This document shows positions 1 to 64,000 of a stretch of DNA of 64,000 nt, one piece after another. Source of the stretch: an uncultured Pelagibacteraceae bacterium (lineage in GTDB: Bacteria; Pseudomonadota; Alphaproteobacteria; Pelagibacterales; Pelagibacteraceae); the NCBI GenBank assembly GCA_902627805.1, contig CACOKN010000002.1, forward strand, positions 140,810 through 204,809, given 5' to 3'. Numbering within the stretch: position 1 is the stretch's first letter; each line of letters starts with the position of its first letter. A program made the position numbers and the translations under genes. Below the pieces are notes generated by a model. The model was not told the origin of the DNA and searched no databases. It saw nothing but the letters and a program-made list of their open reading frames with translations.

Positions 1-761
1 ACTGGGCTTGGGTTGCTTTCAACAAACATCGCATGATGAAGTGGTTGTAAAATCTTATCAAGTTTTTCTGCCTCTTCTATTTCATTATCATTTTTAGATT
101 TCGATAATTTTTGAAAATCAGAGCAAAGTTTTGGAGCTATATTTGCAGTAACACTTATTGCTCCTACTCCACCTCTTTTATTAAATTCTAAAGCATTATC
201 ATCATTACCCGTTAATTGGATGAACTCTTTTCCCATTTTGTTTAAAGATTGATCTACTCTATCTAAATCTCCAGTAGCATCTTTAACACCAATTATGTTT
301 TTTAATTCGAACAATCGAGCCATTGTGTCAACTGACATGTCAATAACAGATCTACCAGGTATATTGTAAATCAATATTGGAATTCCACATTTATCATTTA
401 TTGCTTTGTAATGTTGATACAAGCCTTCTTGTGTTGGTTTATTATAATATGGAGTAACAATGAGAGCACCGTTTGCGCCAATTTTTTCTGCATGAGTTGT
501 AAGTGAAATGGCCTCCTCAGTAGAGTTCGATCCTGTACCTGCAAAAACTGGCAATTTTCCATTACTTTCTTTTACACATAACTCAATCACTCTTTCATGT
601 TCGTTATGACTTAAAGTTGGTGACTCACCAGTTGTTCCTGCTGGAACTAATCCATTTGTCCCATTTTGGATATGAAAATGAATTAAATTAATATATGCCT
701 CATCATCAAGCTTATCATTTTTAAACGGGGTGACTAAAGCAACATTTGATCCTTTAAACAT
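1..761 (-). CDS. dapA: 4-hydroxy-tetrahydrodipicolinate synthase, partial (C-terminus runs off window start)
   Basis: Minus-strand translation from ATG at 761 reads MFKGSNVALVTPFKNDKLDDEAYINLIHFHIQNGTNGLVPAGTTGESPTLSHNEHERVIELC...VFAGTGSNSTEEAI...TPYYNKPTQEGLYQHYKAI..., typical DapA motifs (GTTGESPTL, YYNKP). Not in the ORF track because it is truncated. Confidence 0.93.
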   Translation of the reverse strand, partial: MFKGSNVALVTPFKNDKLDDEAYINLIHFHIQNGTNGLVPAGTTGESPTLSHNEHERVIELCVKESNGKLPVFAGTGSNSTEEAISLTTHAEKIGANGALIVTPYYNKPTQEGLYQHYKAINDKCGIPILIYNIPGRSVIDMSVDTMARLFELKNIIGVKDATGDLDRVDQSLNKMGKEFIQLTGNDDNALEFNKRGGVGAISVTANIAPKLCSDFQKLSKSKNDNEIEEAEKLDKILQPLHHAMFVESNPSP

Positions 762-804
762 AAATACTTATAACATACATTGAAGATTCATATAGTAAAA
801 GATT

Positions 805-3015
805 ATGATTAAAAAAATCTTATTTTGGATAGTATTGATTAATTTATTCGGTTTACTCACTATAACTCAATCTGACATAATCCCATTAAAAAAACCAATG
901 CAATCTGAGGAGCTAACCCAAAAAAAATTATTAATAGATGTGCTAAAACCTTTGCCTAAACCAATACCAAAAATAGCAAACGAAGAGATAGAAAAAAAAG
1001 TTAAATCTAAAGCTGAAAAAAAGATAAGTGGTCTAATACTTCCTAAAAAAAAACCTTTAATCGCTGGGACAAAAAAAACAACAGAGATAAAAATATCAAA
1101 ATATTATCGTAAAAAAGATTTTGCATTAGCGAAAAAAGCAATTTCTGAAATGAAAAAAGCTAGATGGACAGATGCAATAAAAACAGCCAAAAGAGCTAAA
1201 GATAAATCTATATATGATTTTATTCAATGGAGACATTTGCTTACAAAAGGAAATCAGGCTTCTTATTATGATTACAAAACCTTTATAGACACAAATGAGG
1301 ATTATCCTAGAATAGGACGAATAAAATATTTAGCTGAGCATAAACTTTCTACAGAAAAAGTTAGTCCAAAAAAAATTATAGACTGGTTTGGGCCCGCAGA
1401 ACCTTTGAGTGGTTTCGGTAAAATGATATTAGGTGAAAGTCTTATTCTTAATGGTAATAAAGAAAAAGGAATAGGATTTATTAAAGAAGGCTGGATATCA
1501 GCTGAATTATCTAAAACAGATTTAAGATTTTATCGCAAAAAATTTAAGAAATACCTCAATGCAGATGATTATATTAAGCGTGCAGAATATCTTGCCTGGA
1601 ATAACAAATACTGGGATTTAAAACGATTGTTAAGATATTTACCCAAAGATTATGAGCTATTATATACAGCTAGACAACTATTAATGAGTAAATCTTATGG
1701 TGTCGATAATGCTATTTCTAAAGTTCCCCCTAATCTTAAAAATGATGCTGGTTTAAATTATGATAGATTAAAATGGAGAAGAAAAAGAGGAAGAGTTGAT
1801 AGCTCTGTAGAAATTCTTTTAAAGATAAAAAACACAAAAGATTATTTGGTACGTCCGGATAAATGGTGGATAGAAAGAGAAATAATTTCTAGATCATTAA
1901 TATATAAAAAAAAATATGAATTAGCTTATAAGATTGCTAGTAACCATGGAATGACTGAAGGAGCTGAATTTGCTGCAGCTGAGTGGATGAGTGGTTGGAT
2001 AGCCCTGAGTTTTTTAGATGATCCTGTATTAGCCAAAGAACATTTTGAAAATTTTTATAACAATGTAGGATATCCTATTAGCACAGCTAGAGGTGCTTAT
2101 TGGCTTGGTAAAACCTATAAAAAGCTTGGTGATAAAGATTTATCTTACAAATGGTTTAAAGAAGCATCAAATTATTTAACTACTTATTACGGTCAATTAG
2201 CGTTTATGGAAATAAGCCCAAATGAAAAATTTGAACTCTCAAAAGATATGATTATCCAAAAGGAATATCGCAATTATTTTTTTAAGAAAGACCTAGTTAA
2301 ATTAATTTATTTATTAGATGAATTAGATGAAGATAAATATACTAAACACATATTAAGACATTTAGCTAATGATGATGTTAGTAGTGGTAGTGAAGTCTTG
2401 GCTGCTGAACTTGCAACAAATATAGAACGTTTTGATTTTGCAATTCAAATTTCTAAAATAGCTTCATATGAAAAAAGATTTCATAATAAATACAACTACC
2501 CAATTATAAGTACACCAAAATATATTAACGGAAGAAAAATTCCTGATAACGCTTTTATTCTCTCAATCATAAGACAAGAAAGTGAATTTGATTTAAGTGC
2601 AAATAGTCATGCTGGTGCCAAAGGTTTAATGCAACTCATGCCTTACACAGCTAAACTAGTTGCCAAACAGGCAAAACTTCCCTACTCAAAATCTCGACTA
2701 ACTACTGATGCTGAATATAATATTAATTTGGGATCTCATTATATTGCTGGGCTCATACTAGAATATGATGGCGCTTATCCTTTTGCTGTAGCCGCTTACA
2801 ATGCTGGGCCAAAAAGAGTAAGATACTGGAAAAAAATAAACAAAAATCCGCAAAAAAATCAAATTGATTATATCGATTGGATTGAATTAATTAAATTTAA
2901 AGAAACTAGAAATTACGTCCAAAGAGTTTTGGAAAATTATAATGTTTACAGGTATGTGCTTGAGCAAAGACCTATTGGAATGAAGGATTTTTTTAAGAAC
3001 AATCCCTTATTTTAA
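805..3015 (+). CDS. Soluble lytic murein transglycosylase
   Basis: 736 aa; C-terminal SLT domain: IIRQESEFDLSANSHAGAKGLMQLMPYTAKLVAKQ...NINLGSHYIAGLI...AVAAYNAGPKRVRYW. Confidence 0.9.
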   Translation: MIKKILFWIVLINLFGLLTITQSDIIPLKKPMQSEELTQKKLLIDVLKPLPKPIPKIANEEIEKKVKSKAEKKISGLILPKKKPLIAGTKKTTEIKISKYYRKKDFALAKKAISEMKKARWTDAIKTAKRAKDKSIYDFIQWRHLLTKGNQASYYDYKTFIDTNEDYPRIGRIKYLAEHKLSTEKVSPKKIIDWFGPAEPLSGFGKMILGESLILNGNKEKGIGFIKEGWISAELSKTDLRFYRKKFKKYLNADDYIKRAEYLAWNNKYWDLKRLLRYLPKDYELLYTARQLLMSKSYGVDNAISKVPPNLKNDAGLNYDRLKWRRKRGRVDSSVEILLKIKNTKDYLVRPDKWWIEREIISRSLIYKKKYELAYKIASNHGMTEGAEFAAAEWMSGWIALSFLDDPVLAKEHFENFYNNVGYPISTARGAYWLGKTYKKLGDKDLSYKWFKEASNYLTTYYGQLAFMEISPNEKFELSKDMIIQKEYRNYFFKKDLVKLIYLLDELDEDKYTKHILRHLANDDVSSGSEVLAAELATNIERFDFAIQISKIASYEKRFHNKYNYPIISTPKYINGRKIPDNAFILSIIRQESEFDLSANSHAGAKGLMQLMPYTAKLVAKQAKLPYSKSRLTTDAEYNINLGSHYIAGLILEYDGAYPFAVAAYNAGPKRVRYWKKINKNPQKNQIDYIDWIELIKFKETRNYVQRVLENYNVYRYVLEQRPIGMKDFFKNNPLF

Positions 3016-3018
3016 AGA

Positions 3019-3110
3019 TGGCGGAAGAGGAGGGATTCGAACCCTCGGTACAAGTTTCCTCGCACGGTCATTTAGCAAACGACTGGTTTAAGCCTCTCAC
3101 CCACTCTTCC
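3019..3110 (-). tRNA. tRNA-Ser(GCU)
   Basis: Reverse complement GGAAGAGTGGGTGAGAGGCTTAAACCAGTCGTTTGCTAAATGACCG...GGTTCGAATCCCTCCTCTTCCGCCA; 7-bp acceptor stem, long variable arm, anticodon GCT, encoded CCA. Confidence 0.95.
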
Positions 3111-3174
3111 AAGAAATTTGTCGCTTTTGATTGTATTGAATAATCGATATTAATAAAGTAATTATTCAATAATT

Positions 3175-4428
3175 ATGAAAAATAAGTATTCAATATTCTC
3201 ATTAATAAAGAATGCTTTTTCTTATCACGAAAATTGGGAAAAAGCCTGGAAAGATCCTGCACCAAAAAAAGAATATGAAGCGGTAATTATTGGTGGTGGT
3301 GGTCATGGTTTAGCAACAGCTTATTATTTAGCAAAAAAGCATAACATGAAAAATATTGCTGTTGTTGAAAAAGGATGGATTGGTGGAGGAAATACTGGAA
3401 GAAATACTACTATAATTAGATCAAATTATTTATGGGATGCTAGTGCTGGTCTTTATGATCATGCTCTTAAAATATGGGAGAGTCTTTCACAAGAGTTAAA
3501 TTATAATGTGATGTTTAGTCAAAGAGGGGTAATGAATCTAGCTCATAATCTTCAAGATGTTAGAGACCTAAAAAGAAGAACGCATGCAAACAGACTAAAT
3601 GGCATTGATGCTGTTTATCTTAATACTGAAGAAGTTAAAAAATTCTGTCCAATAATTAATACCTCTCCTAAAATAAGATATCCAGTTTTAGGTGGAACAT
3701 TACAAAGAAGAGCTGGAACTGCTAGACATGATGCAGTTGCGTGGGGATATGCCAGAGGTGCTGATGAAATGGGCGTTGATATAATTCAAAATTGTGAAGT
3801 AAAAGGAATTAAAAGAATTGGTGATTGTGTTGAAGGTATTGAAACAACAAAAGGATTTATTAAAACAAAAAAAATAGGTGTAGTTGCGGCAGGACACTCA
3901 AGTGTTATTGCAAATATGGTTGGTTTGAAATTACCTTTGGAAAGTAAACCACTTCAAGCATTAGTATCTGAACCGGTTAAACCAATTATAGATACAGTTG
4001 TAATGTCTAACGCTGTTCATGCATACGTAAGTCAATCCGATAAAGGTGAGTTAGTCATTGGAGCAGGAACTGATGATTACGTGTCTTACTCACAAAAAGG
4101 AAGTCATGATATTGTGGAAGGAACTTTAAATGCAATTTTAGAATTATATCCAATATTCAGTAGAATGAGAATGCTTCGTCAGTGGGGTGGTATAGTAGAT
4201 ATATGCCCTGATGCAAGCCCGATAATAAGCAAAACATCAATTAAAGGTTTATACTTTAATTGTGGTTGGGGAACAGGAGGTTTCAAAGCAACACCAGGTT
4301 CTGGAGATTTATTTGCTCACACAATTGCAAATGATGAACCTCATAAATTAAATGCTGCCTTTAATATAAATAGATTTGTCAGTGGTGATCTAGTTGATGA
4401 ACATGGTGCAGCTGCAGTTGCACACTGA
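3175..4428 (+). CDS. soxB: Sarcosine oxidase beta subunit
   Basis: FAD-dependent DAO fold ([22 protein letters not shown]), [15 protein letters not shown]; followed by soxD, soxA, soxG. Confidence 0.93.
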
Positions 4429-4703
4429 TGTTTTTAATTAATTGTCCTTTTTGCGGTGAGAGAGAACAAAGCGAATTTAAAGCAGGTGGTGAAGCTCACA
4501 TAGTAAGACCAAAACAACCTACAGAATTAAGTGATGATGAGTGGGCAGAATATTTATTCATGAGAAAAAATATAAAAGGAGTTCAGTTTGAAAGATGGAA
4601 TCATATTCATGGTTGTAGAAAATGGTTCAATATGGTCAGAGATACTTCAAACGACCAAATAAAAGCTGTATACAAAATGGGTGAGAAACCACCAGTAAAA
4701 TAA
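4428..4703 (+). CDS. soxD: Sarcosine oxidase delta subunit
   Basis: 91 aa, [28 protein letters not shown]...HGCRKWFNMVRDT; TGATG junction with soxB. Confidence 0.93.
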   Translation: MFLINCPFCGEREQSEFKAGGEAHIVRPKQPTELSDDEWAEYLFMRKNIKGVQFERWNHIHGCRKWFNMVRDTSNDQIKAVYKMGEKPPVK

Positions 4704-4704
4704 A

Positions 4705-7700
4705 ATGTCTAATAATTTAAGATTTAAAACAAGCAAATTCATTGATGAAACTTATCGAGTTTCTTTTAAGTTTAACAACAAAACATATTTTGGTTTTAAA
4801 GGTGATACTCTAGCATCAGCTTTATTGGCTAATGGCATTCATCTTGTAGGAAGAAGTTTCAAATATCATAGACCTCGAGGAATTATGACATCAGGTTCAG
4901 AAGAGCCTAATGCAATAATTCAATTACATGATAATTCCTCAAGAACTGAACCCAATGTAAGAGCCACTGAGGTTGAAATTTATGAGGGTTTAGTTGCATC
5001 TAGTCAAAATTGCTGGCCAAGCGTTAATTTTGATGTTGGTGGAATTAACAATTTATTATCCCCTATTCTACCCGCTGGATTTTACTATAAAACTTTTATG
5101 TGGCCTGCAAGTTTCTGGGAGAAGTATGAATACTTTATAAGAAAATCTGCAGGTTTAGGTAAATCACCGAAAGTTGCTGATCCAGACATATATGAACATA
5201 ATTATATTCATTGTGATGTTTTGGTAATAGGAGCTGGTATATCGGGAATTATGGCAGCCAAAATGGCAGCAAAAAATGGTTTTAAAACTCTTCTAGTTGA
5301 TGAAAAATCTTACTTAGGTGGATCATCTATTTATGATAACTCAGAGTTTTCAAAGATTAACAATCAATTAACAAGTTCGTGGTTAGAAAAAGAGATCAAT
5401 GAAATATCAAAACTAGAAAATTTAGAAATTAAAGTAAGAACTAGTGTTGCAGCGTATCATGGATACAACTTTTTATTAGCTCGTGAAAGTCTTACTGACC
5501 ATTTACCAATTAATCAAAGAGATAATAAAGTAAGGCATAGATTATTAAAAATTAGAGCTAAAAAAGTAATTACAGCTACTGGCTCAATAGAAAGACCATT
5601 GATATTCGATAATAATGATCGACCAGGTATACTATTGTCTTCAGCAATTAAGAAATACATCGATCTATATGGCGTAGCTTGTGGTGAAAATAATGTTCTT
5701 TTTACCAATAACGATACTGCATATGAAACTGCCATGAGCTTAATTCAAAGAGGAATTAAGATAAATGCAATAATTGATAATAGAGAACAAGTTGACTCTA
5801 AAATTTGTTACGAGGTTGAGAAAAATAATATTAAAATTTATAAAGGTTTTTCTGTTGTTGATACATATGGATATAGAAGAATTAACAAAATATCCATTAT
5901 GAAACTTTCAAAAGATGGTCAAACAGTAATTGGGGACAAAACTAAATTAAATTGTGATTGTTTAGGTCTATCAGGTGGTTGGACCCCAGCAGTACATTTG
6001 TTTACACAATCTGGAGGCAAATTAAAATTTAGAGAAGAAGACCAAGTATTCATTCCTGACGTTTATCCCTCAGATCAAATAAGTATTGGATCTTGCAATG
6101 GAGACTTTGGTTTAGAGGAAATAGTTAAAAATACCTTATCTTCAACGAAAAAATTTCTTAATATAGATAATTCTGAATATAATACTGTTGAAATTATCTC
6201 AGTTTTAAGTCAATCAAAGAGAAATATTTGGTTATTACCATCTGATAAAACCATAGGAAAAACTAAATCTTTTGTTGATTATCAAAATGATGCAACTTCA
6301 AAAGATATTAAATTAGCTCTAAGAGAAGGATTCAGATCTATTGAACATGTAAAAAGGTATACCACTACCGGTATGGGAACTGATCAGGGTAAACTTGGCA
6401 ATATGCATGCTTTAGGAATCATTTCAGAAACAGCCGGAACCAAAATGGGCGAGCATGGCACTACCACTTTTAGACCTCCTTATACACCTCTTACTTTTGG
6501 AACTATTGTTGGAAGAAATGTAGGTGAATTTTTTGATATATTCAGACGTACTCCGATACATGATTGGCATGTTAAAAATAATGCTGAGTTTGAAAACGTT
6601 GGTCAGTGGAAAAGAGCTTGGTATTATCCCAAAGAAAATGAAAATATGCATCAAGCAGTACAAAGAGAAAGTAAAGCCGCCAGAGACTCAGCGGGTATTC
6701 TAGATGCATCTACATTAGGAAAAATTGATATTCAAGGCACTGATGCCTCAGAATTTTTAAATCGTGTTTATACTAATGCTTGGTCAAAGCTTGCAGTGGG
6801 TAAATGTCGTTACGGTTTAATGTTGAATGAAGATGGAATGGTTTATGATGATGGAGTAACAACTAGACTAGGTGAAAATCACTATATAATGACTACTACG
6901 ACTGGTGGAGCAGCTAATGTATTAGGAAAACTTGAAGATTATCTTCAAACAGAATGGCCTGAGTTAGATGTCTATCTATCTTCTCTGACTGACCATTATG
7001 CTACAATAAGTGTTTGCGGTCCTAATAGTAAAAAAATTGTCTCAAAAGTTATTCCTGATTTAGATTTTTCTGACGAAAAGTTTCCACATATGTCATTTAA
7101 AAATGCAAAAATTGGAAATATTAAATGTAGAATAATGAGGATTAGTTTTACCGGAGAACAAAGTTATGAAATTAATATTCAAGCAAGTTTTGGAAAATCT
7201 GTTTGGGAAAAATGTATGGACGCTGGTAAAGATTTCAATATTACACCTTATGGAACTGAAACAATGCACTTATTAAGAGCAGAGAAAGGTTTTATAATAG
7301 TTGGTCAAGATACAGATGCAACACTGACACCAATTGATCTACAAATGGACTGGATAGTAAGTAAAAAAAAATACGATTTTATTGGAAAAAGATCATTATA
7401 TAGATCTGATACAATTAGAGAAGATAGAAAACAATTGGTTGGTTTATTGACAGAAAATCCAGAGGAAGTTTTAGAGGAAGGTGCGCAAATAGTTTCTGAT
7501 GTAAAAAAGTCACCTATTGAAATGCTTGGACATGTAACCTCAAGTTATTATAGTCCAAATTTAAAAAAATCCATTGCATTGGGTGTTCTTAAAAGTGGGA
7601 AAAATATGCTTGGGCAAAAATTAATTATACCAATGGAGAATAAAAACATAAATGTAATCGTTGCTGATCCTGTTTTTTTAGATAAAGAGGGAAAAAGATT

Positions 7701-7716
7701 AAATGCTAAATTATAA
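4705..7716 (+). CDS. soxA: Sarcosine oxidase alpha subunit
   Basis: 1003 aa; N-terminal 2Fe-2S-like domain (GFKGDTLASALLANGIHLVGRSFKYHRPRGI), FAD domain, C-terminal GcvT-like aminomethyltransferase domain. Confidence 0.93.
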   Translation: MSNNLRFKTSKFIDETYRVSFKFNNKTYFGFKGDTLASALLANGIHLVGRSFKYHRPRGIMTSGSEEPNAIIQLHDNSSRTEPNVRATEVEIYEGLVASSQNCWPSVNFDVGGINNLLSPILPAGFYYKTFMWPASFWEKYEYFIRKSAGLGKSPKVADPDIYEHNYIHCDVLVIGAGISGIMAAKMAAKNGFKTLLVDEKSYLGGSSIYDNSEFSKINNQLTSSWLEKEINEISKLENLEIKVRTSVAAYHGYNFLLARESLTDHLPINQRDNKVRHRLLKIRAKKVITATGSIERPLIFDNNDRPGILLSSAIKKYIDLYGVACGENNVLFTNNDTAYETAMSLIQRGIKINAIIDNREQVDSKICYEVEKNNIKIYKGFSVVDTYGYRRINKISIMKLSKDGQTVIGDKTKLNCDCLGLSGGWTPAVHLFTQSGGKLKFREEDQVFIPDVYPSDQISIGSCNGDFGLEEIVKNTLSSTKKFLNIDNSEYNTVEIISVLSQSKRNIWLLPSDKTIGKTKSFVDYQNDATSKDIKLALREGFRSIEHVKRYTTTGMGTDQGKLGNMHALGIISETAGTKMGEHGTTTFRPPYTPLTFGTIVGRNVGEFFDIFRRTPIHDWHVKNNAEFENVGQWKRAWYYPKENENMHQAVQRESKAARDSAGILDASTLGKIDIQGTDASEFLNRVYTNAWSKLAVGKCRYGLMLNEDGMVYDDGVTTRLGENHYIMTTTTGGAANVLGKLEDYLQTEWPELDVYLSSLTDHYATISVCGPNSKKIVSKVIPDLDFSDEKFPHMSFKNAKIGNIKCRIMRISFTGEQSYEINIQASFGKSVWEKCMDAGKDFNITPYGTETMHLLRAEKGFIIVGQDTDATLTPIDLQMDWIVSKKKYDFIGKRSLYRSDTIREDRKQLVGLLTENPEEVLEEGAQIVSDVKKSPIEMLGHVTSSYYSPNLKKSIALGVLKSGKNMLGQKLIIPMENKNINVIVADPVFLDKEGKRLNAKL

Positions 7717-8266
7717 CCATACAATAAAAGAAGAAAAATCATATCAAGGTTTACAATTGAGTGAGATAAAGCCTGTCATGAAATTGATAGTAAGGGGTAA
7801 AAAAAGAGAATTTTTATCAGCAATTGGTAAATCTTTAAATATGGTTTTACCCACAAAAGCAAATACTTCAACTCAAAGTGAAAAATTGACTGCCTTATGG
7901 TTGAGTCCTGATGAATGGATGATTTTTTCAAATGGTGTTGTTAATGAAAATACAAACACATATGACACCGAAACTATTTTAAATAAAAACATATCTAAAT
8001 TAGATTTAGGAGCTGTAGTGGACGTTACAGATCAATTTGTAAGGATTAATCTTAGAGGTGATAAGATATATAACCTTTTTCAAACAGGTTCTCCTTTTAA
8101 TTTTAATGATTTTAAGAGTAAAATTGGCTCAGTAACTCAAACAATTCTCGCAAAAATAGACGTAATTATTCACAATCAAAATAAAAATGAGGTAAATTTA
8201 TTTGTAAGACGCTCATTTTCAGAACACTTATTTGCTTGGATGAATGATAGTGCGTCAAGATTATAG
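7703..8266 (+). CDS. soxG: Sarcosine oxidase gamma subunit
   Basis: 187 aa, LWLSPDEWMIF...DVTDQFVRINLRGDK...FVRRSFSEHLFAWMNDSA; overlaps soxA by 14 bp. Confidence 0.88.
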   Translation: MLNYNHTIKEEKSYQGLQLSEIKPVMKLIVRGKKREFLSAIGKSLNMVLPTKANTSTQSEKLTALWLSPDEWMIFSNGVVNENTNTYDTETILNKNISKLDLGAVVDVTDQFVRINLRGDKIYNLFQTGSPFNFNDFKSKIGSVTQTILAKIDVIIHNQNKNEVNLFVRRSFSEHLFAWMNDSASRL

Positions 8267-8300
8267 TCACATTTAGAGCTGAAATAAGTTATTAAAATTT

Positions 8301-9068
8301 ATGAAAAAATTATTTTTAATAGCAATATTTGCTCTTTTACCCTTTTCACTTAATGCGGAGTCTAATTTAGATAAAATTTTATCTTCTGGAAAACTAAAAG
8401 TAGGTACTACTGGAGATTGGGATCCTATGTCAATTAAAGACCCTGCAACTAATGAATATAAGGGTTTTGATATTGATGTTATGAAGCAATTGGCAGAAGA
8501 TATGGGTGTTAAAGTTGAGTTTGTGCCTGCAGAGTGGAAAACTATCGTTTCAGGAATAACATCTGAGAGATATGACATTTCTACTAGTGTTACAAAGACA
8601 CCGAAGAGAGCTGAAGTAGCTGGTTTCACTGATACATATTACAAATATGCAACTGTGCCACTTGTTCTCAAAAAGAATTTAAAAAAGTTTTCAACTTGGG
8701 ACTCGCTTAATAAATCAAATGTAACAATTGCAACTACTCTTGGTACTTCTCAAGAGGAAAAGGCAAAAGAATTTTTTCCAAAATCAAAATTAAACTCTGT
8801 AGAGGCGCCAGCAAGAGACTTTCAAGAAGTTTTAGCAGGTAGAGCTGATGGTAACATCACAAGTTCAACAGAGGCAAATAAATTGGTTATTAAATATCCT
8901 CAGTTAGCAATCGTTCCAGATGGTGGAAAAAATCCAGCATTTTTAGCAATGATGGTGCCAAAAGGTGATGCCAAGTGGAATGATTATGTAAATAAATGGA
9001 TACAGGATAAAAAATCCTCAGGATTCTTCACTAAGTTATTAGCTAAATATAATTTAAAAAGCTTATAA
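8301..9068 (+). CDS. Amino-acid ABC transporter substrate-binding protein
   Basis: Signal peptide [24 protein letters not shown] family 3 motifs [47 protein letters not shown]. Confidence 0.9.
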
Positions 9069-9090
9069 AAAAATTAGTAATTAATTTTTT
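9068..9090 (+). terminator. Hairpin between SBP and permease genes (attenuator or mRNA-stability candidate)
   Basis: Perfect 9-bp inverted repeat AAAAAATTA-GTAAT-TAATTTTTT in the 40-bp gap. Confidence 0.45.
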
Positions 9091-9108
9091 ATTCTTTATA
9101 AGTTAAGA

Positions 9109-9840
9109 GTGAAAAATCTATTTTTATTATTCCTTATTTTTCCATTAACTTCATGCGGTAAAAGTGAACTAAACTGGCTAATCTTATCACCAAATAACAT
9201 TGAAGGATTAACTAATCTAAAGTTTTTATTAAGTGGTTTAACAACTACCATTTTTATTAGTGTAATTTCAATTTTTATCTCAATAATTATTGGTCTACTA
9301 GTTGCAATTCCATCGTTAGCTAAAAATAAATTCTTAACCTACCTTAATATTGGTTATGTTGAAATTATAAGAGCAGTACCTTTACTAGTTTTGATTTTGT
9401 GGATCTATTATGGTCTTCCAATCATGACGGGTATAAGTTTTAGTCCATTCGTTTCTGGTATCATAGCTCTGTCAATTAGCGAAAGTGCTTTCCAGGCAGA
9501 AATATTTAGAGCAGGAATTAATTCAATAAAAAAATCTCAATGGGAAGCTGGAAGCTCTTTAGGATTAGGTTTTTTAAGAAAATTAAGATTAGTTATTCTG
9601 CCTCAGGCAATAAAAAATATTTTACCAGCTATAGGTAATCAATTTGTGTATGTACTAAAAATGTCCTCTCTTGTGTCTATAATTGGTATTGGAGATTTAA
9701 CAAGAAAAGCTAATGAATTAGTTGTGACAACTTATAGACCATTGGAAATATATACATTTCTAATTCTTGAATATTTAGTCTTGATATTAATTGTTTCTTA
9801 TCTAGTCAGAAAATTAGAAAAAAAATTACAAAAAGATTAA
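9109..9840 (+). CDS. Amino-acid ABC transporter permease, GTG start, lipobox-like N-terminus
   Basis: 243 aa with HisM/GlnP-like permease motif (ISESAFQAEIFRAGINSIKKSQWEAGSSLGL). N-terminus MKNLFLLFLIFPLTSCGKS. Confidence 0.88.
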   Translation: MKNLFLLFLIFPLTSCGKSELNWLILSPNNIEGLTNLKFLLSGLTTTIFISVISIFISIIIGLLVAIPSLAKNKFLTYLNIGYVEIIRAVPLLVLILWIYYGLPIMTGISFSPFVSGIIALSISESAFQAEIFRAGINSIKKSQWEAGSSLGLGFLRKLRLVILPQAIKNILPAIGNQFVYVLKMSSLVSIIGIGDLTRKANELVVTTYRPLEIYTFLILEYLVLILIVSYLVRKLEKKLQKD

Positions 9841-10316
9841 TTTTTTTTTCTGTAGTCCCAAGGATATTCAAAAGTCATACCCCACATACCATTTTTATTT
9901 TTTTTGGCATAATTCTCATCCTCAATAAATTTTGAAGAATATTTCCTGTAAGCAAAAGCATAACCTTTACGAACAAGATACTTAGATAAACTTTGATTAT
10001 TTACAAAACATTCAGCTAAAATTCTCTTATATCGATCTATACCTTCTTTGACACATTTTACCTTGTTATTACTTATCTTGTTAATAAGTAATTTTTTTGC
10101 TTGTATTCCACATTGAATAACTTCATCATTCCTATTGCATATTTGTTTTATTTCAGGTGTATCAATGCCACTAAAACGAATTTTTTCCTTGTTTAAATGA
10201 ATAGTGTCTCCATCAATGACTTTTACTTTATTAGAGTTAAGATCAAGATATGTTGCCAAAAAAAAAATTAGACAAATACTAGTAAGTAAAAAGACTTTTG
10301 TTTTGTTTGAAAACAT
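9837..10316 (-). CDS. Thermonuclease (SNase-like) family protein, N-terminal membrane anchor or signal
   Basis: VKVIDGDTIHLNKEKIRFSGIDTPEIKQIC...RYKRILAECFVNNQSLSKYLVRKGYAFAYRKYS: SNase catalytic motifs. Confidence 0.9.
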   Translation of the reverse strand: MFSNKTKVFLLTSICLIFFLATYLDLNSNKVKVIDGDTIHLNKEKIRFSGIDTPEIKQICNRNDEVIQCGIQAKKLLINKISNNKVKCVKEGIDRYKRILAECFVNNQSLSKYLVRKGYAFAYRKYSSKFIEDENYAKKNKNGMWGMTFEYPWDYRKKN

Positions 10317-11649
10317 TATTCAAAAAATACCCAATAAACATCAAAACTGCAATTCCCATAAACCAATTTGTTACTAAAATTGTATAAAAAATATCTTCAT
10401 AATCTCCTCCTTTAATATTAATCACATACCATAAACTTAAAAAAGGAAGGGCTGTTAATCTTAGAATGCTTAAATATAGACTATATAATGGTTTTTTGAC
10501 TGCTTGGAATACTGCTGTAGTTATAAAAAAGACAGGATAAATTGGGCCAATTAATGCTGCAACTTTTAAGTATATTGCACCATGCTTAATTGCCTCTGAG
10601 TTGTCTGTGAATAATGAAACTAAAAACTCTGCACCAAAAAAAATTACTATTCCTGCGCATATCATAAAAGATGATCCAAAAAAAAGAGCTTTTCTATATA
10701 ATTCTCTTAATCTATTATAATTTTTTGCTCCAAAATTTTGTCCACCAATAGATAATACTGCAGTATTTAATCCAATTACTGGAAGCAAAAAGACTTGTTC
10801 AATTCTTAAAGCAGCACCATAACCAGCAGTAGCTAAATCTCCAAATTGACCAATAAAGTAAAGAATATTAAATAAACCAACACCTATTAACAGCATACTA
10901 AACATCACGGGAATTGTCTGATACAAGAGTTCACCTAGAAGATCAAATTTTGGAATAAAACACACAGGTTTAAGATATTGTTTTAATTCACAACAATAAA
11001 CTTTATATGCCAAATATATAAGACCAATAAATTGTGCAACTACAGTAGCTATTGCAAGTCCAGCTATACCAAATGCTGGAATAAAACCATAACCAAAAAT
11101 AAATAATGGATTTAAAAAGATATTTAAAAAGAAACTAAAAATTAAAACATTCCTATAACTTTTTGTATCTCCTTGTGCATTTAATGTTCCATTTAAAGAA
11201 ATTTGTATCAAAACAATTATAGTTCCATAAAAAATTACATCTAGATATTTTCTAGTTAATATAATTGCCTCTTGATCTGACCCCATAAGAGAAAGTAAAA
11301 AATCTGAAACATTCAAACCAAAAAAAGTAACTAAAATCGATAAGAAAATTGCAAAAATAATTGATTGGGCAATAAATAATGATGCCTTATTTTTGTTATT
11401 AGCACCTAAATTATTTCCAATTAAAGTATTAGTTCCTGCAGTTAGTCCTACTCCTATAGCAATAATGGTAAAATAAATTGGAAATGATTTTGCAATCGCT
11501 GCTATTGCTTCAGCAGATATTCTTCCTGCAAACCATGTATCTACTAGATTGTAAAAAGTTTGAAATAATGAACCAACACTTGCTGGTATAGTTACTTTTC
11601 TTAGTAAAAACCATATTGGATCTTTGGTTAATTTGAACGATTGTGACAA
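10279..11649 (-). CDS. MATE family efflux transporter
   Basis: 456 aa polytopic; TIPASVGSLFQTFYNLVDTWFAGRIS...AIGVGLTAGTNTLIGNNLGA. Confidence 0.9.
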   Translation of the reverse strand: MSQSFKLTKDPIWFLLRKVTIPASVGSLFQTFYNLVDTWFAGRISAEAIAAIAKSFPIYFTIIAIGVGLTAGTNTLIGNNLGANNKNKASLFIAQSIIFAIFLSILVTFFGLNVSDFLLSLMGSDQEAIILTRKYLDVIFYGTIIVLIQISLNGTLNAQGDTKSYRNVLIFSFFLNIFLNPLFIFGYGFIPAFGIAGLAIATVVAQFIGLIYLAYKVYCCELKQYLKPVCFIPKFDLLGELLYQTIPVMFSMLLIGVGLFNILYFIGQFGDLATAGYGAALRIEQVFLLPVIGLNTAVLSIGGQNFGAKNYNRLRELYRKALFFGSSFMICAGIVIFFGAEFLVSLFTDNSEAIKHGAIYLKVAALIGPIYPVFFITTAVFQAVKKPLYSLYLSILRLTALPFLSLWYVINIKGGDYEDIFYTILVTNWFMGIAVLMFIGYFLNNVFKQNKSLFTY

Positions 11650-11657
11650 TTAAATCC

Positions 11658-12566
11658 TTAGTTAAATTCTTTTTGAAAATTATATTTTTTTCCTGCTAAT
11701 TTTGCCTTATATATCTGACTTTGTCTCATTCTAAAACGAGATTTTTGGTTTTTTGAGAGTTTATCAAAACAATTAGGACAAGTAACACCCTCCTCAAATC
11801 TTTTAGATTTTTTATCTTTTGTTGAAATTGGTTGTCTACACCCACCGCAAATTGAATAGGTTCCTTGTACTAATCCATGTTTAAGAGTTACTCTATTATC
11901 AAATACAAAACACTCACCTTTCCATAAACTGTTTTTTTGTTTAATTTTTTTTAAGTAATTTAAAATTCCACCCTTTAATTGATAAATATTTTTAAAACCT
12001 TTTTTTTCTAAAAATACAGAAGCTTTTTCACACCTGATTCCACCAGTGCAAAACATTGCTATTGGCTGATCTTTTTTTAACTTTTTTAAGTATTTTGGGA
12101 AATCTCTAAAGTTGTCTATATTTGGATTTACCGATTTTTTAAAAGAACCAACTTTATGCTCAAAAGGTTTTCTTGCATCTAACAAAAAAGTTTTCTTATT
12201 TTTTATTAATTCATTCCATTTAGTTGGTTCAATATGAGTATTCTTTTTTTTAATTCTATTTGAGATTTTAAGATCCATTGGAACGACTTCTTTTTTAATT
12301 TTTACTTTAGATTTGTGGAAAGGTTTGAATTTACTTTTTGAATTATTGAAACTATCAAATTCTTTAATATTAAAAATTTTTTTTAATTTAATAATTGTAG
12401 CCTTAATATCTTTATTTTTTCCAGATATAGATCCATTTAAACCCTCTTTTGATACAATAATTGATCCATATATGTTTTTATTTACTAAAAAATTATTCAA
12501 TATTTTTTGATTTTTTTTTAAATTATTTATTTTTTGAAATTTATAAAATCCAAATACAGTAAACAT
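11658..12566 (-). CDS. trhO: Rhodanese-related tRNA uridine hydroxylase (TrhO/YceA family)
   Basis: Rhodanese loop AMFCTGGIRCEKAS, C-terminal Cys cluster (CGGCRQPI...CPNCF). Confidence 0.88.
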   Translation of the reverse strand: MFTVFGFYKFQKINNLKKNQKILNNFLVNKNIYGSIIVSKEGLNGSISGKNKDIKATIIKLKKIFNIKEFDSFNNSKSKFKPFHKSKVKIKKEVVPMDLKISNRIKKKNTHIEPTKWNELIKNKKTFLLDARKPFEHKVGSFKKSVNPNIDNFRDFPKYLKKLKKDQPIAMFCTGGIRCEKASVFLEKKGFKNIYQLKGGILNYLKKIKQKNSLWKGECFVFDNRVTLKHGLVQGTYSICGGCRQPISTKDKKSKRFEEGVTCPNCFDKLSKNQKSRFRMRQSQIYKAKLAGKKYNFQKEFN

Positions 12567-13216
12567 TAAATCTTCCTACAGACAGTCATTCCGTCTCCAA
12601 AAGGTACCATGACCTTTTCAATTCTTTTGTCCTTTGAAATAAAATGATTTAAATCTCTAATACTTTTCGTATATTTGTCATTTATATCTTTGTTAACAAC
12701 TTCTCCATGCCATAAAACATTATCGATTATTACTAAACCCTCTTTATTCAATAGATCTAGTGAAATTTCATAATATTTTTGGTAATTCATTTTATCAGCA
12801 TCAATAAAAACTAAATCAAATTTTTCGTTTCTAATACTCATCAAGCTTTCTAAAGCTGGTTTAATTATTGTTTTAATTTTGTGATTTTGATTAGCTTTTT
12901 TAAAAAAATTTTGAGCAATTTTATTTGTTTCTTTATTTTTATCTAAAGCAATTATACTACCTTCATCTGGTAATGCTAAAGCCATAGACAACGTACTTAA
13001 ACCTGTAAAAGTTCCTATCTCTAAGACTTTTGTAATTTTGGAGATCTTAATAATCAAATGTAAAAATTGACATTGGGAAATAGATATCTGCATTCTTTTA
13101 ATATCACCAAGTGATAAGTTATAGTCTATTATTTCTTTTTGAATTGGATGTAATTTTAAACCATTCTTGAGGATGTAATCTTGTAAATGTTTTGTGATAT
13201 TAAGGTCTGAACCCAT
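12566..13216 (-). CDS. SAM-dependent O-methyltransferase
   Basis: VLEIGTFTGLSTLSMALALPDEG...FDLVFIDADKMNYQKYYE...VIIDNVLWHGEV: catechol/caffeoyl-CoA O-methyltransferase-like. Confidence 0.88.
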   Translation of the reverse strand: MGSDLNITKHLQDYILKNGLKLHPIQKEIIDYNLSLGDIKRMQISISQCQFLHLIIKISKITKVLEIGTFTGLSTLSMALALPDEGSIIALDKNKETNKIAQNFFKKANQNHKIKTIIKPALESLMSIRNEKFDLVFIDADKMNYQKYYEISLDLLNKEGLVIIDNVLWHGEVVNKDINDKYTKSIRDLNHFISKDKRIEKVMVPFGDGMTVCRKI

Positions 13217-13220
13217 AACC

Positions 13221-14696
13221 TTATAATTTTTTCTTCAGGATCTCATTGATTAATTGAGGATTAGCTTTTCCACCAGATGCTTTCATTGCTTGACCAACAA
13301 AAAAACCAAATAATTTTTCTTTACCTTGTTTATATTCAATAGCTTTTTCTCTGTTATCATTAATTATTTTATCAATTAAAGCCTCTAATGCCTTTGGATC
13401 ACTTTGTTGCTTTAATCCTTTTTCCTCAACAATTTTTTGTGGGTCTTTATCTCCATCAATCATTAATTCAAAAACAGTTTTTGCTATTTTTCCTGAAATG
13501 GTTCCATTCTTAATTAGATTTATCAATATGGCGAAGTTCTTAGCACTCACTGGACTTTGAGAAATTTCTAAACCTTTACTATTTAAAACAGCAAATAGTT
13601 CTCCTGTAATCCAATTGACTGCTAACTTAATATCTTTGTTCTTGCCCATTTTAGCTACAACTTCTTCAAAGAATTTTGCGGTATCAATATCAGACACTAA
13701 AATATTGGCTTCATAAGGAGACAATTTAAACTCTTCAATAAATCTTTTCTTTTTATCATCTGGAAGTTCTGGAATATCATTCTTAAGTTCTTCAATAAAT
13801 TTTTCCGATACCTCCAAAGGTAATAAATCAGGGTCAGGAAAATATCTGTAATCATGAGCATCTTCTTTTGATCGCATTGATCTTGTCTCATTTTTCTTCG
13901 TATCAAAAAGTCTTGTTTCTTGATCAATAGTTTTGCCCTCTTCAATTAAATCAACTTGCCTATTAGCCTCATATTCTATTGCCATTTGCATAAACTTAAT
14001 TGAATTAACATTTTTAATTTCACATCGAGTACCAAATTCTTTAGATCCTTTTGGTCTTACAGAAACATTCACATCCGCTCTTAAAGAGCCTTCTTGCATA
14101 TTTCCGTCACAAGTTCCTAGGTATCTCATTATGGATCGTAATTTTTTAATGTATGCATTAACCTCATCCGGAGATCTTAGATCAGGCTTGCTCACTATTT
14201 CCATTAAAGCTACCCCTGACCTGTTTAAATCTACAAAAGTATTTTGTGGATCAAGATCATGAATACTTTTTCCAGCATCTTGTTCTAGATGTAATCTTTC
14301 TATACCTACTTCTTTTTGACCATTAGGCATATCCAAAATAACTTTACCCTCACCTACTATTGGATCTTTAAATTGTGATATTTGATATCCTTGAGGTAAA
14401 TCAGCATAAAAATAATTTTTTCTATCAAATACAGATCGTTTATTAATTTTTGCATTAAGACCAATACCAGTTTTAATAGCTTGTTTAATACAAAATTCAT
14501 TTATTACAGGTAGCATTCCTGGAAATGCAGCGTCAACTAAACTTACTTGTGTATTTGGTTCAGCACCAAATTTAGTTGATGAAGAAGAAAATAGTTTTGA
14601 CTCAGATAATACTTGAGCATGTACCTCTAATCCAATTACAACTTCATATTGATTATCTTTCCGATCAATCAAATATTCTTTGTTTTTCTTATTCAC
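13221..14696 (-). CDS. gatB: Asp/Glu-tRNA(Asn/Gln) amidotransferase subunit B
   Basis: [25 protein letters not shown]...[15 protein letters not shown]. Confidence 0.97.
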
Positions 14697-16150
14697 TTAA
14701 TCCACCAATCAGTAATTTTGTTTTTAAAAATTATTTTCTCCTCCATAGCAAAGGCAATGTTTAATATATTTTGTTCATCAAAGGCTTTACCGATTATTTG
14801 TAAACCTAGAGGATAACCTTTAGTATCGTGTCCTGCAGGAATTGATATGCCAGGCAGGCCTGCCAAATTAACTGGTACTGTAAATATATCATTTAAATAC
14901 ATTGAAACTGGATCATTTGTTTTTTCACCTATTTTAAAAGCTGAGCTAGGTGTTGATGGCGTTAAAATTGCATCAACTTTCTTATATGCCTCATCAAAAT
15001 CATTTTTGATAAGTTTTCTCACTTTTTGAGCTTTAAGATAGTATGCATCATAATAACCAGATGATAATACATAAGTTCCAATCATAATTCTTCTTTGAAC
15101 TTCTGCACCAAAACCTTCAGATCTAGTTTTTTCATACATATCAATTAAATTTTCACCTTTGGCTCTGTATCCATACTTTACACCATCATATCTCGCTAAA
15201 TTAGAAGATGCCTCTGCTGGAGCAACAATATAATACGTTGGTAAAGCATAACTTGTGTGTGGAAGTGATATGTCGATTGTTTCAGCACCACAATCTTTTA
15301 CGTATTGAATACCTTTTTGCCACAGATCCTCAATTTCTTTTGGCATACCATCAACTCTGTATTCTTTTGGAATTCCAATTTTTTTTCCTTTGATATTTTT
15401 TGTAAGTTCTTTGCTATAATGATTTCTTTTGAAATTAATCGAAGTCGAATCTTTTGGATCGTATGTGCTGATTACTTCTTGCAATAAAGCACAATCTTTT
15501 ACATTTTGGGCCATTGGTCCTGCTTGATCTAATGAAGAAGCAAAAGCAACTATCCCATATCTTGAGCAACTTCCGTATGTTGGTTTTAGACCTACAATTC
15601 CAGTAAATGAAGCTGGTTGTCTAATTGATCCTCCAGTATCAGTACCAATCGTGATTGGAGTTAATTGTCCAGCAACTGCTGATGCTGAACCACCTGATGA
15701 ACCACCAGGGACTAAATTCTTATCAATAGGATTTTGTACGTTTCCAAAATGACTTGTCTCATTAGATGAACCCATTGCAAACTCATCACAATTTAATTTA
15801 CCCAAAAGTATTGCGCCTTCATCCCAAATATTTTTAGTAACTGTAGACTCATAAGTTGGTACAAAATTATTCAAAATTTTACTACCAGCAGTTGTTTTAA
15901 CATTTTTTGTACAGAATAAATCTTTAACTGCCATAGGTATTCCAGGTAATTTTAAATCTAAATTTGGTTTCTGATCAAACTTTTTTGCTTTATCTAAAGC
16001 CGATGTAAAATCATCTGTGATATAAGCATTTAATTCACTAGACTTTTCAGACCTCTGAATAAATGCTTTGGTCACATCTGTTGAAGAAAGTTTCTTATTT
16101 TTAATATTCTCTACTAATTCTGTTAAAGATTGTTTTGTAATGTCTGACAT
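14693..16150 (-). CDS. gatA: Asp/Glu-tRNA(Asn/Gln) amidotransferase subunit A
   Basis: Amidase signature [45 protein letters not shown]. Confidence 0.97.
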
Positions 16151-16437
16151 TATTCAATTACCTTTGGTACAACAAAATAATCCTCATTATCTTCAGGAGA
16201 ATTTTTAATTATTTGTTCTCTAATATTTTTACTTTTGATCTCATCAGATCTGAATTTTAAAGTTGTTTCGGCTATTGATGTTAATGGCTTTACATCATCT
16301 GTTTTTAATTCATTGAGCTTTTCAATAAATTCAAAAATTGAATTCAAATCATCAGCTAATTTTTCTGCCCTTTTTTCATCAACAGAAATTCTTGATAATT
16401 TAGATATGTGTTTTATTGTTTTAAGATCTATACTCAT
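16150..16437 (-). CDS. gatC: Asp/Glu-tRNA(Asn/Gln) amidotransferase subunit C
   Basis: 95 aa, [47 protein letters not shown]; upstream of gatA. Confidence 0.95.
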
Positions 16438-16487
16438 ATGCTATTTAGGTATGACGCAAACTATCATTTAAGTTAAAAATATACAAT

Positions 16488-16943
16488 ATGATCACGTTAG
16501 AGGAATTTAAAAAAAATCACTTAGATAAGTGCAGATTGATAGGTTTAGACCTTGGTTCAAAACGAATAGGAGTTTCAATTTGTGACGAAAAACAATTAAT
16601 TGCCACACCATTTATAACTATAGAAAAAAAATCCTCTCAAAACCTTATAGATCAACTTAAATCAATAATCATTGAAAACAACATAAAGGGAATCATAATA
16701 GGAAACCCCTTAAATATGGATGGCTCATCTGGCAAATCTTCTCAATCAGTAAAAGATGTTTCTACGTATATTGAAAAGAACATTGATATTCCAGTTTGTT
16801 TATGGGATGAGAGACTATCAACTGTTGGTGCATTTAATCTTTCCAGTCAATTAGATGTTAATGTAAGTAAAAGAGAAAAAAAAATTGATGAAAATGCTGC
16901 TGCTTTTATATTGCAAGGAGCAATAGATTTTTTGAACAATTAA
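16488..16943 (+). CDS. ruvX: Holliday junction resolvase-like RuvX/YqgF
   Basis: RLIGLDLGSKRIGVSICDEKQLIATP...LWDERLSTVGA...DENAAAFILQGAIDF. Confidence 0.93.
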   Translation: MITLEEFKKNHLDKCRLIGLDLGSKRIGVSICDEKQLIATPFITIEKKSSQNLIDQLKSIIIENNIKGIIIGNPLNMDGSSGKSSQSVKDVSTYIEKNIDIPVCLWDERLSTVGAFNLSSQLDVNVSKREKKIDENAAAFILQGAIDFLNN

Positions 16944-16985
16944 TACTTGCTATTATACAACTTTATAGCTATAGAGTTGGTTTTA

Positions 16986-17927
16986 ATGGCAATTAAAACA
17001 AATAAAGCTATTAAAATTTCACAAAAACATCTGTTAGGTATCCAAGATTTATCTATAAATGATGTTAATCTAATACTTGATGAAGCTCACGATTTTATAA
17101 AAGTAAACCAAAGTAAAAATAAAAAAATTGATGCGCTAAGAGGAAAAACACAGATTAATTTATTTTTTGAGCCCTCAACAAGAACGCAAAGTTCATTTGA
17201 ATTAGCAGGTAAAAGACTTGGAGCTGACGTGATGTCAATGAATATAAGTAATTCTGCAATTAAAAAAGGTGAAACTCTTATTGATACAGCAATGACACTA
17301 AATGCTATGCATCCTGACATTATTGTAATAAGACACCAAGACTCTGGCGCATGTAATCTACTTTCTCAAAAAGTTAATTGTGCGGTTTTAAATGCCGGAG
17401 ATGGAAGAAGAGAGCACCCTACTCAAGCTTTATTGGATGCTCTGACAATTATAAATCGAAAAAAAAAAATTGAAGGTTTAAGAATTGCCATCTGTGGAGA
17501 TATCCTGCATTCAAGAGTAGCAAGATCTAATATTTATTTACTGAATATGTTAGGAGCAGAAGTAAATATAATTGCTCCCACAAATTTGATGCCAAAGGAA
17601 ATAGAAAAATTTGGTGTTAATACATTTACCGATATGAAAAAAGGATTAAAAGATTGTGATATTGTAATGATGTTAAGATTACAAAATGAAAGAATGACAA
17701 GTTCTTATCTCTCATCAAACAGAGAATATTATGAATATTATGGCCTTACACCAGATAAATTAGAACATGCAAAAGCTGATGCATTAATTATGCACCCAGG
17801 TCCAATGAATAGAGGTATTGAGATAGATACTAATTTAGCTGATGATATCAATAAAAGCGTAATTAAAGAACAAGTAGAACTAGGAGTTGCGGTAAGAATG
17901 GCATGTTTAAAGATTTTTTGTACTTAA
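16986..17927 (+). CDS. pyrB: Aspartate carbamoyltransferase catalytic subunit
   Basis: [26 protein letters not shown]...[13 protein letters not shown]. Start taken at MAIKTNKAI (internal ATG 16986) rather than the ORF-track ATG 16947. Confidence 0.95.
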
Positions 17928-19214
17928 ATGAAAAAACAATATTTTATAAACGCTAATATAATTGACCCTTACAATTCAATTAACGAAATAGGTGGTCTTA
18001 TAATCTCTGAAGAAGGAAAGATAGAAGCGGTAGGAAAAAAAGTGAATACAAATAATCTTCCTTCAAGAGAAAAACCAATTGATTTAAATGGAAAATATAT
18101 ATTTCCAGGTTTAGTTGACATGCGAGTATTTGTTGGCGAACCAGGCTATGAATATAAAGAAAATTTTAGAACCTTAAGTAATGCTGCTTTAGCTGGTGGC
18201 GTAACTTCTGTGGTAACAATGCCAAATACTGATCCGATAATAGACAATGTATCTATAGTCGATTTTTTAAAAAGAAGAGGAAGAGATAAATCTCGAATAA
18301 ACATTTTTCCGTGTGCATCACTTACAAAAAATATTGAAGGAAACAATATGACAGAATTTGGTCTTCTCCAAAGTAAAGGTATAATAGCATTTACTGATGG
18401 CATTAAAACTATTCAAAATCCCAGATTAATGTCTCGGATAATGAATTCTGCAAAAGATATTGGCTGTTTAATAATGCAACATGCAGAAGATTATGAACTT
18501 GCAAAAAATGGGATGATAAATTCAGGCATTATCGCATCTAAATTAGGATTATCAGGTATTCCTGAGATCGCAGAAAGAATTTTGATTGAAAGAGATCTTA
18601 CTTTACTTGAAAAAGTAAAATGCAGATATCATATTTCTCAATTATCATCGCAAAAATCTATTGAAGTAATCAAACATAGGAAAGAAATCGTAAAATTCAC
18701 ATCGGGTGTTTCGATAAATAATCTCTCTTTAAATGAAAATGATATTGGTGATTTTAGAACTTTTTTAAAATTATCTCCACCTTTGAGGCTTGAGGAAGAT
18801 AGAATTGCTCTTGTGGAAGGATTAAAGGATGGAATAATAGATGTGATTGTTTCAGATCACAAACCTGAAGATGAAGAGTCGAAGAGATTAACATTTTCTC
18901 AAGCTGCGACAGGTGCATCAGGTATAGAAACTCTATTATCTTTAAGTTTAGAGTTATATCATAATGGATCCTTAAAATTAGAAACATTAATTAAAGCGCT
19001 TACTTCAAATCCTGCAAAAATTCTCAAAATAGATAAAGGCAACCTTTCCATTGGTAATGATGCAGATTTTTGTGTTGTAGATATAAGTAAACCATGGATT
19101 GTAAAAAAAGAAAAATTGGTTTCAAAATCAAAAAATACCTCAATTGAAGACAAAAAACTCCAAGGTAAGGTCACGAATACATTTGTAAAAGGAAAAGAAT
19201 TATTTAAGCTTTAG
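17928..19214 (+). CDS. pyrC: Dihydroorotase (class I type)
   Basis: FPGLVDMRVFVGEPGYEYKENFRTLSNAALAGGVTSVVTMPNTDP...SDHKPEDEESKRLTFSQAATGASGIETLL; directly follows pyrB. The canonical DxHxH metal motif reads DMRVF here. Confidence 0.88.
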   Translation: MKKQYFINANIIDPYNSINEIGGLIISEEGKIEAVGKKVNTNNLPSREKPIDLNGKYIFPGLVDMRVFVGEPGYEYKENFRTLSNAALAGGVTSVVTMPNTDPIIDNVSIVDFLKRRGRDKSRINIFPCASLTKNIEGNNMTEFGLLQSKGIIAFTDGIKTIQNPRLMSRIMNSAKDIGCLIMQHAEDYELAKNGMINSGIIASKLGLSGIPEIAERILIERDLTLLEKVKCRYHISQLSSQKSIEVIKHRKEIVKFTSGVSINNLSLNENDIGDFRTFLKLSPPLRLEEDRIALVEGLKDGIIDVIVSDHKPEDEESKRLTFSQAATGASGIETLLSLSLELYHNGSLKLETLIKALTSNPAKILKIDKGNLSIGNDADFCVVDISKPWIVKKEKLVSKSKNTSIEDKKLQGKVTNTFVKGKELFKL

Positions 19215-19215
19215 T

Positions 19216-19794
19216 ATGGATATTTTTTTGATAGGTATCATTTCCTACCTCATGGGCTCGATACCTTTTGGATATATACTTACAAAGATATTTTTAAAAA
19301 AAGATATAAGAGAAATCGGATCTGGTAATATTGGAGCTACTAATGCTTTAAGAACTGGTAACAAAAGTATTGGTTATTTCACGTTAGCATTAGATATTTT
19401 AAAAGCAATTATTCCAGTTATTTATGTAAAAATTTTCTACCAAGATTTTTTATATATTGCATCTTTATGTGCCTTTTTGGGTCATGTATTTCCAATTTGG
19501 CTTAGGTTTAAGGGTGGCAAAGGTGTTGCTACCTATGTTGGTATTTTATTTGCTATAAATTTGTATTTTGGAATTATATTTTCTGTATGTTGGTTTATAA
19601 CTTTTTTTATTTCAAAATTTTCATCACTTTCATCTTTAGTAGCTTCAATATCTATACCAATCTATCTATTAGTTTTCACTCAGCTTAATCAAGCAATTTT
19701 TTTTACAATCATGTTTATCTTGATTTTTTTTACTCACAGAGAAAATATTAAAAGATTGATAAATAAAGAGGAAACTAAGACAAAAATTTATTAA
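19216..19794 (+). CDS. plsY: Glycerol-3-phosphate acyltransferase
   Basis: YLMGSIPFGYILTK...EIGSGNIGATNALRTGNKS...GHVFPIWLRFKGGKGVATYVG. Confidence 0.95.
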   Translation: MDIFLIGIISYLMGSIPFGYILTKIFLKKDIREIGSGNIGATNALRTGNKSIGYFTLALDILKAIIPVIYVKIFYQDFLYIASLCAFLGHVFPIWLRFKGGKGVATYVGILFAINLYFGIIFSVCWFITFFISKFSSLSSLVASISIPIYLLVFTQLNQAIFFTIMFILIFFTHRENIKRLINKEETKTKIY

Positions 19795-19830
19795 ATTGAC
19801 TATCTAAAGCTTTTGGGTAGTTTGTAGTTT

Positions 19831-22416
19831 ATGAATTTGGTCATTGTAGAAAGTCCTGCTAAAGCAAAAACAATTAATAAATACCTGGGTGATAATTATA
19901 AAGTTTTAGCAAGTTATGGTCATATAAGAGATTTGCCGTCAAAAAATGGTTCTGTCAATCCAGATCAAGATTTTAAAATGGAATGGGAAGTTGATAGTTT
20001 TTCAAAAAAATATTTAAAAGAAATAACTGATGCGGCTAAAGACTCATCTAAAATTATATTAGCAACTGACCCTGATCGTGAGGGTGAGGCAATTGCCTGG
20101 CATGTCAAAGAATATTTGAATGAAAAAAAACTTTTAAAAGATAAAGAAATTGAACGAGTTGTATTTAATGAAATAACCAAAAAAGCTGTTATTCAGGGAA
20201 TTGAAAATCCTAGGCAAATTGAGCCATTACTAGTCGATGCGTATATGGCAAGAAGAGCCTTGGACTATTTGGTTGGTTTTAATATATCTCCGATCCTCTG
20301 GACAAAACTTCCAGGTTCAAAATCTGCAGGAAGAGTTCAGTCTGTTGCTTTAAAATTAATTACGGAAAGAGAGCATGCAATTGAGTCTTTTAAACCTGAG
20401 GAATTTTGGACTTTAAATATTAAATTTGCAGATAGTGTAAATCAAAATTTCACTGCCAGTATTAGTCAACTTGACAATAATAAAATTGAAAAATTTTCAT
20501 TTAGAAATAAAGAAGAGATAAATAAAGCCATATCAAGTATTGATAAAAAAAAATTTAGTATAACTGATATTTCTAGCAAAATAATAAATCGGAATCCTTC
20601 TGGACCATTTACGACATCGACTCTTCAACAAACCGCGTCAAGTCGACTAGGTTTTGGTGCATCTAGAACAATGCAAATTGCCCAAAAGCTTTACCAAGGT
20701 ATAGAAATGGAAGGTGAAACAATTGGTTTAATTACCTATATGAGAACTGATGGAACTAATTTATCTAAAGATGCTGTAACTAGTTTCAGAAACTATATCC
20801 AAAAAGAAATTGGTAATGAATACTTGCCTAAGGATGTCCTAAATTATTCAGGCAAAAAAGCTAAAAATGCTCAAGAAGCTCATGAAGCAATCAGACCTAC
20901 TGATATTATTAGAACTCCTCAAAGTGTTAAAAAATATCTAAGTACAGATCAAAATAAGCTTTATGATCTAATCTGGAGTAGAGCTTTATCTTCTCAAATG
21001 GAGTCGGCTAAATTTGATAGAAACACTATCACCATAAGCTCAGATAATAATGATACGATTTGTAAAGCCAGCGGATCAGTTTTAAAATTTGATGGTTTCT
21101 TAAAGATTTATAATAATCAAATCAAAGATGATGATGAAAATATTTTACCAGCTGTATCTAAAGGACCTATTAATATTGAGGCGCTTATAGATGAACAACA
21201 TTATACACAACCACCACCAAGATATTCCGAAGCAAGTTTAGTTAAAAAGCTTGAAGAGCTTGGTATCGGGAGGCCTTCTACGTATGCAAGTATCATTTCT
21301 ACTATTGCCAATCGAGGCTATGCAGAGATATTGAATAAAAGATTTTTTCCTACAGATAGAGGTAAATTAATTTCAGCCTTTTTAGAAAAATTATTCTCAA
21401 AATATGTAGATTATAACTTTACAGCAGGATTAGAAGATCAACTTGATGAGATCACTACTGGAAAAGAAAGTTGGATTAAAGTTTTGGAACTTTTTTGGAA
21501 AGACTTCAATAATAATGTTTCAGAAGTGAAAGAAAAAAGAACTAGAGAGGTGTTGGATTTACTCAATGATAGTCTGGGTGAATTAATTTTTGACAAGGAT
21601 AATGAGGGTAATGTAGTTAGAAAATGTCAATTATGTAGTTCTGGAACACTTAGTTTAAAGAATAGTTTCAGAGGTGGTGCTTTCATAGGGTGTTCAAATT
21701 ATCCAGAATGTAAATTTACACGACCCTTATCTAAAGCAAAAGCTGCTGCTCAGGCACAATTGGCTGAACCAAAATTTATAGGAAAACATGAAAATGGAAA
21801 TGATATATATTTGAAAAATGGTAGATTTGGCCCCTACCTTCAATACGAGAAAATCCCATCTGATATTGAAGTTGAAAAAATTAGCAAGAAAAAGAAAAAA
21901 ACTAAAAAATTAAAGTCAGATGTTAATGAACTTTTAAAAAATGTTTCAATACCAAAAGGATTAGAATTAAAGGATATTAATTTGAAAAAAGCTCAATTTT
22001 TATGTTCGCTTCCTAAATCTTTAGGAATAAATCCAGATAATCAAAAAGAAATTACATTAAATGTCGGAAGATTTGGTCCTTACTTGAAATGTGAAAATAA
22101 ATCAGCAAGAATAGAAAATGTAGAGGAAATATTTTCCATAGGTTTGAATAGAGCAATAACATTAATAGCAGAGGCTAAACCTGGTCGGATGTCCTCTTCA
22201 ATGATAAAAGATTTAGGAGAACATCCTGAGGATAAAAAACCTGTTAGAGTCATGAAAGGTCAGTATGGACCTTATATTAAATATAAATCACTCAATGCAA
22301 CTATTCCTGAGGAAAAAGATCCCACTGAATTAACAATGGAAGAAGCTTTAATATTGATTGAGAAAAGAAAAGAATACGATAAAAGTAAAAAACCAAAAAG
22401 AAAAAAAATAAAATGA
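19831..22416 (+). CDS. topA: DNA topoisomerase I
   Basis: MNLVIVESPAKAKTINKYLG; active-site block GLITYMRTDGTN; C-terminal zinc finger and GRFGPYL repeats. Confidence 0.97.
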   Translation: MNLVIVESPAKAKTINKYLGDNYKVLASYGHIRDLPSKNGSVNPDQDFKMEWEVDSFSKKYLKEITDAAKDSSKIILATDPDREGEAIAWHVKEYLNEKKLLKDKEIERVVFNEITKKAVIQGIENPRQIEPLLVDAYMARRALDYLVGFNISPILWTKLPGSKSAGRVQSVALKLITEREHAIESFKPEEFWTLNIKFADSVNQNFTASISQLDNNKIEKFSFRNKEEINKAISSIDKKKFSITDISSKIINRNPSGPFTTSTLQQTASSRLGFGASRTMQIAQKLYQGIEMEGETIGLITYMRTDGTNLSKDAVTSFRNYIQKEIGNEYLPKDVLNYSGKKAKNAQEAHEAIRPTDIIRTPQSVKKYLSTDQNKLYDLIWSRALSSQMESAKFDRNTITISSDNNDTICKASGSVLKFDGFLKIYNNQIKDDDENILPAVSKGPINIEALIDEQHYTQPPPRYSEASLVKKLEELGIGRPSTYASIISTIANRGYAEILNKRFFPTDRGKLISAFLEKLFSKYVDYNFTAGLEDQLDEITTGKESWIKVLELFWKDFNNNVSEVKEKRTREVLDLLNDSLGELIFDKDNEGNVVRKCQLCSSGTLSLKNSFRGGAFIGCSNYPECKFTRPLSKAKAAAQAQLAEPKFIGKHENGNDIYLKNGRFGPYLQYEKIPSDIEVEKISKKKKKTKKLKSDVNELLKNVSIPKGLELKDINLKKAQFLCSLPKSLGINPDNQKEITLNVGRFGPYLKCENKSARIENVEEIFSIGLNRAITLIAEAKPGRMSSSMIKDLGEHPEDKKPVRVMKGQYGPYIKYKSLNATIPEEKDPTELTMEEALILIEKRKEYDKSKKPKRKKIK

Positions 22417-22874
22417 GTTTTGAAGATAAAATTAGAGAACTTAATATAAAACTTCCTGAAGCAAAAGCACCAGTTGGTAATTATGTTGCAACGAAAATTA
22501 CGGGAAAAATGTTATTCATATCAGGACAAATTTCTATTGATGATAATGGTGAGTTAATTAAAGGAAAAGTTGGTAAAGAGTTGGATATGGAAGCTGGTTA
22601 TAATGCTGCTAAGAGATGTGCATTAAGTATTATTGCCCAAGTTAAAAAAGCCTGCGACAATGATTTATCAAAAATTAAATCATGTGTGAAATTAACAGGA
22701 TTTGTAAACTCAACAGATGACTTTATTGATCAACCTAAAGTAATAAATGGTGCATCTGATTTAATTGCTTCAATTTTTGGAGATGCAGGTATGCATACTA
22801 GAGCTGCTGTAAGCACAAATAGTTTACCATTAGGCGTTTCGGTTGAAGTAGATGCAATATTTGAGTTAAATTAG
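22413..22874 (+). CDS. RidA/YjgF-family protein (YjgF/chorismate mutase-like)
   Basis: LFISGQISIDDNGELIKGKVGKELDMEAGYNAAKRCALSIIAQVK...HTRAAVSTNSLPLGVSVEVDAIFEL. Confidence 0.85.
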   Translation: MSFEDKIRELNIKLPEAKAPVGNYVATKITGKMLFISGQISIDDNGELIKGKVGKELDMEAGYNAAKRCALSIIAQVKKACDNDLSKIKSCVKLTGFVNSTDDFIDQPKVINGASDLIASIFGDAGMHTRAAVSTNSLPLGVSVEVDAIFELN

Positions 22875-22878
22875 ATTT

Positions 22879-24177
22879 TTACTTTCCAACACTAAAATAT
22901 TTGAAACCTTGGTTTTTAATCTTTGATGAAGAATATATATTTCTCATATCAAAAATCATAAACTTTTTACCTTTAACTAAACTTTTAAAATTAATTGATT
23001 TGAAATCATTCCATTCAGTATGAATAATAACAAGATCAGCCCCATGAACAGCATCTTTTATTGAAGTCTTATTAATTACATTTTTAAACTTCACAAATTC
23101 AGTTTTATAACCAGTTGGATCAAAATATTTTACAATTGCTCCTTTTTTTGATAACCATGGTATTATTTTTAAACTTGAAGAATCTCTCATATCATCTGTA
23201 TTAGCTTTAAATGTAACTCCTAAAAAGGTAATTATTTTATTTTTAATTTTTCTATTTAAGATTCTATTGATTCTATTTAATAAAATTTTAGATCTATTTT
23301 CATTTGATTTAATTACTGATTTTATTACTGATAAATTTGTTTTAAATTTATCTGCTGTAGTAATAATCGCTTTTGTATCTTTAGGAAAACAAGATCCACC
23401 ATAAGCAGGTCCTGCTCTAAGAAATCGACTGCCTATTCTTTTATCCAATCCCATGCCTATTGATATATCCTTAACATTAATATTGGTTTTTTCACATAAA
23501 TTAGCTATTTCATTTATAAAAGTAATCTTTGTTGCTAAAAAAGCATTAGAGGCATACTTAATCAATTCGGCGGCTCTTCTAGAAGTTTGTAAATAAGAAG
23601 CGCCCTTAGAAATAAGTGGGCTATAAAGATTTTTCAAAATTTTACCTGCTTTTTTATCATTAGTTCCTATAACCACACGATCAGGATAAACAAAATCTCT
23701 TATTGCCTCTCCTTCTCTTAAAAATTCAGGATTTGAAACAACAGAAAATTTCTTTTTACTATTTTTTTTTGATAATATTTTTTCAATTTCATCTCCTGTC
23801 GTCACGGGAACTGTTGATTTTGTTATGATAATTTTAAATTTATTAATTGAGGAACTTATTTCTTTAGAAACTTTGTAAATTTGACTCAAATCTGCTGAAC
23901 TACTGCCTTTTTTAGTTGGTGTACCAACGCAAATAAAAATGATGTCTGAGTCTTTAATCGATTTTTTTAAATCTGTAGAAAAATTTAATTTTTTATTCTT
24001 AAAATTCTTTATTACTAATTCAGATAAACCAGGTTCATAAATTGGAATCTTTCCTTTTTTTAGTAAATTTATTTTATCAACATTATTATCTACACAAATT
24101 ACATCATTTCCTAAATCAGCAAAACACGCTCCGCTTACTAAACCTACATAACCAGTTCCAATCATACACAATTTCAT
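22879..24177 (-). CDS. UDP-glucose 6-dehydrogenase
   Basis: MKLCMIGTGYVGLVSGACFADLGNDVICVDNN...NPEFLREGEAIRDF...GPAYGGSCFPKDTKA. Confidence 0.94.
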   Translation of the reverse strand: MKLCMIGTGYVGLVSGACFADLGNDVICVDNNVDKINLLKKGKIPIYEPGLSELVIKNFKNKKLNFSTDLKKSIKDSDIIFICVGTPTKKGSSSADLSQIYKVSKEISSSINKFKIIITKSTVPVTTGDEIEKILSKKNSKKKFSVVSNPEFLREGEAIRDFVYPDRVVIGTNDKKAGKILKNLYSPLISKGASYLQTSRRAAELIKYASNAFLATKITFINEIANLCEKTNINVKDISIGMGLDKRIGSRFLRAGPAYGGSCFPKDTKAIITTADKFKTNLSVIKSVIKSNENRSKILLNRINRILNRKIKNKIITFLGVTFKANTDDMRDSSSLKIIPWLSKKGAIVKYFDPTGYKTEFVKFKNVINKTSIKDAVHGADLVIIHTEWNDFKSINFKSLVKGKKFMIFDMRNIYSSSKIKNQGFKYFSVGK

Positions 24178-24989
24178 GATTTAGCTATTTCTAAAGTTGA
24201 TTTGATGTAACCACTCATGCTTCCACAATCAAGATATTTTCCAGAAAAATTATGAGCAATGAATTTTTTATCATTTTGAATTAATGTTTGGATAGCATCT
24301 GTAATATGTATTTCTCCTCCTTTACCTGGTTTTTGTGTAAGTAATTTTGAAAAAATTTCTCTGGGTAAAATATATCTTCCAATCACTGCTTTATTAGATG
24401 GTGCTTTTTTTATAGAAGGTTTTTCAATAACATCTGAGATCAAATAATTATTCTTATTTATTTTAGTTTTTAACTTATAAATTCCCCATCTCGAAACGTT
24501 ATTTTTTCTAACATTCATACTAGCCATAACAGACGCATTGTATTTTTTATGGATCTTTATCATTGATTTAGAACAATTTTTTTTAATAATAAGATCATCT
24601 GGTAACAACATTAAAAAAAAATTATCTTTTATGAATTTTTTGGTTTTTAAAACGGCATCACCAGTACCAAGAGGTTTGTTTTGATAAACAAATTTTATCA
24701 TTTTTTTATATCTTAAAATTTTTTTATATTCATTCTTAATTCTTTTATCTTTCTTTTTTTTAATAATCTTTTTATAAAAATTATCATTATAAAAATAAGT
24801 TTTTATCATTTTCTTCTTATTTGAAATTATAAAAATAACCTCTTTAATACCTGCATCAATGCATTCATCTAGAATGTATTCAATTCCTGGTTTACCATTA
24901 ATAGGTAAAAGTTCTTTTGGAAATACACTGGTTAATGGAAGTAAACGTGTACCCAAACCAGCTAAAGGAATAATTGCTTGTTTAATCAT
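24174..24989 (-). CDS. galU: UTP--glucose-1-phosphate uridylyltransferase
   Basis: MIKQAIIPLAGLGTRLLPLTSVFPKELLPINGKPGIEYILDECIDAGI...GKGGEIHITDAIQTL. Confidence 0.92.
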   Translation of the reverse strand: MIKQAIIPLAGLGTRLLPLTSVFPKELLPINGKPGIEYILDECIDAGIKEVIFIISNKKKMIKTYFYNDNFYKKIIKKKKDKRIKNEYKKILRYKKMIKFVYQNKPLGTGDAVLKTKKFIKDNFFLMLLPDDLIIKKNCSKSMIKIHKKYNASVMASMNVRKNNVSRWGIYKLKTKINKNNYLISDVIEKPSIKKAPSNKAVIGRYILPREIFSKLLTQKPGKGGEIHITDAIQTLIQNDKKFIAHNFSGKYLDCGSMSGYIKSTLEIAKS

Positions 24990-25023
24990 TCAAATGTTTT
25001 ACTTATTAAAAAGTTTTATACAA

Positions 25024-25833
25024 ATGAAAATTTTATTAAATAATAATGATTTAAATGAGGCATTAGAAAATGTGTCTAATTTAGGTTTTGTTCCTACCAT
25101 GGGAAGTCTTCACAAAGGCCATATATCGTTAATTAAACAATCCAAAAAAAAATGTAATAAAACTATTGTAAGTATATTTGTAAATCCAAAACAATTTAAT
25201 AATAAAAATGATTTTAAGAAATATCCAAGAAATAGAAAGAAGGACTTATCAATTTTAAAAAGACTTAAAGTTAATTATGTATATTTACCAAGTGCTAAGG
25301 AAATTTATAGAGTAAAGAGATCCTCTAAGATTATAATTTCAAAAAAAGACAGAATATTATGTGCTAAGTACAGAAAAGGACATTTCGAGGGTGTAATTGA
25401 TGTAATGGAACGCCTAATTGATAACATCAAACCTCAAAAAATTTTTATGGGAGAGAAAGATTTTCAACAATTATATCTTTTAAAAAAATATTTGAGAAAA
25501 CACTCTTCAAAAATAATAGAATGTGGAACAATTAGAGAAAGAAACAAATTAGCATTATCTTCCAGAAATTCATTATTACAAAAACATGAAAAAAATTTAG
25601 CTGCGAAATTAATTACCAATATGATGAAACTTAAAAGAAAAATAAATATGCGATCAAATATTAAAAAAGTACTTAATAAGACTAGAAATGAAATAAATAA
25701 ATTACAAAATATTAAAATTGAATATCTCGAATTAAGAAATATTAAAAATCTTGAAATTTCAAATAAATTAAAAAATTCAAAAATTTTCGTATCTTTTTAT
25801 GTCAATAATGTAAGGTTGATTGATAATTTTTAA
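25024..25833 (+). CDS. panC: Pantoate--beta-alanine ligase
   Basis: From ATG 25024: MKILLNNND...LGFVPTMGSLHKGHISLIKQSKKKCNKTIVSIFVNPKQFN...MGEKDFQQLYLLK. The ORF-track N-terminus (24859-25023) is antisense read-through of galU. Confidence 0.92.
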   Translation: MKILLNNNDLNEALENVSNLGFVPTMGSLHKGHISLIKQSKKKCNKTIVSIFVNPKQFNNKNDFKKYPRNRKKDLSILKRLKVNYVYLPSAKEIYRVKRSSKIIISKKDRILCAKYRKGHFEGVIDVMERLIDNIKPQKIFMGEKDFQQLYLLKKYLRKHSSKIIECGTIRERNKLALSSRNSLLQKHEKNLAAKLITNMMKLKRKINMRSNIKKVLNKTRNEINKLQNIKIEYLELRNIKNLEISNKLKNSKIFVSFYVNNVRLIDNF

Positions 25834-25837
25834 AATT

Positions 25838-27211
25838 CTATAAAAAATAAGCCCCAACACCTAAAAAAGAAACAAAACCTATTACATCAGTGATAGTTGT
25901 TACAAAAACACTAGAAGCGATTGCAGGATCGATTTTCATTTTTTTCAATGTGACAGGAACAAGTATTCCAAACAAACCTGCAACTACCATTGTCAAAATC
26001 ATTGAGATCGATATTATTAATGATAATTGGTAATCTTGAAACCAAACTTGAACGATAAAAGAACTTATAACAGCAAAAATTATTCCATTTAGAATACCAA
26101 TATTGAATTCCTTAATAATGTTTTGATTAAAATTATTTCTTGTTAAATCATTTGTTGCTAAAGTTCTAACAGTGACTGCTAAAGTTTGCATACCTGCATT
26201 ACCACCCATCGATGCAACTATTGGCATTAAAAATGCCAAGACAACCATTTGTTCAATTGTTGCACCAAATAAACTAATACAATAAGTAGCCAGAAATGCT
26301 GTGAATAAGTTTAGTAGTAACCAGTTAAATCGTCTTTTAGTTTTTGTGATAACACCATCTGTAATTTCTTCGTCACCAACACCAGCTAATCTTAAAGCAT
26401 CTTCCTCAGCTTCTTCTTTTAAAACTGTTAATACATCATCGGAAGTTATCATTCCTACAAGTTTATTATTTTTATCTACAACACAAGCTGAGTTTAAACC
26501 ATAATTTTCAAATGAGTTACCAACTTCTTCTCTATCCATATCCACTGGAACTAAAAAAATTGAGTCATCCATAATTGAAGACATTTTTGTTTCTCTGGGT
26601 GTTGTTAATACTTTTGAGGATGGCACAGCACCAATAGGTTTAAAATTTTCATCAACAATGTAAATTTCTAAAAACTCTTCTGGTAAGTCTTTATTCTCTC
26701 TTAAATAATCAATAGTTTGTCCTACCGACCAGTTACTTGGGATTGCTGTAAACTCTCTTTGCATTATCCTAGCAGCACTATCCTCTGGATAACTAAGTCC
26801 TTCTAATAAAGCAAATCGATCTTTTGGAGGTAATAAACTTAATATGGCATTTTTATTTTTTTCCTCAACATTTTCTAAAATTGCTATCGCGTCATCAGAT
26901 TCTAAATTTTTTAAAATCCTGACGATTGCATTTGATGAAAGATATTTAATTATTTCTGATTGAACAGACTCGTTTAGTTCAACAAATACCTCCGGATCAA
27001 TTTTAAAATTATTTAATTTTATTAAACTTTCTCTGTCATTTTGACTTAAATGCTCAATAATATCAGCAGCATCAGCAGGATGCATTTCCTCAAAAGATCT
27101 AGTTATAAAAGATGCATCATTCGAGGTAATTTTGTCTGTTACAACTTTTATATATTCCTTATTAAATTCAAAATTAACTTTTTTATCTTTAATTTTTTTT
27201 ATTAAAGTCAT
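25838..27211 (-). CDS. mgtE: Magnesium transporter MgtE
   Basis: MgtE N domain (RSFEEMHPADAADIIEHL), CBS pair, membrane domain MPIVASMGGNAGMQTLAVTVR. Confidence 0.95.
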   Translation of the reverse strand: MTLIKKIKDKKVNFEFNKEYIKVVTDKITSNDASFITRSFEEMHPADAADIIEHLSQNDRESLIKLNNFKIDPEVFVELNESVQSEIIKYLSSNAIVRILKNLESDDAIAILENVEEKNKNAILSLLPPKDRFALLEGLSYPEDSAARIMQREFTAIPSNWSVGQTIDYLRENKDLPEEFLEIYIVDENFKPIGAVPSSKVLTTPRETKMSSIMDDSIFLVPVDMDREEVGNSFENYGLNSACVVDKNNKLVGMITSDDVLTVLKEEAEEDALRLAGVGDEEITDGVITKTKRRFNWLLLNLFTAFLATYCISLFGATIEQMVVLAFLMPIVASMGGNAGMQTLAVTVRTLATNDLTRNNFNQNIIKEFNIGILNGIIFAVISSFIVQVWFQDYQLSLIISISMILTMVVAGLFGILVPVTLKKMKIDPAIASSVFVTTITDVIGFVSFLGVGAYFL

Positions 27212-27271
27212 AAATACACCTATTATTTAGACGGATCTTTTAATACAAAATGAAAAGAATACAATTTTTAA

Positions 27272-27901
27272 ATGCCTATAGAAATTAAAAAGTCACAAAA
27301 TCCAATAAAATATGAAGACGCGATATCATTTATGGAAGATCGACTTAAAGATATCGATCTAAAAAAAGTAGATGATTTGATTTGGGTTTTAGAACATGAT
27401 CATATCTATACATCGGGAACAAGCTATAACGAAAATGAGATAATAGATAAATCTATAGATATTATAAAAACTAATAGAGGTGGTAAAATAACTTATCATG
27501 GACCAGGACAACTCATTTGTTATTTTGTAATTGATTTAAAAAAAGGTAAAAAAGATATTAGAAAATTCATATCTGTAATTGAAAAATCGATTATTGAAAC
27601 CCTGAAACTCTATGACATTGAAACATTTGCTGATAAAGAAAATATTGGCATTTGGTACAATGATAATTCAACTATAAAAAAAATTGCTGCTATTGGGGTC
27701 AGGGTGAGTAAATGGATAGCCTATCATGGTTTTTCTATCAATATTAATAACGATTTAAAAAAATATGATGCAATTATCCCTTGTGGGATTAAAGATAAAG
27801 GTATCACTAATCTCAAACAAATTAAAAATCAAAATTATAACGATTTAGAAAATAAGCTAATAAAAATATTTAAAACTAATTTGAAAAATTTAATCTTTTA
27901 G
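27272..27901 (+). CDS. lipB: Octanoyl-ACP:protein N-octanoyltransferase
   Basis: [34 protein letters not shown]...[26 protein letters not shown]. Confidence 0.94.
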
Positions 27902-28787
27902 TCTTTAACAATTTATTAAAATAATCTGGTAATAAAGCTTTGTAAGTATATTTTTTTTTATTAATCATAAATCTTATTTGATAGGAATGAAGCATCAAAT
28001 CTTTATTTATACCTTTCGAAGAAATAGATGAATTATATTTTTTATCACCAAAAATTGAATGTCCAATGTTAAATAATTGTTTTCGCAATTGATGTTTTCT
28101 TCCTGTGATTGGTTTCATTTCTACTAAACTAGCATTGGTATTTTTATCTATCACTTTAAAAATCGTTTTAGCTTTTTCTATAATCTTTTTTCCATTATCG
28201 TACCTTATCAAATTATCATTCCATTCACCTGAGTCTTTTTCAATTTCTCCATTACATATTGCCAAATAAGTTTTGTGTACTTTTCTTAATCTAAATAGAG
28301 AGGTCAATAGTTGAGCTGTTTGTCTATTTTTCGCAATAATAAAAACACCTGAGGTATCTTTGTCTAATCTATGAACAGAGAATGGTTTTGTCCCTTGAAA
28401 TATTTCACTTTTTGCAAATATATCTATTAGATTTTTTTTGGACTTAGTTCCACCTTGAACAGATATTCCTGCACTTTTATTTAGAACTATAAAATCTTCA
28501 TTGTTATCTATGATCAAATTTTCGTTAGATTTTATTACCTCCATGGATGGATTGAATTGTTTTTTTTCGTGTTTAATTTTTTCTTTAAAATCAAAATTGA
28601 AGAGTTCTATTTTATCATTTGTTTTAATCTTAAAAGAGCTTTTTATTTTTTTTTTGTTGATTTTAACTTTTCCCAACCTTAAACTTTTTTCAATAAGACC
28701 TTGCGGCACCTTTCCTAATTTATTTCTTAACCATCTATCAATACGCATGTTGTTACACGTTGACTCAACGATAAAACTTCTAATCAT
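27876..28787 (-). CDS. rluC: RluA/RluC-family 23S rRNA pseudouridine synthase
   Basis: S4-like N-terminus; [65 protein letters not shown]. Confidence 0.88.
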
Positions 28788-28806
28788 GAATATTTAAGGC
28801 TTTTAT

Positions 28807-29250
28807 TTATGCTGTAGCAGCTTTCTTATCTTCTTTTTTTTCAACTTCTTTTGCTGGATCTTTCTTTTTTTTATCAACTTTTTTGGCTTGAATATCTCTA
28901 TCAACAAATTCAATTATAGCCATAGGCGCATTATCTCCGTATCTAAAACCTGCTTTAATAATTCTTGTATAACCACCAGCTCTATTTTCGTATCTTTTAG
29001 ATAAAGTTTTTTTTACTTTATTGGCTGACTTAATATCCTGCAGTTGAGAAATCAAAATTTTAGTATTATGCAAACTATCTTTTTTGCCTAATGTGATTAT
29101 TTTATCAGCCTGTGGCTTTAAAAATTTTGCTTTTGGTAAAGTTGTTTTAATTTGTTCATACTTTATTAATGAATTAAGCATGTTTTTAAGCAGCGCTTTT
29201 CGGTGTTCAGAAGTTCTGTTTAACTTCTTATTTGCCATTCCATGTCTCAT
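28807..29250 (-). CDS. rplQ: 50S ribosomal protein L17
   Basis: [42 protein letters not shown]. Confidence 0.97.
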   Translation of the reverse strand: MRHGMANKKLNRTSEHRKALLKNMLNSLIKYEQIKTTLPKAKFLKPQADKIITLGKKDSLHNTKILISQLQDIKSANKVKKTLSKRYENRAGGYTRIIKAGFRYGDNAPMAIIEFVDRDIQAKKVDKKKKDPAKEVEKKEDKKAATA

Positions 29251-30278
29251 TAGATGCTTTCCTCTAATTTTTTAGACATTTCTGCAATATTATCTGGTGG
29301 CCAATTTGGAATTTCCATACCTAAATAGAGAGACATACCAGTTAAGACTTCTTTTATTTCATTCAATGATTTTCTTCCAAAATTTGGTGTTCTTAACATT
29401 TCACCCTCAGATTTTTGAACTAAATCACCAATATAAATTATATTATCATTTTTAAGACAATTCATTGATCTCACAGATAGTTCAAGCTCGTCTACTTTTC
29501 TTAATAAATTTTTATTAAATTCAGGCTCTGTTGAAACTTCTTTAACTGGAGCTTCTACAGGTTCATCAAAATTAATAAACATTTTTAATTGATCTTGAAA
29601 AATTCTTGCAGAATAAGCAACTGCATCTTCAGCAGAAATTGATCCGTTTGTCTCAACTTCCATCGTTAATTTATCGTAATCTAAAGCTTTACCTTCTCTT
29701 GCAGTACTTACTGAATAGGAAACTTTTTTAACTGGACTATATAATGAATCTATTGCAATTAAACCTAAAGGTGGTTCTTCAGGTTTATTTAAATCAGCTG
29801 GAACATAACCTTTTCCAGTATTAACATTCATTTCCATATGGAAGTGAGTATTTTCATCCAAATTACAAATAACTAAGTCAGGATTCAAAATTTCAACATC
29901 AGGAACTGATGTGATGTCAGATGCTTTTATTTCACCAGGTCCTTTAGCATCTAATACTAGCTTTTTGGTTCCCTCAGCAGCGCATTTTAATGCTAGAGAT
30001 TTAACATTTAATACAATATCAGTAACATCTTCTCTTACACCTTTGATAGATGTAAATTCATGAAGCACACCATCAATTTGAATTGAGGTCACGGCTGCTC
30101 CTCTGATTGAGGATAGTAAAATTCTTCTAAGTGAATTACCAAGTGTTAAACCATAACCCTTTTCTAATGGTTCAGCGATAATTGTAGCGTGAGTTAGATC
30201 ATCACTTATTTTTACGTCAAGTTTTGCAGGTTTGATTAATGATTTCCAATTTTTTACATTTACATTTTCTACGTCCAT
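29250..30278 (-). CDS. rpoA: RNA polymerase alpha subunit
   Basis: [40 protein letters not shown]; alpha-CTD at end. Confidence 0.98.
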
Positions 30279-30727
30279 TAAACTCTCCTTTTTTTGGGTG
30301 GTCTGGTACCATTATGTGGCATCGGGGTTGTATCTTTAATTGATAAAATTTTAAATCCTCTTGCCTGTAACGCTCTTAGTGCTGTTTCTCTGCCTGAACC
30401 AGGTCCCTTAACTTCCACAGATAAAGTTTTCATACCAAATTCTAAAGCTTTAGATGCTGCTGCATCTGCAGCAATTTGTGCTGCGTAAGGTGTTGATTTT
30501 CTAGAACCCTTAAAACCTTTTTGCCCAGCTGATGCCCAAGAAATTACATTTCCATTAGTATCAGCTATTGAAATAATTGTATTGTTAAAGGTTGATTGAA
30601 CATATGCAATTCCATTTAAGATATTTTTTTTAGTTTTCTTTTTTTTTGAATAAGAACTTTTAATCGTTTTTTTTGGCGACTTTTCTTGACTCAATTCTTT
30701 GTTATCTTTTTTTTCTGATTTTGCCAT
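30278..30727 (-). CDS. rpsK: 30S ribosomal protein S11
   Basis: [60 protein letters not shown]. Confidence 0.98.
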
Positions 30728-30728
30728 A

Positions 30729-31112
30729 TTATTTTTTAAGTGGAGTTAATTTTTTTCCAGCTATTGCAATAGCTTTACCCTTTCGCGTTCTGGCATTACA
30801 TCTAGTTCTCTGACCTCTTACAGGTAATTTCTTTCTATGTCTCGAGCCTCTATAGCAAGCTAAATCTATTAATCTTTTTATGCTTAGTGAATAATCTCTT
30901 CTAAGATCTCCTTCAACTTTAAAATTTTGATCAATGTATTCCCTTATTTTCAAAATTTCATCATCAGTAAGTTGATTCACTCTTTTTTCTTTAGGTATAG
31001 CTAATGATGTGCAAATTTGTTTTGAAAATTTATCACCAATCCCATAAATGTAAGTTAGCCCTACTTGAACTAATTTATTTTGTGGGATATTTATTCCTGC
31101 AATACGAGCCAT
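30729..31112 (-). CDS. rpsM: 30S ribosomal protein S13
   Basis: [26 protein letters not shown]...[22 protein letters not shown]. Confidence 0.98.
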
Positions 31113-31136
31113 AAATTTTGAGATAAATTTTAGCCT

Positions 31137-31164
31137 TTTATATAAGAAGTTCTTTCAAAGTCAA
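31137..31164 (-). promoter_or_regulatory. Candidate sigma70 promoter for rpsM-rpsK-rpoA-rplQ
   Basis: Minus strand TTGACT-N16-TATAAA in the 56-bp adk-rpsM gap. Confidence 0.5.
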
Positions 31165-31168
31165 CGTC

Positions 31169-31732
31169 TTAAACATTAAGAAAAGCATCTATTTTAGCGG
31201 TTATTTCTTCGATTTTAAGCGCACCATCTATTTCATAAAAGTTTGAATTTTTGGAATAGAAATCTAAAACGGGGCGTGTCATATCCATATAGGTGTCATA
31301 TCTTTTTAGAATAATACTTGAGTCATCATCAGATCTTTTTTCTAAGGTTTTTCTTTTTTCAACTCTTTTAATTATTACCTCTTTTTCAACATTAAGAAAA
31401 AAAATATAATCAATCTTTTGATTTGAACTTTCTAAAATATTTTCTAAATTCTTAGCTTGTTCCAATGATCTAGGATATCCATCAAAAATAAGTTTATTAT
31501 TAAATTTTCCATCAAAAATAACTTTTTTAATCAATTCATTAACAATTTCATCACTTACAAATCTACCATCATTCATATCATTGATTATTCTTTTTCCTAT
31601 TTCAGAATTTTTTTTTATTTCATCTCTTAACATATCACCTGTTGAAACTTGAAAACCATTAATTTTTTTTACTAAATATTTTGCTTGGGTTCCTTTTCCA
31701 GCACCAGGAGGTCCAAATAGGATTATATTCAC
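31169..31732 (-). CDS. adk: Adenylate kinase
   Basis: MNIILFGPPGAGKGTQAKYLV...STGDMLRDEI...FDGYPRSLEQA. Confidence 0.97.
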   Translation of the reverse strand: MNIILFGPPGAGKGTQAKYLVKKINGFQVSTGDMLRDEIKKNSEIGKRIINDMNDGRFVSDEIVNELIKKVIFDGKFNNKLIFDGYPRSLEQAKNLENILESSNQKIDYIFFLNVEKEVIIKRVEKRKTLEKRSDDDSSIILKRYDTYMDMTRPVLDFYSKNSNFYEIDGALKIEEITAKIDAFLNV

Positions 31733-31735
31733 GAA

Positions 31736-33016
31736 TTATCTTCCGAATTTTGTTTTTTTAATCAACTGTTCGTATTGGGAGCTCATTAATCTTGTTTGTA
31801 TTTGTGTAACGGTATCTATTGCAACAACAACTACAATTAAAATAGATGTACCCCCCAGGTAGAAAGGAATTGGATAATTAGCAATTAAAAACTCAGGCAT
31901 TAAACAAACTAAAGTTAAATATAAAGCACCTATTGTTGTCAACTTTGTTAAAATATTATCAATATAAATTGCCGTACTTTCTCCAGGTCTTATCCCAGGC
32001 ACAAAACCACCGTATTTTCTCAAATTGTCTGCTGTTTCTGTTGGATTAAAAGTTATCGATGTATAAAAAAAAGTAAAAAATATTATTCCTGATGCATAAA
32101 GCAACATATATAAAGGTTGCCCTTGAGTAAAATATGAACTTATATTTAAAAAAGTTTCATTGTCAGAAAAATTGAAATTTGAAAAAGTTACTGGTAATAA
32201 TAGTAATGCTGAAGCAAAAATCGCAGGAATTACTCCAGCTTGATTAATCTTGAGTGGTAAATGAGATGACTCTCCTCCATACATTTTATTACCAACTTGT
32301 CTTTTAGGATAATTTATTAGTATTTTTCTCAAAGCTCTTTCCATAAAAACAATAAATAAAATTGTTAAGATTAATAAAACAAATAAAGCTAAGATCATCA
32401 ATGTAGATACTGCTCCTGTTCTACCAAGTTCGAAAGTGGTAACTAAAGCTCTTGGAATTTCCGCAACAATACCAGCGAAAATAATAAGTGATATACCATT
32501 ACCAATTCCTCTTTGAGTAATTTGTTCTCCTAACCACATTAAAAAAATAGTCCCAGAAACAATAGTGGTAACAGTTGAAATCTTAAAAAAAACACCAGGA
32601 TTAATTACTAATCCAGCTGAGGACTCTAGTCCTACTGCTAATCCATAACCTTGAACTGTTGCAAGTAAAACAGTTCCATAACGAGTTATCTGAGTAATTT
32701 TTGCTCTACCAGTTTCACCTTGTGATTTTAAATTTTTAAAATAATCAGAAACACCAGTTAATAGTTGAACAATAATTGATGAAGAAATATATGGCATGAT
32801 TCCTAATGCAAAAATAGCCATTCTACTCACTGCGCCACCAGCAAAAACATTAAACATTCCTAATAAACCCTTTTGATTTCCTTCCATCATAATTTTGAGT
32901 TGTTCAGGATCTATCCCAGGTAAAGGGACAAATGTACCGAATCTATAGACCACTAAAATAGCAAGGGTAAATATTATTCTATTTCTTAAATCAGTATTTG
33001 ATGATGATGCGCTCAT
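31736..33016 (-). CDS. secY: Protein translocase subunit SecY
   Basis: VYRFGTFVPLPGIDPEQL...MGIMPYISSSIIVQLLTG-like motif; NLRKYGGFVPGIRPGEST. Confidence 0.97.
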   Translation of the reverse strand: MSASSSNTDLRNRIIFTLAILVVYRFGTFVPLPGIDPEQLKIMMEGNQKGLLGMFNVFAGGAVSRMAIFALGIMPYISSSIIVQLLTGVSDYFKNLKSQGETGRAKITQITRYGTVLLATVQGYGLAVGLESSAGLVINPGVFFKISTVTTIVSGTIFLMWLGEQITQRGIGNGISLIIFAGIVAEIPRALVTTFELGRTGAVSTLMILALFVLLILTILFIVFMERALRKILINYPKRQVGNKMYGGESSHLPLKINQAGVIPAIFASALLLLPVTFSNFNFSDNETFLNISSYFTQGQPLYMLLYASGIIFFTFFYTSITFNPTETADNLRKYGGFVPGIRPGESTAIYIDNILTKLTTIGALYLTLVCLMPEFLIANYPIPFYLGGTSILIVVVVAIDTVTQIQTRLMSSQYEQLIKKTKFGR

Positions 33017-33025
33017 TAAATTAAA

Positions 33026-33481
33026 CTATTTTTTTAATTGTATTGAACCACCAATTTTTTCAAGTTTTTCAACAGCAGACTTTGATGCAAGATCTGCCTC
33101 AATATTAATTTTATCTTTAATGGCTCCAGAACCTAAAATTTTTAATTTTATTGAATTTTGATCTATTAATTTTAGTTTTTTTAGTAAATTTGAATTTAGC
33201 GTGTCTGTAGTTTTAATATTTTTTTTATCAATATAAGATTGGATTTTATCTAGATTTAATATTGCAATTGTTTTTTTATTAACAGGGTTGAATCCTCTCT
33301 TTGGAAGTCTTCTGTATAGTGGCATTTGTCCACCCTCAAAACTTTTAATCGCCACACCAGATCTGGATTTTTGACCTTTTACACCTCTTCCAGATGTTTT
33401 GCCCTTTCCAGAACCTATACCTCTACCAACTCTAAGTTTAGTTTTATTAATCTTATTTCTATTATTTAATTTAATCATCAT
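33026..33481 (-). CDS. rplO: 50S ribosomal protein L15
   Basis: [47 protein letters not shown]. Confidence 0.97.
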
Positions 33482-33993
33482 CCTCTTTTTTCTATTATCT
33501 CAGAAATTTTTTTATTTCTTATTGAAGATATTTGCTTTGGTGAATTTTGTTTCAGTAGTGCTTTCATTGTAGCTCTAATCACATTATGGGCATTTGATGT
33601 ACCCATTGATTTAGCTACAATATCTTTTACTCCCAAAACCTCGCACACAGCTCGAACAGGACCTCCAGCTATTATACCCGTTCCTTTAGATGCTGCTCTC
33701 AATACAATTCTGCCAGATCCGTCCTTAGCTTTAACATCATGATGAATTGTTCTTCCTTCTCGAAGAGGTATATGAATAAGCTTCCTTCTTGCCATTTCAT
33801 TTGCTTTTTTTATAGCATCTGGCACTTGTTTTGCTTTAGCATGAGCTATTCCAATTTTACCGGACTGATTTCCAACAACAACTAGTGCTGAAAAACCAAA
33901 TCTACGTCCACCTTTTACTACTTTTGTTATACGATTAATGTGAACTAATTTTTCTAAAATATCGTCAGTTTTTTTATCTTTATTATTATCCAT
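33478..33993 (-). CDS. rpsE: 30S ribosomal protein S5
   Basis: [27 protein letters not shown]...; start taken at internal MDNNKDKK to avoid overlapping rplR. Confidence 0.96.
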
Positions 33994-33994
33994 A

Positions 33995-34351
33995 TTAAAA
34001 TTCCATACCATTTTTACGTAAAGTTTCAGCAAAAACTTTTACTCTTCCATGATATTTATAAATGCCCCTATCAAAGTAAATTTTGGTTATTTTTTTTTCT
34101 TGTGCTTTTTTTGCTAATTTTTCAGCTACGATCTTGGATAATTCAGTTTTATTTACTTTTTGACCAGACTTAATATCTTTTTCAATTGATGATGCTGACA
34201 ATAAAGTTACATTTTTCATATCATCAATTATTTGTGCCGAAATATTCTTTGATGATCTAGAAATACTTAGTCTATATCTGTCATTTGAGGCAACATTTTT
34301 AACCTTATTGCTCACTCTAAATCTTTTTCTTTTACTAGTATCTAATTTCAT
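33995..34351 (-). CDS. rplR: 50S ribosomal protein L18
   Basis: [18 protein letters not shown]...[32 protein letters not shown]. Confidence 0.95.
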
Positions 34352-34890
34352 TATTTCTTTTTTCCTTCTTTTTTCAAAATATGTTGACCTTTTTCTCTTA
34401 CACCCTTGCCTTTGTATGGTTCAATTTTTCTCAGAGTTTTAAGTTTAGATGCAATTGCACCTACTTGTTGTTTATCAGCACCACTTATTTTTAAAGTTGT
34501 TTGTTTTTCAACATTGATTTTAATTCCTTCTGGAATATCAAAATTGATATCATGGCTATAACCTAATTGTAAATTAAGTTGATTTCCTTTTAAAGCAGCT
34601 CGATATCCAACACCTACTAATTCTAGTATCTTCTCATATCCGGTGTTTGAACCAATAACTGCATTATTAATTAAACTTCTATTCATACCCCATAATCGCT
34701 TAGTTTCTTGATCAATTTTTTTTGGTTTGATTGATATTTCTTTTCCATCTTTTATATCAAGATTAAAAACTTCTAAGTCAATATTAATTGATTTTTTTCC
34801 CGAAGGCCCTTCTATGTTCAAAATATTACCAGCCAAAGCAACTTTGACTTTATCTGGAATTGAAATATTTATTTTACCAATTTTAGACAT
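34351..34890 (-). CDS. rplF: 50S ribosomal protein L6
   Basis: [17 protein letters not shown]...[23 protein letters not shown]. Confidence 0.97.
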
Positions 34891-35285
34891 TAAAATACCT
34901 TACAAATTATTTCTCCACCCACTCTTTGCTTTCTTGCATCAATATCGGTCATGACACCTTTGGGGGTTGATACAATTGCTATACCTAAACCATTATTTAT
35001 TTTTGGTAAACTTTCTGCACTAGAAAAAATTCTTCTCCCTGGTTTTGAAACTCTTTCAAAAGTACTTATAACTGGGTTTCCTGAATGATATTTAAGTTCT
35101 AAAGATAATAAAGATTTATTATTTTCTTTATTCACTTTGAAGTCTTTTATAAAACCTTCATTTTTTAAGATATCAGCAATCTTAGTTTTAAAATTTGAAG
35201 AAGGTAATTCAACTTTCTTATGGTTTCTATCTTGAGCATTTTTTATTCTTGCTATCATATCGCCAATTGGATCACTTAAACTCAT
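34890..35285 (-). CDS. rpsH: 30S ribosomal protein S8
   Basis: MSLSDPIGDMIARIKNAQ...NGLGIAIVSTPKGVMTDIDARKQRVGGEIICKVF. Confidence 0.97.
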   Translation of the reverse strand: MSLSDPIGDMIARIKNAQDRNHKKVELPSSNFKTKIADILKNEGFIKDFKVNKENNKSLLSLELKYHSGNPVISTFERVSKPGRRIFSSAESLPKINNGLGIAIVSTPKGVMTDIDARKQRVGGEIICKVF

Positions 35286-35295
35286 ATTTTCCTTT

Positions 35296-35601
35296 CTACC
35301 AACTTGATTTAATTAAACCTGGTATCTTTCCTTGCAGACCTAATTGTCTTAATGCAATTCTTGATATTTTCAATTTTCTATAAACTCCGTGAGGTCTTCC
35401 GGTGATCTGACATCTATTCATCACTCTTACTTTCGCAGAGTTTCTAGGTAATTTTGATAATTTTTGTTGCGCTTTAAATCTTTCCTCAAAAGGGAGTTTT
35501 TTATTCATAATAATCTTTTTTAACTTTTGCCTTTTTTTAAATAGCCTGTCCGATAATTTTATTCGTTTATTGTTCTTGTTTATTGAGCTTAATTTAGCCA
35601 T
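35296..35601 (-). CDS. rpsN: 30S ribosomal protein S14
   Basis: [51 protein letters not shown]. Confidence 0.97.
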
Positions 35602-35602
35602 T

Positions 35603-36157
35603 TTAGTTATCTCCTTTTTTAATAAATGGAAAATTTAATTTTTCTAAAAGAGCAAAACTATGCTCTTTATTTTTAGCTGATATTACAATTACAATATCAA
35701 TACCACGAACCTTATCAGCACGATCAAAACTTACCTCAGGAAATATGATATGTTCTTTAACACCAAATGTGTAATTTCCAAATTTATCAAAACCATTTGC
35801 GGACAGACCTCTAAAATCTTTAATCCTTGGTAAAGCTATATTCACAAGTCTATCTAAAAATTCATACATTTTGTCTTTTCTAAGTGTAACCTTTAAGCCA
35901 GCATTTGACCCTTTTCTTGTTTTAAAATTTGCAACTGATTTTTTAAATTTGGTTATCACAGGTTTTTGACCTGTTATCTTTGCTAAATCCTCCTCACAAG
36001 ACTTTAATATTTTTGAGTCATTTCCATCTAATCCTAAGCCCATATTTAAAACAATTTTTTCAATTTTTGGACCCATGTACAAATTTTTAAAACCAAATTG
36101 AGATTTTAATGCAGGTTGTATTTCTTTATAATAAAGTTCTTTTAATCTCGGAGTCAT
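35603..36157 (-). CDS. rplE: 50S ribosomal protein L5
   Basis: [17 protein letters not shown]...KIVLNMGLG...[27 protein letters not shown]. Confidence 0.97.
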
Positions 36158-36405
36158 TATTTTTTAGCCTCAGTTTTTTTAGTTTTTGTTTTTTCGTCAA
36201 TTAGTTTTAAATTTGATAAATGAATAAAACTTTCCTTTGAAAAAATTCCACCTTTTTTTTCCTTAGTTGTTTTTACGTGTCTCTTTACCATATTAATATC
36301 TTTAACTTTTGCTCTGTTGTTTGGTCTATCAATTTCAATTACTTCACCTTCTTTTTTTTTATCTCTGCCTGATAAAACTCGAACTTTTAAACCTTTTTTA
36401 ATCAT
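36157..36405 (-). CDS. rplX: 50S ribosomal protein L24
   Basis: [40 protein letters not shown]. Confidence 0.95.
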
Positions 36406-36773
36406 TACAAAACCTCTGGGGCTAATGAGATTATTTTCATTTGCCCTTTATTCCTTAATTCTCTAGTTACTGGACCAAAAATTCTAGTTCCTACTGGTTC
36501 ACCTTTATCATCAACCAGAACAGCCGCGTTATTATCAAATCTTACTTTTGATCCATCATCCCTATGAATTCCTTTTTTTACTCTCACCACCACTGCTTTG
36601 TGAACTGATCCTTTTTTTACTTTTCCCTTGGGAATTGCTTCTTTAACCGCAATCACTATCGTGTCTCCTATGCTTGCATATCTTCTTTTCGATCCACCTA
36701 AGACTTTAATACATTCAATTTTCTTTGCCCCAGTGTTATCGGCTACATTTAATTCTGTTTGGACCTGTATCAT
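36405..36773 (-). CDS. rplN: 50S ribosomal protein L14
   Basis: [37 protein letters not shown]. Confidence 0.98.
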
Positions 36774-37009
36774 TATTTTGTGTTCTCCATTACTTGGAAT
36801 TTCTTATTTTTTGAGAAAGGTTTGCTCTCAATGATTGATACCTTGTCGCCAGTTTTAAATTTATTATTTTCATCATGGGCATTATATTTTTTTCTCACTT
36901 TTATTACTTTTTTTAATAATGGATGAGAATATTTTCGTTCAACTAAAACAGTTATAGTTTTGTTAGGTTTATCACTTACAACCACACCTGTTAATATTTT
37001 CTTAGGCAT
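36773..37009 (-). CDS. rpsQ: 30S ribosomal protein S17
   Basis: [44 protein letters not shown]. Confidence 0.96.
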
Positions 37010-37202
37010 TTAATTTTCCTTTTAATATTGTTTTTAATCTAGCAATTGTTTTTTTTGTTTCAATAATTTTTGCAGGATTTGTAATCTGTGAATTCATCTT
37101 TTGAAATCTAAAATTAAATAAATCTTTTTTAAATTTATCAATACTTTTTATAATTTGATCTTTTGATAGTTTTTTAATTTCTTGTTTTTTCATATTAGGC
37201 AA
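37002..37202 (-). CDS. rpmC: 50S ribosomal protein L29
   Basis: 66 aa; [33 protein letters not shown]. Confidence 0.94.
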
Positions 37203-37605
37203 ATCTCTTTATGGTTTTTGTTTTAATTGGCAATTTTGCAGATGCTTTATATAACGCTTCTTTGGCTATCTGTTCTGAAACACCATCTACTTCAAATAAA
37301 ATTCTTCCTGGTTTTACACGACATGCATAGAATTCCGGAGAACCTTTTCCTTTACCCATACGTACTTCAATGGGTTTTTTAGAAACTGGAATATTTGGAA
37401 AAATTCTTGTCCAAACTCTTCCTTGTCTTTTCATGTGCCTTGTTAGAGCAACTCTAGCAGCCTCTATTTGTTTACCAGTAACCCTATCAGGAGATAGTGC
37501 TTTTAACGCGTAGGCACCATAATTAATAAAATTTGCTCTTGAAGCAGTTCCATGAATTCTACCTTTATGAGCTTTTCTCCATTTTGTTCTAACTGGCTGT
37601 AACAT
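37195..37605 (-). CDS. rplP: 50S ribosomal protein L16
   Basis: [25 protein letters not shown]...[28 protein letters not shown]. Confidence 0.97.
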
Positions 37606-38286
37606 TTATTGTTTTCCTTCTTTAGGTGATGCTTTATTTGTTTCTTGACTAAATTCTTTTGCAAAAACTTCACCTTTATAAATCCAAACTTTTATTCCAA
37701 TTATTCCATAAGTAGTAAGTGCCTCAGCCTCTGCATAATCAATATCTGCTCTTAATGTGTGCGATGGAATGCTGCCATCTCTTAACCATTCAGTTCTAGC
37801 AATTTCATTTCCACCCAATCTTCCGCTCACTGAAACTTTAATTCCTTTAGCGCCTAATCTTAAACAAGATTGCATTGCTCTTTTCATTGCTCTTCTATAA
37901 GAAATTCTTTTAACTAATTGTTGAGCAATATTTTCAGCAACTAGATAAGCGTTTGTTTCGGGTTTTTTAACTTCTTTAATATTTAAAGTAACCTCATTAG
38001 AAGTAAATTTGGATAAATTATTTTTTATCTTATCAATATCACTACCTTTTTTTCCAATAACAAAACCTGGTCTAGAAGTGTAAATTGTAACGTAACATTT
38101 GTTTGCTGTTCTTTCGATCATCACTTTTGAAACTCCAGAATTAATAACATTTTTTTTGATATATTCTCTTATTTTAAAATCTTCTATGAGATAATTACCA
38201 AAATCTTTCTTTTTGGCGTACCAAACAGAGTCCCAACCTCTGTTAACACCTAATCTAAAACCTACCGGATTAACTTTTTGTCCCAT
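37606..38286 (-). CDS. rpsC: 30S ribosomal protein S3
   Basis: MGQKVNPVGFRLGVNRGWDSVWYA...; start set at MGQK (38286). Confidence 0.97.
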   Translation of the reverse strand: MGQKVNPVGFRLGVNRGWDSVWYAKKKDFGNYLIEDFKIREYIKKNVINSGVSKVMIERTANKCYVTIYTSRPGFVIGKKGSDIDKIKNNLSKFTSNEVTLNIKEVKKPETNAYLVAENIAQQLVKRISYRRAMKRAMQSCLRLGAKGIKVSVSGRLGGNEIARTEWLRDGSIPSHTLRADIDYAEAEALTTYGIIGIKVWIYKGEVFAKEFSQETNKASPKEGKQ

Positions 38287-38668
38287 GACTCTCCATTTTT
38301 TTTGCCTCTGATAAAATAATTGTAACACTTGAATAAGGTTTTAAAATTGGTGCAGCTCTTCCTTTTGCTCTTGGTCTAAACCTCTTCATAGTAATTTTCT
38401 TTCCACAATAAGCTTCTTTAACCACAAGTTTATCAATATCATACTGAAAATTATTTTCTGCGTTTGCAACAGCAGATGAAATAGTCTTTCTGATATCACG
38501 AGTAATTCTTTTTTCTGAAAACTGAAGATCTCTAATAGCTAACTCTACTTTCTTCCCAACTATACCTTTTAAAATAGGATTAAGTTTTCTTACACTAGAT
38601 CTAATATTGTTGTTAATAGATTTCACTACTTTTTCTTTTTTTGTTACTAATTTCTTTTTTTTACTCAT
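38270..38668 (-). CDS. rplV: 50S ribosomal protein L22
   Basis: VRKLNPILKGIVGKKVELAIRDLQFSEKRITRDIRKTISSAVANAENN...KRFRPRAKGRAAPILKPYSSVTIIL. Confidence 0.95.
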   Translation of the reverse strand: MSKKKKLVTKKEKVVKSINNNIRSSVRKLNPILKGIVGKKVELAIRDLQFSEKRITRDIRKTISSAVANAENNFQYDIDKLVVKEAYCGKKITMKRFRPRAKGRAAPILKPYSSVTIILSEAKKMESHGTKS

Positions 38669-38670
38669 AA

Positions 38671-38970
38671 TTATTTCTTAGCCTCTGCCTCAGCGGGTTT
38701 TGCTTTTTTATCTGCAGGTGTATGACCAAAAAAAGTTCTTGTTGGTGCAAATTCACCTAATTTGTGACCAACCATGTCTTCAGATATAGTAATGGGAATA
38801 AATTTTTTTCCGTTATAAATCAAAAAACTGACTCCTACAAATTCTGGAATTATTGTTGATTTTCTTGACCAAGTCTTAATAGGAATTTTTTTTGGATCAG
38901 TCTTATATTTATCAACTTTTTTAATTAAACTTTCTTCCACAAAAGGTCCTTTCCATACTGCTCTAGCCAT
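38671..38970 (-). CDS. rpsS: 30S ribosomal protein S19
   Basis: [19 protein letters not shown]...[51 protein letters not shown]. Confidence 0.98.
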
Positions 38971-39809
38971 TATTTTGTATCCTTCCTTTTGTTTCTTCTC
39001 TTCACGATGTATTTATCAGTTCTTTTATTGTCTCTTGTTTTCAATCCTTTTGCTGATTGTCCTTTAGGGGAAACTGGATGTCTTCCACCCGCTGATTTAC
39101 CTTCTCCACCACCATGCGGGTGATCTACTGGATTTTTAACAACACCCCTAGTATGTGGTCTTCTTCCTAACCATCGTGATCGTCCTGCTTTACCAATTTT
39201 GATATTTTTTTGATCAGGGTTACTTAATACACCAATTGTTGCCAATGATCTTGAATCGATTTTTCTAACTTCTCCTGATGCTAATTTAATCAAACTATAA
39301 TTTCCATCTAATCCACTAATCGTAACAGAAGTTCCAGCAGATCTTGCAATTTTACCTCCGCCTCCTGGTTGTATTTCAACATTGTGAATATCGATACCAA
39401 CTGGGATATCCTGCAAAGGCATGCAATTTCCAATTTTTATCTCTTTTTTTGATCCATTTTCAATTTTATCACCCACTTTTATTCTTTGTGGTGCTAGATA
39501 ATATGCATATGAATTATCATCAAATTTTACCAACATAATGTAACAAGATCTGTTCGGATCATATTCAATTCTTTCAACTGTCGCAGGCACATCAAATTTT
39601 TTTCTATAGAAGTCAACATGTCGATACATTTTTTTATGCCCACCAGCTCTATTTATAGATGTAATATGACCATTGTTGTTTCTCCCTTTCATTGCATTTT
39701 TAGGTGAAACTAAAGATTTAAAAGGTTTACCTTTCCAAAGACCAGTTCTATCAACAAGAATTGTTCCTCTAGTAGATTTTGTATATGGTTTAAAAGTTTT
39801 TAGTGCCAT
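38970..39809 (-). CDS. rplB: 50S ribosomal protein L2
   Basis: [21 protein letters not shown]...[34 protein letters not shown]. Confidence 0.98.
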
Positions 39810-39810
39810 T

Positions 39811-40113
39811 TTAAATTCCGGTTGTTAAATCAATACTTTGACCTTTTTTAAGTGTTATAATTGCTTTTTTAAAACCAGAGACTTTAACTTTTCTTCCTCT
39901 AGTTAATTTAGTTCTATTTTGTTTATTGATAATATTTACCTTTGTAACATTTACTTTAAAGATTTTTTCAATATTAATTTTTATATTTTTCTTATTTGCT
40001 TTTGATGGCACTTTAAATACAATCTTATTTTGTTCTGACAAATTTGTTGATTTTTCTGTCACTAAAGGTGATAAAATTTTGTCGTATAAGTGTATTTTTC
40101 CCATCTTAAGCAT
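39811..40113 (-). CDS. rplW: 50S ribosomal protein L23
   Basis: YDKILSPLVTEKSTNLSEQNKIVFKVPSKANKKNIKINIEKIFKVNVTKVN; exact start (MLKM or M) uncertain. Confidence 0.95.
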   Translation of the reverse strand: MLKMGKIHLYDKILSPLVTEKSTNLSEQNKIVFKVPSKANKKNIKINIEKIFKVNVTKVNIINKQNRTKLTRGRKVKVSGFKKAIITLKKGQSIDLTTGI

Positions 40114-40729
40114 ACCTCTTTTCTAATTCTTTTACAGATGTTTCGGTAAATACAACTTTTTTAAACTTAACTAAATCAAACGCACTAAAATGATTAATGT
40201 CTGTTACTTTAATATTTGGAATATTTCTAATTGATTTTTCAACATTATCTTTTGAGGTTTTGTCTAAGATTATTATTGAATTGGATATTTGAAATTTCTT
40301 TAAAATTAAATTCATCTCTTTAGTTTTTTTTATCTTAGTATTAAAATCGCTAAAAATTAGAAGGTTGTTATTCTTTATCTTGTCACTAATTAAAGATGCT
40401 ATACTTTGTTTTTTTTCACTCTTATTTAATTTTCTTTTTTTATAGGATAGTTCTCCTTTAGGTCCATGAGCTATACCACCACCAACAAAGATTGGGGCTT
40501 TTCTACTAGCATGTCTAGCATTACCTGTTCCTTTTTGTGCATAAATTTTTGACGTTGGACCTGAAACTTCATTTTGCTGCTTGGTTTTTGCGTGTCTACC
40601 TTTATAATTAGCATTAGTCTTATATAAAACTGTATTCACTAATCTCTTATTAATCTTAACTGAAAAAATCTTATCTAAAACTTCAATAGAACTTTTTTTA
40701 CCATCTAAATTAATTTTATCGACTTTCAT
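40106..40729 (-). CDS. rplD: 50S ribosomal protein L4
   Basis: RQNEVSGPTSKIYAQKGTGNARHASRKAPIFVGGGIAHGP-type motif. Confidence 0.96.
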   Translation of the reverse strand: MKVDKINLDGKKSSIEVLDKIFSVKINKRLVNTVLYKTNANYKGRHAKTKQQNEVSGPTSKIYAQKGTGNARHASRKAPIFVGGGIAHGPKGELSYKKRKLNKSEKKQSIASLISDKIKNNNLLIFSDFNTKIKKTKEMNLILKKFQISNSIIILDKTSKDNVEKSIRNIPNIKVTDINHFSAFDLVKFKKVVFTETSVKELEKRYA

Positions 40730-41439
40730 TATTTTTTCTTTTTCTCCGGTGTTTTCTTTGCTAATTCAGCAGCTTTTTGTTTTTCACTGATTGTCATTTT
40801 TTTTATATTTTTAACTGAACCTCTTACTAGAATTTCAGAATTTTTTGCTCCTGGGATAGATCCTTTCAAATATAAAAGTTCATTTTCTAGATCAGTTTTG
40901 ATAATTTCAATATTTTGCATAGTTCTTAATTTATCTCCCATATGTCCAGCCATTTTTTTCCCTTTAAATACCTTGCCAGGATCTTGTCTTTGACCTGTTG
41001 AACCATGTGATCTATGTGAAATTGAAACCCCGTGTGTAGCTCTTAAACCTCCAAAATTGTGCCTTTTCATAGCGCCTGCAAAACCTTTTCCAATTGTTTT
41101 TGATCTAGTATCTACAAATTTAACATCTTTAAAAATCTCTAATCCAAATTCATTTCCCTCTTTATAATTTTCAATGTTTTGAACTCTATATTCTTTAAGT
41201 TTCTTTTTAGCTTCAGTATTTCTTTTAGAAAAATAACCTTTCATAGCTTTTGTAAGTTTTGAACTTTTAATCTTACCGTATCCAAGTTGAACTGCAGTGT
41301 AACCTCTTTTTTCTTTATCTATCACCTGGATTACTCTCGCTTTTTCTATTTTTAGTACAGTAACTGGCACCAATTGACCAGATTTATAAAATTCTCTAGT
41401 CATTCCAATTTTTTTTCCTAATAAAGCAATCTCACTCAT
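40729..41439 (-). CDS. rplC: 50S ribosomal protein L3
   Basis: LLGKKIGMTREFYKSGQLVPVTVLKIE...HNFGGLRATHGVSISHRSHGSTGQRQDPGKVFKGKKMAGHMG. Confidence 0.97.
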   Translation of the reverse strand: MSEIALLGKKIGMTREFYKSGQLVPVTVLKIEKARVIQVIDKEKRGYTAVQLGYGKIKSSKLTKAMKGYFSKRNTEAKKKLKEYRVQNIENYKEGNEFGLEIFKDVKFVDTRSKTIGKGFAGAMKRHNFGGLRATHGVSISHRSHGSTGQRQDPGKVFKGKKMAGHMGDKLRTMQNIEIIKTDLENELLYLKGSIPGAKNSEILVRGSVKNIKKMTISEKQKAAELAKKTPEKKKK

Positions 41440-41441
41440 AA

Positions 41442-41750
41442 TTATATCTTTATCTCCACATCAACACCTGATGCTAAATCTAACTTCATTAAAGCCTCGA
41501 CAGTTTGTGGAGTTGGCTCAATTATATCAATTAATCTTTTATGAGTCCTTGACTCAAATTGTTCTCTACTTTTTTTATCTATATGAGGAGATCTTAAAAC
41601 TGTATATCTTTCAATCCTGGTTGGTAATGGAATTGGACCTTTAATTGTAGCTCCAGTTCTTTTAACTGTATTAACTATTTCCTCAGTCGAAGCATCTAGA
41701 ATTTTATTGTCGTAAGCTCTGAGTTTAATTCTAATATTCTGTTTTTCCAT
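41442..41750 (-). CDS. rpsJ: 30S ribosomal protein S10
   Basis: [66 protein letters not shown]. Confidence 0.98.
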
Positions 41751-41751
41751 T

Positions 41752-43830
41752 TTAGCCTGCTATTTTTTTTGTTACTTCGTCTTGAACATTTTGTGGAACT
41801 TTTGCATAATGATCAAAAAACATTGAATATTGTGCTCGCCCTTGTGACATTGATCTTAAGCTATTAATGTATCCAAACATATTTGCTAAAGGCACCATTG
41901 CAGTTATTACTGTTGCATTACCTCTTTGTTCTTGTGTACTTATTTGTCCTCTTCGACTATTTAAATCTCCAATAACATCACCCATATAGTCTTCGGGCGT
42001 TACTACCTCAACTCTCATGACTGGCTCTAGTAATTTTAAACCACCTTTTGTACAAGCATCTTTGAAACATGCTCTACTTGCGAGTTCAAAAGCTAATACG
42101 CTAGAATCAACATCATGGTGTAAACCATCTAAAATTGTAACTTTATAATCAATCATTGGAAACCCTGCTAAAATCCCACCATCAGAAACTGTTTCAATAC
42201 CTTTTTCAACGCCTGGAATAAACTCTTTTGGAATTGCTCCACCTTTAATTTTACTTTCAACAGCTCTCCCTTTGCCAGGTTCTTGAGGTTCTACTAATAA
42301 TTTTACTTTTGCAAATTGTCCTGCACCACCACTTTGTTTTTTGTGCGTGTATTCTACTTCTGATGAGTTTTCTATTGTTTCTCTGTATGCTACTTGTGGA
42401 GCTCCGACATTAGCTTCGACTTTAAATTCTCTTTTCATTCTATCAACAATGATATCTAAGTGTAATTCACCCATCCCTTTAATAATTGTTTGTCCAGACT
42501 CTTCATCAGATGAAACTCTAAATGAGGGATCTTCTTTGGCTAATCTACCCAAAGCTTCACCCATTTTTTCCTGGTCGGCTTTTGTTTTTGGTTCAACTGC
42601 AATTTCAATTACTGGGTCAGGAAATTCCATTGGTTCTAGAAGGATTGGGTTATCCTTATTGCATAACGTGTGACCAGTAATGGTATTTTTCAAGCCAGCT
42701 AGTGATACGATATCACCTGCATTTGCTTCCTTGATATCCTCTCTAGAGTTTGCATGCATTAATAACATTCTACCAACTCTTTCTTCTTTTTCTTTTGAGG
42801 AATTATACACAGCCGTTCCTGTTTTTATTGTACCTGAATAAATTCTAATAAATGTTAATGATCCTACAAATGGGTCATTTGCTACTTTAAATGCTAACGC
42901 AGAAAATGGTGCACCATCATCAAATTTCATCTCAATTTCATCCTCTGATCCCAATTTAGTTCCTTTAATTGAACCAATATCAATGGGGCTTGGAAGATAG
43001 TTAATCACCGCATCAAGTAGTGGCTGAACACCCTTATTTTTAAAAGCTGAACCAGTTAATACAGGAACAAAATCAAAGTTTAATGTTCCTTTTCTTATAC
43101 ACTTAATCAAATCTTCTTCTTTAATTTCTTCACCATTTAGATAAGACTCCATCAGTTTTTCGTCTTGCTCTACAGCCAATTCAACTAATTCTGTTCGATA
43201 TTTTTGAGAGATTTCTTTGAGATCCTCAGGGATTTCTTTATATTCCCATTCAGCACCTAGAGCCTCATTTTTCCAAACTTGTGCTTTCATTTTAACAAGG
43301 TCAACAACACCGGTTAAAGAAGCTTCAATACCTATTGGTACTTGTATGACCAATGGTTTTGCTCCCAATCTGTCTTTGATCATATCTACACACCTAAAAA
43401 AGTCTGCACCAGTTCTATCTAACTTATTTACAAAACAAATTCTCGGTACTTTATATTTGTCAGCTTGTCGCCACACTGTTTCTGATTGAGGTTCCACACC
43501 TGCTACACCATCAAATACTGCAACCGCACCATCTAGTACCTTAAGTGATCTTTCAACTTCAATGGTAAAATCTACGTGACCTGGTGTATCGATAATATTA
43601 ATTCTGTGATCTTGCCAAAAGCAGGTTGTTGCAGCTGATGTGATTGTAATTCCTCTTTCTTGCTCTTGTTCCATCCAATCCATGGTAGCTGCACCATCGT
43701 GAACTTCACCAATTTTATGGCTTTTACCTGTGTAATATAAAATTCTTTCAGTTGTAGTTGTTTTACCAGCATCTATGTGGGCCATGATCCCAATATTTCT
43801 ATATTTGTCTAATGTATGAGTTCTGGCCAT
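41752..43830 (-). CDS. fusA: Elongation factor G
   Basis: [24 protein letters not shown]...[43 protein letters not shown]. Confidence 0.98.
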
Positions 43831-43836
43831 AATATT

Positions 43837-44307
43837 TTACCACCTAAAATGTGCAAAAGCCTTATTAGATTCTGCCATTTTATGTACATCTTCTTTTTTC
43901 TTTACAGCTGCACCTTTTTTTTCATATGCATCATAAAGTTCGTTAAAAATTTTATCAGACATATGTTTATCTTTTCTTTTTCTTGCTGAATCTATAAGCC
44001 ATCTGATAGCTAGAGCTTGTGCTCTTTTACTTTTAACTTCAACTGGAACTTGATATGTAGCCCCACCTACTCTTCGTGATCTTACTTCTACAGTAGGTTT
44101 GATATTATTAATTGCTTCATTAAAAATATTAATAGGTTCATCTTTTGATTTTGTTTTTATCTTTTCGATTGCATCATAAACTATTTTAGTAGCTACTCCT
44201 CTTTTGCCATCGTACATAATATTATTAATTAATTTAGGTATAATTGTGGAATTAAATTTTGGATCAGGAACAATATTTTTTTTTGGTTGTGTTTTTTTTC
44301 TAGACAT
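43837..44307 (-). CDS. rpsG: 30S ribosomal protein S7
   Basis: MSRKKTQPKKNIVPDPKFNS...VEVRSRRVGGATYQVPVEVKSKRAQALAIRWL. Confidence 0.98.
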   Translation of the reverse strand: MSRKKTQPKKNIVPDPKFNSTIIPKLINNIMYDGKRGVATKIVYDAIEKIKTKSKDEPINIFNEAINNIKPTVEVRSRRVGGATYQVPVEVKSKRAQALAIRWLIDSARKRKDKHMSDKIFNELYDAYEKKGAAVKKKEDVHKMAESNKAFAHFRW

Positions 44308-44309
44308 GT

Positions 44310-44681
44310 CTATTTACCTTTTTTTGTTCCGTATAAAGATCTTCTTTTCTTTCTATTTGCCACTCCCTGTGTATCAAGATTACCTCTTAAAATATGATAA
44401 CGAACACCTGGTAAATCTTTTACCCTACCGCCTCTAATTAGAACGACAGAGTGCTCTTGAAGATTATGACCTTCTCCAGGTATATATGCTGTTACTTCAA
44501 AACCATTTGATAACCTCACTCTAGCAACTTTTCTAAGAGCAGAATTAGGTTTTTTTGGAGTTGTAGTATAAACTTTTACACAAACACCTCGTTTAAGAGG
44601 TTGTTTTTGTAATGCAGGAACTTTGTTCCTAGCAATAGATTTGGCTCTTTTTTTTCTTAACAACTGGTTAATAGTCGGCAT
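44310..44681 (-). CDS. rpsL: 30S ribosomal protein S12
   Basis: [97 protein letters not shown]. Confidence 0.99.
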
Positions 44682-44712
44682 ATTTTAAATTTAAATTGTT
44701 TATTTTTGAATG

Positions 44713-44732
44713 AAATAACTGACAGGTTATTT
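44713..44732 (-). promoter_or_regulatory. Hairpin in rpsL 5' leader
   Basis: Perfect 7-bp inverted repeat AAATAAC-TGACAG-GTTATTT (plus strand). Confidence 0.45.
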
Positions 44733-44743
44733 GTGGCAGCGTT

Positions 44744-44764
44744 TAGTGTCTAAAGTTAACACTA
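44744..44764 (-). promoter_or_regulatory. Second hairpin in rpsL 5' leader
   Basis: Inverted repeat TAGTGT-CTAAAGTTA-ACACTA (plus strand). Confidence 0.4.
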
Positions 44765-44787
44765 CATTCCAACCAAAAAATATCGCC

Positions 44788-44815
44788 AAATTACTTATTA
44801 ATTTAATTTTGTCAA
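44788..44815 (-). promoter_or_regulatory. Candidate sigma70 promoter upstream of rpsL
   Basis: Minus strand TTGACA-N16-TAATTT in the 163-bp rpoC-rpsL gap. Confidence 0.5.
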
Positions 44816-44844
44816 ACTAAAACTAGTTGGCAAAAGTGTTATTT

Positions 44845-47800
44845 TTATTGATTTACAGGGGTTTCTGGCTGCTCAATTTGTTCCTGCTCAGAAAGAAATT
44901 TATTGTCATCTTGTAGAGCTTTTTTGTTCCATTTATTTTTAATATTACCAGTTCCAGCCGGCACTAATCGTCCAACTATTACATTCTCTTTTAAACCATT
45001 CAGTGGATCAACTTTACCTTTAATAGCAGCATCTGTAAGAACTCTTGTAGTTTCCTGGAATGATGCAGCAGAAATAAAAGACTCAGTTTGTAGAGAAGCT
45101 TTGGTAATTCCCATTAAAACTCTTTCTCCAGTAGCTGGTTTTTTACCCTCAGATTTTAATTTTTCATTAACATTATCAAATTTAATTCTATCAATGATTT
45201 CACCAGGTAAATAAGAGGAGTCACCAGTAGTTTTTACCTCAACTTTCTTCAACATTTGTCTTAAAATAGTTTCTATGTGCTTATCGTTGATAATTACACC
45301 CTGTAATCTATAAACCTCTTGAACCTGATTAACAAAATATTCAGTTAAATCTTTTATACCCATAATTCTAAGAATATCGTGTGGTAATGGCTGTCCATCT
45401 AATAAATATTCTCCTTTTTTAATTTTTTCACCCTGATTAAAATTAATATGTTTTCCTTTAGGTATTAAATAGTTAGATGGTTCTGATCCACTTTCAGGTA
45501 CAATTGATATTCTTTGTTTTCCTCTAACTTCTTTTCCAAATATTACTTGTCCATCATTTTCAGCAATGATTGCACTATCTTTAGCTTTTCTAGCTTCAAA
45601 CAATTCAGCAACTCTTGGAAGACCTCCAGTAATATCTTTAGTTTTAGTAGTTTCTTTAGGTAATCTAGCAATTACGTCACCAGCAGAAACTTTTTGGCCA
45701 TCTTTAACTGATAAAATTGAGTCAGGAACTAAATAATATCTTGCTTCGTTATCATCTGCCTTTTTAATAACATTTCCTTTTTCATCTCTTAAAGTAATTC
45801 TTGGTTTTAAATCCGTACTTTTAGACTGAGATCGCCAATCAACGACTGATTTTGAGGAGATACCTGTAGCATCATCTGTTGTTTCTTGAATAGATACACC
45901 ATCAATTAAATCAACATAACTTGCAATACCACTTTTTTCAGCAATTACCGGTGTGGTATAAGGGTCCCACTCACAAATTTTTGTATTAGCTTTAACTTTT
46001 TCATCATTTTTAAAAAATAATTTTGAACCATAAGCTACTTTGTAAACAGCAACTTGCACTCCATTATCATCTTCAATAGATAATTGTGTATTTCTACCCA
46101 TGACAATTAAGTTTTTTTTAGAATCCTCTAAAATATTTGAATTAATAATTTTTAAAGTCCCTTCATTTTTTGTAACTATTTGTGAATCTTGCTTAACTGA
46201 GGCAGTACCACCCACGTGGAAAGTTCTCATTGTTAATTGCGTTCCTGGTTCTCCAATTGATTGTGCAGAAATCATTCCAATTGCTTCACCAACATGCACC
46301 ATTTGACCTCTCGATAAATCTCTCCCATAACATGTTGCACAAACGCCTTCTTTAGAACTACACGTCATAACTGAAAAAACTTTCAATGATTTTATTCCAG
46401 CAGAATCAATTTTATCACAACCAAATTCATCAATCATTGATGATTTTTTAATTATTACTTCACCTGTTATAGGATGCTTTACATCAGTTGCAACAACTCT
46501 ACCTAAAGCTCTTTCAGATAAACTCACAACGACATTACCACCTTCTAAAATTTCTGATAATTCTATAAAACCAGGATTGTCACAATTTTTTTTAGTTATT
46601 GTTAAATCTTGAGCAACATCACAAAGTCTTCTAGTTAGATAACCTGAACTCGCAGTTTTAAGGGCTGTATCAGCTAGACCTTTTCTAGCACCATGGGTAG
46701 AATTAAAATATTCTAATGCAGTTAAACCTTCCTTAAAATTTGAGGTTATAGGGCTTTCAATAATTTCACCTGATGGTTTTGCAATAAGTCCTCTCATCCC
46801 AGCTAATTGTTTCATTTGTGCTGCAGATCCTCTTGCTCCACTATCTGCCATCATAAATACTGAATTTATTTTCAATCCATCTGAGGTTTTTTCTGTTGCA
46901 GAAATTCCTTTCATCATCTCTCCAGCAACTTTATCAGTACATTTTGACCAAGCATCAACGACTTTATTATATTTTTCACCTCTAGTGATTAAACCCTCTG
47001 CATATTGTGTCTCATAATCAGCAATTAGTTTTTTTGTATCATCGATTAATTGAGTTTTATTTTCAGGGATAACTAAATCATCTTTACCAAAAGAAATTCC
47101 AGCTTTAAATGCATGCTTAAATCCTAGATCTTTTAATTTATCGCAGAAAATTACTGTTGTTTTTTGACCGCAAAATCTAAAGACAATATCAATTATTTCT
47201 GAGACTGTTTTCTTTGGTAAAATTCTATCAATTAGAGAAAACTTAATATTATCATTTTTTGGTAATAAGTTAGCCAAAAGAAATCTTCCTGCTGTAGATG
47301 TGTACTTTTCAAATTTTTGATTACCTTTTTCATCAATAGTTTCAAATCTAGAAATAATTGTACTATGAACTTTAATTTGTCCAGAGGATAAAGCAAATTC
47401 AATTTGATCTGCATTTAAAAAATATCCAGCTGGCTTATCAGTGACTGGTTCTTGAGATAAATAATAAATACCTAAAATCATATCCTGACTTGGTACAATG
47501 ATTGGTTTTCCGTTAGATGGAGAAAGAATATTGTTAGTTGATAACATTAATATTCTAGCCTCAAGTTGTGCCTCTAAACTTAAAGGAACGTGCACAGCCA
47601 TTTGATCACCATCAAAATCTGCATTAAATGCAGCACATGTTAAAGGATGTAATTCAATCGCATCTCCCTCAATTAATTTTGGTTCAAAGGCTTGAACTCC
47701 CAACCTATGAAGTGTTGGAGCTCTATTTAATAAAACTGGATGTTCTCTAACAATTAATTCAAGTGAATCCCAAACGGCGTTAGTTTCTTTCTCTACTAAT

Positions 47801-49008
47801 TTTTTTGCTTGCTTAATCGTTGAGGCTAAACCTAGTTTATTAAGTCTTGCATATAAAAATGGTTTAAATAACTCTAAGGCCATTTTTTTTGGCAATCCAC
47901 ATTCGTGTAATTTTAAGTCCGGACCTACTACGATGACTGAACGACCTGAATAATCAACTCTTTTACCAAGAAGATTTTGTCTAAATCTTCCTTGTTTTCC
48001 TTTTAACATCTCGGCTAAAGATTTTAATGGTCTTTTACCTGTACCGGTAATTACTCTACCTCTTCTTCCGTTATCAAAAAGTGCATCGACAGATTCTTGT
48101 AACATTCTTTTTTCATTTCTAATGATTATATCTGGTGCCTTAAGGTCCATTAGTCTCTTTAAACGATTATTTCTGTTAATAACTCTTCTATAAAGATCAT
48201 TTAAATCTGATGTTGCAAATCTTCCACCATCTAGAGGGACCAACGGTCTTAATTCTGGTGGAATAACTGGAACAACTGTCATAATCATCCACTCAGGTTT
48301 TTGTCCAGTTTCGATAAAAGACTCAATTAATTTTAATCTTTTAATAGCTCTCTCTTCATTCACTTTTGATTTAGTCTCTTTGATATAGTCAACAAGATTT
48401 TTTCTTTCTAAATCCAAATCAAGATTTTTAAGCATTTCCAAAACTGCTTCAGCTCCAATTCCAGCTGTAAAAGCCTCTTCACCATATTCATCTTGATATT
48501 TTGCTAGCTCTTCCTCATTTAAGAGCTGATTTTTTTGCAGACCTGTTAAACCTGGTTCAATAACTATAAAATTTTCAAAATATAAAACCCTTTCAACTTC
48601 TTTAAGCTTCATATCAACAGCAAGTGCTATTCTACTGGGTAATGATTTTAAAAACCAAATGTGTGCAACGGGTGTCGCTAAATTAATGTGACCCATTCGT
48701 TCTCTTCGAACATTTGATTTTGTAACTTCAACACCACATTTTTCACAGATGATGCCTCTGAACTTCATTCTTTTATATTTTCCACACAAACACTCGTAAT
48801 CTTTAATTGGGCCGAATATTCTTGCGCAGAAAAGACCATCTTTTTCTGGTCTAAAAGTTCTATAATTAATAGTCTCTGGTTTTTTAATTTCCCCATAGGT
48901 CCAAGATTTTATTTTCTCTGGGCTAGCTAGTGAGATCTTGATACTATTAAAATTTTGAGCTTCAGATATTTCTGAATTTTTAAATAGATCTGTTAGTTCT
49001 TTTTTCAT
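44845..49008 (-). CDS. rpoC: RNA polymerase beta' subunit
   Basis: [34 protein letters not shown] catalytic motif; zinc-binding [23 protein letters not shown]. Confidence 0.99.
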
Positions 49009-49010
49009 GA

Positions 49011-52000
49011 TTAATTTAATTCCACATTTAAAGCTAATGATTTAATTTCTTTAACAAGTACGTTAAATGATTCTGGTATTCCAGACTCAAAGTTTTCCTC
49101 ACCCTTAACAATAGTCTCATAAACTTTTACTCTGCCTGCAACATCATCAGATTTTACAGTAAGTATTTCTTGAAGTGTGTATGATGCTCCATATGCCTCA
49201 AGTGCCCACACTTCCATTTCACCAAATCTTTGCCCACCTAATTGAGCTTTTCCACCCAATGGTTGTTGAGTTACTAAACTATAAGGACCTGTAGATCTTG
49301 CATGAATTTTATCCTCTACTAAATGATGAAGTTTGAGCATGTAAATTATTCCGACTGTTACTGGTCTATCAAATTTTTCACCAGTTCTTCCATCCCATAA
49401 ATAAGTTTGACCAGATTTAGGTAAATTTGCTAACTCTAACATTTCTGTTACATTTTTTTCTTTAGCCCCATCAAATACAGGCGTTGATATAGCTATACCA
49501 TTTTGTAAATTTTCACATAAATCCTTAAATTCTGTTTTACTTAATTTATCAACTTTTTGATCAAATATTTCTTCACCATAAACAGATTTTAAAAAACTCT
49601 CTATTTTTTCATTTCTCTCAATTTTTTTATTATTCTCATTAACCAGATTTTTAATTTGTTCTCCAAATTCTTTGCAAGCCCATCCCAAATGAGTTTCAAG
49701 AATTTGTCCCACATTCATACGACTTGGCACACCTAAAGGATTTAAAACTATATCTACTGGTCGACCATCTTCTCTATAGGGCATATCCTCAACTGGAACA
49801 ATCTTACTAACTACACCTTTATTACCATGTCGACCAGACATTTTATCACCTGGTCTCAATCTTCTTTTAATTGCGACGAAAACTTTTACCATTTTCATCA
49901 CACTAGGTAATAAATCATCACCACTTCTTATTTTTAAAACTTTATCTTCAAATCTTTCAATTATATCTTGTTTAGCTTGATTATACTGATCTTTTAATTG
50001 TAAAAATGCATTTTCATTTTTTTGATTTGAAATAGTTAATTTAAAAAGATCATTAATTGATATTTTGTTAATAGTTTCAAAATCTAATTTAGAACCAGCT
50101 TCAACATCTTTTATTTTCTTAGAAAGGGTTTCCCCGGATAAAATTTGTGCAGCTCTTTGTTTAATACTTCTCTCTAAAATTTCTTCCTCAACAATTTTGT
50201 CTTGTTGTATTTGATCAATTTCTGCACGTTCAATTGTGATGGATCTTTCATCTTTCTCTATACCATGTCTGTTGAAAACTCTCACATCAACTACAGTACC
50301 ACTACTTCCTCTAGACATTCTAAGTGATGTATCTGTAACGTCTATAGCTTTTTCACCAAAAATTGATCTTAATAATTTTTCTTCAGGACCTGACGCTGAG
50401 TCTCCTTTAGGTGTAACTTTTCCTACCAATATATCACCAGCATTTACCTCTGCACCAATATATACTATTCCCGACTCATCTAAATTTTTTAAAGCTTCTT
50501 CGTTAACATTAGGTATATCTCTTGTAATTTCTTCTTCACCAAGTTTTGTATCTCTTGCCATTATTTCATATTCAACAATATGTACTGAGGTAAATACATC
50601 ATCAGTCACACATCTTTCTGAAATTAAAATAGAGTCCTCAAAATTGTATCCTTGCCACGGCATAAATGCTACAGTAACATTTTTTCCTAAAGCTAACTCA
50701 CCTAATTTAGTCGAAGGACCGTCTGCAATTATATCACCTGTTTTTACTTTGTCCCCAACTCTAACTAGTGGTCTCTGATTGATACATGTATTTTGGTTAG
50801 ATCTTTTAAATTTTTGTAAATTATAAATATCAACTCCAGATTTTGAGAAATCAGTTTCCTCTGTGACTTTAATCACAATTCTCTTACCATCAATTTTATC
50901 AACTACTCCGTCTCTTTTAGCAACGATTGTGACTCCTGAGTCTAATGCAACATCGCTTTCTATTCCAGTTCCAACCAAAGGTGCTTCAGGTTTTAATAAC
51001 GGTACTGCTTGTCTCATCATATTAGAACCCATTAATGCTCTGTTTGCATCATCATTTTCTAAAAAAGGTATTAAAGAAGCAGCAACAGAAACCAATTGTT
51101 TAGGAGAAACATCAATATAATCTATTGTTTCAGGTTTTGCTAAAAGGAAGTTTAAATTTTGTCGACAAGAAACTAATTCCTCAACTATTTTACCATTTTT
51201 ATCAATTTTAGTATTTGCTTGAGCTATGGTAAATTTTGTTTCCTCCATTGCGGACAAATATTCTACTTTATCTTGAACGACACCTTCTTTTACTCTCTTA
51301 TAAGGACTTTCAATAAAACCATATTTATTAATTTTTGCATAAGTGGATAAACTATTGATCAAACCAATATTTGGACCTTCTGGAGTCTCTATAGGACATA
51401 TCCTTCCATAATGAGTTGGATGCACGTCTCGTACCTCAAAACCAGCTCTTTCTCTTGTTAATCCACCAGGGCCTAAAGCTGAAACTCTTCTTTTATGAGT
51501 AATTTCTGAAAGTGGATTTGTTTGATCCATAAACTGAGAAAGTTGAGAACTTGCAAAAAAATCTTTAAGTGAAATTGTAAGTGGTTTTGCATTAATCAAA
51601 TCTTGCGGCATAGCTGACTCGATGTCCAAAGTGGTCATTTTTTCTTTTATTGCTCTTTCCATTCTATAAACACCAATACGAGCTTGATTTTCAACTAATT
51701 CACCTACAGATCTGACTCTTCTATTCCCAAGATGATCAATGTCATCAACATCATCTTTTCCATCTCTTAAATCTAGCATTTTACGAATTATTGCTAAAAT
51801 ATCATCATTTCTTAATATTGTAATTTTATCTGAACATTCTAAATCTAGTCTAGAATTCATTTTGACTCTACCAACATCAGACAGGTCATATCGGTCTGAG
51901 CTAAAGAATAAATTATTGAAAATTTGAGTTGCTATTTCAATTGTTGGAGGCTCACCGGGTCTCAACATCTTATAAATTTCAGTGATTGCCTCGTCTTTAG

Positions 52001-53099
52001 TATTATTTTTGTCATTCAGGATTGTAGTGAGTAAATAAGGACCTTTATTGATAGAATTTGTTACAGAAATATCTAAACTAGTAATATTTGCATCTAAAAT
52101 TTGTTGAATAATTGTTTCATTTAACTCAGTACCAATTTTTAATAATCCATCCTCTTGATCATTTAATTTAATATCTTTATGTAAAAACTTTCCAAACAAA
52201 GACTCTTTTGCAACTAATATGTCTTTTAATCCATCATTTGATAATTTTTTTGCGTTTAAATAATTTATTTTTTCTCCTAATTTAATTACAACTTTTCCTG
52301 ATTTAGCATCAACAACTTCTTCAGAGAAGTTTTTAGCTTTATAATTTTCAGGGTTAAATTTTGTTTTCCACTTCTCTGATTTTGGATCAAAAGTAAATTT
52401 TTCTGAGTCATAGAATTCATTTACTATTTCACTTTTTGAATAACCAAGAGCCAATAATAAAGTCGAAGCAAGAATTTTCTTTTTTCTATCAATTTTAAAA
52501 TATAAGAAATCTTTCACATCATATTCAAAGTCTAACCATGATCCTCTATTTGGAATTACTCTACAATTAAACAAAAGTTTTCCACTTGCGTGTGTTTTGC
52601 CTTTATCATGATCAAAAAATACTCCTGGGCTTCTATGCATTTGATTCACAACAACTCTTTGAACACCATTAGTTATGAATGTTCCGCTATTAGTCATCAT
52701 GGGAACCTCTCCCATATAAACTTCTTGTTCTTTCGCTGATAAAATATCTTTTGTGTTTGTTTCTTGATTTATTTCATAAACAACAAGTCGTAATGTACAT
52801 TTTAAAGCTGAAGAATATGTTAATCCTCTAGCAATACATTCCTCAACATCAAATTTCGGTTTTTCAAGTCTGTATGACACATACTCTAAAGTTGCTTTGT
52901 CGTTAAGATCTTCGATGGGAAAAATACTTTTAAATACTCTGTCAAATCCTTTGGTTAAATCACCTGCTTCAGGGTTGAAGAATGTTAATTCGTCATAGGA
53001 ATTTTTTTGAACTTCTATTAAATTAGGAATGGATAAACTTTCTTTAAGTTTTCCGAAACTTTTTCTAATATTTTTCTTTTCGGTAAAAGATATTTGCAT
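49011..53099 (-). CDS. rpoB: RNA polymerase beta subunit
   Basis: [74 protein letters not shown]. Confidence 0.99.
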
Positions 53100-53110
53100 C
53101 TATGTCTTAA

Positions 53111-53136
53111 TACTGATTAAGCTTAATTAATCAGTA
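53111..53136 (-). terminator. rplL-rpoB intergenic hairpin (attenuator or RNA-processing site candidate)
   Basis: Perfect 10-bp inverted repeat TACTGATTAA-GCTTAA-TTAATCAGTA in the 57-bp gap. Confidence 0.55.
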
Positions 53137-53156
53137 CTTAAAAATTTCCTGTTAAT

Positions 53157-53519
53157 TTATTTAAGTTCTACTTTTGCCCCTGCAGCTTCTAACTTAGCTT
53201 TAATTTCTTCTGCTTCTTTTTTTGGTACACCTGCTTTTACTTCTTTAGGTGCGCCTTCAACTAAGTCTTTGGCCTCTTTTAGACCAAGAGAAGTTGCTGC
53301 TCTCACTTCTTTAATTACATTAATCTTTTTGTCACCTGCAGAAACAAGCATAATCGAAAAGTCATCTTTATCCTCTGCTTCCGTTGCACCTGCTGCTACT
53401 GGAGCCGCTGCCGCCATAGGCGTTACACCCCATTTTTCCTCTAATTGCTTTGAAAGATCTGCTGCTTCCGCAACAGTCAAACTTGATAGGTCTTCGATAA
53501 TTTTATTTAGATCTGGCAT
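53157..53519 (-). CDS. rplL: 50S ribosomal protein L7/L12
   Basis: [18 protein letters not shown]...[57 protein letters not shown]. Confidence 0.98.
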
Positions 53520-53522
53520 AAT

Positions 53523-54044
53523 TTACTCTTTAGGTTGTGTTTCAGAATTTTCTGGGGGTAAACTACTCATTTTTTCCGATCGTGCAAGTAAAATACTAAT
53601 TAATTTTGATGCAGATGCATTCAAAATACCCACAATATTTGCCCTTGCTTCGTCTAAAGTAGGCAAATTTGCAACATTCATCACTCCAGCTTGATCAAGA
53701 ATTTCATTTTCCATCATCCCACCAATCAATTTCAGATTCTCATTATCTTTCGCAAATTTAGATAAAATTCGTGCCGACATGATCGCATCTTCTCCAAATG
53801 CAACTGCTGTTGGACCAGTAAATAAATTTGATAAATCTTTACATTTAGTTTTTTCAAGAGCTAATTTTGTAATTCTATTTTTTGTAATTTTAAAAATTAT
53901 TCCATGTTCTCTCATTTTTGATCTTAACTCGTCTAATTGAGTCATAGTCAAACCTTGGTAATGAGTAACCATTACCGCCTTACTATTCTCAAATTGCGTT
54001 GTCATTTCTGCAATATAATTTTTCTTTTGTTCTTTATTCATCAT
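53523..54044 (-). CDS. rplJ: 50S ribosomal protein L10
   Basis: HYQGLTMTQLDELRSKMREHGIIFKITKNRITKLAL. Confidence 0.95.
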   Translation of the reverse strand: MMNKEQKKNYIAEMTTQFENSKAVMVTHYQGLTMTQLDELRSKMREHGIIFKITKNRITKLALEKTKCKDLSNLFTGPTAVAFGEDAIMSARILSKFAKDNENLKLIGGMMENEILDQAGVMNVANLPTLDEARANIVGILNASASKLISILLARSEKMSSLPPENSETQPKE

Positions 54045-54047
54045 AAC

Positions 54048-54737
54048 TTAAATATTTTTACCTAATTTTATTTTGTAAGATACACCCATTGTTGATGTTA
54101 AAAATGCAGATCTAATTAAATCTCCTTTTATAGTATTATTAGATTTTTCCTTTTCAAGTGTATCTATAACAGCATTAAAATTTTTAATTAATTTATCATC
54201 AGTAAAAGATTTTTTTCCTATACTAACACCAATGTTACCATCTTTATCATTTCTAATTTCTGCTTGACCGGATTTAGCATTTGTTATTGCTAATTTTAAA
54301 TTTTCAGTCACAGTTCCTAACTTTGGATTGGGCATCAAACCTTTTGGTCCCAATACTTTTCCTAATTTTGATAATTTAATCATCATGGATGGAGTACAAA
54401 TTAATTTTTCAAAATTCATTTCACCATTTTTAATTTTTTCAATAAATTCATCACCTCCGACAATATCTGCACCAGCACTTTTCGCTTCATCAGATTTTGT
54501 ATCCTCACATACCACAGCAACTTTAATTTTTTTTCCAGTTCCACCAGGAAGATTTACTACAGTCCTTATATTTATCTCACTTTTTTTTTGTTTATTGTTT
54601 ATCTGAAAACTTAAATCAACTGACTCATCGAATTTAGTCGTACAATTTTTTTTAATCACTGGTAATAATTTTTCAATCATTTCAGATGGAAGTTCTAAAG
54701 TTTTTTCTGGAAGTTTTTTAAATCTTTTTGAAGACAT
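54048..54737 (-). CDS. rplA: 50S ribosomal protein L1
   Basis: TVNLPGGTGKKIKVAVV-type start; MMIKLSKLGKVLGPKGLMPNPKLGTVT. Confidence 0.97.
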   Translation of the reverse strand: MSSKRFKKLPEKTLELPSEMIEKLLPVIKKNCTTKFDESVDLSFQINNKQKKSEINIRTVVNLPGGTGKKIKVAVVCEDTKSDEAKSAGADIVGGDEFIEKIKNGEMNFEKLICTPSMMIKLSKLGKVLGPKGLMPNPKLGTVTENLKLAITNAKSGQAEIRNDKDGNIGVSIGKKSFTDDKLIKNFNAVIDTLEKEKSNNTIKGDLIRSAFLTSTMGVSYKIKLGKNI

Positions 54738-54739
54738 AA

Positions 54740-55171
54740 TTAATCTTTTACCTCAATACCCATCGATCTTGCAGAACCAGCAATTATTTTGACCGCTTGG
54801 TCTAAATCAAGAGCATTCAAATCCTCCATTTTTTGTTTAGCAATTTCTTCAGCTTGTTTTTTTGTTATTGATGCAACAATATTACGGCCAGGTTCTTGGG
54901 AACCACTTTTTAATTTTGCAGCTTCTCTTATAAAGAAAGATGCTGGTGGTGATTTAATTTTAAAATCAAATTTTTTATCTTTATAAACTGTTATTTCAAC
55001 TGGTACAGGTTTGCCAGCTAACTTTTTAGTTTTATCATTGAAGGCTTTACAAAATTCCATTATGTTTACCCCTCGTTGTCCCAATGCAGGTCCAACTGGT
55101 GGAGCAGGATTTGCTTGACCACCTTTTATTTGCAATTTTATAAAACCACTAATTTCTTTTTTAGCTGCCAT
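54740..55171 (-). CDS. rplK: 50S ribosomal protein L11
   Basis: [36 protein letters not shown]. Confidence 0.98.
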
Positions 55172-55175
55172 AAAT

Positions 55176-55706
55176 CTAACTTACTTTCTCCACTTGATTA
55201 TATTCTAAATCAACTGGTGTTGGCCTTCCAAATATAGAAACTGACACCTTAAGTCTAGACTTTTCTTCATCAATTTCTTCAACCATCCCACTAAATGATG
55301 CAAAAGGTCCGTCAATAACCTGAACTTTTTCACCAACCGTGTATTCTACAGCTGATTTTGGTTGAGCAACCCCATCTTTAATTTGACCTAAAATTTTATC
55401 AATTTCTTTATCAGATACAGGAACAGGCATACCTTTAGTACCAAGAAAACCACTTACACGTTTTATATTTTTAATCATGTGATAAATATCATTATCCATT
55501 TCACTTTTAATCAAAACATAACCTGGAAAATATTTTTTTTTTCTTTGTATTCTTTTGCCTCTTTTAACCTCAGTTACATCATGAGTTGGAACAATAATTT
55601 CTTCAAACTTTTCAGAAATTTTTGCCTTATCAGCCTCTTCTTTAATCAGTCCAGCTACTTTATTTTCAAAACTAGAATGAGATTGAACTATGTACCAATT
55701 TTTCAT
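55176..55706 (-). CDS. nusG: Transcription termination/antitermination protein NusG
   Basis: [18 protein letters not shown]...[37 protein letters not shown] domain. Confidence 0.97.
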
Positions 55707-55897
55707 TAAATACTTACCTTAAGTAATAACTCTAAGAAAAATTTTAAAACCTGATCTAATAAAAGAAAAAACAACGACATAACTACTGCCATTGCAAAAA
55801 CCATTAATGCACCTTGAAGTGTTTCTTTTCCTGTGGGCCAAGAAACTTTAAATGCTTCCTGTTTTACTTCCTGTATAAATTTAATTGGGTTCTTCAT
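55706..55897 (-). CDS. secE: Preprotein translocase subunit SecE
   Basis: 63 aa, PIKFIQEVKQEAFKVSWPTGKETLQGALMVFAMAVVMSLFFLLLDQVLKF. Confidence 0.95.
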   Translation of the reverse strand: MKNPIKFIQEVKQEAFKVSWPTGKETLQGALMVFAMAVVMSLFFLLLDQVLKFFLELLLKVSI

Positions 55898-55914
55898 ATT
55901 TATCTATTTCATAT

Positions 55915-55990
55915 TGGCAGGAGCGGAGGGACTCGAACCCTCAGCCTCCGGTTTTGGAGACCGGCGCTCTACCAATTGAGCTACACTCCT
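55915..55990 (-). tRNA. tRNA-Trp(CCA)
   Basis: Reverse complement AGGAGTGTAGCTCAATTGGTAGAGCGCCGGTCTCCAAAACCGGAGGCTGAGGGTTCGAGTCCCTCCGCTCCTGCCA. Confidence 0.97.
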
Positions 55991-55999
55991 ATATAGAGT

Positions 56000-57190
56000 T
56001 TACTCTATAATTTTAGTTACTACTCCAGCTCCAACAGTTCTTCCACCCTCACGAATAGCAAAGTTTAATTTCTCTGACATTGCAATTGGTGTAATTAATT
56101 TTACTGTAAATTTAGCATCATCACCAGGCATCACCATTTCAGTGCCAGCTGGTAATTCTACCTCTCCAGTTACATCTGTAGTTCTAAAATAAAATTGAGG
56201 TCTATACTTTGTGAAAAAAGGAGTATGCCTTCCACCTTCTTCTTTTTTAAGTACATACGCTTGAGCCTCAAATTTAGTATGTGGTGTAACAGAGCCTGGT
56301 TTACAAAGAACTTGTCCTCTTTCAATATCAGTTCTTTCTACACCTCTTAAAAGTACTCCGACATTATCTCCAGCTTCACCAGAATCTAAAAGCTTTCTAA
56401 ACATTTCAACACCAGTACAAACTGATTTTTTAGTTTCTCTAATACCAACTATCTCAAGCTCATCTCCTGTTTTAAGTACACCAGACTCAACTCTTCCAGT
56501 CGCAACTGTTCCTCTTCCTGAAATTGAGAAAACATCTTCTACTGGCATTAAGAAATCTTTATCTTTTGGTCTGTCTGGTTGTGGAATAAACTCATCTACA
56601 TTTTTCATCAATTCTAAAATAGAATTTTTTCCAATTTCATCATCTCTTCCTTCAACAGCAGCTAGTGCAGATCCTTTAGCTATAGGAGTTTTGTCACCAG
56701 GGAATTTATATGAAGTTAATAATTCTTTGATCTCTTCTTCGACAAGATCAATCATTTCTTTATCATCAACCTGATCTACTTTATTTAAATAAACACAGAT
56801 AGCAGGAACACCAACTTGTCTTGCTAAAAGAATATGCTCTCTTGTTTGAGGCATAGGACCATCAGCAGCGTTAACAACTAAAATCGCACCATCCATTTGT
56901 GCTGCACCTGTAATCATATTCTTCACATAGTCAGCGTGACCTGGGCAATCTACGTGCGCATAGTGTCTTTTTTCAGTTTCATACTCAACGTGTGCTGTTG
57001 AAATTGTAATACCTCTTTCTTTCTCTTCTGGAGCTTTATCAATTTGATCATAAGCAACAGCCTGCGCTCCACCGGTTTCAGATAAAACTTTAGTGATTGC
57101 TGCAGTTAGAGTTGTTTTACCATGATCGACATGACCGATTGTTCCAATGTTACAATGCGGTTTATTTCTTACAAATTTTTCTTTTGACAT
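56000..57190 (-). CDS. tuf: Elongation factor Tu
   Basis: [24 protein letters not shown]...[26 protein letters not shown]. Confidence 0.99.
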
Positions 57191-57237
57191 TACTTATATT
57201 CCTCGCTTTTTATTTTTTTTATAAACTATATTTTTCT

Positions 57238-57311
57238 TGGAGCGGGTAAAGGGAATCGAACCCTTACATCCAGCTTGGAAGGCTAGCGTTCTACCATTGA
57301 ACTACACCCGC
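57238..57311 (-). tRNA. tRNA-Gly(UCC)
   Basis: Reverse complement GCGGGTGTAGTTCAATGGTAGAACGCTAGCCTTCCAAGCTGGATGTAAGGGTTCGATTCCCTTTACCCGCTCCA. Confidence 0.97.
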
Positions 57312-57355
57312 ACAACCCCAAGAGTAACACTCCAGTATTGCTCAAGATTATTGAA

Positions 57356-57441
57356 TGGTGGAGGGGGAAAGATTCGAACTTTCGAAGACCGAAGTCAACG
57401 GGTTTACAGCCCGCCCCATTTGACCGCTCTGGAACCCCTCC
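57356..57441 (-). tRNA. tRNA-Tyr(GUA)
   Basis: Reverse complement GGAGGGGTTCCAGAGCGGTCAAATGGGGCGGGCTGTAAACCCGTTGACTTCGGTCTTCGAAAGTTCGAATCTTTCCCCCTCCACCA. Confidence 0.96.
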
Positions 57442-57571
57442 CTTAGGGGAAGTGTCCCCTTGTTCAATAAAGCTTCAAACAACAAGCGTTTTATATATTT
57501 TATTTGTCCAAATGCAACACGTGATTTATTAAGAAAATATTTGAAAAAACGTGTAAAACAAAGGTAATTTT

Positions 57572-58318
57572 ATGAACAAATCATCTTTTTTTATAATTGG
57601 TCAACATGCTGTCATTGAAGCTTTACGTAATCCGAAAAGAAAGGTTTTAAGAGTATTTTTAACAGAGGAAAGTAAGAAAAATATTCATAAAAAAAGCCCT
57701 AACAAAAACTTATTAAATGAGGTCAAGGTATATTTTAAAACCAAAAAAGAACTTGATAAATATAGCACTAGAGAAGATTTAAAACATCAAGGATATGTAG
57801 CAGAAGTTGAACATATTCAAAAACCAATACTTAAAGAATATATTAAAGAGAAGAATAACATTACTTTAATTTGTCTTGATGGCGTAACTGATCCAAGAAA
57901 TATAGGATCTTTGATCAGAAGTGCTGCCTCTTTTAATATTGATGGAGTAATTATTAAAGAAAGAAACTTTCCTAGTGAAAGTAAACTTATGTATAAAGCG
58001 GCAAGTGGTGCAATTGAATATATTAATGTTTTTGAGGTTTCTAATATCAATTCAACTCTGAAAAATCTAAAAGAAAAAAATTTTTGGGTATATGGTTTTG
58101 ATGGTAATGGAAAAAAAGACTTTACTGATATCGAGTGGAAAGGAAATAATATATTATTATTTGGATCTGAAGGATTAGGAATGCATAAACATACATCTAA
58201 ATATGCAGATTTTTTAGTTAAGATTGAGATAAATAAAAAAATTGAGAGCCTAAATATATCAAATAGTGCGGCAATTGTATTTCATCATTTAAGTTATCTA
58301 AAAAAAAGAGTTGATTAA
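57572..58318 (+). CDS. rlmB: TrmH-family RNA 2'-O-methyltransferase (RlmB-type)
   Basis: SpoU methylase motifs: LDGVTDPRNIGSLIRSAASFNIDGVII...LLFGSEGLGMHK...SLNISNSAAIVFHHLSY. Confidence 0.93.
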   Translation: MNKSSFFIIGQHAVIEALRNPKRKVLRVFLTEESKKNIHKKSPNKNLLNEVKVYFKTKKELDKYSTREDLKHQGYVAEVEHIQKPILKEYIKEKNNITLICLDGVTDPRNIGSLIRSAASFNIDGVIIKERNFPSESKLMYKAASGAIEYINVFEVSNINSTLKNLKEKNFWVYGFDGNGKKDFTDIEWKGNNILLFGSEGLGMHKHTSKYADFLVKIEINKKIESLNISNSAAIVFHHLSYLKKRVD

Positions 58319-58347
58319 TTTATAAATAATTATTAGTTATTGCGCAT

Positions 58348-58423
58348 GCCCTTGTAGCTCAGCTGGTAGAGCAATTGATTTGTAATCAATAGGTCCGCGG
58401 TTCGAATCCGTGCGGGGGCACCA
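58348..58423 (+). tRNA. tRNA-Thr(UGU)
   Basis: GCCCTTGTAGCTCAGCTGGTAGAGCAATTGATTTGTAATCAATAGGTCCGCGGTTCGAATCCGTGCGGGGGCACCA; anticodon TGT, encoded CCA. Confidence 0.97.
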
Positions 58424-58456
58424 TCACTCAATTAAATCAACGTTTATTATTTTTGC
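58370..58456 (+). repeat. Left copy of 87-bp direct repeat (attL-like; 3' part of tRNA-Thr plus flank)
   Basis: AGCAATTGATTTGTAATCAATAGG...GGGGGCACCATCACTCAATTAAATCAACGTTTATTATTTTTGC; matches 60304-60390 with one mismatch by eye. Confidence 0.95.
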
Positions 58457-58487
58457 TTAATCAGTTTTTAATTAGATTTTATAATTG

Positions 58488-58520
58488 ATTGTGCCAGGAT
58501 TGTGCCAGGATTGTGCCGTG
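58488..58520. repeat. Tandem 11-bp repeat x3 (arm-site-like)
   Basis: ATTGTGCCAGG ATTGTGCCAGG ATTGTGCCGTG. Confidence 0.9.
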
Positions 58521-58544
58521 ATCAAGTAGTCGTTTAAATTTTTT

Positions 58545-58961
58545 TTATTTTATTTTTTCGCAGTTCTTAAAATAATACGGACTTCCAGAAGTTCTTCTAA
58601 AACCATACTCCCAAGTTTCTTTGTCATAAGTTGAAATGTAAGAGATATATTCTAGTGTTCTTCCAACAGGATTTATCCACGTGTAAGTATAATCCTTTGT
58701 TAAAATATTTGTTCCATCTGAAGACTTAATTTCATAAACTATTTCAGTAGGATATTTTAATATACTACCCATCATTCCAACAGCTCTGAAAGTTAAAGTC
58801 TTTGTTGCGGGATCAATGTCAAAAACCACATCTATAGTTCTGTTTGTTCCACCTTTACCTTTGCAGCTAAATATTTCTTTTTTAAGATCTACTATTTTAT
58901 TGCTGTCACCACAGCCGCTTAACAACAAACCCAGAACCAAGATCCCTAAAAGTTTTTTCAT
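58545..58961 (-). CDS. Putative lipoprotein, unknown function
   Basis: Lipobox signal MKKLLGILVLGLLLSGCGDSN; no family recognised. Confidence 0.75.
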   Translation of the reverse strand: MKKLLGILVLGLLLSGCGDSNKIVDLKKEIFSCKGKGGTNRTIDVVFDIDPATKTLTFRAVGMMGSILKYPTEIVYEIKSSDGTNILTKDYTYTWINPVGRTLEYISYISTYDKETWEYGFRRTSGSPYYFKNCEKIK

Positions 58962-59410
58962 TAAAATGGGGCCTCTGATTTTACTGAAAATCTCTTAATA
59001 ACTTCTTCAATTACTGATTTTTCCATTCCACCAGTGAAACTTTCTTTATCCTCAACATCTAATGTTGCAATAAACCAGTCTTTGTTTTTAAGTTTAAAAC
59101 CTAAATTAATTTTAAGATCTTTTTTTGTTTTATTGCCTGTGATCATTGCTCCTATAATGGCTCCTACCCCACCAGTAAGCAAACCTCCAACTACAGCACC
59201 ACCTGTTTTTTTTAGAGCACTACTTGTTTTGAAAGGCTTTGAATTTTCATCTAACACTTTAAATTCCTTAACTTCATCACAATCTATTTCGAAATTCTTA
59301 CCTATGCCAAAAACTTTCCAGCCAATAACTATTTTATCTTTTCTTGCATTAAAAATAAAGTCTCTACTTATATAATCTTTTTTATTTGATTGAGTAATTG
59401 TTAAAGGCAT
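58961..59410 (-). CDS. Hypothetical protein with glycine-zipper-like segment
   Basis: 149 aa; GGAVVGGLLTGGVGAIIGAMITGNKTKKD; start abuts the lipoprotein start codon by 1 bp. Confidence 0.7.
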   Translation of the reverse strand: MPLTITQSNKKDYISRDFIFNARKDKIVIGWKVFGIGKNFEIDCDEVKEFKVLDENSKPFKTSSALKKTGGAVVGGLLTGGVGAIIGAMITGNKTKKDLKINLGFKLKNKDWFIATLDVEDKESFTGGMEKSVIEEVIKRFSVKSEAPF

Positions 59411-59413
59411 ATA

Positions 59414-59458
59414 CTAGAATATTAAACCCAGAACCATGATCCCTAAAAGTTTTTTCAT
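59414..59458 (-). pseudogene. Truncated lipoprotein signal-peptide remnant (MKKLLGIMVLGLIF*)
   Basis: ATGAAAAAACTTTTAGGGATCATGGTTCTGGGTTTAATATTCTAG; near-identical to the first ~33 nt of the ORFs starting at 58961 and 61149. Confidence 0.75.
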
Positions 59459-59466
59459 AAATAATA

Positions 59467-60216
59467 TTATAACTTGTCTATCTCCCTAAAAAAATTACCA
59501 AGTTGACTAATGGATACAATATAACTGATAACCACATATACTTTTGCAGCTGTAGCCCAACCATAAGCTTGGTTATTCTTTATTTTTACTTTTTTGAACT
59601 TCTCACTACTTCTCCATAACCCTGTATTTGCCCAAACAATATAAATCCCCAACACAATCAATATTAATGAACCAAAATATGCTGTTAGAGCTCCCGAAAT
59701 AAATCCAAATATAAGACCTCCTAGAATACAATATATCCAAAATATTGACGACATGGTTTCATTTCCCCACCAAATCTTTTCAACAATGTTTTGTTGAATT
59801 TTTTCTAATTGCTTATTGCTTTGAATATTTTGACTAGCTGTTGTTTTAAATTTTTTCTGTTCTATTTCCTTCAGAGCACTTTTTTCATTTACTTTTTGAT
59901 CAAGTGTATTTCCACAACCTTCACACAATTGAACACCTAAAGATTTTTTTGGAATTAATATTACTTGATATCTATTAACACAAAATGGACGTCCACACTG
60001 AGCATGCGTATTAGTTTTAAGATCTTCTACTCTTTTTTCTTTTTCAGCTTGTTTTTTTAAATCATTAGTACGTAAATCTATGTAAAAAACTTTTGCTTTT
60101 TGCTCGTCACCATCTGCTTTTTTAAATGCCTTCAACCAACAGTCATCATCATAGTTTTCACTTTTCAATTCCTTTCTGACAATTGATGCAATTTTTTTAT
60201 CTATATCAGTGGACAT
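59467..60216 (-). CDS. Hypothetical membrane protein with Cys pairs (zinc-ribbon-like)
   Basis: MSTDIDKKIASIVRKELKSENYDDDCWLKAFKKADGDEQKAKVFYIDLR; CGRPFC...CEGCG; hydrophobic C-terminal segments. Confidence 0.7.
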   Translation of the reverse strand: MSTDIDKKIASIVRKELKSENYDDDCWLKAFKKADGDEQKAKVFYIDLRTNDLKKQAEKEKRVEDLKTNTHAQCGRPFCVNRYQVILIPKKSLGVQLCEGCGNTLDQKVNEKSALKEIEQKKFKTTASQNIQSNKQLEKIQQNIVEKIWWGNETMSSIFWIYCILGGLIFGFISGALTAYFGSLILIVLGIYIVWANTGLWRSSEKFKKVKIKNNQAYGWATAAKVYVVISYIVSISQLGNFFREIDKL

Positions 60217-60230
60217 AAAAAAAATATACC

Positions 60231-60253
60231 ATTGTGCCCATAGTGTGACCAGA
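60231..60253. repeat. 11-bp-period direct repeat x2 at right end of cassette I
   Basis: TTGTGCCCATA GTGTGACCAGA (8/11 matching). Confidence 0.6.
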
Positions 60254-60303
60254 CTAAAAATATTTTAGGATTATTGTTGCAAACAAATGTTTATTTAAAC
60301 TTT

Positions 60304-60390
60304 AGCAATTGATTTGTAATCAATAGGTCCGCGGTTCGAATCCGTGCGGGGGCACCATCACTCAACTAAATCAACGTTTATTATTTTTGC
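60304..60390 (+). repeat. Right copy of 87-bp direct repeat (attR-like); partial tRNA-Thr
   Basis: Same sequence as 58370-58456; lacks the tRNA 5' half, so not a functional tRNA. Confidence 0.95.
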
Positions 60391-60421
60391 AAAATTAAAA
60401 TTTAATCAATTTTTAACACTG

Positions 60422-60443
60422 AGTGCAGACATAATGCAGACAG
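60422..60443. repeat. 11-bp-period direct repeat x2 (cassette II left end)
   Basis: AGTGCAGACAT AATGCAGACAG, followed by inverted repeat GATTGAT-TGTGT-ATCAATC (60443-60461). Confidence 0.7.
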
Positions 60444-60486
60444 ATTGATTGTGTATCAATCAAGTAGTCGTTGAAAAGTTTTTCCA

Positions 60487-61149
60487 CTAATAACATCTTG
60501 CCTTACCATATTTTTTTTTATTAAAGTCCCAAACTGTAATTGTAAATCCTCTGAGATTATATTCTGACTTTGCAATTCTACAGGCTAACTCTGCATAAAG
60601 ATCTGCGTTTGGTGGTGGACTTTTCAAAAATATCCAGAAAGACTCCTTTTGAGGGAAACCAGCTTCAGTATAACCAGGATCATACCATCTCTTGACTAAT
60701 GCTTTTCTTCTTTCAGCTTCTGAATTATTCGAGGATGAAGTTGAGCTTTGATTTGATGATGTTTGTGATGATGAATCATTAGCTTTTGTATTTTCTTTTT
60801 TTGGTAAAGATGCTCTTGCCTCAACCAATGTATCGTGCCAAGATTCAAGAGTTCCATTTCCAAGTTTGCATAATAAAATTCCACAAGAAACAGGTTCAGA
60901 AACATATCTAAATACATAATATTTTTTTGTATTTTCTCCCCAAATAATTTCAGTATCTATATCTGAATAAAATTCAGACCCTCCACTAGGGATAAACGGA
61001 TCATCACCAGGGTAAGAAACTATAAACGCATCCTGTAGCTGGCTTTTAGAAATATTTTTTTTGATTTTTCCACTTGAGACAATACTCTCTGTTGTAGCAC
61101 AGCCACTCAACAGCAAACCCAGAACCACGATCCCTAAAAGTTTTTTCAT
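60487..61149 (-). CDS. Putative lipoprotein, unknown function
   Basis: MKKLLGIVVLGLLLSGCATTES; Ser/Asn/Gln-rich linker SSSQTSSNQSSTSSSNNSEAERR. Confidence 0.75.
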   Translation of the reverse strand: MKKLLGIVVLGLLLSGCATTESIVSSGKIKKNISKSQLQDAFIVSYPGDDPFIPSGGSEFYSDIDTEIIWGENTKKYYVFRYVSEPVSCGILLCKLGNGTLESWHDTLVEARASLPKKENTKANDSSSQTSSNQSSTSSSNNSEAERRKALVKRWYDPGYTEAGFPQKESFWIFLKSPPPNADLYAELACRIAKSEYNLRGFTITVWDFNKKKYGKARCY

Positions 61150-61746
61150 CTAACCTTTTAATTCTTTATAGGCTTCATAAAATGATAAGTTAATACTTAG
61201 AAATACACATATGATGAAAACTAACATTGCATTAAATAAACTAGTATCAAAAAATGAAATTAAAAATGTCATAGCGAAACACCCTATTGAAATAAAAAAA
61301 GACATGATATCAGTCCCCTCAGTTCTACCTCCACTTTGTCTTTCTTTACTCGCCATCCAGAAAATTGGACCAGTAGCAACTCCGTAGCACCAAAGCATAA
61401 CAGGAAACAAATGTGCATCTCTTTGAACATTTGCTAAACCAAAATTATATACATAAAGTATCCAAACTGAAAAAGCTGCTAAAAGAAGTAAGTTTCCCAA
61501 ATACATAAATATATATCCAATTACGTTTTGTTTTTTTTCAATTAATTTAATTCCAGCAAATTGAATAGCTGTTGAAGGAAGCATTAGTAAACCTAAACCA
61601 AAAGAACTAAATATAAGAGCTATGAAACCTGCACCAATTAAAAACCAGTAATCTCCAAGTATCACTAACCAAATGAAAGCTGCGATTCCACCAAATCCAT
61701 TCATAAGCATTAATGGAATACTCACTGCTAAAATTATTTTATCCAT
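61150..61746 (-). CDS. Hypothetical polytopic membrane protein
   Basis: MDKIILAVSIPLMLMNGFGGIAAFIWLVILGDYWFLIGAGF...; start taken at MDKIIL, since the ORF-track start (61770) lies inside the end repeat. Confidence 0.65.
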   Translation of the reverse strand: MDKIILAVSIPLMLMNGFGGIAAFIWLVILGDYWFLIGAGFIALIFSSFGLGLLMLPSTAIQFAGIKLIEKKQNVIGYIFMYLGNLLLLAAFSVWILYVYNFGLANVQRDAHLFPVMLWCYGVATGPIFWMASKERQSGGRTEGTDIMSFFISIGCFAMTFLISFFDTSLFNAMLVFIICVFLSINLSFYEAYKELKG

Positions 61747-61759
61747 AAGAAAAACTATC

Positions 61760-61781
61760 ACTGTGGACATATTGCGACCAG
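61760..61781. repeat. Degenerate 11-bp-period repeat x2 (cassette II right end)
   Basis: ACTGTGGACATATTGCGACCAG; similar in spacing and context to 60231-60253. Confidence 0.4.
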
Positions 61782-61797
61782 TCTAAAAGTTTTTTCA

Positions 61798-62568
61798 TCA
61801 AGAAGTTTCTCCTCTTAACTGTTCTATTTTGATTTTCTTTTGTAAACTTCTGCTTCTATCGTAAAGAAGATTAAATTTAATTTTTTGATTAGTTTTTACT
61901 ATAATATTTTTCGCATTCCTCACCTCAATATTATCAGCAACAGCAGAAATCGGTCTTTTTTTAGAATTTAGGTTCTTGATATTTATTTTAGATTTATCAC
62001 TTACAATTTTACCCCTCCATCTTCTTGGTCTAAATGGACTTATTGGAGATATAGATAACTTTTTTGAATTCAAACTTAATATAGGTCCGTGAACTGATAA
62101 ATTATAAGCAGTACTTCCTGCGGGTGTGGAAACCAGTACACCATCTGAAACAAGTTTTTTTATAACTTGTTTAGAACCATGATAGATTGATAAAGAAGCT
62201 GCCTGCCTACTTTGTCTTAGAATTGAAACTTCATTTATAGCAATATGTTTTTTAGTTTGATTTTTATTATTTTTAACTAACATTTCTAATGGAGAGATGG
62301 TTATCATTCTTGCTTTTTGTAAATTGCTTATGATATTTTTAGATGAAAATTTATTCATCAAAAATCCATAACTTCCAGAATTTATGCCATAAAAAAACTT
62401 TTTTGATTTTCTATTCTTTTTTAGTGTTTGAAGCATAAAACCATCACCACCAATAACAATTATAATATTGGATTTTTTAACTTTATTTTGATTAATTTTT
62501 TTTTGGATTATCGATTTAATTTTTAAAGATCTTTGATTTTTATCAGATATGATTTGAACCCTGTTCAT
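61798..62568 (-). CDS. nadK: NAD kinase
   Basis: IIIVIGGDGFMLQTLKKN...GINSGSYGFLMN...ISIYHGSKQVIKKLVSDGVLVSTPAGSTAYNLSVHGPIL. Confidence 0.92.
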   Translation of the reverse strand: MNRVQIISDKNQRSLKIKSIIQKKINQNKVKKSNIIIVIGGDGFMLQTLKKNRKSKKFFYGINSGSYGFLMNKFSSKNIISNLQKARMITISPLEMLVKNNKNQTKKHIAINEVSILRQSRQAASLSIYHGSKQVIKKLVSDGVLVSTPAGSTAYNLSVHGPILSLNSKKLSISPISPFRPRRWRGKIVSDKSKINIKNLNSKKRPISAVADNIEVRNAKNIIVKTNQKIKFNLLYDRSRSLQKKIKIEQLRGETS

Positions 62569-62572
62569 TTAA

Positions 62573-62658
62573 TGGTGCCCTCGGCCAGACTCGAACTGGC
62601 ACTCCGCAAGCGGCAAGGATTTTAAGTCCTTTGTGTCTACCAATTTCACCACGAGGGC
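62573..62658 (-). tRNA. tRNA-Leu(UAA)
   Basis: Reverse complement GCCCTCGTGGTGAAATTGGTAGACACAAAGGACTTAAAATCCTTGCCGCTTGCGGAGTGCCAGTTCGAGTCTGGCCGAGGGCACCA. Confidence 0.97.
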
Positions 62659-62742
62659 ATTAGTTATTTTCATGAGTATTTATGTTAATATTTATAATTG
62701 AACAAGATGAATAAGTAAATTTTATTTAATTTATCTCTCTAG

Positions 62743-62764
62743 GTACCAGTTGAGTACCAGTTGT
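62743..62764. repeat. 11-bp direct repeat x2 (cassette III left end)
   Basis: GTACCAGTTGA GTACCAGTTGT. Confidence 0.85.
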
Positions 62765-62810
62765 CCCAGATTATCCTACAAAATTTCATATATTTTTATT
62801 TTGTTTTTAT

Positions 62811-63239
62811 CTAAAGTTTTTTTCTCATTTTTTTGTAATAACTGCCCCACTCATTAAGCAATCTATTAGCTTTTAAACCTTTTACAGGGTCCCCTTCGTT
62901 CCATGCTTCAATTTTAAGTCTCAATCCTTCTCTAAATAGATTTTCATAATTTTTGGATAGAGATTTAAAAAATAGACTTGGATCCATCCAATCTAGATCA
63001 TCATTTTTTACCAATTTTGAGTATTCTAAAGATTTTTTTGAATGATTAATAATTTTTCTTACCTCTGATCTAGTCAAGGTACCCTTTGCACCTCTGCTTT
63101 GAGATATGCTATCTTCAAAACTAAGTCCCTTTTGTATTTCTAAGATAGATAATCTAAAATATTCTAAACTACTCCTATCAGCAGATAATACTTGAGTAGT
63201 AATCAAAAAAAACATTGCTGTTAAATATAATTTTCTCAT
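62811..63239 (-). CDS. Hypothetical secreted protein
   Basis: Signal-like MRKLYLTAMFFLITTQVLSAD; 142 aa; no family recognised. Confidence 0.65.
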   Translation of the reverse strand: MRKLYLTAMFFLITTQVLSADRSSLEYFRLSILEIQKGLSFEDSISQSRGAKGTLTRSEVRKIINHSKKSLEYSKLVKNDDLDWMDPSLFFKSLSKNYENLFREGLRLKIEAWNEGDPVKGLKANRLLNEWGSYYKKMRKKL

Positions 63240-63252
63240 GATATTATTTTAT

Positions 63253-63432
63253 ATGGATAAAATATTAATGGCTATAGCGATAGTATATGGCATAAGTGTT
63301 GCAATTTTTGCTCTTTATTATAATTGGCTCTATGCAAAGACACATGGATTTATAGCTTGGCTGCTATTTGGAGAGATTATTGCTAGCTTAAAGGCTTTAG
63401 TTTGGCCATTGTTTGAATTTAATATCATATAG
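63253..63432 (+). CDS. Hypothetical small membrane protein
   Basis: MDKILMAIAIVYGISVAIFALYYNWLYAKTHGFIAWLLFGEIIASLKALVWPLFEFNII; start taken at ATG 63253, not 63238. Confidence 0.55.
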   Translation: MDKILMAIAIVYGISVAIFALYYNWLYAKTHGFIAWLLFGEIIASLKALVWPLFEFNII

Positions 63433-63501
63433 ATTAAACATTCTATATTATTCAGTTTAAGTCAACTCTTAATCATTTTAGATTATTTCTTATCCATATT
63501 T

Positions 63502-63933
63502 TTAATAAGTCACAAATTTACAATTAGACTCAAATCTTTTGATGTTAATGTTCTCTCCAGGCTCATATAAATTTATATATGTTTTCATTTCATCTAAATT
63601 TATAAAAATATCAAAAACCCTTCCCCAAGCCTCAGCATCTTTGGCCTTTGGATAAAGGTGATAAATATTATTATCAACTAATTGAACACCAAATGGAGAA
63701 TCCTTCCAACCTGGCATTTCAGCTCCATCTAAACGATAAAAGTATCCTGTGCCTAAATTAGCCTGTTTCTTGTAATCAATTTTAAATACAAGATTCTTGG
63801 GTTTGAAATAATCAGGATCTGGTTTTTGAACATCGCAATACAAAAACTTATTTTCAAGATCTGCTAAACTTACATTGCAACAAAAAAAAACAAAAAATAT
63901 GGTTAATGAAAATTTTTTCATTAATAAAACCAT
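63502..63933 (-). CDS. Hypothetical secreted protein
   Basis: Signal peptide MKKFSLTIFFVFFCCNVSLAD (likely start ATG 63921); no family recognised. Confidence 0.65.
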   Translation of the reverse strand: MVLLMKKFSLTIFFVFFCCNVSLADLENKFLYCDVQKPDPDYFKPKNLVFKIDYKKQANLGTGYFYRLDGAEMPGWKDSPFGVQLVDNNIYHLYPKAKDAEAWGRVFDIFINLDEMKTYINLYEPGENINIKRFESNCKFVTY

Positions 63934-63950
63934 ATAATATTATCTCCCCA

Positions 63951-63972
63951 AGTACCAGTTGAGTACCAGTTT
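63951..63972. repeat. 11-bp direct repeat x2 (cassette III right end)
   Basis: AGTACCAGTTG AGTACCAGTTT; same unit as 62743-62764. Confidence 0.85.
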
Positions 63973-64000
63973 GAACAAATTAATTAAGCCTTACTTTCTA

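Follow-up and report, generated by a model that had tools for sequence, protein, structure and literature searches.

SAR11 bacteria are among the most abundant cell types on Earth; they carry few mobile elements and prophages and show very high microdiversity in gene content. To our knowledge, no mechanism has so far been given for the turnover of tRNA-linked variable regions such as HVR4. The tRNA-Thr locus described here, from an SAR11-type genome (Pelagibacteraceae) of 1.14 Mb, raises this question on a small scale: how could 1.9 kb of DNA that encodes no integrase have come to lie between two copies of a tRNA end? The window, to which all positions refer, is the whole stretch of 64,000 nucleotides that was analysed, and its end coincides with the end of the contig. 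We consider it probable that the segment 58424-60303 (element 1) and its decayed neighbour 60358-61797 (element 2) are non-autonomous attP cassettes that were integrated in trans by phage or satellite integrases.

Target site and the two elements in the window

The target gene is an intact tRNA-Thr(UGU) at 58348-58423 (+), as identified by ARAGORN. On its left lies a spoU-type rRNA methyltransferase gene (57572-58318, +; PF00588, 6e-38), which is the same neighbour in most relatives. The conserved right flank is nadK, encoding NAD kinase (61798-62568, -; PF20143), and this gene adjoins the tRNA-Thr in relatives with an empty site. An 87-bp repeat with one mismatch, enclosing about 1.9 kb, had been predicted and was confirmed: 58370-58456 recurs directly at 60304-60390 with a spacing of 1934 and a single mismatch (58432 T vs 60366 C). 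Each copy consists of 54 bp of the tRNA-Thr 3' end (tRNA positions 23-76), the core, and 33 bp of a conserved, non-tRNA element end. The first core (58370-58423, +), which is also found in the viral contig L034, is the 3' part of the intact tRNA and forms attL, while the second (60304-60357, +) is at once attR of element 1 and attL of element 2. The named genomes with exact core matches were Pelagibacteraceae, mostly single-amplified genomes. Weaker, gapped homology runs beyond the repeat to about 58545 and 60483, which indicates that the second copy, more than a tRNA scar, forms the left end of another element.

In element 1, the conserved left-end segment (TCACTCAATTAAATCAACG...; 58424-58456, +) has the same motif as the DNA right of the core in many elements. 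It is followed by a right-arm set of three 11-mers, GATTGTGCCAG / GATTGTGCCAG / GATTGTGCCGT, the third diverged (58487-58519, +), recognized from the sequence and the period-11 statistics given below. The cargo, all on the reverse strand, comprises an orphan lipoprotein of 138 aa (58545-58961), a glycine-zipper-like protein of 149 aa with a weak match to phrog_888 (58961-59410) and a membrane protein of 249 aa (59467-60216), the start codon of which is 87 bp from the core. The left-arm set, ATTGTGCCCAT / AGTGTGACCAG, occupies the leader between this start and the core (60231-60252, +). The original prediction had listed both sets of 11-mers correctly but placed the latter two outside the right repeat copy; they lie inside the element, just left of it.

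Element 2 has the same plan, with a conserved left-end segment (60358-60390, +), arm-type repeats GAGTGCAGACA / TAATGCAGACA seen in the sequence (60421-60442, +), and genes for a 220-aa lipoprotein (60487-61149, -) and a 206-aa membrane protein (61150-61770, -), ahead of a left-arm set CACTGTGGACA / TATTGCGACCAG (61759-61781, +). The true start of the membrane protein is probably near 61747, just inside this arm set. Proteins with the same start as the 220-aa lipoprotein were present in elements of L089, L097, L104 and L107. Element 2 is partly deleted: a deletion that joins it to nadK has removed its right core, and excision at its own ends is therefore no longer possible. Altogether the window cargo amounts to two lipoproteins, two membrane proteins and one small glycine-zipper-like protein without a clear family. 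The lipoprotein genes of the two elements share a 52-bp start (58910-58961 vs 61098-61149; 92% identical) and then diverge. This start encodes the signal peptide MKKLLGI(L/V)VLGLLLSGC, and related starts occur in other cassettes; it is perhaps a recombination module.

Occupied and empty sites among relatives

The tRNA-Thr locus was taken from about 110 relatives and oriented on the tRNA. The interval from spoU through tRNA-Thr to nadK held 0 to 5 elements, counts that are not population frequencies, as the loci were chosen partly by similarity to the element end and the sample is biased to occupied sites. Extra copies of the tRNA-Thr 3' part, at most five in one locus (L100), divided the DNA between tRNA-Thr and nadK into 81 intervals, which range from 0.6 to 7.6 kb and in 73 cases fall below 3 kb; most elements were 0.6-2.8 kb long. 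At 23 of 77 loci, the DNA between tRNA-Thr and nadK had no recognisable core copy.

Both empty sites and alternative cargo had been proposed as things to look for, and both were found. In L045, L049, L050, L056, L146 and L150, nadK follows 5-36 bp after the CCA of the tRNA, and in L108 there are 131 bp between the CCA and nadK. The nearest empty site is L146 (G204), which is identical to the window at 526 of 547 bp upstream of the tRNA, with the end of nadK directly after the CCA. Where the site is filled, different cargo is the rule: the 190 cargo ORFs fall into 130 protein clusters. In the 16 arrays with at least two copies, identity of the core to the host tRNA over 46 bp averaged 99% for proximal and 91% for distal copies, which is consistent with newer insertions adjoining the tRNA.

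A class of larger tRNA-Thr elements (2.5-7.6 kb) was seen in L048, L053, L093, L097 and L127, several of them with AGTGAAT-type arms. The largest ORF of L048_1 has 883 aa, and the matches obtained for the cargo include a type IIG restriction enzyme family. In L058 (G059) and L059 (G055), from a second family of the same order, as many as four 3' fragments, spaced only 400-520 bp, come after the tRNA-Thr; a TTCAAGTCC-type core that matches these fragments occurs in the viral contigs L158, L168, L173, L176, L180 and L187.

Arm-type repeats on both sides of the core

An attP read by a tyrosine integrase should carry phased arm sites around its core, and the original prediction had recognised this layout in element 1. 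We examined arm zones at about +55 to +110 right of the core and about -75 to -45 left of the next core. Among the 73 elements shorter than 3 kb, GC-containing heptamer repeats with a period of exactly 11 were present right of the core in 64 and left in 50. Other periods (8-10 and 12-15) occurred in 0-6 elements each and the cargo controls gave about 1, so the 11-mers of the window are not due to chance. In an independent set of 33 elements, period-11 repeats were found in 30 (right) and 23 (left).

The arm motifs differ from element to element (GTGCCAG, GTGACG, GTTACC, GTGTCG, GCAGACA, GTGTTA, GTTGTCA, GTTGCAG and others), yet the two ends of one element share their motif. Agreement within the 81 elements was 11.78, compared to 8.06 after permutation (sd 0.25; maximum 9.14 of 20,000; z 14.8), and it recurred in the independent set (n=33; z 10.1). 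Clear agreement was absent from about 12 of the 81 intervals, some of which are decayed or of another class. The class of the right arm also predicted the left half-core at the opposite end of the element (MI 2.01 vs a permuted maximum of 1.63). In the chromosome, 0.6-2.8 kb separate the two ends, but in a circle the distance would be about 150 bp. Matched motifs at ends that are distant in the chromosome and close in a circle are what a single attP recognised by a single integrase would be expected to show. The elements thus combine a core identical to the target with phased and matched arm repeats on both sides, which supports the predicted attP layout; we infer that the 11-mers are integrase arm sites.

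Cargo slot and gene content

The cargo is arranged uniformly. For 125,988 of 127,143 ORF bases (99%), the coding strand is not that of the tRNA. The first start codon lies 84-90 bp from the core in 45 of the 73 small elements, with a mode of 87 (29 elements), and CAT occupies the start-codon position in 27 of 33 elements of the second set. The slot that the 249-aa ORF start takes in element 1 is the one used by the integrase gene (int) of L034, at about 95 bp from the core.

The largest cargo cluster (n=27) is type IV pilin-like, with an N-methylation motif. These 27 divergent proteins (L128:5926-6516 and 26 related ORFs) include several from elements with GTTACC-type arms, and such cargo is a possible route for varying surface pilins. 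Other cargo includes restriction-like SRA/HNH and MrcB_N-type proteins, T5orf172, methyltransferases and a bacterial globin, as well as a trypsin-like protease, GSDH, TPR proteins and lipoproteins. An intact integrase was found in none of the elements. Of the Pfam families listed for 95 cargo proteins, none of the first 25 is a conjugation family.

Transfer between distant hosts

Several pairs of elements are much more similar than their hosts. Over 633 bp, L091_1 does not differ from L101_1 (100% identity), compared to 76.7% for the spoU genes of the hosts. The same contrast between element and host spoU was found for L080_1/L113_1 (94.2% vs 77.4%), L100_5/L129_1 (97.8% vs 75.1%), L087_1/L116_1 (97.4% vs 81.3%) and L052_1/L098_1 (96.9% vs 85.1%). 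Cargo this similar in such distant hosts shows that transfer was recent. L101_1 is a hybrid, with the right arm of one class and the left end and cargo of another, which means that homologous exchange happens as well; cargo can thus move by homologous recombination between the conserved ends.

Integrases at the tRNA-Thr site

A search for an integrase with a matching att site, as the original prediction had advised, was successful in a virus and in a host. The viral contig L034 (8.9 kb, IMG/VR) encodes a 328-aa tyrosine integrase beside the same core, with GCGGACA arms, and a host contig (L192/L214, G272) encodes one that is 73% identical to it, beside the tRNA-Thr core and nadK, with GTTGCAG arms. 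Furthermore, the host element L106_1 (G397) ends in a truncated integrase of the L034 type (66% identity, 74 aa), and 17 bp of the left arm of L083_1, TTGCGGACATAGTGCGG, are identical to the left arm of L034. Most of the SAR11 integrase-bearing elements examined, at several tRNAs, had paired repeats in the gap that separates the start of int from the tRNA core. Integrases in the rest of the genus (21 of 399 genomes) are mostly located at tRNA-Met, tRNA-Asn, tmRNA and other sites; those at tRNA-Thr are confined to G272 and the fragment in G397. Integrase-bearing elements are therefore rare at a site where cassettes are common, as would be expected for non-autonomous elements. An integrase with the GTGCCAG arm class of the window itself was not found in the viral and relative sequences examined.

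The window genome contains no phage-type integrase; its only PF00589 match is an XerD-like gene outside the elements. This gene (L001, 317 aa) is unlikely to be the mobiliser. It has only the SAM-like N-terminal domain, with no recognised arm-binding domain, and nearly every searched genome of the genus has one such gene. Other candidates were rejected as well: an integrase near L053 (G028) adjoins tRNA-Leu(tag) outside the tRNA-Thr array, and two viral hits do not represent attP sites, L032 being an unrelated phage and L033 a phage with a complete tRNA-Thr gene.

L034 (1-8916) encodes an AAA_25/primase-like protein, a terminase small subunit and the integrase, without recognised structural genes, and it may be a satellite rather than a phage. 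It has no terminal repeat, and close relatives of its integrase were found neither in cultured phages (best 37%) nor elsewhere in IMG/VR. A 6.4-kb element at tRNA-Asn (L213:11351-17760, G277) encodes an integrase that shares 76% identity with the L034 enzyme; it also has small ORFs and a gene for a primase-like protein (DUF5906, phrog_1156), and looks like a SAR11 phage satellite. Some SAR11 integrases (L204-L207, L210) adjoin an antisense tRNA, which suggests that they use the 5' half of the tRNA and not its 3' end.

How the cassettes may have arisen

We propose that a cassette consists of an attachment module, that is, a core from the anticodon-to-3' part of tRNA-Thr with 11-bp-phased arms on both sides, and a cargo operon on one strand. 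The operon would begin at a fixed distance from the core, where autonomous relatives carry int. A phage or satellite integrase of the L034/G272 type would join the circular cassette to the 3' end of an intact tRNA-Thr and thereby regenerate the tRNA. Repeated insertions would stack cassettes between tRNA-Thr and nadK, probably with the newest beside the tRNA. In this scheme, we infer the steps of excision, circle formation, enzyme supply in trans and the route of transfer.

The simplest alternative, a local segmental duplication of the tRNA end, would account for a direct repeat with one mismatch. It is refuted by the empty sites and the replacement of cargo in relatives, where unrelated genes lie between the same repeats and up to five extra copies occur (L100), and we give it practically no weight. 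The elements might instead be immobile remnants of prophages or satellites at tRNA-Thr that lost their middle and kept the att ends and a few genes. Such decay would agree with the missing right core of element 2, the truncated integrase of L106_1, the similarity of a few locus proteins to proteins of L034 (31-62% identity) and the occupied loci without a core copy. However, random internal deletion would not yield a constant start at 84-90 bp, cargo that is 99% on one strand and intact arms that co-vary, and nearly identical cargo in distant hosts speaks for recent transfer; remnants are thus an improbable general explanation.

Also unlikely, in our estimate, is that an integrase acted only at the origin and that cassettes have since been exchanged through homologous recombination of the RecA type, with the conserved cassette ends and the tRNA copies as sites of exchange. 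The hybrid L101_1 fits this idea, and the conserved 33-bp left-end segments and the tRNA copies could serve as substrates. But free recombination from end to end would scramble the arm classes, which stay matched, and site-specific joining is required for a cassette to enter an empty site for the first time with an exact junction at the tRNA 3' end. As for the 11-bp repeats, they could be operators at which transcription factors regulate the cargo, because the left set falls within the leader of the cargo operon and immediately precedes the start codon. We regard this as very improbable: the right set is downstream of the cargo and beside the tRNA, yet it matches the left set motif for motif, and integrase-bearing SAR11 elements at several tRNAs have the same paired repeats between int and core. 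Regulation and integrase binding may nevertheless overlap at the left set. Integration in trans of attP cassettes is the reading we prefer for the two elements. Decay and homologous exchange probably operate at the locus alongside integrase action, and the point at issue is which of the three builds the cassettes.

A second hotspot at tRNA-Leu(UAA)

The neighbouring tRNA-Leu(UAA) (62573-62658, -) marks a second hotspot (region 62573-64000). Partial copies of this tRNA, mostly of its 5' half, were seen in 35 of 80 relatives, 1-6 kb away and enclosing cargo with 11-bp arms. In the window, the arms are GTACCAGTTGA/GTACCAGTTGT (62743-62764) and GTACCAGTTGA/GTACCAGTTTG (63952-63973), with ORFs at 62811-63239 and 63502-63933 between them, and the contig ends where the second tRNA-Leu core is expected. 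This partner system, like element 2 with its own arms, was not part of the original prediction.

Relation to known systems

The original prediction spoke of a candidate for an undescribed system. This is true only in part, since islands of cassettes with tRNA direct repeats are known from other marine bacteria, as additive flexible genomic islands of Ca. Actinomarinales (PMC7771536) and fGI-2 of Ca. Methylopumilus (PMC10872708). There, as at our locus, a tRNA gene is followed by cassettes that end in tRNA direct repeats, and presence and cargo vary among close relatives. The passages of these papers that describe the islands do not name arm-type sites, co-variation of ends, a fixed cargo slot or a matching integrase. 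Within the excerpts of the open-access literature at hand, we found no account of arm-site co-variation, a fixed cargo slot or cognate integrases for such cassettes. On this basis, what appears new here is the co-diversified arms, the fixed slot and the matching integrase, and not the arrays of tRNA-repeat cassettes as such.

Tycheposons have a tRNA at one end and a partial tRNA at the other. Our cassettes resemble them in these ends, in carrying cargo and in their streamlined marine hosts, and the earlier term 'tycheposon-like' holds loosely, for a small element without a recombinase. The term does not hold for recombinase and size: tycheposons are larger, 4-200 kb in Prochlorococcus according to the passage on them in PMC10872708, and are described with a tyrosine recombinase, whereas the cassettes are mostly 0.6-2.8 kb long and have none. 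With respect to phage satellites of the PICI/PICMI type, int and primase-type genes are present in L034 and L213 (G277), and terS also in L034, whereas the window elements have no int, primase, regulator or terS gene.

CIMEs are cis-mobilizable elements derived from ICEs, in which cargo that lacks recombination genes lies between attL and attR. The cassettes share this structure and the accretion beside a related element, but the related integrase is of phage or satellite type and conjugation families are absent from the Pfam families listed above. The closest functional analogy is to the integrase-less integron arrays (CALIN, PMC11389934), in which small cassettes, mostly in one orientation and anchored at one point, depend on a tyrosine recombinase elsewhere. 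Where integron cassettes carry attC, each cassette here has a double-stranded attP of phage type, with a tRNA core and arm sites, as well as its own leader. HVR4 of the SAR11 strain HTCC1062 is flanked by tRNAs and contains pilins and a bacterial-like globin; attC sites were not found in it, and no mechanism is given in the part of PMC2217521 that deals with it. By description only, HVR4 resembles our locus in its tRNA flanks and in pilin and globin cargo, and it differs in that the same part of that paper describes it only as a variable region.

Implications for SAR11

The anatomy of the cassettes, the empty sites and the matching integrase together offer a concrete and testable mechanism of turnover, in which the exchange of host genes would depend on phage or satellite integrases. 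Co-diversifying arms in integrase-less cassettes would provide a catalogue of the arm specificities of integrases as they occur in nature, and arm co-variation could serve as a signature for finding non-autonomous elements elsewhere, a MITE or CALIN counterpart of phage integrases. The cassettes would also help to explain how streamlined SAR11 vary their surface and defence genes. A wider reading, on which we are evenly divided, is that at least tRNA-Thr and the neighbouring tRNA-Leu are integron-like gene-capture platforms of SAR11. The attP cassettes on these platforms, which have no integrase of their own, would combine a constant promoter/att leader with exchangeable cargo (pilins, modification-dependent nucleases, lipoproteins, globin) and would have diversified into about ten arm classes, each of which tracks the arm specificity of a different phage or satellite integrase that acts in trans. 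If this is true, the genes of the host ride on the recombination machinery of its own viruses.
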